Origin: Treponema sp.
Lineage (GTDB): Bacteria > Spirochaetota > Spirochaetia > Treponematales > Breznakiellaceae
Direction: 5' to 3'
DNA length: 37,971 nt
Assembly: GCA_031256195.1 (NCBI GenBank)
Contig: JAIRRB010000164.1
Location: 1-37,971, forward strand
Below, piece by piece: positions 1 through 37,971 of this stretch; the first letter of the stretch is position 1, and every line of letters starts with the position of its first letter. The notes beneath the pieces are model-generated. The model was not told the origin of the DNA. It ran no database searches and saw only the letters and a program-made list of their open reading frames with translations. The translations under genes and the position numbers were made by a program.

Positions 1-109
<109 letters not shown>

Positions 110-116
110 AATAATG

Positions 117-347
117 CACGGCGTTAAGCCGTGTGGATGAGTAAATGCAACTGGTTCCGGCGCCGGGGTTAAAAACCTACGGTTTTTAACCGCATGGGTA
201 ACAATGACATTGATGCCGTGGTCAACGGGAGGTATATTACTGTTTTCAGTAAAGTTATAAAACACGATTGTACTCCGCATTGAGGATGCATCCCGTTAAG
301 AGAGGTATGCTGCTGTCTACACCAAAGTTATTAATCACGCTCTCTCT
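117..347. other. Cluster of inverted repeats, possible structured RNA
   Basis: This gene-free stretch contains several perfect or near-perfect inverted repeats in series. CACGGC pairs with GCCGTG at 117-133 (5-nt loop). CCGGCGCCGG at 157-166 is a palindrome. An 11-bp perfect stem lies at 167-177/181-191 with a 3-nt loop. AACGGG (224-229) can pair with CCCGTT (292-297), enclosing a TTACTG/CAGTAA hairpin with a TTTT loop (237-252) and a GCAT/ATGC hairpin (277-289). AGAGAG (299-304) can pair with CTCTCT (342-347). The nested arrangement resembles a folded RNA, but no family is recognised and the strand is unknown. Confidence 0.35.
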
Positions 348-504
348 CCGTATTTACTAACCGCACCCCTTAAAAGGGTAAGGTAGTTATCATTTGGCAT
401 TTTATTACAATCTTGCGGAGTTTGTCAAGGAAAAATTGTGCGAAAAACCGAGTTTTTGCATTTTTTTGGCCCTCAAGCCCCGGCGCGGGGGTATGGCGCT
501 GGAA

Positions 505-528
505 TATTTACCACGGAGTTGCACGGAG
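505..528. repeat. Half copy of the dispersed CACGGAG palindrome
   Basis: The bases ATTTACCACGGAGTTGCACG followed by GAG match one arm of the inverted repeats found at 18437-18553 and 19766-19850. No opposite arm is visible nearby, so this is a half or decayed copy. The rest of 530-755 shows nothing gene-like, only GC-rich low-complexity sequence. Confidence 0.55.
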
Positions 529-755
529 AAGTAACAGGGGGGATGGTACGCTTTACCGTGCCAAAATAGGCTGACAGGGGGGCGGAGGGGCGACGGTGGG
601 GGGCGCACGGCGTGGTACAAAAAAGGCGACGCCAGAGCGTCCGTCAAAAAAGGCCACGACCGTCTAGCCACCCGACGGCGCAGCCACCGCCCCCCCCCTA
701 CCGGACTTATTTCGATGGTGGGTCAAGTTGAGCGAAAAACGGGTAAGGTTTTTTC

Positions 756-784
756 TTGAACAAACAGGCATTTTTATATATACT
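756..784 (+). promoter_or_regulatory. Sigma-70 type promoter for galK
   Basis: TTGAAC (756-761) and TATACT (779-784) are separated by 17 bp. Transcription would start near 791, leaving a leader of about 20 nt before the ATG at 812, which has a weak GAAGG Shine-Dalgarno at 798-802. The promoter supports the 812 start even though the protein then has an unusual N-terminal stretch. Confidence 0.6.
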
Positions 785-811
785 GAAAAAAAAACACGAA
801 GGTTGTAAAAG

Positions 812-2098
812 ATGTTGGATATCGGTCCAATTCACCGCAGGGAATACGAAATAGATATTGGCCGAACCAGGGGGGAATCCCGGCCTGGCCGGACCCCGGC
901 AGGGGATTCCCGGAAGAAAACACCATCCAGCCGGGCTTCGGCGGGGAATTCCAGGAAACCCGCGGCAGGAAAACAGGCGGCAAAGGCCGTTGAACCGGTA
1001 ATTATAGCCCAGGCGCCCGGCAGAATTCACTTTTTGGGCGAACACGGCGATCCTTTTGCCGGATTATACCTTTCAGCGGCCATAGACCGCTGGATGAAGG
1101 TGGCGGTAAGCGCCCGAAAAGACAGTTCCCTGCGTTTTTATGCCGCCAATTTGGGCGAACGTAAACGAACAACCCTGATAAACCTCAAATACAAGCGGGA
1201 AGACCGCTGGGCAAACTATATAAAAGCGGTTATTCCTCTTTTTATTGAACTTGGTTATCCGGTGAAGGGTTTGAATTTTACCGTAAGCGGCGATATTCCC
1301 CAGCAGATTGGATTGGCGTCTTCTTCGGCCATCGAGGTTGCCGCGGCGGTCGCCCTGCGGGGGTTTTTCCGTGCGAAAATAAGCGACCGGGAACTGGTCA
1401 AGCGGCTGGCCGCGGCCCATGTGTCTTTTTTTGAGGAAAATCCCAACCTGGCGGATTACCTTATCGGGCTTTCGGCGCGGAATGACCAGCTTTTAATCGT
1501 TGATGAATCAAGCCTTTCGGTTACCAAAATCAAATCGCCTTTCTCCCGCTGTAAATTTATCCTTATGGATTCCCGCGTTCCCCGTCTGGGGGTTGATACT
1601 GAACTGGCGGCTCGCAGGGATGAACTCAAGGCGGGGCTGGAAATGCTGTCGCAGGGCCGTGAGGGGGCAAGTTTCCGGGAATTCGCCACTATGGACATTA
1701 TGGATTCCATGGGAAACCTTCCCGAAGAGATTCGCCGCAGGAGTCTGCACGTTGTCCAGGAGATTCGCCGGGTACTTGACGCAGGGGATTACCTTCAGCG
1801 CGCTGATTTACCGGGTTTTTCACGGTTGATTTTCCATTCTCATGAAAGCCTGCGGGATTTGTATGAGGTTAGCTGCCCTGAAACTGACTGGATGGTCAAA
1901 CGGGCGCAAGAGACGATTGGCGTGCTGGGAGCGCGGATGACGGGGCAGGGTTTTGGGGGCTGTACCTATACCATCATTAAAAATGAGGCGGTTAAGGGAT
2001 ACCGGGAGCGGCTTGATGATTATGAACGGATATTCGGTTTTCGGCCGGGGATTTACGAGGTAAAGATTGCGACCGGAAGCAGAATCGTACCGGAGTAG
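812..2098 (+). CDS. galK: Galactokinase (GHMP kinase)
   Basis: GHMP-family sugar kinase, most like galactokinase, which phosphorylates galactose at C1 in the Leloir pathway. All three family motifs are visible: the galactose-binding signature APGRIHFLGEHGD (from residue 68), the ATP-binding GLASSSAIEVAAA loop (from 167) and GARMTGQGFGGC (from 373). The Asp in SARNDQ is the likely catalytic base. The fold is complete at 428 aa. The first motif sits about 40 residues further in than in E. coli GalK, because an Arg/Pro/Ser/Gly-rich stretch (about residues 18-58) separates a normal-looking start (HRREYE) from the kinase core. That stretch is encoded by GC-rich inverted repeats (873-911), so it may be an inserted element. 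It is first in a run with surE, 6 nt away. Other GHMP sugar kinases are possible substrates, but the third motif is galactokinase-like. Confidence 0.85.
   Translation: MLDIGPIHRREYEIDIGRTRGESRPGRTPAGDSRKKTPSSRASAGNSRKPAAGKQAAKAVEPVIIAQAPGRIHFLGEHGDPFAGLYLSAAIDRWMKVAVSARKDSSLRFYAANLGERKRTTLINLKYKREDRWANYIKAVIPLFIELGYPVKGLNFTVSGDIPQQIGLASSSAIEVAAAVALRGFFRAKISDRELVKRLAAAHVSFFEENPNLADYLIGLSARNDQLLIVDESSLSVTKIKSPFSRCKFILMDSRVPRLGVDTELAARRDELKAGLEMLSQGREGASFREFATMDIMDSMGNLPEEIRRRSLHVVQEIRRVLDAGDYLQRADLPGFSRLIFHSHESLRDLYEVSCPETDWMVKRAQETIGVLGARMTGQGFGGCTYTIIKNEAVKGYRERLDDYERIFGFRPGIYEVKIATGSRIVPE
873..911. repeat. Inverted repeat inside the galK 5' end
   Basis: GGGAATCCC (873-881) and its reverse complement GGGATTCCC (903-911) flank a 21-nt GC-rich loop. 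A related GGGGAATTCC follows at about 945. All are inside the reading frame and encode the low-complexity basic/proline-rich segment that separates the galactokinase start from its core. Confidence 0.45.
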
Positions 2099-2104
2099 CC
2101 AGAA

Positions 2105-2881
2105 ATGAGGATTTTACTGACTAACGATGACAGTATCGCTTCCCCGGGAATCACCCTGCTTGCCGCCGCCCTGCGCGCGGCGGGCCACCGGGTGTTTGTG
2201 GTCGCCCCGGAAACTGACCGATCCGGGGTTTCCCATGCGATACAATTTTTCACCAGCCCCTGCAAACTGACCAAAATGGGAGAAGATACCTGGATTTGCG
2301 GGGGAACTCCGGCGGACTGCGTGGTAATTGCCCTTATGGGGGGGATTGAGGAACTGTGTTTAACGGATGAATCGGGAAAAAAAAAGCAACCGCCGCCCAT
2401 CGACCTGGTTATTTCCGGTATAAACCGGGGGGCAAATCTGGGAACCGATATTGTGTATTCAGGCACGGCGGCGGCGGCGCGGCAGGGGGCCTTCTTCAAA
2501 ATTCCATCTTTGGCGCTTTCCCTGATTGAAGGAGATGAATGGAACTGGGACATGGCCGCCGCTTTTGCCGTGGAGCGCCTTGACCAGATGATTTCCCGCT
2601 GGAAGCCCGATTCCTTTATCAATGTGAATATCCCCAATCAGCGGAAAAAACCTTCGGCGCTGGTTCACGCTTTTCCCTCTTTACGGTATTATAATGATAA
2701 TATAGAGGTGTACCCGGCGCCGGATGGCTGCCAGTACTGTTTTGTGAAGGCGGGGGTTATCTCCGCGGAGCCGGAGCGGGGTTCCGATTATGAAGTAACG
2801 GCGGGGAATAACGCGTCGCTGAGCGAGGTCTTTATTCATCCGCTGCTGCTGGAATCGGTTAAGGAAAGGGGAGGGGGATAA
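2105..2881 (+). CDS. surE: 5'-nucleotidase SurE
   Basis: SurE family metal-dependent nucleoside 5'-monophosphate phosphatase, 258 aa, a normal length. The N-terminus MRILLTNDDS carries the paired metal-binding aspartates. ETDRSG has the conserved Ser after the first sheet, and SGINRGANLG holds the metal-binding Asn. YSGTAAAAR is also typical. The usual Gly after NDD is Ser here. The protein is cytoplasmic. The start has a GGAG about 10 nt upstream, overlapping the galK stop. The stop TAA shares its last A with the ATG of the following TPR gene (TAATG), so the two are translationally coupled. Identification is firm; the physiological substrate is not shown by the sequence. Confidence 0.92.
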   Translation: MRILLTNDDSIASPGITLLAAALRAAGHRVFVVAPETDRSGVSHAIQFFTSPCKLTKMGEDTWICGGTPADCVVIALMGGIEELCLTDESGKKKQPPPIDLVISGINRGANLGTDIVYSGTAAAARQGAFFKIPSLALSLIEGDEWNWDMAAAFAVERLDQMISRWKPDSFINVNIPNQRKKPSALVHAFPSLRYYNDNIEVYPAPDGCQYCFVKAGVISAEPERGSDYEVTAGNNASLSEVFIHPLLLESVKERGGG

Positions 2882-3738
2882 TGGCAGGAAAACAGCCGAA
2901 TCGGAGCGATACTCCAGGTGAAAAGCCCGTTATAAACGAAGAGTTTGAATCATATTCACCCACCAAGACCTGGAAATGGGATTTTCCGGATGCATTACGG
3001 CGGCAAGCAAAAGAACCGGGGCCGGTAAAGGCAAAAAAAACCGAAGAAGATGTTTCGTCCGGCAACAGGCTGAAAAAAGGGATGCGCCTGTACCGGATAA
3101 AACGGTGGGAAAGCGCGCTGGAAGAATTTCTTCTGGTTGAAACGGAACATTTTAACCACGAAGAACGGGCGGAACTTGCCTATCATTTGGGCCTCTGCTA
3201 TACCAAGCTGGAACGTTTTGACGAAGCCCTGCTGTATTTTGAACAGGTACTCACCATCAGCAACAGTCCGCTGTGGACTTACCAATGCCGCCTGATCCTT
3301 GCCTACATTTACATTATAACCGGACGCACCGCGCTGGCGGAAAACGAACTGAGCCGCCTTCAGGACGGCGGTCTTGAATCGGCGATGCTGTACAATACAT
3401 TGGCCTATGCCGAATATATTCAAAAACATTATCCGGGCGCGATAGAGTTATACGAAAAGGCGCTGGATATTGAAAAAGACAATACTACCGCCCTGAACAG
3501 CATGGGCTATATTCTTGCCGATACGGGAATGGATACCGTCAGGGGTATGCGGCTCTGCCGCAAGGCCGTGGAAAAAAATCCCCGCAACGCGGCCTACCTC
3601 GATTCTCTGGGCTGGGCTTCTTACCGCTGCGGAAAACTGACCGAGGCCCGTAACTGGCTGCGCCGCGCGCTGGAAATCGCCCCGCAGGAGCAGGAAATTA
3701 AAGAGCATCTCAGGATAGTAAGCGAGGAAGCGGTATGA
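2881..3738 (+). CDS. TPR-repeat protein
   Basis: A 285-aa soluble protein built mainly of tetratricopeptide repeats. After a charged, probably disordered N-terminus (residues 1-60), helical repeats run from about 62 to the end. The clearest are those containing ERFDEALLYFEQVL, KHYPGAIELYEKALDI and GKLTEARNWLRRALEIAP. There is no signal peptide or membrane segment, so a cytoplasmic scaffold or adaptor role is likely; no enzymatic motif is seen. It starts within the surE stop codon (TAATG), and its own stop overlaps the next start (ATGA at 3735-3738). The chain surE-TPR-exported propeller protein is therefore one translationally coupled unit. The partner is unknown; the adjacent exported protein also begins with a TPR pair. 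Confidence 0.85.
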   Translation: MAGKQPNRSDTPGEKPVINEEFESYSPTKTWKWDFPDALRRQAKEPGPVKAKKTEEDVSSGNRLKKGMRLYRIKRWESALEEFLLVETEHFNHEERAELAYHLGLCYTKLERFDEALLYFEQVLTISNSPLWTYQCRLILAYIYIITGRTALAENELSRLQDGGLESAMLYNTLAYAEYIQKHYPGAIELYEKALDIEKDNTTALNSMGYILADTGMDTVRGMRLCRKAVEKNPRNAAYLDSLGWASYRCGKLTEARNWLRRALEIAPQEQEIKEHLRIVSEEAV

Positions 3739-5804
3739 GAAAACATATCTTTGTTGTCCTGCTCTCATTCTGCACGGCGTACCATGCCGCGGCGCAGAGC
3801 GCTTATATCACCGGCGGCGGGGATGTTAATGCCATGAATGCCGCCGAAGAATTCCGCATTGGCATTCATGCGTTCAACCGTTATTCGTTTAACGAGGCGA
3901 TTCTGTCCTTTGAGCGCGCCCTTTCTTTCAGGCCGGGCGAAGCGGTTATAATGGACTGGCTGGGCAAATCCTATTACCGGTCCGGTTTTGAAAGCACCGC
4001 CCTGCGCCAGTGGAGGGCCGCTGTTGACGCTTACGGTAAAAATACCGGGGCGGGAATGGTCATCAACAACCGCATCGAAACGGTAGCCAACCGCCGTATG
4101 CTCTTTCCCATTGCCGATGACAATGTGCGTTATCTTGAATCAGGCCGCTACCCTGGCCGCTACGAGGAAAATATACTGTACCGTCAGCCGACGGCGATTT
4201 TGCCCCACAGCGACGGCTCCTCATGGGTGGTCGCCTACGGCAGTAATGAAATTGTCAGGATTGATGTCAACGGCGTTATTAAAGACCGCAAGCGCGGGCC
4301 GCTCAACGGCTTTGACCGGCCCTATGATCTGGTGAGGGGAGCCGGGGGGCGGATGTACATCTCCGAGTACCGGGGCGGCAGGGTCAGCATACTCAGTCCG
4401 CAGGGCGACTGGCTGGGCTATATCGGCTCAAAGGGCCTGGGACAGGGGATGTTTGTCGGCCCGCAAAATATGGCGGTTGACGAAGACGGCTACCTGTATG
4501 TGGTTGACTACGGCAATCAGCGCATTTCAAAATTTGATCCGGACGGGGTATTTGTCCTGTCTTTTGGATTCAAAAGCGCCGTTTTTCCCGGCTTTAATTC
4601 ACCGACCGGCATAGCGGCAAAAAAAGGCCGCATCTTCGCTGCCGACTCTATAGCCAAGTGTATTTATGTGTTTGACCCCAACGGCAATTATCTGGGCATA
4701 CTGACCGGCGGCCTTTTCGGGCCGGAAAGCCTTCGTTTCCTGTCCGATGGCAGACTCCTCGCGGCGGATACCAACCGCGTCCTGTTGATTGATACCGACT
4801 CCGCCATTGTCCGCGAATTGGGCGTTGCCGGAAATCCCCGAACCCGCATAGTCGGCGCCGACATGGATTCCAACGGCAGCCTGCTGACGGCGAATTTTGC
4901 CACCGGAGAAGTTTCGGTATTGACCCGTTTTGACGATCTTGCCTCCGGCCTTTTCGTGCAGGTTGAGCGGGTGTATGCCGACCGGTTTCCCCAGGTGACG
5001 CTGGAAGTCCGGGTTGAAGACCGCCTGCGCCGCCCCATTGTGGGCCTTGAAGGACTGAATTTTCTTATCAGCGAAGGAGGGCGCACGGTAGGCGAACAGA
5101 ATTTTTTGCTTCCGGCCTATCGTATCAATCGCGCCGATGTTTCCGTACTGTTTGAACGTTCCGCGCTAACCACGGGCCTGCGGGATGATTTTGCCGCGGC
5201 GTTACGCGACATTAACAACGCCCTGGGGACGCGGGGGCAGATTCTCTCGGTTATTTCGGCAGGGGAACAGCCCCAGCGGGAAGGGCATGAAAATGCCCTG
5301 GAAGCCGCCGCGCGGGGAAACTCGGTCAGGTACAGCAGCCGCTGGCGTTTTGATTTGGGCCTGCGCCTTGCCGCCACAGACCTGCTGCCCGGCGAAAAAA
5401 GGCGTTCGGTGGTGTATGTCGGGTCGGGCAATCCGGGGGCTTTGGCCTTTGAGCAGTACAGTCTTTCCGAAATGGCGGCCTATCTTGCCAATAACGGCAT
5501 TGTATTTAACGCGGTTCTGGTGGGCGGCGGCGCCAATGGCGACGCCGATGGCGGCCAGCCTTCCGAGGAGATACGCTATTTGTGCCGGGAAACCGGCGGT
5601 AAGGCCCTTCCCCTGTACCGCCCTGAAGGGATAAAAGAAGTGATAGAAAGCATTGCTTTTGTCCCCAACGGCCTGTATTTTTTAAATTACCAGTCATCGC
5701 TTCCTACCGATTTTGGCAGGGCATGGCTTCCCGTAGAGGTGGAAGTGTACCTTATGGAACGTTCAGGACGGGATACCAGCGGTTACTTCCCCCCTCTGGA
5801 ATAA
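3735..5804 (+). CDS. Exported TPR / NHL beta-propeller / VWA-like protein
   Basis: A 689-aa protein with a signal peptide (MRKHIFVVLLSFCTAYHAAA, cleavage probably before QSAY), so periplasmic or outer-membrane facing. Three regions follow: a TPR pair at about 35-95 (NEAILSFERALSFRPGE), NHL/SMP-30-like propeller blades at about 140-400 (VDEDGYLYVVDYGNQRISKF is a typical blade), and a C-terminal region at about 430-680 that resembles a von Willebrand A domain in layout (SVLFERS strand, a late VVYVGSG strand). A classical DxSxS metal site is not obvious. It overlaps the upstream TPR gene by 4 nt. Combining protein-interaction modules without an enzyme suggests an envelope scaffold or sensor. Specific function is unknown. 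VWA assignment is by fold-like pattern only. Confidence 0.75.
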   Translation: MRKHIFVVLLSFCTAYHAAAQSAYITGGGDVNAMNAAEEFRIGIHAFNRYSFNEAILSFERALSFRPGEAVIMDWLGKSYYRSGFESTALRQWRAAVDAYGKNTGAGMVINNRIETVANRRMLFPIADDNVRYLESGRYPGRYEENILYRQPTAILPHSDGSSWVVAYGSNEIVRIDVNGVIKDRKRGPLNGFDRPYDLVRGAGGRMYISEYRGGRVSILSPQGDWLGYIGSKGLGQGMFVGPQNMAVDEDGYLYVVDYGNQRISKFDPDGVFVLSFGFKSAVFPGFNSPTGIAAKKGRIFAADSIAKCIYVFDPNGNYLGILTGGLFGPESLRFLSDGRLLAADTNRVLLIDTDSAIVRELGVAGNPRTRIVGADMDSNGSLLTANFATGEVSVLTRFDDLASGLFVQVERVYADRFPQVTLEVRVEDRLRRPIVGLEGLNFLISEGGRTVGEQNFLLPAYRINRADVSVLFERSALTTGLRDDFAAALRDINNALGTRGQILSVISAGEQPQREGHENALEAAARGNSVRYSSRWRFDLGLRLAATDLLPGEKRRSVVYVGSGNPGALAFEQYSLSEMAAYLANNGIVFNAVLVGGGANGDADGGQPSEEIRYLCRETGGKALPLYRPEGIKEVIESIAFVPNGLYFLNYQSSLPTDFGRAWLPVEVEVYLMERSGRDTSGYFPPLE

Positions 5805-5842
5805 TGGATTTTTTCTCTTATAATTAAAGAAAGAGGTTTTTA

Positions 5843-8473
5843 ATGTTTAAAGGCGATCTGACACCGCGCGTACAGCGGATTCTCTCGGTAGAAGCCCAGG
5901 AAGAGGCCCGCCGTTTTAATTCCGACCAACTCCTGCCGGAACATATTATTATTGCCATGCTCAGGGAAGGGGCGGGTATAGCCTGCAAGGCTTTGTTGTT
6001 CCTCAGGATTGATATTGCCGAATTCAGGCGTTCTCTGGAAAATGCCATTCCCCGCATACCGGGAATCCTCATTCACGGCGACGTACCCCCCTCCCGGCGT
6101 ACCAAATCAATGGTTGACCTTGCCGCCGGGGAGGCCAGAGCTATGGGCAGCGACTTTTTGGGGACGGAACACCTGTTGTTTGCCGCCATGCGGGAGCAGG
6201 ATTCCAGCGTTCAGTCCTATTTAAGCCAAAAAGCGGTTGATGTTGATATGCTGCGGGTAGTGGTGCAGACAACCTTTAACCGGCCGTCTCCCTCCCGCAG
6301 TGACCGGCCCTTTGTCGCAGCCAACGGCTGTCCTTCATATTTTATCCACCGGGAACGCCCGGGCCGCTATGCGGAGCAGTATACCGTCGTGGGCGCGGAC
6401 AGGCCGCCGCGGGTCAGACCTGCCACCTATCCCGTCCTTACCCCTACACTGGACAATTTTTCCCGCGATTTGAGCGCCCTGGCGCGGGCAGGTAAACTGG
6501 ACCCGGTTATTGGCAGGGAAGACGAAATGAACCGCATCGTGCGGATTCTTGCCCGGCGAACCAAAAACAACCCCATACTGGTAGGCGAACCGGGGGTTGG
6601 TAAAACGGCCATTGTCGAGGGCCTTGCCCAACTGCTGATTTCGGAGAAAGCCCCGGAAGCCCTTTCCGGCAAGCGAATCCTTTCCCTTGACATGGGGGCC
6701 ATTGTGGCGGGAACCAAGTACCGGGGTGAATTTGAGGAACGGCTCAAAAAAATCACGAGGGAAATAACCCAGTCGGGAAGCATCATCCTGTTCATTGACG
6801 AGATACATTCGATCATTGGGGCGGGCGGCGCGGAAGGAACCATTGACGCTTCCAATATGCTCAAACCGGGCCTGTCCCGCGGCGACATTCAGTGCATCGG
6901 CGCGACCACACTTGCCGAATACCGCAAACATTTTGAAAAGGATGCGGCGCTTGAACGGCGTTTTCAGGCCGTATTGGTTGAAGAACCGGACATGGATGAA
7001 ACTCTGCAAATACTCAGAGGTATCCGCAAAAAATATGAGGATCATCATAAAGTATGCTATACCGAGGCCGCGGTAGAACTTGCGGCAAAACTGGCCAAGC
7101 GTTTTATCACCGGACGTTTTATGCCGGACAAGGCCATTGACATTATGGACGAAGCGGGCGCCATGCGGAAACTGGAGAATAACCGGGAACCGCCGGAAAT
7201 TGCCGGCATCGAAGCGGAAATACACAACCTTATAGAAGAAAAAGGCGTACTGGTAACCGCTCAGGATTACGAACACGCCGCGGTAGTCCGGGACAAGGTG
7301 CGGGAACTCAAGTCGCGGCTGGAAGACGCCCGCGTTGCCTGGGAACGGGCGTATAACAAGGAACATCTCAGGGTTGATGAAGATGATATTCGCCGCGTGG
7401 TTTCACAGGCGACCGGCATTCCCCTCATGCACCTTGAGGAGCATGAATCAAAACGTATGCTCATGATGGAAGCGGAACTGCACAAACGGGTAATCGGCCA
7501 GGATGACGCGGTACAGCGTATTGCGTCGGCCATACGCCGTTCCCGCGCCGGGGTTTCATCCCCTCGCCGTCCCATGGGCTCGTTTATTTTTCTGGGGCCA
7601 ACCGGCGTCGGAAAAACCCTCCTTGCCAAACGGCTCGCGGAATGTCTTTTCGGCAGCGAAGAAAGCCTGGTGCGAATCGACATGTCCGACTTTATGGAAA
7701 AACACAATGCCTCGCGCCTGGTGGGAGCGCCGCCGGGCTATGTCGGCTATGAAGAAGGCGGCATATTAACCGAAAAAATCCGCCGCAACCCCTACCGGGT
7801 CATATTGTTTGATGAAATTGAAAAAGCCCACCGCGATGTTTTCAACCTGTTCCTGCAAGTGATGGAAGAAGGCGAATTACGCGACAATCTGGGCCATACG
7901 GTCAGTTTCCGCAACACGGTTATCATAATGACCAGCAATGCCGGCGTGCGGGAAATTTCCCGCGACTCCCGGCTGGGCTTTGCCTCCGGTTCCGGCCAGA
8001 TGAGCATGGAAGAAATTGAATCTCAGGCAATGTCGGAACTTAAGCGGCTGTTCAATCCCGAATTCCTCAATCGTGTTGATGATGTGGTCGTTTTCCATCC
8101 CCTCAGCATGGAACAGATAGAGGCGATTTTTGACATTGAGTTACATGAACTTTCCGTCCGCCTGGCGGAGCAGGATTACCGCATACGCATTCTGCCCTCC
8201 GCCCGCCGCTTCCTGATTGAAAAAGGCTGGGACCCCAAATTCGGCGGACGCCCCCTGCGCCGTACCATTCAGAGAGAACTGGAAGACCCCCTGGCGCAGA
8301 TGTTATTGCTGCGCGACTGGCCTGCCGGTACGGTCTTTAACGCCGGCATTGGCCGGGGAAGCCGCGAAGGGAAAATAAAACTCATCGGCAAAACGCCGTT
8401 TGTGGAAAGCGATACTGATAACGATAATGATGAAGCGCTGATTTGCGAAGAACAGTTAACGCTGAGTAATTAA
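5843..8473 (+). CDS. clpC: ClpC-type AAA+ unfoldase
   Basis: Hsp100/Clp ATPase that unfolds proteins for the ClpP protease. Domain order of the 876 residues: two Clp-N repeats (about 1-150), a linker, AAA+ domain 1 with Walker A GEPGVGKT (from residue 248) and Walker B IILFIDE, a UVR-type helical segment between the ATPases (about 450-490, DYEHAAVVRDKVRELKSRL) that marks ClpC rather than ClpA or ClpB, AAA+ domain 2 with GPTGVGKT (585-592) and VILFDE, and the C-terminal D2-small domain. It is slightly longer than usual ClpC because of the linker near 150-205 and an acidic tail rich in Asp/Asn. The ATG has AGAGG 8 nt upstream. A TATAAT at 5819-5824 could be a -10 box, but a good -35 is missing. 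No clpP or mcsAB is in the window. Confidence 0.92.
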   Translation: MFKGDLTPRVQRILSVEAQEEARRFNSDQLLPEHIIIAMLREGAGIACKALLFLRIDIAEFRRSLENAIPRIPGILIHGDVPPSRRTKSMVDLAAGEARAMGSDFLGTEHLLFAAMREQDSSVQSYLSQKAVDVDMLRVVVQTTFNRPSPSRSDRPFVAANGCPSYFIHRERPGRYAEQYTVVGADRPPRVRPATYPVLTPTLDNFSRDLSALARAGKLDPVIGREDEMNRIVRILARRTKNNPILVGEPGVGKTAIVEGLAQLLISEKAPEALSGKRILSLDMGAIVAGTKYRGEFEERLKKITREITQSGSIILFIDEIHSIIGAGGAEGTIDASNMLKPGLSRGDIQCIGATTLAEYRKHFEKDAALERRFQAVLVEEPDMDETLQILRGIRKKYEDHHKVCYTEAAVELAAKLAKRFITGRFMPDKAIDIMDEAGAMRKLENNREPPEIAGIEAEIHNLIEEKGVLVTAQDYEHAAVVRDKVRELKSRLEDARVAWERAYNKEHLRVDEDDIRRVVSQATGIPLMHLEEHESKRMLMMEAELHKRVIGQDDAVQRIASAIRRSRAGVSSPRRPMGSFIFLGPTGVGKTLLAKRLAECLFGSEESLVRIDMSDFMEKHNASRLVGAPPGYVGYEEGGILTEKIRRNPYRVILFDEIEKAHRDVFNLFLQVMEEGELRDNLGHTVSFRNTVIIMTSNAGVREISRDSRLGFASGSGQMSMEEIESQAMSELKRLFNPEFLNRVDDVVVFHPLSMEQIEAIFDIELHELSVRLAEQDYRIRILPSARRFLIEKGWDPKFGGRPLRRTIQRELEDPLAQMLLLRDWPAGTVFNAGIGRGSREGKIKLIGKTPFVESDTDNDNDEALICEEQLTLSN

Positions 8474-8539
8474 CAGTTAGAAAGTACCACCCATCGCCAC
8501 AGAAGCCCTTGAAAGTATCTCCGGGTATTCTGTTTTTCC

Positions 8540-8869
8540 CTAAGCGTGAAGCTTACCAAGGATTTCCGGATTATTGGCTGCAAGCTTAAGTACATCGGCC
8601 ATGATTCCGGAATAGCCGCGCCCCAGGGATTTATATTTTTCCAAAACTTCCGGCTGGATGCGGATCGTTACCGCTTGCCGCCGTTTTTGCCGGTTCATCT
8701 CTGCTCGTTGCATAGCAAATTCTTTTAATGCCTCCGGCGTGGATTTGGGGCAGTCATCGGTGTATACAATCGGATGCTTTGCGGCTTCCCTTAATTCCGC
8801 CCGTATCCGTTTCATTTCATCTCTGGAGGGCTTTTGTCCAACCTCTACCGTCGACTTGATAATACCCAT
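8540..8869 (-). CDS. brnA: BrnA-type antitoxin
   Basis: A 109-aa antitoxin partner of the BrnT-like toxin encoded just upstream. The C-terminal half contains a ribbon-helix-helix type DNA-binding segment (QAVTIRIQPEVLEKYKSLG, then a helix GYSGIMADVLKLAA), as expected for BrnA, which neutralises BrnT and represses its own operon. The start chosen is the ATG at 8867-8869, preceded by a good AGGAGAAG Shine-Dalgarno; the reading frame continues upstream to 8950 but only overlaps the toxin. The gene overlaps the toxin 3' end by 53 nt, giving toxin-first order typical of BrnTA. A likely operator is the 17-bp palindrome at 9145-9161. Confidence 0.8.
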   Translation of the reverse strand: MGIIKSTVEVGQKPSRDEMKRIRAELREAAKHPIVYTDDCPKSTPEALKEFAMQRAEMNRQKRRQAVTIRIQPEVLEKYKSLGRGYSGIMADVLKLAANNPEILGKLHA

Positions 8870-9140
8870 TGTAACTTCTCCTGTCGTTTTTATCCGCAAG
8901 ACGTGCGGAAATAATATGCTTATTCTTTCCGCGCTCCGTATAGACCACAAAAAGAACTTTCCCTACCATACCCAAGGTTTGCAGCCGTTCTTCCCCCATC
9001 GTATTTCCTTCACTCTGATCAAAGCGCTCTAACCTTTCCGGATCGGCAAAGACATATTGCGCTGTCTCAAAACTTACCCGGTGTTTTTCAAGGTTGATCC
9101 GCGCTTTTTCGCTGTCCCATTCAATCTCGTCTATCGGCAC
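8817..9140 (-). CDS. brnT: BrnT-type ribonuclease toxin
   Basis: BrnT family toxin with a RelE-like fold; family members cut RNA and slow growth. The family signatures are present: IEWDSEKARINLEKHRVSFE at the N-terminus, GEERLQTLG in the middle and LFVVYTERG...HIISARLADKNDRR near the end. Length is about 107 aa. The start is uncertain. In-frame options are TTG (9158) and GTG (9140); neither has a Shine-Dalgarno. GTG is chosen because a promoter, TTGACA (9170-9175) with GACAAT 17 bp on, would begin transcription at about 9140, making a leaderless message, and because the protein then begins close to the conserved EWD motif. An ATG inside the palindrome is out of frame. Confidence 0.82.
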   Translation of the reverse strand: MPIDEIEWDSEKARINLEKHRVSFETAQYVFADPERLERFDQSEGNTMGEERLQTLGMVGKVLFVVYTERGKNKHIISARLADKNDRRSYNGYYQVDGRGWTKALQR

Positions 9141-9144
9141 ATCT

Positions 9145-9175
9145 ATATTGTCATACAATATGTCTTACTTGTCAA
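9145..9175 (-). promoter_or_regulatory. brnTA promoter with overlapping palindromic operator
   Basis: Reading the minus strand, TTGACA (9175-9170) is followed after 17 bp by GACAAT (9152-9147). The perfect inverted repeat ATATTGT-ATG-ACAATAT (9145-9161) covers the -10 region. A palindrome over the -10 box of a ribbon-helix-helix antitoxin operon is the expected layout for an autorepression operator. The -10 matches consensus at 4 of 6 bases. Confidence 0.5.
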
Positions 9176-9211
9176 GTTGATAGTCCCTACCCGCACCGGC
9201 GCAAAAAAATA

Positions 9212-10978
9212 TTACCGGCTACCGGATTTCAGGTTTTTCGGCAGTCCGCCGTTTAATACTTTATCAATTTCATTAACACAGTAATTTTTTACCGCTTCAA
9301 TCAGTTCCGGCGCCGCCAGTTCGGGCCGGCGGTGTCTGATTGCCGCCGTCTGCGGCAGCAGGGTGGCAAAAACACGCCGCTCATCTGCGCCAAGATTCCG
9401 CAGATATGCGCCACCGGCGATGCCGCCAACAGTGCCGTTGGCATTGCTGAAAACCGGCAGCGCCGCAATATCACGCCGGTACTGTTCCAGAAATTCGTCC
9501 GCATTCATTACCATTTTTCCCGGGGCAAACAGACTGAAAATGCGGCTGTGTGCGTTAGGTGATAATGAGGGGCTTTTCCCGCGGATTGAAAGCGGTATTC
9601 CGGGACCCGGCGCCGCCGATACATGGGCTTCCATTGCGGACGCTTTGCGTTCAAAACTGGTACGGTACAGGCGCAGCGCGGCGGTCTCGTACAGGGGAAC
9701 AGTTTCGCCGCTGCTGGGCAGGAAGGGGCTGCGGTAAAGAAACGAAGAAAGTTGCGCTTCCAGCGGGGAGCGGCGTTCCTGTCTGCGCTCAAAAAACGGA
9801 AAAATGTACGTTCCCCGGGCATAAACCCTGCCCGCGGGGTAGGAAAAATCCGCCCCGTAAACCGTTATCCGCTGCGCGCCCAGACTTTCCGCCAGAGACA
9901 GGCAGGCGTAGGTGACATTTCCGCCGGAAGTATCCAGCAGGGGAAGAGGCCGCCATTCCTGCGTAATGTATGCCGCCAGCGGATGGCCGCCGGAAAAAAA
10001 GAAAGGATGCGTTGAAAATCCCGGCAGCATGGGCGGGCTGGCAATGTCAAGAAACAGCGGAATGTCAGCGCAGTCCATCCCCATAAAATGATAATAACTG
10101 ATATGCTGGCAATCAATGGAAACAACCGCGTCGGGCCTGACCCCTCCGTGCAGCAGGGCGGGAAGCGCGGTATCGGCAGAGATGACAAACAATCCCTGCC
10201 CCCCCGTCTTGTCTTTTTGTTGGGCAAGCAGGGAAATCTGACCATCCAGCGACGGCCCCGCCGCGCAAATGGCGGCCTCGCGGATGGGCGGGGCGCTCCG
10301 GTTCTGACGCTGGGCCGTCCCCAGATTGCGAATGATATTGGCAAACCAGCGCATGCCAAAATACGCCTGCACCGAATAATCCGCAGAAACTTTTTCTATG
10401 GTTTGCTGTATCGCGTCGCCGGCCGCGCCAAAGTTTTGTTTGTCAAGGTCTGTTCGGGCGCGCAGGGGCAGCGCCCTGATTCCCCCGCACAGGGCAGGCC
10501 GGTATAACTCAAGCACCGTACTTTCAATAAGACCGGGCGGCGGGTCCACCAGCAGGGTAAGGCGGGGGTCCCCCAACAGCGCGATGTAATCGCGGGCGCA
10601 AAAAAGTTCGGCAATACCGTTGATGTCGTAATCAATGACCAGCACATGAGATACGCCGCTGTTGTTCAGCGCCGCCAGGGGGGCGAAACCCGCGCCCAGC
10701 CCCAGAAATATCACAAAACCCTCGGCAAGCAGGCCATTACGGTCTTTTTGTAAAGTTGAAACTATTCGTTCAGCTTCCCTGACCGGGTCAACGGTAGAGT
10801 GAAGGGCATGGGCCGAGCCGCTGCGATCAACCAGAGCGGGCATCAGTTCCCCCGAAAGGGATTCCAGAAATTTGTAGCGTCCCTGCGTCGTTTCCGCAAG
10901 GGAAAGCCGCGAACACAATTCGGGATTGTGCGCGGAGAGGGCAAGGAGGTTGCGCTCGAAAAAAACCCATCTATCCAT
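9212..10978 (-). CDS. DUF115 / Maf-type motility-associated protein (copy 1)
   Basis: A 588-aa protein of the DUF115 (MAF_flag10-like) family, found with flagellar loci and implicated in some bacteria in adding nonulosonic-type sugars to flagellins. Visible features are LHSTVDPVREAER (59-71), a nucleotide-binding-like strand-loop FLGLGAGFAP (91-100), and the family core AAGPSLDG (239-246) with HGGVRPDAVVSIDC (277-290). The start is the ATG at 10976-10978 with GGGAGGA upstream; the start overlaps the stop of the paralogous upstream gene by 8 nt. It is last in a four-gene minus-strand operon running away from the flagellar export operon. A glycosyltransferase role is inferred from family and context; sugar and acceptor are unknown. 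Some related proteins are annotated as MptE-like pterin kinases on fold alone. Confidence 0.72.
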   Translation of the reverse strand: MDRWVFFERNLLALSAHNPELCSRLSLAETTQGRYKFLESLSGELMPALVDRSGSAHALHSTVDPVREAERIVSTLQKDRNGLLAEGFVIFLGLGAGFAPLAALNNSGVSHVLVIDYDINGIAELFCARDYIALLGDPRLTLLVDPPPGLIESTVLELYRPALCGGIRALPLRARTDLDKQNFGAAGDAIQQTIEKVSADYSVQAYFGMRWFANIIRNLGTAQRQNRSAPPIREAAICAAGPSLDGQISLLAQQKDKTGGQGLFVISADTALPALLHGGVRPDAVVSIDCQHISYYHFMGMDCADIPLFLDIASPPMLPGFSTHPFFFSGGHPLAAYITQEWRPLPLLDTSGGNVTYACLSLAESLGAQRITVYGADFSYPAGRVYARGTYIFPFFERRQERRSPLEAQLSSFLYRSPFLPSSGETVPLYETAALRLYRTSFERKASAMEAHVSAAPGPGIPLSIRGKSPSLSPNAHSRIFSLFAPGKMVMNADEFLEQYRRDIAALPVFSNANGTVGGIAGGAYLRNLGADERRVFATLLPQTAAIRHRRPELAAPELIEAVKNYCVNEIDKVLNGGLPKNLKSGSR

Positions 10979-12434
10979 GTTTCCTCCCGGCAATGCTCCG
11001 CAGTTCTTCCGCAATTTCCCCCGCCGGGACACCGGTGCGTAAAGGGAACAGCAGCGGGGCAAGTTCGCCTGACAAAAGAGCGGCATACTGCGGGTCGTCC
11101 AGCGCAGCAATCAGGGTTTCGGCGGCGCAATTACAGCGTTCCGCCGCTGAACCGTTCAGCGTCATTATTTTGAAATGATCAAAATTTTTATACCCCCCCC
11201 TCCCCCCCCCTGTATTTATTTGAGACAGACTGTTTCCCAAAACCGCATGATTACCGCCAAGGGAAAAAATCCGCGCGGACAATGACGCAATTCTGGTTTT
11301 GAACCAGGCGGCATATACATCGTGGCTGCCTCCTGCCCTTATTTCGCATGAACGTATAAAGTGCTGTGAATACAGGGGCCGCAGCCGCGATGCTGCGCCC
11401 CAAAACAGGTAGTCAAAACCGTAGGGCCGGGCATGGCTTCTGATATCCGGTATCGCAAGGTCCATACCGGCCAGAAAAATACTGCCGCTTGAAAGAAGCA
11501 AAGCCAGTTCAAGGGCGGAAGCGGTTACCGTTCCCCGCTGCGGAATAAGCGCCGAGGGGATACCAAGGCTGCGCAGAGCCATACTCTGCCACACCGTGCC
11601 GTCATTCAGGGGGAGCAGGGGAATCGCGGAACATTGAGAAGGAATAGCCGCGGAAAGGGTACAGGCCAGCATGGGCGTCTCTTCCCCGCGGAAACACGCG
11701 TGTAAATGCAGCAACGCCCAGCCGCCGCCGTCCGTACTGATTACCATATCCGGCGCAATGCCGCCTGCCGCCAATGCCGGCAGCGAGGATGAGGCAGCCA
11801 TGACAAAAACCCTTTCCCGTACCGCACGAATCTGCGGCAGCGCGGCTTCAAGGCTGGGGCCTGAACCGGTAATGACTATGGGCGTATCCATAGTCCGGTA
11901 CAGTATCGTCCTGTTCAGGAGCGCCGTATTGCGAAAAAAATTGCGCACCCATCTTCTGCCAAAGACAGCGCCGGTTCTCCGGCTTGCTTCTGAACGTTTT
12001 ATAAATTCCGTACTTTCGCGGACAAGTTCAAGGCATTTGTCCCCAAAAATCCGCAGGCTGGGCCTCCATTCGATAATCCGCACCGATGCCGTCTCGGGAA
12101 TTTTTTCCTCCAGAAATTCCTGCACCCCTGTTCCGCTGTCCGGAAACCACATCGGAACATCAGGGCAGCGGCCCTCTGTTTCACGGAAACCGGAGTCCGC
12201 ATGGAGGACAATTATTTTACTTTCGGGGTGATGTTTTTGCACAGACGGAATCAAATAACCCAGCCCCGGTTCAATTAAAATAAAATATTCCATGTCATGG
12301 CGCAGATTGAGCGCTTCGATATAACGGTCGGCTTCAAGCTGGGGCTGGTATCTCGAATGAAGTTGTGAAATGGGGAATGGGGGGCGCTGTTCGTTCTTTG
12401 TATTTGTTGACAACCCGTTCAGCCTACTAACCAA
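10971..12434 (-). CDS. DUF115 / Maf-type motility-associated protein (copy 2)
   Basis: A 487-aa paralogue of the downstream DUF115 gene. It shares the LHSRYQPQLEADR motif (25-37, compare LHSTVDPVREAER in copy 1), the ITGSGPSLE loop (188-196) and AAGGIAPDMVISTDGG (222-237). The start is taken as TTG at 12432-12434, because the LHS motif lies upstream of the first ATG (codon 48) and must be included. This TTG overlaps the stop of the small upstream gene by 8 nt, so translation is probably coupled. Two divergent copies side by side suggest two acceptor or donor specificities, or a heteromer. Function is inferred from family and from proximity to flagellar genes. Confidence 0.68.
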   Translation of the reverse strand: MVSRLNGLSTNTKNEQRPPFPISQLHSRYQPQLEADRYIEALNLRHDMEYFILIEPGLGYLIPSVQKHHPESKIIVLHADSGFRETEGRCPDVPMWFPDSGTGVQEFLEEKIPETASVRIIEWRPSLRIFGDKCLELVRESTEFIKRSEASRRTGAVFGRRWVRNFFRNTALLNRTILYRTMDTPIVITGSGPSLEAALPQIRAVRERVFVMAASSSLPALAAGGIAPDMVISTDGGGWALLHLHACFRGEETPMLACTLSAAIPSQCSAIPLLPLNDGTVWQSMALRSLGIPSALIPQRGTVTASALELALLLSSGSIFLAGMDLAIPDIRSHARPYGFDYLFWGAASRLRPLYSQHFIRSCEIRAGGSHDVYAAWFKTRIASLSARIFSLGGNHAVLGNSLSQINTGGGRGGYKNFDHFKIMTLNGSAAERCNCAAETLIAALDDPQYAALLSGELAPLLFPLRTGVPAGEIAEELRSIAGRKHG

Positions 12435-12792
12435 TCATTCCGATCCCCAGCGCCTCAAAGGCAGGAGAAACTGAATGGGCGCTGAATTGGGAAAGCACCG
12501 GCAGACCGCTGCTGTGGGAAAGCAAATGGGCAAAAAGTTCCCGGTCCAGTCCGCCGGGCAGCAGGGCAAGGCAGTTCCCGCCGGGTAAATCACTGCATAC
12601 TGCGCCATGTCCGTCAAGCATACCGTTAATATCCGGCGAAACGCCGCTGAAAACTATTCCATGAAACAGGGAATTTTTCCGGTGAAAATCAACAACAAGA
12701 GCCTGGAGGTCGTCGGCAAGGCCGCCGACAAGGTCGCTGGTACCGGCAAAATTTGCATTATTTATGGCAATGGCTTTGCCCAAAAGCCCCAT
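12427..12792 (-). CDS. Small conserved-looking protein of unknown function
   Basis: A 121-aa protein not recognised. It begins 2 nt after the stop of the large acidic protein and overlaps the next gene by 8 nt, so its position in a tightly packed operon is the main evidence that it is real. The sequence has mixed alpha/beta character with His, Gly and Cys residues and no signal peptide or membrane segment (MGLLGKAIAINNANFAG; LCSHPs are absent; the end is AFEALGIGMIG). No Shine-Dalgarno is clear, as expected if translation is coupled to the upstream gene. Function unknown; a role with the DUF115 proteins or the acidic protein is plausible from operon context only. Confidence 0.6.
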   Translation of the reverse strand: MGLLGKAIAINNANFAGTSDLVGGLADDLQALVVDFHRKNSLFHGIVFSGVSPDINGMLDGHGAVCSDLPGGNCLALLPGGLDRELFAHLLSHSSGLPVLSQFSAHSVSPAFEALGIGMIG

Positions 12793-12794
12793 TG

Positions 12795-15578
12795 CTACAC
12801 CAATCCCAATTCCTTGAATATCTTCTTGTACGAATCAAAATATTCCGACCTGGCAAATTCCTCAATTTTGTCTTCCGGCAAAGATTCCAAAAGATGATCC
12901 ATGTAAGACAACACATTTTTAAGTTCACTCTTAAAATTTGCCGGAATATCGAGGTCATCACCGGCGTCAGCCTCATCTGCATCGGCTACGAGGGGTTCAT
13001 CAGGCAGCCTGATTTCCCCTCCGTCAAGGGAAAGATCATCGCCAAAGGCTTCCAAATCGTCATCCAGAGAGACAGGGGCTTCTTCCGCGTTTACTTCATA
13101 ACCTTCGGGAATTACCCCAGTAAGGCCGTCGTCAAAACTGTCATCAGCAACGCTACCGGCAATGCTGCCGGAAAGATCATTGTCAATGCTGTCGCCGGAG
13201 CCGCTGTCAGATTCATCAGCAATATCGGCAAGACCGCTGGAAAGGTCGCCGACAAGGATGCCGATGGAGCCGCTGTCTCCTGATAAGTCGAGATCAAGAC
13301 TTGAGTCAAAGTCATCCATAGAAAGATCAAGGCCCGCGTCATCATCTATCATAACAAGGTCATCAGAGAGACCGTCGGCAAGGCCAAGATCGCCGCCTGA
13401 ACTCAGTTCTGCGTTTGCGTCGATAGTATCATCTATAGCAAGATTTTCAGCAGGAGATTCGGTTATACTGTCGGCTAAATCAGGCAAACCGCCGATAGAG
13501 TCATCGTTGGTTAAATCCTCGGGCAAGCCGCCAATAGAATCATCAACAGAGCCGACGACAAGGTCATCGGCAGGGCTGTCAGAAAGGCCGTCGGCGTTGC
13601 CGTCGGCAGGGACATCCTGTATATCAAGATCAAGACTGGCTCCAAAATCATCCATATCAAGCGATATGTCATCCCCAAACGAAATATCACCCAAAACCGG
13701 TTCTTCCAGAGGAGGCTCAACCAGTCCGGCAGAAAGGTCCGGCTCATCAATAACCGCTTCGGAAAGGTCCAGAGAGCCGGCATCAAAGGCCGACTCTTCG
13801 CTGATTTCTTCTTCGATTATTTCTTCTGATGGGGCCGGGCTTTCAAAGGTTTGTTCAATGCTTATTTCATCTTCACTTAACGCATCTTCAGACAAAGTCA
13901 GACTTTCGGCGGAAAGGTCCAGAGAACCGGCATCAATTTGTTCTTCACCGGCTTCTTCTTCAAGCGAGGGCAGGCTTTCCATGGAAAAATCATCAGTATT
14001 AAGGTCAAAGCTGGCCTCATCAAAACTTAAATCCGCGGCAATTTCAGCAGATGTATCCAGGGAAAGTGTTTCTTCGATTGTTTCTTCTGTTTCTTCGGGG
14101 ACTATTTCTTCAGAGACCGTTTCCTCAGAAACTGTTTCCTCGACTGTCTCTTCGATTGTTTCTTCAGGAATTGCTTCATCAAGAAATATTTCTTCGGAGA
14201 TTGTTTCTTCGGGGACTATTTCTTCAGAGACCGTTTCCTCGACTGTCTCTTCGATTGTTTCTTCAGGAATTGCTTCATCAAGAAATATTTCTTCGGAGAT
14301 TGTTTCTTCGGGGGCTATTTCTTCAGAGACCGTTTCCTCAGAAACTATTTCCTCGACTGTCTCTTCGATTGTTTCTTCAGGAATTGCTTCATCAAGAAAT
14401 ATTTCTTCGGAGATTGTCTCTTCGGGGGCTATTTCTTCAGAGACCGTTTCCTCAGAAACTGTTTCCTCGATTGCCTCTTCGATTGTTTCTTCAGGAAACT
14501 CGTCCTCAAGAACCATTTCTTCGGAAAGTGTTTCATCCGGGCCGCTTTCCTCGAACGAAATATCTTCGACAGGGGTATCTTCAATAGAGGCATCTTCGAT
14601 AGAAGCGGTTTCAAGGCCGGAATCATCCAGAGCAAAGGGGTCGACTTCCAAGTAAACGCTGTTATCGGGAGCGGGCGTTGTGGGAATCGCACCTTCAAGG
14701 CGAAGACTCCGCAGTTCTTCATCCTCTTCGATGGGTTCAAGCGGCATAAGCTCTTCTTCTATTTCTTCTTCCGCGAGCATCTCCTCTGAAGGTATCTCTT
14801 CTTCCAGCGGGGGTATTTCCTGCAATGAAAGCGCATCATCCAAAGAGGCCTCTTCAAACTCATCTTCAACGGCTTCCGCAGGTAGGAACTCATCCGGCAT
14901 TTCCGTATTATCATCCAGTTTGATGCCCAGATTGTCGTAATCTATTTCTATCTCTTCTTCCGCTTCTGCCCCGGCGGCGCTTTCATTCTGCGCGGAAAGT
15001 TCTTTGAGCGCGGCTTCATCCGCTTCCCGTTGGATGTCAAAATCAAGGTCTTCCCCTTCGGCTTCGGAAAAATCGGCGGAACTGAGGATATTTTCCATTT
15101 CATCGCCGGTCAGGGTGATTTTTTCATCATCTTCCTCTCCGTCAAAGAAACCGCCGCGCCGGGTTTCGGCTTTTGCGCCGGGGGCGCCTTCAAGGCGTAC
15201 ACCGGCAAATTCCCTTTTCAGGGTGCTTAACTCGGCTCGAATTGCCGACAGTTCATCGGCTATTTTCATCAAAAGCTGGGTGGACGCTTCTTCGCCGCCC
15301 CGTTCTATAGTGGCCGTCATCCCATCATCGCTTTCAATGCTCATCTCCGGGATATCCGGTTCCATATCGGCAAAACCAAAATCTGATTCTTCCGAACTGT
15401 CAATTTCCATGTCATAGTCAGCGTAGGGTACAGCGTCAGCGTCAAGATTAACAGCTTCGGCCATGCTTGCAGTCAAATCCTGCGGCTCGCTTTTAACCCA
15501 TACGCCGTAAGCGTCAAGTTCTTCCGCCGAACCAATCATGCCGCGATCAGAATACTTTGAAGGTTTTTTTTCTGCCAT
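12795..15578 (-). CDS. Very acidic repeat protein with conserved C-terminal tail
   Basis: A 927-aa cytoplasmic-type protein (no signal peptide or membrane segment), dominated by Glu, Asp, Ser, Ile, Leu. Residues about 346-506 are tandem repeats: the unit SEEIFLDEAIPEETIEETVE recurs three times at spacings of 99 and 114 bp. Residues about 530-870 have looser repeats of the form DDFDSSLDLDL and DDSIGGLP. Basic residues cluster only at the start (EKKPSKYSDRG) and in a helical tail at about 870-927 (SYMDHLLESLPEDKIEEFAR). The ordered tail looks like the conserved functional part, the acidic region a long flexible spacer. It starts the operon that contains both DUF115 genes. The ATG has GGGAG upstream and a promoter at 15636-15665. 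Function unknown. Confidence 0.85.
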   Translation of the reverse strand: MAEKKPSKYSDRGMIGSAEELDAYGVWVKSEPQDLTASMAEAVNLDADAVPYADYDMEIDSSEESDFGFADMEPDIPEMSIESDDGMTATIERGGEEASTQLLMKIADELSAIRAELSTLKREFAGVRLEGAPGAKAETRRGGFFDGEEDDEKITLTGDEMENILSSADFSEAEGEDLDFDIQREADEAALKELSAQNESAAGAEAEEEIEIDYDNLGIKLDDNTEMPDEFLPAEAVEDEFEEASLDDALSLQEIPPLEEEIPSEEMLAEEEIEEELMPLEPIEEDEELRSLRLEGAIPTTPAPDNSVYLEVDPFALDDSGLETASIEDASIEDTPVEDISFEESGPDETLSEEMVLEDEFPEETIEEAIEETVSEETVSEEIAPEETISEEIFLDEAIPEETIEETVEEIVSEETVSEEIAPEETISEEIFLDEAIPEETIEETVEETVSEEIVPEETISEEIFLDEAIPEETIEETVEETVSEETVSEEIVPEETEETIEETLSLDTSAEIAADLSFDEASFDLNTDDFSMESLPSLEEEAGEEQIDAGSLDLSAESLTLSEDALSEDEISIEQTFESPAPSEEIIEEEISEESAFDAGSLDLSEAVIDEPDLSAGLVEPPLEEPVLGDISFGDDISLDMDDFGASLDLDIQDVPADGNADGLSDSPADDLVVGSVDDSIGGLPEDLTNDDSIGGLPDLADSITESPAENLAIDDTIDANAELSSGGDLGLADGLSDDLVMIDDDAGLDLSMDDFDSSLDLDLSGDSGSIGILVGDLSSGLADIADESDSGSGDSIDNDLSGSIAGSVADDSFDDGLTGVIPEGYEVNAEEAPVSLDDDLEAFGDDLSLDGGEIRLPDEPLVADADEADAGDDLDIPANFKSELKNVLSYMDHLLESLPEDKIEEFARSEYFDSYKKIFKELGLV
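14060..14540 (-). repeat. In-frame tandem repeats (99 and 114 bp units)
   Basis: On the plus strand the block GGAATTGCTTCATCAAGAAA recurs near 14171, 14270 and 14384. The spacing difference of 15 bp is exactly one five-residue sub-unit (SEETV), so all copies stay in frame. Repeats this similar favour slippage and recombination, so copy number is likely to vary between strains. Confidence 0.85.
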
Positions 15579-15635
15579 CGAACAGCTCCCGCTTAATTAA
15601 CGCATAAAACCGACTTAATACCGGCTATTCTATAT

Positions 15636-15665
15636 ATTGTAATCTATCAGTTTTTATATTGTCAA
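15636..15665 (-). promoter_or_regulatory. Promoter of the acidic-protein / DUF115 operon
   Basis: On the minus strand TTGACA (15665-15660) and TACAAT (15641-15636) are 18 bp apart. The leader to the ATG at 15578 would be about 50 nt and includes GGGAGCT as Shine-Dalgarno. Confidence 0.55.
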
Positions 15666-15669
15666 CTAC

Positions 15670-15698
15670 TTGAATTATTTTTTCAAATCACTTATAAT
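15670..15698 (+). promoter_or_regulatory. Promoter of the flagellar export operon
   Basis: TTGAAT (15670-15675) and a perfect TATAAT (15693-15698) are spaced 17 bp. Transcription would start near 15705, followed by GGGAGGG (15720-15726) and the fliO CTG at 15732. It is a sigma-70 type site, not sigma-28, which fits housekeeping control of early flagellar genes in treponemes. It lies back to back with the minus-strand operon promoter, 5 bp apart. Confidence 0.6.
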
Positions 15699-15731
15699 TG
15701 AGGTGAAATCAGTTATACTGGGAGGGAAAAA

Positions 15732-16379
15732 CTGAAATTATCCGCCAGCGTACCCCGCATACTAATCGTTATATGTGCTTTATACGCATTTAATTTGCCT
15801 GTTACCGCTCTTTTTGCCCAGGAAGAACCTTCCGCGGACGAAATTATTGTTCCGCAGACCCCGGTTATTGACCCGATTACCGCCGCCGAGCAGGCGCTCC
15901 CCCTGGGAGGCAGTGGAAACGGGGCGGTTGTGGCGCCTCCCCCGACATCCGTTTGGGGCATATTCAGGGTGATTTTGACCCTTGCCGTGGTTGCGGCGGC
16001 AATTTACGGGCTGGTTTTCTTTATTAAGCGGGCCGCACGGGGAGGCAGAAATGAGGACCCCTTTCTTAAAATACTTGCCGACGCCCCGCTGGGGGCGAAC
16101 CGCAGCGTGTATATTATCGCGGTGGGGTCAAAGGCCTGGCTGGTGGGCGCTGCGGAAAGCGGGGTAAGCCTTATCAGCGCGATTGAAGACCAGGATGTCC
16201 TGAACGCGATGCTTCTGGAAGACTCCCGCAAAAGCGCCGCGGCGGCAGAGGGGGCATCCGCCGGACGTTTCCCCGATTTTAGGGCTTTGCTCCACAGGCT
16301 GGGGGTGCCGGCGGAATCGAACGTTCCCCCCGGCCCGGAAGATATTCGTAAACGCCGCGAAAGGCTCAAGGGGCTGTAA
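15732..16379 (+). CDS. fliO: Flagellar export protein FliO (FliZ) with CTG start
   Basis: FliO assists assembly of the FliP ring of the flagellar type III export gate. The 215-aa product has a signal peptide (KLSASVPRILIVICALYAFN, cleavage probably after LFA), a single membrane span at about 78-98 (VILTLAVVAAAIYGLVFFI) and a basic cytoplasmic tail with the FliO-like DAPLGANRSVYIIAVG segment. The start is inferred to be CTG at 15732: there is no ATG or GTG in frame after the stop at 15699, GGGAGGG ends 5 nt upstream, and only this start gives a whole signal peptide. The alternative TTG at 15795 would remove it and has no Shine-Dalgarno. fliP starts 1 nt after the stop. The identification rests on position before fliP and on the topology. 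Confidence 0.82.
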   Translation: MKLSASVPRILIVICALYAFNLPVTALFAQEEPSADEIIVPQTPVIDPITAAEQALPLGGSGNGAVVAPPPTSVWGIFRVILTLAVVAAAIYGLVFFIKRAARGGRNEDPFLKILADAPLGANRSVYIIAVGSKAWLVGAAESGVSLISAIEDQDVLNAMLLEDSRKSAAAAEGASAGRFPDFRALLHRLGVPAESNVPPGPEDIRKRRERLKGL

Positions 16380-16380
16380 C

Positions 16381-17205
16381 ATGAAGCAGTTTGCCGCTGT
16401 GCTATTCGCAGTATTGTTACTGTTGCCGTTTATGGCCGGGGCGCAGGAAGCCCCGGAACCGCAGGCTTCCCCGTTTACGCCGGCGCAGGGGACAACGGCC
16501 CTGCCCACCCCTCCCCCGCCGCCGGTTATTCCCTTTATTGATTTAACGGTACGCAACCCGGCCACAGGGCAGGAAGTGGCCTTTTCTTTGCAGCTTCTCC
16601 TGCTGCTGACGGTGCTGTCGCTTGCCCCCAGTATCATCATTTTGATGACGAGTTTTCTCCGCGTCTCCATTGTGCTGGATTTTATTAAACGGGCGCTTTC
16701 ATTACAACAAGTTCCCCCGAATCAGGTTATCCTGGGGATTTCCCTGTTTTTGACGATATTTATTATGTGGCCGACATTTTCAACCATGTACGAAAAATCC
16801 TTGCGGCCCCTTGCCGCGGGGGATGTTTCCGTAGAAACCGCCTACCGCGAGGCCGAGGCCCCGCTGCGGCTGTTCATGTACAGCCAGATGAGAAACCGGC
16901 CCGAAAATATCCGGCTGTTTATGGCAATGCGGGGGCTGGATCGGCCCGACACTTTGGCGGATGTCCCTACCTATGTGTTGATTCCCGCCTTTATTTTAAG
17001 CGAACTGACGGTGGCTTTTAAGATAGGGATTCTGCTGTTTATTCCCTTTATTGTTATTGACATGGTGGTTGCCAGTGCTCTTATGTCGATGGGCATGATC
17101 ATGCTGCCGCCGGTTATGATTTCGATGCCCTTCAAACTGATATTGTTTATTCTGGTTGACGGATGGGGGCTGTTAACGGACCAGTTGGTTCGTTCGTTTA
17201 TATAG
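16381..17205 (+). CDS. fliP: Flagellar export gate protein FliP
   Basis: Core subunit of the FliPQR export gate in the inner membrane. It has 274 aa with a cleavable signal peptide (MKQFAAVLFAVLLLLPFMAG) and a Pro-rich periplasmic stretch, then the conserved family segments TSFLRVSIVLDFIKRAL, PPNQVILGISLFLTIFIMWP, and the C-terminal FKIGILLFIPFIVIDMVVAS plus MLPPVMISMPFKLILFILVDGW. About four membrane segments remain after cleavage. AAGGGG upstream overlaps the fliO end. fliQ begins 9 nt after the stop. Confidence 0.96.
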   Translation: MKQFAAVLFAVLLLLPFMAGAQEAPEPQASPFTPAQGTTALPTPPPPPVIPFIDLTVRNPATGQEVAFSLQLLLLLTVLSLAPSIIILMTSFLRVSIVLDFIKRALSLQQVPPNQVILGISLFLTIFIMWPTFSTMYEKSLRPLAAGDVSVETAYREAEAPLRLFMYSQMRNRPENIRLFMAMRGLDRPDTLADVPTYVLIPAFILSELTVAFKIGILLFIPFIVIDMVVASALMSMGMIMLPPVMISMPFKLILFILVDGWGLLTDQLVRSFI

Positions 17206-17214
17206 GGGTACTGA

Positions 17215-17484
17215 ATGAGCATAGGCGAGGTAACCACCCTGCTGCGGCAGGGGATACTTGAAGTGCTGATAATAGCGTCTCCCCTGCTTCTGTCCGCATT
17301 AACGGTAGGTTTGATAGTGGCAATTTTGCAGGCGACTACTTCCATTCAGGAACAAACCCTGACCTTTGTGCCCAAAATTATTGCAATCCTGCTGGTATTG
17401 GCTTTTCTGGGCGGCTGGATGTTCAGCTCACTGAGGGAATATACCACAGAATTATTCCGGCAGATTCCGAACATGGCGAGGTGA
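17215..17484 (+). CDS. fliQ: Flagellar export gate protein FliQ
   Basis: An 89-aa two-span membrane protein of the FliPQR gate, at the family's normal length. The N-terminus (LLRQGILEVLIIASPLLLSA), the ILQATTSIQEQTLTFVPKI loop and the second hydrophobic span are typical. AGGGG lies 6 nt before the ATG. fliR follows after 4 nt. Confidence 0.96.
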   Translation: MSIGEVTTLLRQGILEVLIIASPLLLSALTVGLIVAILQATTSIQEQTLTFVPKIIAILLVLAFLGGWMFSSLREYTTELFRQIPNMAR

Positions 17485-17488
17485 TTAA

Positions 17489-18394
17489 TTGGTAGACGGA
17501 GCGGTGTTACAGAATATCCTCAATTACGGGCCGGTGTTTTTGCTGATTGCCGCCCGCGCCATTGCCATGATTGAGACCGCTCCCCTACTGTCATCGGATG
17601 CCATTCCCCAGGCCGCAAAACTCGCTCTGGCCGGTTTTACCGCTTTTGCCGTGATGCCCACCGCAGCGGTTTTCGCGGTGGAGATGACGACGGCAGGAGC
17701 GGCGGGGGTCAGCGGTACGGGGGCGGTTACTATTCCCGGTCCGGGCGGCATTGCTTTTTTAAGCGACCTCCGTTACGAGCCGTTTAGTTTCAGGTTTCTG
17801 CTGCTTTTGATAGGCGAAGGTATTATCGGCATCATCATCGGGTTTTTCCTCACGATTATTTTTGCCGCCTTTTCCACTGCCGGTCAGTTTTTTTCCCTGC
17901 AAATGGGTTTCGGCGCATCGGAAACCTTTGACCCTCTGGCGCAGGTTGAAAACCCCCTCATGGGCCAATACCTTAACCTGGTTTCAATGTTGATATTCCT
18001 GACCGTTGGCGGCTTTCGGGAATTGTTTTTGGGCGGCTTCTGGCGTTCCGTGCAAAGCCTCAGCGTTAGCGCTTTAGTCGCGGGAAGGGAACCGGTCATC
18101 AGTTTGCTGGCATCGGGGCTTTCCCGGCTGTTTATGGACGCTATCGTGATTTCCCTGCCGATACTGGGAACCCTGTTTCTGGTTTCCCTGACCACGGGGC
18201 TTATCTCCAAAGCGGCCCCCCAGATTAACATACTGAGCGAAGGCTTTCCCATTTCCATTACCGTGGCTTTTTTGCTGATTTACACGACCCTTCCCTTTAT
18301 GACCGAGGCCTTTGCGCGGGTAATCGACAGCGGTTTTGCCAGCCTGCACAATTTGTATACGCAAATTGGGCAGCAAATCGAGGGAGGGTTTTAA
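17489..18394 (+). CDS. fliR: Flagellar export gate protein FliR
   Basis: A 301-aa polytopic membrane protein completing the FliPQR gate. Signature segments are AARAIAMIETAPLLSSDAIP near the start, AGQFFSLQMGFGASETFDP in the middle and GLISKAAPQINILSEGFPIS near the C-terminus. The start is TTG (17489-17491) with GAGGTGA, overlapping the fliQ stop, 5 nt upstream. An inserted Gly/Thr-rich loop at about residues 68-90 is a minor difference. The flhB ATG follows the stop after one base. Confidence 0.95.
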   Translation: MVDGAVLQNILNYGPVFLLIAARAIAMIETAPLLSSDAIPQAAKLALAGFTAFAVMPTAAVFAVEMTTAGAAGVSGTGAVTIPGPGGIAFLSDLRYEPFSFRFLLLLIGEGIIGIIIGFFLTIIFAAFSTAGQFFSLQMGFGASETFDPLAQVENPLMGQYLNLVSMLIFLTVGGFRELFLGGFWRSVQSLSVSALVAGREPVISLLASGLSRLFMDAIVISLPILGTLFLVSLTTGLISKAAPQINILSEGFPISITVAFLLIYTTLPFMTEAFARVIDSGFASLHNLYTQIGQQIEGGF

Positions 18395-18395
18395 G

Positions 18396-19739
18396 ATGGA
18401 AGAGTGGAGGCTGGGGCAACAACATAAGCTGAAAGAATTTTTACCACGAAGGACACGGAGTTTCACGGAGAAAAAGATGATTTTCGTACAAAAACTCCAC
18501 GCTGTCCGGCAGGACAGCCATCCTCCGTGTACTCCGTGGTTTCATTTTTTTAAGTTTATGATGTTGGGACTGATCAGATTATTAACACATAAAGATTACA
18601 AACAACAATCCTCAATTCCTTTCATCCACCTGCAATGGTTCTCCGATGACGCCGAGGCTGAGGGCAGGACTGAACAACCGACCGAACATAAACTCAGGCG
18701 GCTACGGGAAGAAGGTCAGGTACCCAAAAGCCAGGAACTGGTGGGAGCGGTAACCCTGTTTCTGCCCGCGTTGTTATTGCTTTTTCTGGCGCCTTCCATG
18801 CTGCGTACCTGCGTGGAAATGCTCCGTTTTTTCCTGATGAGGGCGGCGGAACTGGACCCGACCAAAGACGCCATTATTGTGGGAATCTTTTTTCATTATC
18901 TGGTCAAACTGGTTCTGCCCATACTGGTGGTAGCGGTATTTGCGGCGCTCTTTTCCAACATTGTTCAGGTTGGTTTTTTGTTTACCACCAAGCCCATTAC
19001 ACCTGATTTTTCCAAAGTCCTGCCCCGCTTCGGACAGTTTTTCAAACGTATCTTTTCGATAGACGGGCTGTTTAATTTCGGGAAGTCGATTATAAAAATG
19101 CTTATCATCGGGGGCGTGGCGTTTTTCCTTATCAGGATGGATATAAACAAACTGGCGAATCTGCAAAAGGCGGGCCTCTGGCTGGGACTGACAACAGTGG
19201 CCTCGATTGCCATACGCATACTTTTAATCTGCGCGGTTCTGCTGCTGATACTGTCTATTCCCGACCTGTTGTTCCAGCGCTGGCGTTTCAGGGAACGGAA
19301 CAAAATGTCCCGGCAGGAAATGAAAGAGGAAATGAGAATGTATGAAGGAGACCCGCAGATACGGAACAGAATTCGCAGCCGTTTCCGGGAACTCCTGAAA
19401 CAAAATATTGGCGCGGCGGTTCCCCGCGCCGACGTGGTTATCACGAATCCGACCCACTATGCCGTGGCGCTGGAATATCAGCGGGATACCATGCCCGGCC
19501 CCATGGTGACGGCCAAGGGCGCCGATGAAGTAGCGGCGCGGATACGGAATCTGGCCCGTGAAAACGGCGTCCCGTTAGTTGAAAACAAGCCCGTCGCCCA
19601 GGCATTGTACCGGGAAACGGAAGTGGGGGATTATATCCCCGAAGCGTATTATTCCGTGGTTGCGATGATATTCAGAAAGGTGATGGATATTAATGAAATG
19701 CGGCGCAGGGCGAAAGCGCATGATAAGGCAAGCGCATGA
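18396..19739 (+). CDS. flhB: Flagellar export switch protein FlhB with repeat-derived N-terminus
   Basis: FlhB controls the export switch from rod/hook to filament substrates and cleaves itself at NPTH, here residues 351-354. The recognisable FlhB start (PFIHLQWF...EQPTEHKLRR) comes only after 73 residues, followed by four membrane spans and the cytoplasmic domain (NPTHYAVALEY). The ATG at 18396 has AGGGAGGG 7 nt upstream and follows the fliR stop by one base, so it is the natural operon start. Codons about 15-53 are encoded by a dispersed palindromic repeat (18437-18553), adding a basic/aromatic peptide (KEFLPRRTRSFTEKK and on). The alternative ATG at 18558, just after the repeat, has no Shine-Dalgarno. 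The total of 447 aa is longer than usual. Confidence 0.93.
   Translation: MEEWRLGQQHKLKEFLPRRTRSFTEKKMIFVQKLHAVRQDSHPPCTPWFHFFKFMMLGLIRLLTHKDYKQQSSIPFIHLQWFSDDAEAEGRTEQPTEHKLRRLREEGQVPKSQELVGAVTLFLPALLLLFLAPSMLRTCVEMLRFFLMRAAELDPTKDAIIVGIFFHYLVKLVLPILVVAVFAALFSNIVQVGFLFTTKPITPDFSKVLPRFGQFFKRIFSIDGLFNFGKSIIKMLIIGGVAFFLIRMDINKLANLQKAGLWLGLTTVASIAIRILLICAVLLLILSIPDLLFQRWRFRERNKMSRQEMKEEMRMYEGDPQIRNRIRSRFRELLKQNIGAAVPRADVVITNPTHYAVALEYQRDTMPGPMVTAKGADEVAARIRNLARENGVPLVENKPVAQALYRETEVGDYIPEAYYSVVAMIFRKVMDINEMRRRAKAHDKASA
18437..18553. repeat. Dispersed CACGGAG palindrome inside flhB
   Basis: The left arm begins TTTTTACCACGAAGGACACG and continues GAGTTTCACGGAG. The right arm CTCCGTGTACTCCGTGGT (18523-18540) is its reverse complement with about two mismatches. 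Between them lies a second perfect hairpin GCTGTCC-GGCA-GGACAGC (18501-18518). The element is open in the flhB frame from end to end. It is related to 19766-19850 and 505-528. Confidence 0.8.
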
Positions 19740-19765
19740 ACAATAAAATAACATTTATCTATAAA

Positions 19766-19850
19766 TTTTTACCACGGAGTTTCACGGAGTTTTGGTACGA
19801 CAATTTCTTTTCCCTCCGTGAAACTCTGTGTACTCCGTGGTTAATATTTT
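19766..19850. repeat. Dispersed CACGGAG palindrome in the flhB-flhA gap
   Basis: The left arm TTTTTACCACGGAGTTTCAC plus GGAG (19766-19789) matches the reverse complement of the right arm (about 19814-19850), which carries one extra 9-bp unit TACACAGAG. The arms are built of 9-10 bp units ending in CACGGAG. It fills most of a 135-bp gap in an otherwise tightly packed operon and could fold into a strong hairpin in the mRNA. Confidence 0.8.
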
Positions 19851-19874
19851 TGAGGTTAATATTCTGGAGGTTCA

Positions 19875-22034
19875 ATGGCTGACGCGGCGCGTATAGGCGG
19901 CGAGGGTGTACTTTCCAAGAACCCTCTGGGTAACGTAAAAGACCTCTTTATTGCCATCGGCGTTATTGTGGTCGTGGTGATGATTATCATCCCCCTGCCC
20001 ACCGTCTTGCTGGATATGTTGATGGCAATGAACGTCATTTTCTCCCTGCTGGTGCTGCTGATTGTACTGTATGCCCAAAAGCCCACAGAGTTCAGCCTGT
20101 TTCCCACGGTGCTGCTGGTAGCGACGGTTTTCAGTCTGGCGCTCAATGTTTCTTCGACGCGGCTTATTCTGTACAAAGGGGCAAAATTTGACGGCAAAAT
20201 GATACGGGCCTTTTCCACCTTTGTCGTTGGTACGGGCGGAAATCAGGGCCTTGTCATCGGTTTTATTATCTTTATCATCATTATCGCGGTACAGGCAATC
20301 GTTATTACCAAGGGAGCAACCCGTATTTCCGAAGTGGCGGCCCGTTTTACCCTGGACAGTATGCCGGTCAAAATGATGGCCATAGATACCGAGTACAGTT
20401 CCGGTTCTATCACCGAGGAAGAAGCCCAGCGGAGAAAGGCTCAGGTGCAGCGGGAATCCGATTTTTACGGATCAATGGACGGAGCAAGTAAATTCATTTC
20501 GGGCAATGTTAAAATAGGAATCTTTGTCACGGTGATAGACGTCATCGGCGGGATAATTATCGGCGCCGCCCTGCACGGCGAAACGATGGAAACGGCCCTC
20601 AACAATTACATCAGCCTTTCCATCGGCGACGGCCTTTTGACCCAATTCCCCGCCCTGCTCATTTCCACCGCAATGGGCATTGTGGTAACCAGAGCCGCGG
20701 CTACCGGTAACCTTTCCGAACAGGTCGTGGAACAATTTACCGGTTCTTCGCGCATTTACTGGATATGTTCGGTGGTGCTTGTGGGGCTTGCCTTCCTGCC
20801 CGGCTTTCCCCACGCGGTGCTGTTTGTCATGGCGGGACTGATGGCCTTTACCGCCTTCCAGGTGGGCCGCAAACAGAAAAGGGCGGAAAGCTTTAACGAA
20901 ATGATGGCGAAAACCAAAGGCGGCAAAAAAGGCAAAGAGGAAGGCGCGGAAATATCCCCGGTGGTTCCCCTGGACGCTCTTTCGCTGGAACTGGGCTACG
21001 GCCTGATACCGCTGGTTGACAAGGAAAAAGGCGCGGAACTGCTTGAACGGGTGCAGGGGGTCAGACGGCAGTCCGCCCTGGAACTGGGTCTGGTGATTCC
21101 CAAAGTGCGGATTATTGACAATATGGTGCTGGACCCTTCGGAGTACTGCTTTAAGATAAAAGGCGTCGACGTGGGCCGGGGCAAAATACGGATGAGTCAT
21201 TTCCTCTGCATCAACCCCGGCACGGTCAGCGCGGAACTGCCCGGCGAAAAAACCGTTGACCCCGCCTTCGGGCTTCCCGCCCTGTGGGTTACCGAAGACC
21301 GCCGGGATGACGCGGAACGCGCAGGTTATACCGTGGTAGACCCTCCTTCAATTATCGCTACCCACCTTACCGAAATTATCAGGCGTCATTCGGCGGACAT
21401 ACTCGGTATGCAGGATACCCAGGCGATTTTGGATACGCTCCGCAAGGAATACCCCGCCGTGGTGGACGAAGTGCTGCGGCCTGAACTGGGAATGCCGGTG
21501 ATTAAAATTCAAAAAATACTTCACGGCCTTTTGCGGGAACGGGTATCTATCCGCAACATGGTTACCATACTGGAAGCCATTGCCGAATATGCGCCGCTGT
21601 CCAAAACAGTCTGGTTCCTTACCGAAAAGGCCCGCCAGGCCCTGGGCAGCCAGATTTGCCACCAGTACACCGATGAAAATAATAAACTGCGGGTGCTGAC
21701 CATTGCGCCGGAACTGGAACAGAAAATTATCGAAAGCAAATATGAGACCCCCTCCGGGGTGATATGCGCAATGGACCCGCCCACGCAGATGGCCTGGATA
21801 AAAGCGGTGAGCAAGGCCGCCGCAGCGGTCAAGAGCAGGGGCTTCCTGCCGGTTATACTCTGTTCGGAACAGGCGCGTTTCCTGGTGCGGAATTCAACCG
21901 ACCGGGAACTTCCCGATCTGGCAGTCATTTCCGTTCCCGAAATTACACCGGATATTATTCCTGAGGCAGTAGGTGTCATCAGGCTTGAAGGCGCGCCTTC
22001 CAGGGAAGGCCCTTCCGGAGAAGGCGAGGAGTAA
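19875..22034 (+). CDS. flhA: Flagellar export apparatus protein FlhA
   Basis: A 719-aa central export-gate protein that forms the nonameric cytoplasmic ring. The N-terminal half has about eight membrane spans. The FHIPEP-type segment reads RFTLDSMPVKMMAID, where most bacteria have MPGKQMAID, followed by ESDFYGSMDGASKF. The C-terminal half (from about 340) is the soluble chaperone/substrate docking domain. GGAGG lies 4 nt before the ATG. flhF begins immediately after the stop. The gap from flhB holds a palindromic repeat but no gene. Confidence 0.97.
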   Translation: MADAARIGGEGVLSKNPLGNVKDLFIAIGVIVVVVMIIIPLPTVLLDMLMAMNVIFSLLVLLIVLYAQKPTEFSLFPTVLLVATVFSLALNVSSTRLILYKGAKFDGKMIRAFSTFVVGTGGNQGLVIGFIIFIIIIAVQAIVITKGATRISEVAARFTLDSMPVKMMAIDTEYSSGSITEEEAQRRKAQVQRESDFYGSMDGASKFISGNVKIGIFVTVIDVIGGIIIGAALHGETMETALNNYISLSIGDGLLTQFPALLISTAMGIVVTRAAATGNLSEQVVEQFTGSSRIYWICSVVLVGLAFLPGFPHAVLFVMAGLMAFTAFQVGRKQKRAESFNEMMAKTKGGKKGKEEGAEISPVVPLDALSLELGYGLIPLVDKEKGAELLERVQGVRRQSALELGLVIPKVRIIDNMVLDPSEYCFKIKGVDVGRGKIRMSHFLCINPGTVSAELPGEKTVDPAFGLPALWVTEDRRDDAERAGYTVVDPPSIIATHLTEIIRRHSADILGMQDTQAILDTLRKEYPAVVDEVLRPELGMPVIKIQKILHGLLRERVSIRNMVTILEAIAEYAPLSKTVWFLTEKARQALGSQICHQYTDENNKLRVLTIAPELEQKIIESKYETPSGVICAMDPPTQMAWIKAVSKAAAAVKSRGFLPVILCSEQARFLVRNSTDRELPDLAVISVPEITPDIIPEAVGVIRLEGAPSREGPSGEGEE

Positions 22035-23348
22035 ATGGGGATGCAGGTATACGTTGAACGGGGCGTGAGCAAGGGAGACTGCCTCCAAAAAATCGTCAGT
22101 AAATACGGCATCAGGTTTACGGTACTCAGGGAAAAAACATACCGCCCCTCCGGCATCAGGGGTCTTTTTTCCCCTGAAGGGGTAGAACTTGAATTCTGCC
22201 TTTCCCCCCTGCGCAGTTCCGCCCCGCAGGAAACTGAAACCTATACTCAGCTTCCCGGCGAACAGGCCCCGCCCCGGCAGCGTTACGCCTCCGACAGAAG
22301 GGACGACTCAACCCTTGATTTTGTAGAAGCAAAAAAACGGGTATTGGCCGCCGCGGGGAAAAACCCCGAACAGGTATTTCAGCAGGTACAGGAAGAAGAA
22401 AAAGAAGCCGAACAACTGATACTGGACAAGCTCAGGCAGATAGAAGAAAAAATAGCAACCGGAAAGGAACCAAAAACCGAACACCCCAGCCTTGTCCAGC
22501 TTTTAACGCTGCTGCGGGAAAATGATTTTTCCGAACGCTATACCGCCGGAATACTGGAAAGGTCCCGTAAAGAGCTGCCTTTGGAAATTCTGGAAGATTT
22601 TAACGCGGTTCAGGACCGTGTCCTGCACTGGATAGGGGAAAGCATCAAAATATTCCCCATACCTGAACTACAAAAAAGCGGGCGGGTGATGGTGCTCATC
22701 GGCCCCACCGGAGTCGGCAAAACAACCACTGTGGCGAAGCTGGCGGCTAAATACGGCCCGCTTTATTCAGGGAAGCGTCCGATTTCCATCCGGATGATTA
22801 CCATTGACGCATACAAGATCGGCGCAAAAGCGCAGTTGGAAGATTATGGCGACGTGATGGAGATTCCCGTAGCGTATATCGACAACCGCCGCGATCTCCG
22901 CAGGGAAATTGACCTGTACCGGGAAGATACAGACCTGATTCTTGTTGACACGATTGGCAGAAGCCCGCGGGACTCGGCAAAACTGGGCGAGATGAAAGAA
23001 CTGGTTGATGTCTGCGGCTCAAAAGCGGAGGTACATCTGGCATTGTCGGCAAGCACCAAAACCAGCGACATGGAACATATCCTGCAGCAGTTTGAGCCGT
23101 TTAATTATCAGGCGGTAGTGCTGACCAAACTTGACGAAACCAGACATATAGGCAATGTAATATCCGCGCTGGCGGAACGGGGAAAGCCGGTATCATACAT
23201 TACCGACGGGCAGGAAGCCCATAAAAATATAAGCAAGGCAAGCGTCATCCGGTTTCTTATCAATCTGGACGAATTCCGTGTTGACCGGGAAGAAATCGAA
23301 AAACGCTTTCCCATTGCGGAAGCGAATCAATTTCAATGGGGTAACTAA
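22035..23348 (+). CDS. flhF: Flagellar placement GTPase FlhF
   Basis: SRP-type GTPase that sets flagellar position and number, working with FlhG. The 437-aa protein has an N-terminal basic/acidic region, a helical N domain (about 150-210) and the G domain with GPTGVGKTTTVAKLAAKY (G1), LVDTIGRS (G3, where DTAGR is usual) and TKLDE (G4). The ATG directly follows the flhA stop; AGGAG lies 4 nt upstream, and an ATG two codons on (22041) is equally possible. In spirochaetes the pair FlhF/FlhG is expected to act on the subpolar periplasmic flagella. Confidence 0.94.
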   Translation: MGMQVYVERGVSKGDCLQKIVSKYGIRFTVLREKTYRPSGIRGLFSPEGVELEFCLSPLRSSAPQETETYTQLPGEQAPPRQRYASDRRDDSTLDFVEAKKRVLAAAGKNPEQVFQQVQEEEKEAEQLILDKLRQIEEKIATGKEPKTEHPSLVQLLTLLRENDFSERYTAGILERSRKELPLEILEDFNAVQDRVLHWIGESIKIFPIPELQKSGRVMVLIGPTGVGKTTTVAKLAAKYGPLYSGKRPISIRMITIDAYKIGAKAQLEDYGDVMEIPVAYIDNRRDLRREIDLYREDTDLILVDTIGRSPRDSAKLGEMKELVDVCGSKAEVHLALSASTKTSDMEHILQQFEPFNYQAVVLTKLDETRHIGNVISALAERGKPVSYITDGQEAHKNISKASVIRFLINLDEFRVDREEIEKRFPIAEANQFQWGN

Positions 23349-23351
23349 AGA

Positions 23352-24293
23352 ATGGAAGATCAGGCGGAAAAGCTGCGTGAAATAATGCGGCACAAGAAGA
23401 ATTCATCAGGCATATCGGGATACTCCGGGGAGCGGACGGGGAAAAAGAACCAGGCGGCCAATGCCGAAGGTTCAGCCCTGCAGCGGGATAACAGAAAGAC
23501 CCGCATTATCACCGTTACTTCCGGCAAGGGCGGCGTAGGAAAAACCAATCTTTCCGTCAATATGGCCCTGGCCTTTGCCCGTCTCGGCAAAAAAGTCGTG
23601 GTCATGGATGCCGACCTGGGGCTGGCCAATGTCAATGTTATGCTTAACATAATCCCCAAATATAACCTGTACCATGTCATAAAAAAGCAAAAAAGCATCC
23701 ATGATATTCTCGTGGAAACCGAATACGGCATTTCCATAGTGGCGGGAGCTTCGGGCTTTTCCCAGATAGCCAATATGAGCGAGCAGGAACGGCAGGATTT
23801 TATCAGCGAACTTGACACCCTTTCCTTTGCCGACATCATTATCATAGACACCGGCGCCGGGGTTTCCAGCAATGTCCTGGATTTTATCGCCGCCGCCGAT
23901 GACGCGATTATCGTTACCACGCCGGAACCGACGGCAATCACCGACGCGTATGGTATAATCAAGATAATCGCCATGGAATACGATCCGGTCAACATAGGGC
24001 TTAAACTCGTGGTTAACCGGGCAAAGGGGGCGGCGGAGGCAAAAAGCGTCGCCGACAGAATGACCAATATTGCCGGACAGTTTCTTAACCTCAAACTGGA
24101 TTATCTGGGCTTTATCTACGATGATCAGTCTGTACCCACCTCGGTACGTCAGCAAAAGCCGTTTATGGTGATTGATCCCAAGTGCAAGGCAAGCCTGTGT
24201 ATCCAGCATTTGGTAGAGCGAATGGACAAAAACAGATTGGTTGAACCCGCGGGTATTGGCGCGATGTTCAAAAAGATATTTAACCGTACGTAG
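23352..24293 (+). CDS. flhG: MinD-like ATPase FlhG (FleN/YlxH)
   Basis: A 313-aa ParA/MinD-family ATPase that restrains flagellar number by acting on FlhF. It has a basic N-terminal tail of about 50 residues with a helix resembling the FlhF-activating region (QAEKLREIM), the deviant Walker A SGKGGVGKT, the switch DADLGLANVNVML, IIIIDTGAG (switch II) and a C-terminal amphipathic region. It is spaced 3 nt from flhF. Confidence 0.94.
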   Translation: MEDQAEKLREIMRHKKNSSGISGYSGERTGKKNQAANAEGSALQRDNRKTRIITVTSGKGGVGKTNLSVNMALAFARLGKKVVVMDADLGLANVNVMLNIIPKYNLYHVIKKQKSIHDILVETEYGISIVAGASGFSQIANMSEQERQDFISELDTLSFADIIIIDTGAGVSSNVLDFIAAADDAIIVTTPEPTAITDAYGIIKIIAMEYDPVNIGLKLVVNRAKGAAEAKSVADRMTNIAGQFLNLKLDYLGFIYDDQSVPTSVRQQKPFMVIDPKCKASLCIQHLVERMDKNRLVEPAGIGAMFKKIFNRT

Positions 24294-24318
24294 TACGAAC
24301 GCTCACAGGAGGGCGTCA

Positions 24319-25059
24319 ATGTTTAATGCAAAGTGGGGTCTTATATGCGGCGGGGCGGCCTTTGTACTTGCCTTTGTAATCAGCCTGTTGTTGGGCCATA
24401 CCAGCCTGCCGGTCGCATTGGTACGTGCGGCAGGTTTTGCCGCCCTGTTTTTTGGCATGGGAACCGGCATCTGGGTGCTTGTCAATATTTTCATCCCCGA
24501 ACTGCTTGAAACGCGGGACAATTCCTCAGATGATGTTTTTTCCGGAAAATCAACCGGTGCGCGGGTAAATATCACGCTGGATGATATGTCCGATACCGCC
24601 CTGCCGGGAGACATGCCGGCGGCCGTACCAGATGCAGGCGCCGGAGGGGCGGACACTGACCATGTAGGTGATTTTAACGATTTGATTTCCCTGTCAATCA
24701 ACCGCGATCAGGATATAGACCAAAACTTCGCGACAGGTTATACTGAAAAAGAACGGGAAGAATTTACCCCGGTGTTTGACAATTCGGCCAACAATGTCAA
24801 AATTGAAGGGTTGGGGGATTTTTCCATGGATTTTGGAGCATTCGTTCCTGAAGGCGGCAAAGCGGAGGATACAGACCCTCTCACGGACCCGTTTTCGTTC
24901 ATGTCGGGCGGTACGGGCGATTCCTCAGGTTTTGAGGAAACTTCCGCGCCGCAGCGAAAGAGTTCCAAAAGCAAGACAGCGCAGTTGGATGGGGATTTTA
25001 ATCCCAAGGATATTGCCGCCGGTATACGGACAGTGCTGGAAAAAGACAAAAAAGGATAG
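24319..25059 (+). CDS. Two-TM acidic protein between flhG and fliA
   Basis: A 246-aa protein not matched to a named family. Two membrane spans occupy about residues 6-28 and 34-58 (LICGGAAFVLAFVISLLLG; AAGFAALFFGMGTGIWVLV), followed by a long acidic, probably disordered cytoplasmic region and a conserved-looking end (DFNPKDIAAGIRTVLEKD). The ATG at 24319 with AGGAGGG upstream is preferred over in-frame upstream codons that overlap flhG. From memory, treponemes keep an unnamed gene in this position between flhG and the sigma factor. It ends 3 nt before fliA. A role in flagellar regulation is inferred from position only. Confidence 0.8.
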   Translation: MFNAKWGLICGGAAFVLAFVISLLLGHTSLPVALVRAAGFAALFFGMGTGIWVLVNIFIPELLETRDNSSDDVFSGKSTGARVNITLDDMSDTALPGDMPAAVPDAGAGGADTDHVGDFNDLISLSINRDQDIDQNFATGYTEKEREEFTPVFDNSANNVKIEGLGDFSMDFGAFVPEGGKAEDTDPLTDPFSFMSGGTGDSSGFEETSAPQRKSSKSKTAQLDGDFNPKDIAAGIRTVLEKDKKG

Positions 25060-25062
25060 CTT

Positions 25063-25851
25063 ATGGGAAACGCCATCCCGGATGATAAAACTGAAGAAGA
25101 ACGCTGGCAGGAATACCGTAAAACCCGGAATCCGGCTCTTCGCGAGGCTTTTATCAAACAGTACGCCCCGCTGGTAAAGTATGTCGCCGGAAAAGTCGCC
25201 ATGGGTATGCCCAGCAATGTAGAATTTGACGATTTGGTGGGTTTTGGGGTTTTTGGCCTGATTGACGCCATTGATAAATACGATCCCGAGAAGAACGTCA
25301 AATTCAAAACATATGCGGTAACCCGTATACGGGGGGCGATTTTCGATGAACTTCGCCAGATTGACTGGGTTCCCCGTTCCGTCCGGCAAAAAACCCGTGA
25401 AATAGAGACCACCATAAGTTCCCTGGAAGCCCAGTTGGGGAGAACCGCTTCGGATCAGGAGATTGCCGGCGCGCTGGGGATGAACGAAGACGAATACCTT
25501 AAAACCATTCAAAAAATCTCCGGAACCTCAATATTGAGCCTGAACGACGTATGGTTTTCCGGCGATGAAAAAGACCGGGTGTCCATAGTAGATTCAATCG
25601 AATCGCCTTCCAGCCTGAACCCCGATGTAATGGTAGAAAAGGAGGCAATGCGCCAGGTGATAATCGCCGCCATTAACGAACTTCCCGACAAGGAAAAAAA
25701 GATACTGATACTCTACTATTACGAGGACCTTACCCTCAAGGATATAGGCAGGGTGCTGGAAGTTACCGAATCCCGCGTTTCCCAGCTCCATACCAAGGCC
25801 ATTCTTCATCTGAGATCAAAACTGACCAATATTCGCAAAGGTATTGTATAA
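25063..25851 (+). CDS. fliA: Flagellar sigma factor FliA (sigma-28, WhiG-like)
   Basis: Sigma-28 family factor for late flagellar and chemotaxis genes, 262 aa, full length. Region 2 contains FDDLVGFGVFGLIDAIDKYD and ARIRGAIFDELR-like TRIRGAIFDELRQIDWVPRS, diagnostic of FliA/WhiG. Region 3 follows, and region 4 has the HTH LTLKDIGRVLEVTESRVSQL. AAAGGA precedes the ATG. A GCCGATAA box with CAAAGTTT upstream lies 24 bp after the stop, so this factor probably drives the next gene. No FlgM anti-sigma factor is in the window. Confidence 0.95.
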   Translation: MGNAIPDDKTEEERWQEYRKTRNPALREAFIKQYAPLVKYVAGKVAMGMPSNVEFDDLVGFGVFGLIDAIDKYDPEKNVKFKTYAVTRIRGAIFDELRQIDWVPRSVRQKTREIETTISSLEAQLGRTASDQEIAGALGMNEDEYLKTIQKISGTSILSLNDVWFSGDEKDRVSIVDSIESPSSLNPDVMVEKEAMRQVIIAAINELPDKEKKILILYYYEDLTLKDIGRVLEVTESRVSQLHTKAILHLRSKLTNIRKGIV

Positions 25852-25853
25852 CA

Positions 25854-25882
25854 CAAAGTTTTACCGGAAATCCTGCCGATAA
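25854..25882 (+). promoter_or_regulatory. Sigma-28-like promoter upstream of fapA
   Basis: CAAAGTTT (25854-25861) and a perfect GCCGATAA (25875-25882) match the two halves of the classical FliA promoter (TAAAGTTT and GCCGATAA) at 15 of 16 bases. The spacer is 13 rather than 11 bp, the one weak point. It lies in the only sizeable gap (50 bp) after fliA, directly before AGAGGAG and the fapA ATG. Confidence 0.55.
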
Positions 25883-25901
25883 TAGCATAAGAGGAGTAGC
25901 A

Positions 25902-27869
25902 ATGGTTGATTTTGTCCAGCTGCAGGAAATCTTAAAACATCGCCTGGAACAGGACCGGGCTATACATATTATTGAAGTTACCGGCTCCACTTTGGAAGCC
26001 GCTACTGCCGATGCCGCCGCCCTTCTGGATATTCCGGTTCGCCTCCTTGAGTACGAGATTGTGGAAAGAGGCTCCTCCGGCATGTTGGGAATGGGGAAGA
26101 AAGAATGGCGCATACAGGCTTATGAGAAAGTCACTGCCAAAGCGAAAAAGCACGGAGAAGGGCTGCTTGAAGAAGAACTGGGCGAGCAGGCGCCCGTTAT
26201 CGAAGACCGGGACGGAGAAGCCTTTGTTTACTTTAGTTCCGATGGAGAGGCCATGCTTAAAGTCACCGCTCCGTCGGGCAATGGCCGGAAAGCGGCGGAA
26301 ACCTATGCGGTACAGCTTCTTCGTGACCGCCATGCTGAAAACATTGACACCGGCCTGGTCAGTAAAATTGTCCGTGAAGCGCAGGGAACCTACATTAAGG
26401 TTGGCGGTTATGAACGCCACTCATACAATGACAGTGTCGTCAGAACAGAAATTTCCGAAGGCGAGATGTATGCCTATATGCAGGTAACTCCCCCCGGAGA
26501 AGGCGGCAGTGATGTTTCTTTTGAGACATTCATCAGTGTGTTCAAGGGCAGCAGGATAGTACACGGAGTTAAGGAAGACGTTCTGCGGAATTTTATTGAT
26601 AAACCGGACTACAACGAAAAAGTAGAGATAGCGGTGGGAACCAAGGCCCTTGACGGCAAGGATGCCTATATGCAGTATTTCTTTGAGACCGATCAAAGCA
26701 AGGTGCGGCTGAAAGAGGGAAGCAACGGAAAAATTGACTTCAAAGAACTTAACATTATCCAAAATGTAACAGAAAACCAGCCTCTCGCAAAAAAAATACC
26801 CCCGGAAAAAGGTATACCGGGAGAAACTGTTACCGGAAAGTGGCTTACCGCAAGCAATGGCAAGGATATTAGTTTACCAATCGGGAGCAATGTCCATGCG
26901 TCCGATGATGACAGCGATACCATTCTTTCCGACATGAACGGGCAGGTAATTGTGGCAGGCGGCCTGGTCAATGTTGAACCGGTTTATACGGTCGCCGGAG
27001 ATGTAAACCTGAAAACCGGAAACATTATTTTCCTTGGTACGGTTGTAGTCCAGGGAAATATAGAAGACGGATTTTCAATCAAGGCATCGGGCAATATTGA
27101 GGTTCATGGAACAGTGGCAAAAGCGGATTTGGATGCCGAGGGCGATATAATCATCTATCAGGGAGTAAACGGTAAAGGCGAAGGCCACATACAGGCCGGA
27201 AAATCCCTCTGGGCGCGTTTTATAGAAAACGCCAATATTACCGTCGGAGATATGGTATTTGTTTCCGACGGAATTATTAACTCCTATGTGGATGCGCACA
27301 ATCGAATTATCTGTCAGGGAAAACGCGCCAGTATAATGGGAGGAAGGCTGCGCGCCTGCGAAGAAATCAACGCCAAGGTTCTGGGGAATCCCACGAGCGG
27401 TACGGAAACAATCTGCGAGGTAGGCTTTGATCCCAAACTCAAGGAAGAACTGGACAAACTCCACAAAGTAAAGTCTGATCTTGATAAACAGCTTGAAGAA
27501 GTTAACCGCAATGTACTGTCTTTAACCAATATCAAAAAGCAGCGGAAGAGCCTGCCCGATGACAAGGAAGCTTTTTTACAGGAGCAGACGGAGAGCCGGA
27601 ATGCCCTGATGAAGGAACTGCAAAAAACACATGAGAAAATCCAGGAAATACAGACTATTCTGAACAGCCTGAAGGCCCGCGGCAGAGTCTCGGCTTCTAC
27701 CAAAGTGTATCCGGGAGTAAAGGTAATGGTACGCGATGTAATGGAAGAGGTACGCACCGAATACAAGGCGGTAACTTTTGTCATGGAAAACGGGCTTATC
27801 AAAATGACCAAATATGAAGAGCCGGACGAATCCGCAAAGAAGGGGCCTGATGGCTATACAACCAATTGA
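25902..27869 (+). CDS. Jag_N-FapA (DUF342) polymer-binding protein
   Basis: A 655-aa cytoplasmic protein. Residues about 22-75 form a Jag_N domain (LLEYEIVERGSSGMLGMGKK). The middle and C-terminal part is the FapA/DUF342 region: PPEKGIPGETVTGKW, a right-handed beta-helix of short repeats (GNIEVHGTVAKADLDAEGD), and a coiled coil at about 520-590. FapA proteins occur with flagellar and polar-localisation genes in several bacteria, but their molecular role is not settled. AGAGGAG lies before the ATG, and a sigma-28-like promoter upstream could separate it from fliA. Its 3' end overlaps the next gene by 20 nt. Confidence 0.85.
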   Translation: MVDFVQLQEILKHRLEQDRAIHIIEVTGSTLEAATADAAALLDIPVRLLEYEIVERGSSGMLGMGKKEWRIQAYEKVTAKAKKHGEGLLEEELGEQAPVIEDRDGEAFVYFSSDGEAMLKVTAPSGNGRKAAETYAVQLLRDRHAENIDTGLVSKIVREAQGTYIKVGGYERHSYNDSVVRTEISEGEMYAYMQVTPPGEGGSDVSFETFISVFKGSRIVHGVKEDVLRNFIDKPDYNEKVEIAVGTKALDGKDAYMQYFFETDQSKVRLKEGSNGKIDFKELNIIQNVTENQPLAKKIPPEKGIPGETVTGKWLTASNGKDISLPIGSNVHASDDDSDTILSDMNGQVIVAGGLVNVEPVYTVAGDVNLKTGNIIFLGTVVVQGNIEDGFSIKASGNIEVHGTVAKADLDAEGDIIIYQGVNGKGEGHIQAGKSLWARFIENANITVGDMVFVSDGIINSYVDAHNRIICQGKRASIMGGRLRACEEINAKVLGNPTSGTETICEVGFDPKLKEELDKLHKVKSDLDKQLEEVNRNVLSLTNIKKQRKSLPDDKEAFLQEQTESRNALMKELQKTHEKIQEIQTILNSLKARGRVSASTKVYPGVKVMVRDVMEEVRTEYKAVTFVMENGLIKMTKYEEPDESAKKGPDGYTTN

Positions 27870-28185
27870 TCTGCAAGTTTTATTCACCCAGCTGGACACG
27901 GTAGGGAAGGCTCAAAGCGCCCAGCGCGAGGGCCTTGCCCTGCAGCAGGCGATACAAGGCGCTCAAATTCAGCGTAAAACGGAGGAGCACATTCAGGCGG
28001 TAAACGAAACGCAAAATACGGGTGACGACGGGGTCGAGAAAGTCAAAGACCAGGTATCCCGGCGGCAAGGCTCAAGTGAAGGGAAAAAGAAAGAGACCGG
28101 AAAAAAAGAATCCGAACGGGAAAAAACGTCGATTCCGGTTTTCTGCGACCCCAGCCTGGGCCGAAACATCGACATAAGCCTGTAA
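27850..28185 (+). CDS. Small conserved-looking protein of the flagellar operon
   Basis: A 111-aa protein of unknown function. The N-terminal half is a predicted helix (QPIDLQVLFTQLDTVGKAQS, then AQREGLALQQAI); the second half is a highly charged Lys/Glu/Ser linker ending in DPSLGRNIDISL. The ATG at 27850 is chosen because GAAGGGG lies upstream; in-frame codons back to 27814 have no Shine-Dalgarno. It overlaps the fapA 3' end by 20 nt and is followed by the next gene after 2 nt. It may be a cytoplasmic adaptor for one of its neighbours. Confidence 0.7.
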   Translation: MAIQPIDLQVLFTQLDTVGKAQSAQREGLALQQAIQGAQIQRKTEEHIQAVNETQNTGDDGVEKVKDQVSRRQGSSEGKKKETGKKESEREKTSIPVFCDPSLGRNIDISL

Positions 28186-28187
28186 AA

Positions 28188-28874
28188 ATGACCACAGCCC
28201 TTGTTTTATCTGCGGCCAGTCTGTGCCTCTGCATTTTCGGATTTTTCTTTTTCCGCCGGTACATAGAGCGGAAAACCGCCGCACGGGAACTTCTCGTGGA
28301 TTACCGCACGGAAGTCTACCGTTTGATAGCCGAAATTGACGCCGCCGCAGACCGGGACTCGCTGCTGGTGGAAGAACGGATAAAGACACTCAAAAAAATC
28401 ATTGATGATACTGACCGGCGCATTTCCGTATATATGCGGGAATTACAGCGCAGCCGGGCCGGCGAGGCAATGTACGCCAGCCTGGGCAGGGGAATTCGCG
28501 CCGCTCTGGACTCGCGTCCCGATTCTCCGGAAGCCGAACCCCTGCCGGAATCATCGGCTTCAATGGAGGCGTCGTCTCCTGCGGAGACGATGGCTTTTTC
28601 AGAGACACCGATTACCCAAAAACCGCCGAATTCAAAAAAGTCGCCGGCCAAAAAAAATCAGCCTGATTCAGACAATCCATCGCTCTTTGAAACTCCATCC
28701 GGGGGTTCCGCAGGCCAAAATACCGCCGCCGGAAAACGTAAACCTCAAAAATCAAAAATCAAAGTACAAGTCGCCGAAATGTTCGCCCAGGGAATCTCTC
28801 CCCATGACATAGCGTCCCGCCTGAATTTAAGCCTTGCCGAGGTTGATCTGGCGATCAATCTGTTAAAACGGTAA
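28188..28874 (+). CDS. SwrB-like membrane-anchored coiled-coil/HTH protein
   Basis: A 228-aa protein with one N-terminal membrane span (ALVLSAASLCLCIFGFFFF), a coiled-coil region at about 30-90, a Ser/Pro/Lys-rich linker and a C-terminal helix-turn-helix-like segment (VAEMFAQGISPHDIASRLNL then SLAEVDLAINLLKR). This topology and ending resemble Bacillus SwrB/DUF6115, which is also encoded after the flagellar sigma factor and helps activate flagellar type III export. The relationship is inferred from layout and the C-terminal pattern, not from an alignment. It is the last gene of the flagellar run and converges on thrH; 51 bp separate the two. Confidence 0.72.
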   Translation: MTTALVLSAASLCLCIFGFFFFRRYIERKTAARELLVDYRTEVYRLIAEIDAAADRDSLLVEERIKTLKKIIDDTDRRISVYMRELQRSRAGEAMYASLGRGIRAALDSRPDSPEAEPLPESSASMEASSPAETMAFSETPITQKPPNSKKSPAKKNQPDSDNPSLFETPSGGSAGQNTAAGKRKPQKSKIKVQVAEMFAQGISPHDIASRLNLSLAEVDLAINLLKR

Positions 28875-28925
28875 TAAACAATAACCCAGCCATGAAGGGA
28901 CGGGGTATGTACCCTTCGCACACAA

Positions 28926-29534
28926 TCAGGCAGATTTCAGGAAACGGTCAATTTCAGCCAACAATTCATCATAGGCGACGGTGCAGGGAATATCGGCGCA
29001 GTCTTTTTTGATTGATTCAGGGGCGCGGAACAGGCAGCCTGTGTCGGCTTCACGTATCATGGCAAGGTCGTTAAAGGAATCCCCCGCGGCAAAGACGGTC
29101 ATATTCAGTGATTTTAACGCCTTAACCGCTTCCCGTTTACCGTCCTTTTGCCGCAGGCTATAGCCGGTTATTTTTCCGGCGGCGTCAGTTACCAGACTGT
29201 TGCAGAACAGGCAGGGCCAGGTCAGTTTTGCCATGAGCGGTTTGGCAAACTGTTCAAAGGTATCGGAAAGAATGATAAGCTGCGTTCGCTCCCGAACGGC
29301 ATTGGCAAATTCAAGCGCGCCGGGCAGCGGCTCCATGCCGGAGATAACCCGCTGAATGTCGGCAAGTTTCAGATTATTTTGTGCAAGTATATCCAGCCGG
29401 AAGCGCATCAGTTTGTCGTAATCGGGTTCATCCCTGGTTGTCCGCCGTAATGCGGGTATCCCTGTTACTTCGGAAAAAGCTATCCATATTTCGGGAACCA
29501 GCACTCCCTCAAGATCAAGGCATACTATATGCAT
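28926..29534 (-). CDS. thrH: ThrH-type phosphatase (phosphoserine phosphatase / homoserine kinase)
   Basis: HAD-superfamily enzyme of the ThrH group, 202 aa. ThrH of Pseudomonas dephosphorylates phosphoserine and can transfer the phosphate to homoserine. Motif I reads CLDLEGVLVPEIW, with Asp7 as nucleophile and Glu9 replacing the usual second Asp, which is the ThrH hallmark. LSDTFEQF is motif II, the Lys in RQKDGKR motif III, and AAGDSFNDLAM motif IV. The ATG at 29532-29534 is chosen because the protein then begins at the first strand. There is no strong Shine-Dalgarno. It diverges from birA with only 29 bp between starts. Confidence 0.88.
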   Translation of the reverse strand: MHIVCLDLEGVLVPEIWIAFSEVTGIPALRRTTRDEPDYDKLMRFRLDILAQNNLKLADIQRVISGMEPLPGALEFANAVRERTQLIILSDTFEQFAKPLMAKLTWPCLFCNSLVTDAAGKITGYSLRQKDGKREAVKALKSLNMTVFAAGDSFNDLAMIREADTGCLFRAPESIKKDCADIPCTVAYDELLAEIDRFLKSA

Positions 29535-29563
29535 GAACTTACTGTAGCAAAGGGGGAGTATTA

Positions 29564-30373
29564 TTGCAAGCAATATGGTATAAGAAGAGCATGAGGCAGC
29601 TTGCTGTTGATAATCCCTTTAACGCGCCGATTTACCATGAAGATACCGTTGACAGCACTATGGATGTTTCCCGCATACTTGCCTGGCAGGGCGAACCGCA
29701 CGGTACAGTGATTGCCGCTGATTTTCAAAAAACAGGCAGGGGACGAATGAGGGGGCGTTCCTGGGATATGGAAAAGGGAACTAATCTCGCTTTTACCCTA
29801 TTGCTGCGTTTTTCCGGTATCGAAAAAATTCCTCCGGCGCTGACTCTGCGAACCGGTCTTGCCGTCAGCCGCGCCATCGAAGATTTCGCTCCCATTCTTG
29901 CAGGCCGGATTGTGATTAAGTGGCCCAATGATATATTAATCGTAAATGCAGAAGCCGTTCAAAAAGCAGTGGGAATACTTACCGAAGCGGACGGCGGCAA
30001 TGTGCATATCGGTATCGGAGTAAATGTGGCGCAAAAACAGTTCCCCGATTTTTTAAGGGACAAGGCGACCAGCATAAGCCTCGCCATGGGCACCGCCACA
30101 ACCGAAGAACGCTTTACATTGCTGCACAAAATTTTGGTACGCCTCCATAGTGAAATTGAAACGGCAAACGATACTGACTGGAAAAGCCGCATTGAATCAC
30201 AGTTGTATAAAAAGGGCGAACAGGTCAGTTTTATCGAAGGCGCCGCCGATTCGGGAAAAATCGTCAGCGGCATCCTTGCCGGTATTGGGCCGGGCGGCGA
30301 ACTGCTGATAGCGCCTTCCGGCGAACCGGCAGCAGAGCTGCGTTCTTTTACCGCCGGGGAATTGGTTTTTTAA
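29564..30373 (+). CDS. birA: Biotin-protein ligase
   Basis: Biotin-[acetyl-CoA carboxylase] ligase that attaches biotin to carrier domains via biotinyl-AMP. It is 269 aa and lacks the N-terminal DNA-binding domain, so it is a monofunctional ligase rather than a repressor. The active-site loop GRGRMRGRSW, the biotin-binding KWPNDI with its Lys, and GIGVNV are all present, followed by the SH3-like C-terminal domain. The start is TTG at 29564 with GGGGGAG 5 nt upstream; ATG at 29591 has a poorer site. The first residues (QAIWYKKS) are not essential to the fold. Confidence 0.92.
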   Translation: MQAIWYKKSMRQLAVDNPFNAPIYHEDTVDSTMDVSRILAWQGEPHGTVIAADFQKTGRGRMRGRSWDMEKGTNLAFTLLLRFSGIEKIPPALTLRTGLAVSRAIEDFAPILAGRIVIKWPNDILIVNAEAVQKAVGILTEADGGNVHIGIGVNVAQKQFPDFLRDKATSISLAMGTATTEERFTLLHKILVRLHSEIETANDTDWKSRIESQLYKKGEQVSFIEGAADSGKIVSGILAGIGPGGELLIAPSGEPAAELRSFTAGELVF

Positions 30374-30419
30374 TGCTGAAATCGCCCCTTGTGCATAATC
30401 CCATGATTGCTTTACAATA

Positions 30420-30998
30420 ATGTCCGATGCCATGAGAAGTCCGGAATCCGCGGAAAACAGCCATTACACTTATGCCAATTACCTGGAATGGGAAGGCCCC
30501 CAGCGGTATCAACTCTTTGGCGGGGAAGCCGTCATGATGGCCTCCCCCTCGGTGGTTCATCAGGCGATTCTACGGGAATTATTAACAGACTTTAATAATT
30601 TTCTGCGTAATAAACCCTGTCAGGTATTTGCCGCCCCGCTGGATGTACGCCTTTTTCCCAAAGAAGACAATTCAGATGATATAGTATTGCAGCCGGATTT
30701 GCTGGTGGTTTGCGACAAGGATAAACTCGGCAAAGGTTCAGTGAACGGCGCTCCGGATTTGGCAATTGAAATTATGTCTCCTTCAAATTCCCATCGGGAG
30801 TTATTTCTGAAATTTCAATATTATCTTGAGGCCGGGGTACGGGAATATTGGGTGATTGATCCGGAAACAAAAAAGGTACAGGTTCATGTCTATGAAAACG
30901 GACATTATATCAGTACGCTCTATAAAGAAAACGCGCATATTACTGTTTCTGTTGTGCCGGGGCTGGAAATCGCTCTGGAAAGCCTGTGGGCAAAATAA
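30420..30998 (+). CDS. Uma2 family (DUF820) putative restriction-like endonuclease
   Basis: A 192-aa protein with the PD-(D/E)xK-like core of the Uma2 family: LQPDLLVVCDKDKL, APDLAIEIMSPSN and KFQYYLEAGVREYWVIDP. The family is abundant in cyanobacteria and other genomes with many copies, and its biological role is unknown; nuclease activity is inferred from fold. The start is ATG at 30420 or 30432 (codon 5). A TTGTGC/TACAAT pair (30389-30394 and 30413-30418, 18 bp apart) would start transcription close to the second ATG, and no Shine-Dalgarno is present. Such genes often move horizontally, but nothing in flanking sequence shows a mobile element. Confidence 0.82.
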   Translation: MSDAMRSPESAENSHYTYANYLEWEGPQRYQLFGGEAVMMASPSVVHQAILRELLTDFNNFLRNKPCQVFAAPLDVRLFPKEDNSDDIVLQPDLLVVCDKDKLGKGSVNGAPDLAIEIMSPSNSHRELFLKFQYYLEAGVREYWVIDPETKKVQVHVYENGHYISTLYKENAHITVSVVPGLEIALESLWAK

Positions 30999-31028
30999 TT
31001 GACAATGACATTCCAAACGTGATATAAT
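30999..31028 (+). promoter_or_regulatory. Strong sigma-70 promoter of the hybrid kinase
   Basis: A perfect TTGACA (30999-31004) starts at the base after the Uma2 stop, and a perfect TATAAT (31023-31028) follows after 18 bp. Transcription would begin about 5 nt before the ATG at 31040, leaving almost no leader. Confidence 0.7.
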
Positions 31029-31039
31029 ATGCACCGATA

Positions 31040-33547
31040 ATGCGTTCTTTTATACAAAAAACAAAAATGATTATCAACCGTTGCGCACAGGTATTGTTGG
31101 CGTTGCCGGCTTTTGCGCTGATGGTGATTTCGGGTTATCTGTTTGTAAACACTATTGGACACGGAAATTCACAGGGGAAAACAAGAGACGCGGTTTCATC
31201 CGGTATGCCGGGGCCGGAAACGATACTGGCCGGCATAAGTATACTGCTGGCGGCAATACTCATCATCATTCTGCTGCGCATTATAAGAGAAAGACAAAAA
31301 TTATTTGATACTACCATTGCAAAGACACGCGAAGCGGATGATTCAAAAGAGGCTGTCAATATTCTGGAAAATATTCTGAACGGACTGGATTCCATGATCT
31401 TTGTTACTGTTCCCGAAACCGGAGAAATACTTTTTATAAATAAATGGATGAAGAAACATTATAACATCAAAAATGACTGTGTTGGGCAGCTTTGCTATAC
31501 GGTTCTTCAGGAAGGAATAAATGAACGATGTGTTTTTTGTCCCTGCCACCGGCTTGATAAAGAACCGAACAGCGTTGTCGTATGGGAAGAACGCAGCACC
31601 CTGACAAAATGTATATACCGCAATACGGACCGGTATATGGAATGGCATGACGGCAGAATTGCCCATATCCAGCATTCCGTTGATGTAACAGAATTAATTG
31701 CCTCGAAAGAACAGGCGATTCAGGCCAGCGTTGCAAAGAGCAATTTTTTGGCAAAGGTAAGCCATGAAGTACGCACACCGATGAACGCCATTTTGGGCAT
31801 TACCGAAATTCAGCTGCAAAATGAAAAAATGCCGCCGGACATACAGGATGCGCTGGGTGAAATTTACAATTCGGGTTATTTGCTGCTGGGTATTATTAAC
31901 GACATACTGGACCTGTCCAAAATAGAATCAGGCAAACTGGAACTGGCGCCGGTCAACTATGACGTTCCAAGTCTGATTAATGATATTGTTCATCTGAATG
32001 TCATGCAATCTGACAGTAAGTCAATTGATTTTCATCTTCAGGTAGATGAGAACATCCCAACAACCCTGTTCGGCGATGAACTGCGTATCAAACAGATTAT
32101 GAATAATCTGCTTTCCAATGCGTTTAAGTATACGGATTCAGGCAATGTCTCGCTGTCGGTTACTACCGAATACGCGGAAAAGGAAGAGCGGACAGCGCTG
32201 GTATTCCGTGTAAGCGATACCGGGCAGGGCATGACTACAGAACAGATAGACCGGTTGTTTGATGAGTATACCCGCTTCAATACGAAAGCCAACCGCACAG
32301 TCATAGGTACGGGTCTGGGTATGTCCATTACGAAACACCTTGTCCAGATGATGAACGGCGAAATTACAGTGAAGAGCGAACAGGGTAAAGGTTCAGTGTT
32401 TACCGTGCGGCTGCCGCAGGGAACCGTCGCCGGATCGGAAGTGTTGGGCAGGGAATTGGCGGAAAATCTGGAGCAGTTCCGTCTTGGCAAGGCGGTGCAG
32501 CTGAAAAAAGCGCCGCAAATTATACGCGAGTATATGCCCTACGGCAGAATTTTAATTGTAGACGATGTAAATACGAATCTGTATGTCGCCAGGGGACTCC
32601 TGGCCCCCTACGGTTTATCGGTTGAAACCGCCACAAGCGGGTTTGAAGCCGTTGAAAAAGTCAAGGGCGGCGCAAACTATGATATTATTTTTATGGACCA
32701 TTTCATGCCGAAAATGGACGGTATGGAAGCGGTAAGAATCATACGCGAATGGGGTTATACGCAACCCATTATCGCGCTGACAGCTAACGCTCTGGCGGGG
32801 CAGGCGGAAATGTTTTTGGAAAACGGTTTTAACGGATTCATTTCCAAACCGATAGACATACGCCAGCTTAACGCCGCATTGAATAAATTGGTGCGCGATA
32901 AATATCCGTCTGAAACGATTGAAGCCGCACGGCGGCTCAAGGAAGGCTTAAGAAAATATGCCGCCGACAGCGAGTTTTCGGCGTCTACAGACCCGGAACT
33001 GGCGGAAAATTTCATACGGGATGCCGATAAAGCCCTTGCCATGCTGGAAACAATACACACCAACAATTACCGTAGAATCGATGACGTACTGGTGTTTGTA
33101 CTCCATGTTCATGCGATGAAAAGCGCGCTGGCGAATGTCGGCGAAATAGCGCTTGCTGACATCGCGTCGAATCTGGAACAGAGGGGACGGGAGGGAGATA
33201 CTGCGGCAATACTGGCCGGAGCGCCGGCATTTCTGACTTCACTGCGGGCGGTAATCGAAAAAATCAGACCAAAAGACGGAAACGGAAAAATTTCGGACAT
33301 TGTCTGGGACGATGTCTGGAAGGCGCATCTGTGCGAAGAACTGCTCGTCATTAAAACGGCGTGTATGACCTATGACGAAAGAAACGCCAATGCGACGCTA
33401 ACCGGACTGCGGCAAAAAACATGGCCGCCTGAAGTCAAAGAACTGCTTGCCGCCACTGCCGAACATTTGCTGCACAGTGAATTTGAAGAAGCCGCGGCCC
33501 TTGTAGAAAATTATGTAAATAACAAGATTAACCTCGATACCGCCTGA
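31040..33547 (+). CDS. Membrane hybrid histidine kinase (PAS-HisKA-HATPase-REC-HPt)
   Basis: An 835-aa sensor kinase with an internal phosphorelay. Two membrane spans (about 16-36 and 62-82) are followed by a PAS-like domain (105-212) with a Cys-rich insert (CVGQLCYTVLQ and RCVFCPCH), which suggests redox or metal sensing. HisKA has His242 in KVSHEVRTP. The ATPase domain has NNLLSNAFKY, DTGQGM and GTGLGMS. The receiver has Asp553 in FMDHFMPKMDG with LTAN and SKPID. The C-terminal HPt has His691 in HAMKSALANVG. There is no Shine-Dalgarno at the ATG, and the strong promoter is so close that the message is nearly leaderless. The next gene is a shortened duplicate. The output regulator is not in the window. 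Confidence 0.9.
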   Translation: MRSFIQKTKMIINRCAQVLLALPAFALMVISGYLFVNTIGHGNSQGKTRDAVSSGMPGPETILAGISILLAAILIIILLRIIRERQKLFDTTIAKTREADDSKEAVNILENILNGLDSMIFVTVPETGEILFINKWMKKHYNIKNDCVGQLCYTVLQEGINERCVFCPCHRLDKEPNSVVVWEERSTLTKCIYRNTDRYMEWHDGRIAHIQHSVDVTELIASKEQAIQASVAKSNFLAKVSHEVRTPMNAILGITEIQLQNEKMPPDIQDALGEIYNSGYLLLGIINDILDLSKIESGKLELAPVNYDVPSLINDIVHLNVMQSDSKSIDFHLQVDENIPTTLFGDELRIKQIMNNLLSNAFKYTDSGNVSLSVTTEYAEKEERTALVFRVSDTGQGMTTEQIDRLFDEYTRFNTKANRTVIGTGLGMSITKHLVQMMNGEITVKSEQGKGSVFTVRLPQGTVAGSEVLGRELAENLEQFRLGKAVQLKKAPQIIREYMPYGRILIVDDVNTNLYVARGLLAPYGLSVETATSGFEAVEKVKGGANYDIIFMDHFMPKMDGMEAVRIIREWGYTQPIIALTANALAGQAEMFLENGFNGFISKPIDIRQLNAALNKLVRDKYPSETIEAARRLKEGLRKYAADSEFSASTDPELAENFIRDADKALAMLETIHTNNYRRIDDVLVFVLHVHAMKSALANVGEIALADIASNLEQRGREGDTAAILAGAPAFLTSLRAVIEKIRPKDGNGKISDIVWDDVWKAHLCEELLVIKTACMTYDERNANATLTGLRQKTWPPEVKELLAATAEHLLHSEFEEAAALVENYVNNKINLDTA

Positions 33548-33595
33548 AATTTTTTCGCAGCGCCGATGGGTTGACCTAATTATACCGGCAATTAC

Positions 33596-33624
33596 TTGCT
33601 ATTTTGGCTCATTTACGGTATGAT
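33596..33624 (+). promoter_or_regulatory. Possible promoter of the short kinase copy
   Basis: TTGCTA (33596-33601) and TATGAT (33619-33624) are 17 bp apart, about 95 bp before the ATG at 33718. The leader holds a small GCGG-A6-CCGC hairpin (33641-33654) and an AGGAGG (33678-33683) too far from the ATG to act as its Shine-Dalgarno. Confidence 0.4.
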
Positions 33625-33717
33625 AAGAGTTTGTTTTACAGCGGAAAAAACCGCGAAGGCATTGAGGTCTTGATACAGGAGGTTTCACGGTTCAAGTGAA
33701 TTAAGTCAATACCTGTA

Positions 33718-35046
33718 ATGAACTCTTTTATACAAAAAGTACGGAAATTTATTAATCGGCATACCCATTCAGTTGATATAACTGAATTGATCGCCGCAAA
33801 AGAACAGGCTATCCGGGCCAATAACGCAAAGAGCAGCTTTCTGGCAAGGATAAGCCACGAAATACGTACGCCGATGAGCGCCATCCTGGGTATCACTGAA
33901 ATTCAACTGCAGGATGAAACCCTGTCGTCTGACATGCAGGAATCCCTGGGGAAAATTTACAACGCGGGTTATGTGCTATTGAGTATTATCAACGATATAC
34001 TGGATTTGTCCAAAATAGAAGCGGGCCGGCTGGAAATTACACCGGCCGGTTATGATGTTACCAGCCTGATAAACGACATTGTTCATTTAAATGTTATAGG
34101 GTATGACCATAAACTGCTGGAATTCGGCCTTCAGGCAGACGAAAGTATTCCCAAAACATTGTTGGGCGATGAATTGCGCATCAAACAGATTCTGAACAAT
34201 CTGCTTTCCAACGCATTCAAATATACGGAACGCGGCAGCATTTCACTGTCGGTCAGCGCCGAATACGCGGGACAGGAAAATCAGATAACACTGGTGTTTC
34301 GTGTAAGCGATACCGGACAGGGCATGACTGCGGAACAAACAGAAAAACTGTTTGACGAGTATAACCGCTTTAATACGGAAGCCAACTGCGCAATCGAAGG
34401 TACGGGCCTGGGTATGAGTATCACCAAACAGCTCGTCCAATTGATGAACGGTGAGGTTGTAGTGGAAAGCATACCGGGCAAAGGTTCGGTGTTTACCGTG
34501 CGGCTGCCGCAGGGGACTGTCGCCGGTTCGGGCCTGTTGGGTAAAGAAGCGGCGGAAAATTTCAGCCGGTTTTATCTTGGCAAGGCGTCGCAAATAAAAA
34601 AGGCGCCGCGCATTATACGCGAGTATATGCCCTACGGCAAAGTTTTAATTGTAGACGATATGGAAATAAATCTGGATGTTACTGAAAGGCTGCTGGTTCC
34701 CTACGGCCTGAAAGTTGAAACCGCTACCAACGGATTTGAAGTAATTAACAAAATCAAAAACGGCGTAACCTGGGACATTATATTTATGGACCATTTCATA
34801 CCAAAAATGAACGGCATAGAAACAACAAAAATCATTCGCAAATTGGGGTATACGCAGCCCATTGTCGCGCTGACGGCCAACGTCCTGACAGGGCAGGCGG
34901 AAATGTTTTTGGCAAACGGTTTCGATGAGTTTATTCCCAAACCGATAGACACACGTCAACTGAACGCTGTACTGAACAGACTGATACGCGACAGGTATCC
35001 GGCTGAAACGGTTGAAGCCGCACGGAAACATACCGGCAGCACTTAA
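33718..35046 (+). CDS. Shortened tandem copy of the hybrid kinase (HisKA-HATPase-REC)
   Basis: A 442-aa soluble hybrid kinase derived from the upstream gene. The first 14 codons match its start (SFIQK), then the sequence jumps to HSVDITELIAAKEQ, equivalent to residue 212 of the long protein, so both membrane spans and the PAS domain are missing. His47, the ATPase boxes (NNLLSNAFKY, DTGQGM, GTGLGMS) and receiver Asp358 are intact. Both phospho-sites are offset by exactly 195 residues from the long copy. The protein stops after the receiver (EAARKHTGST), losing the HPt. With no sensor of its own it may act with the long kinase, possibly through that protein's HPt. No clear Shine-Dalgarno precedes the ATG. 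Confidence 0.9.
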   Translation: MNSFIQKVRKFINRHTHSVDITELIAAKEQAIRANNAKSSFLARISHEIRTPMSAILGITEIQLQDETLSSDMQESLGKIYNAGYVLLSIINDILDLSKIEAGRLEITPAGYDVTSLINDIVHLNVIGYDHKLLEFGLQADESIPKTLLGDELRIKQILNNLLSNAFKYTERGSISLSVSAEYAGQENQITLVFRVSDTGQGMTAEQTEKLFDEYNRFNTEANCAIEGTGLGMSITKQLVQLMNGEVVVESIPGKGSVFTVRLPQGTVAGSGLLGKEAAENFSRFYLGKASQIKKAPRIIREYMPYGKVLIVDDMEINLDVTERLLVPYGLKVETATNGFEVINKIKNGVTWDIIFMDHFIPKMNGIETTKIIRKLGYTQPIVALTANVLTGQAEMFLANGFDEFIPKPIDTRQLNAVLNRLIRDRYPAETVEAARKHTGST

Positions 35047-35078
35047 AGGGAATCATGCCAAAAAGCAAAACAAAATCC

Positions 35079-35107
35079 TTGACAGGCTTCAATAACCGTA
35101 GGAAAAT
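35079..35107 (+). promoter_or_regulatory. Likely promoter of the hydrogenase-like chemoreceptor
   Basis: A perfect TTGACA (35079-35084) is followed 17 bp on by GAAAAT (35102-35107), a 4-of-6 match to a -10 box. GAGGT (35117-35121) is 6 nt before the ATG. The gene is therefore probably transcribed separately from the kinase 81 bp upstream. Confidence 0.45.
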
Positions 35108-35127
35108 AGTATTATTGAGGTAAAAAA

Positions 35128-37218
35128 ATGGGAAAAACACAACTTGCTCCGGTTATTCGGATCGATGAAGAAAAGTGTGTAAATTGTTACGCCTGTATTA
35201 CCGGCTGTCCGGTCAAGTATTGCATGGATGGTTCAGGAAAAAAACTGCAAATAAATCCCGATCTTTGCATCGGCTGCGGAAACTGCATTACTGTTTGTTC
35301 CCACAAGGCCCGCAGTCTTATAGACGACACCGCTCGCTTCATGAATGATCTAAGACAGGGTAAAAAAATTATTGCCATAGTTGCCCCGGCCATCGCCTCA
35401 TTTTTTCCCGAACAGTTTCTTAATTTTAACGGCTACCTTAAATCACTGGGGGTTGAAGCGTTTTTTGACGTGAGTCTGGGGGCGGAACTTACGGTCATAT
35501 CCTATCTTGACTACATCCAGAAAAAAAATCCCCGGACGGTAATTGCCCAACCCTGTCCGGCGATTGTCAGTTTCATTCAGATTTACTGCCCTAAATTGCT
35601 GCCCTACCTTGCGCCGGCGGACAGTCCCATGCTGCATACCGTGAAAATGGTCAGAGAGTATTATCCCGAATATAATAATTACCAGATAGCGATAATTTCC
35701 CCCTGCATTGCCAAACGGCGGGAATTTGATGAAACCGGCCTGGTGGAGTACAACGTTACCATGTATGCGCTCAAAAACCTTCTGGACGAACGCGAAATAA
35801 ACCTTTCTTCTTTTAAGCCGGTGGAATATTCCGGGGAACACGCGGAGCGGGCGGTAGGGTTCTCCATTCCCGGAGGCTTGATGGATACTGCCGAACGTTT
35901 TGTTCCGGGTATCAGGCGGCAGACTCACAAGATTGAAGGGGTTCATACCATTTATCCCTATCTGGAAGAAATTGCCGAACTGCTGGATACCGATGCCGAA
36001 TTATCACTGTTGATAGACTGTCTGAATTGCGAAAAAGGCTGCAACGGCGGGTCAGGTACGGGGAACGCCGTAAAACCGCAGACGGTGCTTGATAACCCTG
36101 TCCGAAAACGCAGGACCAAGCTTGAAGAATACCATAAACCGGAAAAAGGAGAATGGGTATACAAAAAATACCACAAGACCCTGAACAAATTCTGGAAGAA
36201 TAATCTGTATGACCGCAGCTACCTTAATCATTCGTCCAATAATACCATTAAGCATCCGGGCGAGACTGAACTGACTGAAATTTACCGCAGCATGAAGAAA
36301 TTCGAAAAGAAAGATTTATACAACTGTACAAGCTGCGGTTACGGAAGCTGCAAAGCAATGGCAACGGCAATTTACAACAAACTCAACAAGCCGGAAAATT
36401 GCGCTCACTATACCCTTGCCATGCTTAAGGAAGAAATGGGCGCGGAGGAACTCAATCGTCTGCTCCAGGAACACATCAGCCGCTCATCCGCCCTCGTTGA
36501 AGGAATAAAAAAACTGGTATATGAAATGAGCGCCAATATTGGTTCACAGGCAGCGGCCATCGATGAGTCTTCGGCATCGACCAAAAAAATGATAGGGTCG
36601 ATTAAAGACACTTCGGATATTTCCCTGAATAAACAGGAATCCATAAAGGGTTTGATAGAAAACGCCGCGCGGGGTCAGGAATCCATGCGGGGAACCATTC
36701 AATCGGTTGAGGGAATTTCTCAATCGGTAGACGGCATAGTGCAGGCGATTAAAATAATCAGTTCAATAGCGGCCAATACCAACCTGCTGTCCATGAATGC
36801 GGCGATTGAGGCCGCCCATGCCGGAGAAGCGGGCAGGGGCTTCGCGGTGGTTGCCGGTGAGATACGCCGCCTTTCGGAAAGTACCAGGGAAAATTCGCTG
36901 AATATTTCACGGACACTGAAAAGCATCATTGACGGGATAGCCGTTGCCGAAAAACAATCAGGCGATACCGGCAGCCGGATTACCACAATGTCCAAAGAGA
37001 TAGACAGCTTTGCTGAAACAATGACCAGTTTGATCAGTACCTTTAACGAACTGTCGGAGGAAAGCAGTGAAATTACCACCGCACTGGACGGTCTTCATAA
37101 TCAAAGCGCTACGGTAAAAACCAGCTATGCGGAAATACTGTCGATGACTGATAAACTGCATGTCACCATATCTGAGATGACTACCATATTAAAGGAAAAG
37201 ACGATAGCGCAGGTTTGA
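35128..37218 (+). CDS. Soluble [FeFe]-hydrogenase-like chemoreceptor
   Basis: A 696-aa fusion. Residues 17-27 and 47-57 hold two ferredoxin-type CxxCxxCxxxC [4Fe-4S] sites. Residues about 65-340 are an iron-hydrogenase large-subunit domain with all four expected H-cluster cysteines: Cys143 (AQPCPAIV), Cys193 (SPCIAK), Cys301 and Cys305 (LNCEKGC). The Cys that delivers protons in catalytic enzymes (first Cys of TSCCP) is Pro142, as expected for a sensor rather than a turnover enzyme. Residues 400-425 form a further Fe-S motif (CTSCGYGSC, then NC). Residues about 430-696 are a methyl-accepting chemotaxis signalling domain with tip [20 protein letters not shown] (from 550). There is no membrane span. 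It probably senses H2 or redox state in the cytoplasm and signals to CheA/CheW. [FeFe]-hydrogenase sensors are known in termite-gut treponemes. Confidence 0.9.
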
Positions 37219-37246
37219 CGCGCGCATACCGCCATGCTGCCGTCCG

Positions 37247-37971
37247 TTACAGTACGGTTTTTCCGATTACCGCCTCGTAATGTTTCAGCAGCGTCCCCTC
37301 ATCGTTCATGATAAAGTCACGGTTTGCCTTGATTCGTGAGGGCATTTTGGCAATGAAAATGGCCGCCACTTTTTGCTTGCGCTCGCTGTGGTTGCCATCA
37401 CGCAGTAATAAATAACTGATTACGAGGTCAGTTGCCATTTCCACCAACCGGCGGGAATGGTAGGTAAGAAACTGTTCGTGGCCTTCATAAGCTTTCGCGT
37501 ATTCCAGGGCTTCGCTGAAAATTTTCCGGCTTTCCCTGATTTTCGCCAGCAATTCCGCGCCGTAAGTATAGTTGGCCGCATCGTACTCGTCCATAATCGC
37601 CTGCGCCACGCCGGAAGTTACCGGGCCGATGGCGGCGACAACCTGTAATTGGGTGGTTCCTTCGTAAATGTTGGTAATTCTTGCATCGCGGTAATGGCGC
37701 TCCGCGTTGAATTCCTTCATATAGCCGGTTCCGCCGTGAATCTGGATCGCGTCGTTGGCGACCTTGTTCGCCATTTCGGTAGCGTAGGCCTTTATCATCG
37801 GGGTAAAAAATCCGGCAAGTTTCGCATATCTCTTTTTTTCTTCGATAATGCTGCCCTTGTCTTCGGGGTGGCTGTCGGAATAATCTTCCAGACATTCTTT
37901 CAGATCGACAAAACGGGCGGTTTCATAGAGCAGAGTCCGTCCCGCTTCAACGGCGACTTTCATCTCGGTGA
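37247..37971 (-). CDS. Acyl-CoA dehydrogenase, C-terminal part (cut by window end)
   Basis: The frame stays open to the window edge, so the start lies outside and the ATG at 37961-37963 is internal. The visible 241 or so residues are the C-terminal helical domain of an acyl-CoA dehydrogenase: [20 protein letters not shown] and the [15 protein letters not shown] segment containing the usual catalytic Glu. A further helical extension after it (about 100 residues) is typical of the longer subgroup. These flavoenzymes oxidise acyl-CoA thioesters; the substrate cannot be told from this part. It converges on the chemoreceptor gene with a 28-bp gap and no obvious terminator. Confidence 0.88.

Follow-up and report, generated by a model that had tools for sequence, protein, structure and literature searches.

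What does a bacterium sense with a protein that carries, in a single polypeptide, the H-domain of an [FeFe]-hydrogenase and the signalling hairpin of a methyl-accepting chemotaxis protein (MCP)? Such a protein is encoded at positions 35,128-37,218, on the plus strand, of the 37,971-nucleotide stretch of Treponema sp. DNA analysed here (the window; contig JAIRRB010000164.1 of assembly GCA_031256195.1), and a preliminary description of the sequence had taken it for a soluble chemoreceptor for H2 or redox state. The architecture, the cytoplasmic location and the loss of the relay cysteine in that proposal are borne out below, and comparison of the sequences supports a sensory rather than a metabolic role, while H2 as the ligand is something that we infer.

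Architecture of the receptor

The open reading frame is real, and its domain matches lie far beyond chance. It starts with ATG, encodes 696 amino acids and stands alone, preceded by an 81-bp gap that holds a possible promoter of its own together with a GAGG ribosome-binding site (35,079-35,120; TTGACA, 17 bp and a weak -10 element, GAAAAT). In order, the protein comprises two [4Fe-4S] ferredoxin-type sites, an H-domain, a Cx2Cx4Cx16C Fe-S site and an MCP signalling hairpin, all read from the plus strand. The ferredoxin-type sites (residues 10-61; 35,155-35,310) are matched by Fer4-type Pfam models, and a letter-by-letter check found both of their cysteine sets in place (C17/20/23/27 and C47/50/53/57). 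The H-domain (Fe_hyd_lg_C, PF02906; residues 79-308, 35,362-36,051; E = 1e-28) likewise has all four of the H-cluster cysteines that had been claimed for it, C143, C193, C301 and C305. By alignment these fall into three motifs: L1 (35,542-35,568), where P142 replaces the catalytic cysteine next to the ligand C143; L2 (35,692-35,724), with the ligand C193 between S191 (Met353 in CpI) and K196 (Lys358); and L3 (36,016-36,051), with the ligands C301 and C305, L299 (Met497) and an extra cysteine, Cys298. In group A enzymes, Lys358 hydrogen-bonds a cyanide of the [2Fe] site.

The further Fe-S motif described at residues 400-425 proved to be exactly Cx2Cx4Cx16C (C400/403/408/425; 36,325-36,402; PF04060, residues 398-426, E = 1.5e-6), and the helix of the coiled-coil hairpin begins directly past it (residues 426-696; 36,403-37,215; MCPsignal, PF00015, residues 511-671, E = 3e-29). 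The hairpin tip, which forms the contact region for CheA and CheW (about residues 545-585; 36,760-36,882), is intact and, as the preliminary description had held, complete: it shares 26 of 42 residues with the hairpin of the E. coli receptor, and phmmer matches the hairpin to that of a Thermotoga maritima receptor (PDB 2CH7) over 244 residues with no gap. Because the maximum Kyte-Doolittle average over 19 residues is 1.43, the receptor is without a membrane span and was rightly described as cytoplasmic.

Structure prediction, proposed earlier as a way to look for an H-cluster pocket, returned an [FeFe]-hydrogenase fold for residues 1-428 (AlphaFold2, pTM 0.82), with Z scores of 32.2 to CbA5H (Foldseek E = 3e-17) and about 30 to CpI. 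In the model of the full-length protein, a single helix runs from residue 426, right past the Fe-S site, into the long hairpin; pLDDT is low there for the ferredoxin part, which is better predicted in the model of residues 1-428.

Other Spirochaetota and other phyla also have full-length homologues that keep this order of domains, so the fusion is not an artefact of assembly. A scan of genome contigs located such relatives, with 39-55% identity, in Spirochaetota, Bacteroidales/Prolixibacteraceae, Melioribacteraceae and Desulfoluna limicola, and Pfam assigned to them the H-domain, the Fe-S site and the MCP domain. The window's own genome encodes another such receptor, which shares 62% identity with the first and is cut by the start of its contig (contig C224, L002/L201, 1-837).

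Upstream of the receptor gene, the window encodes two similar hybrid histidine kinases in tandem (31,040-33,547 and 33,718-35,046), the second of which has neither the N-terminal half nor the Hpt part, a pattern that would fit a duplication. We considered the pair as partners of the receptor and rejected them, as the synteny is not kept in relatives. A MinD-family ATPase and a FliA/WhiG sigma factor encoded at 23,352-25,851 suggest that the same window contains a motility gene cluster.

Pocket residues, class assignment and outputs

Eight pocket residues (P142, C143, S191, C193, K196, L299, C301 and C305) are invariant among 61 aligned members, and L251 is kept in 66 of 66 aligned clade members; the equivalents of P142, S191, L299 and L251 in CpI are Cys299, Met353, Met497 and Val423, respectively. 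In L3, G307 varies (G/R/C/A/Q) in HydG-bearing and HydG-lacking members alike. At the position of the TSC relay cysteine of the catalytic group A and B hydrogenases (CpI Cys299) the receptor has proline, as had been noted for residue 142, and at that of the group D relay Glu252 it has L251, a position mapped via CpI Val423 with TamHydS itself outside the alignment. It shares with group D the replacement of Met353 by Ser/Thr (S191) and the C-terminal Cx2Cx4Cx16C (C400-C425). Since Leu251 stands where TamHydS has Glu252, and a Pfam scan of the receptor found no PAS domain past the Fe-S site, the receptor belongs, as far as its residues and domains can tell, neither to group D nor to PAS-type C1.

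A quick maximum-likelihood tree of H-domains, which covered groups A, B and C1 and the receptor clade with L103 and NARF-like proteins left aside, placed the MCP, bare and SpoIIE forms together on one side of a branch with an SH-aLRT of 99. The phylogeny suggested in the preliminary description thus set the receptor apart from the catalytic groups A and B, but also apart from the sensory PAS-type C1, whose representatives in the rows L053, L054, L064 and L065 have glycine at the Met353 position. This kind of receptor already has a name: HydDB lists [FeFe] group C2 as 'chemotactic (putative)' and as a proposed H2 sensor (PMC5037454), and we assign the window receptor provisionally to C2 from the link between H-domain and MCP, independently of the HydDB classifier.

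The module formed by the H-domain and the Fe-S site is present in 191 of the 394 Treponematales genomes (E<=1e-140), where most of its reading frames are about 700 amino acids long, which makes the family a common one, found in about half of the genomes sampled from that group; part of the sampled genomes are MAGs. Outside Treponematales it is sporadic in Bacteroidota, whose forms have a shorter MCP part at the C-terminus, in Ignavibacteriota and in Desulfoluna. Within the clade the module may end in an MCP, in a histidine kinase (a 912-residue protein with the kinase ATPase domain; L103, 1,501-4,239, genome G211), in SpoIIE (L044, 502-2,658) or in no output at all, the bare forms (L038, L041, L043 and L046) lying beside HAMP/GAF sensor proteins.

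Maturation genes and the content of the pocket

The assembly to which the window belongs (2.47 Mb in 249 contigs, 81% complete) encodes all three of the maturases for which a search had been proposed, HydE (557 bits), HydF (435 bits) and HydG (612 bits). It also contains two HydA genes of group A3 type, with ligand motifs intact in the parts that could be read and one of them cut by a contig end. On a further contig (C207, L015; ORF 1,447-2,934, minus strand), a HydA-like subunit is encoded beside a HydB-like gene; its motifs (SACSAGG, VSACIAQK and CPRTDSQQAC) have lost the H-cluster ligands, and it is probably a hydrogenase-derived subunit that holds no H-cluster.

Among relatives, the receptor gene of five Treponema (L161-L165) is either enclosed by a hydE/hydG/hydF cluster or sits at its edge, and no hydrogenase-like gene was detected beside the receptor in these clusters. 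In a sixth (L196) it lies next to hydE and runs off the contig end, and other HydG-bearing Treponema have hydEFG genes with no receptor nearby. HydG, counted at E<=1e-80 only, is present in 41 of 88 high-quality carriers of the receptor versus 20 of 96 non-carriers (odds ratio 3.3, p = 3e-4, uncorrected for kinship). This enrichment, the homologues linked to hydEFG, the genome's own maturases, the intact ligands and fold and the invariant pocket all support a receptor that reads H2 at an H-cluster. Counted against it are the 47 of the 88 carriers from which HydG is absent, the absence of HydE from nine tested relatives and the failure to find CheA, to which we return below.

The lack of HydG also speaks for the main rival of H2 sensing, in which the H-domain holds the cubane only. 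The [4Fe-4S] clusters would then act as a chain that senses ferredoxin or the redox state inside the cell and relays it to the MCP hairpin, and the receptor would serve energy taxis. HydG is likewise absent from 22 of the 36 carriers that are at least 97% complete, all nine of the HydG-less relatives tested lack HydE too (9/9), and on the tree the presence of HydG changes at least nine times while the receptor stays. That incomplete MAGs are the sole cause is unlikely, as two-contig genomes at 99% (G082 and G133) also lack HydG. As this applies to roughly half of the high-quality carriers in Treponematales, not every member can be assumed to have an H-cluster; and since conservation of the pocket is the same in HydG-lacking as in HydG-bearing genomes, with no decay seen in the former on alignment, conservation alone is no proof of one.

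We nevertheless rejected the loss of HydG as proof that an H-cluster is missing, because 21 of the 47 HydG-less carriers have strong group A matches (a further 22 have only weaker PF02906 matches, in the group B-like score range, and four have none). In the group A copies read from HydG-less genomes, the ligand motifs of L2 and L3 are intact, as in G030, G037, G041, G052, G109, G120 and G151 (the HydG-less genomes with intact L2/L3 copies are in rows L141, L142, L143, L112, L113, L118 and L125), which could reflect either an alternative maturation or hydrogenases without an H-cluster. The lack of HydG in carriers is, in itself, ambiguous; the invariance of the residues that contact the diiron site and the position of receptor genes inside hydEFG clusters speak against a receptor with [4Fe-4S] clusters only, and we regard it as unlikely. 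A broader view of the family, as a general redox or H2 receptor with or without the canonical HydEFG, would have the pocket of about half of the carriers filled via another maturation route or by [4Fe-4S] only, and the sensor outliving its cofactor pathway; this is conceivable, though we hold it doubtful.

Several observations accompany these counts. Across high-quality Treponematales, [FeFe]-hydrogenase homologues occur in 178 of 198 genomes and HydG in 69 of 198. Four rows (L111, L112, L123 and L137) hold a group A-like HydA in which serine takes the place of the L1 ligand Cys300. In two genomes, both without HydG, the receptor gene is interrupted by a single in-frame stop, which may reflect decay or an assembly error (G157, C21:35,500-36,780; G324, C29:106,064-107,359).

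From hydrogen to swimming, and known systems

On balance, we lean towards a soluble H2 chemoreceptor with an H-cluster matured by HydEFG, acting on CheA and CheW. The H-cluster would bind H2 or oxidise it slowly; as the relay cysteine of group A and the relay glutamate of group D are both missing, turnover would be low and the reduced state would be held, as in characterised HydS proteins. A conformational change could then be handed on by the C-terminal Fe-S subdomain (residues 398-426) to the first MCP helix, the hairpin tip would transmit it as a shift in CheA activity, adaptation would fall to CheR and CheB, and the level of H2 would thereby bias swimming. We prefer this conformational route over a redox relay because in TamHydS the C-terminal cluster is not reduced under H2, and H2 induces a change in secondary structure (PMC13104023). 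Searches of an open-access library yielded no experimental test of, or functional data on, any receptor of this kind.

H-clusters react generically with CO and O2. This chemistry, together with a clade that has neither of the proton relays seen in groups A and D, would also suit a receptor whose H-cluster binds an inhibitor gas (CO, O2 or NO, and not H2) and mediates avoidance. However, TamHydS, the nearest characterised kind, has a low affinity for CO (PMC10407848), and the receptor is accompanied by genes of hydrogen metabolism, so that we consider sensing of such a gas improbable.

As to the output, the window genome encodes CheW, a CheW-CheR fusion and CheX. A search of the 81%-complete assembly did not turn up CheA; its contig C31 starts 42 bases ahead of the CheW-CheR gene, at the place that CheA occupies in relatives. 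CheW-domain proteins are encoded in all 21 tested genomes with an MCP fusion, the only one of 26 tested genomes without a CheW domain bears the SpoIIE output, and in G138 cheB adjoins the receptor gene; these observations support an H2 chemoreceptor. HydS proteins do keep a low catalytic activity (PMC8163306), which would fit a slow catalytic hydrogenase that is merely scaffolded on a coiled coil and has no function in taxis, but the catalytic relay residues are absent, the intact MCP tip is conserved across phyla and CheW-domain proteins accompany the fusion in all 21 of those genomes, and we give this idea very little credence.

If the favoured reading is true, H2 would steer the swimming of Treponema via a chemoreceptor, and the location of the receptor gene in the cofactor-building cluster of six related Treponema makes such H2-guided swimming a testable idea. 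Copies linked to hydEFG and copies in genomes lacking HydG offer a natural pair of test cases for the need for a diiron site, which could settle whether group C2 proteins sense H2 at all.

H2 sensors with H-domains were reportedly described from termite-gut treponemes by Ballor, Paulsen and Leadbetter in 2012 (Microb Ecol 63:282), whose abstract is said to have already suggested chemotaxis for them. TamHydS (group D, M2e) resembles the window receptor in its two ferredoxin clusters, H-domain and Cx2Cx4Cx16C site (PMC8163306, PMC10407848) and in having serine for Met353, leucine for Met497 and no relay cysteine (PMC8163306). It differs in the relay Glu252 that replaces Val423 (PMC10407848), where the receptor has Leu251, and in having alanine for the relay cysteine and no output, where the receptor has proline and an MCP. 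TmHydS (group C, M2f) shares the H-domain, the C-terminal Fe-S site and a sensory output (PMC8163306), whereas its type has a PAS output, glycine at Met353 and a separate clade. The T. maritima cytoplasmic MCP Tm1143, the protein of PDB 2CH7, has the signalling hairpin that aligns with the receptor's, without the hydrogenase module. In HydDB group C2, a putative H2 sensor, an H-domain is tied to a methyl-accepting chemotaxis output (PMC5037454); to that listing, the present analysis adds the direct fusion, the clade of its own, the swapping of outputs and the linkage to hydEFG.
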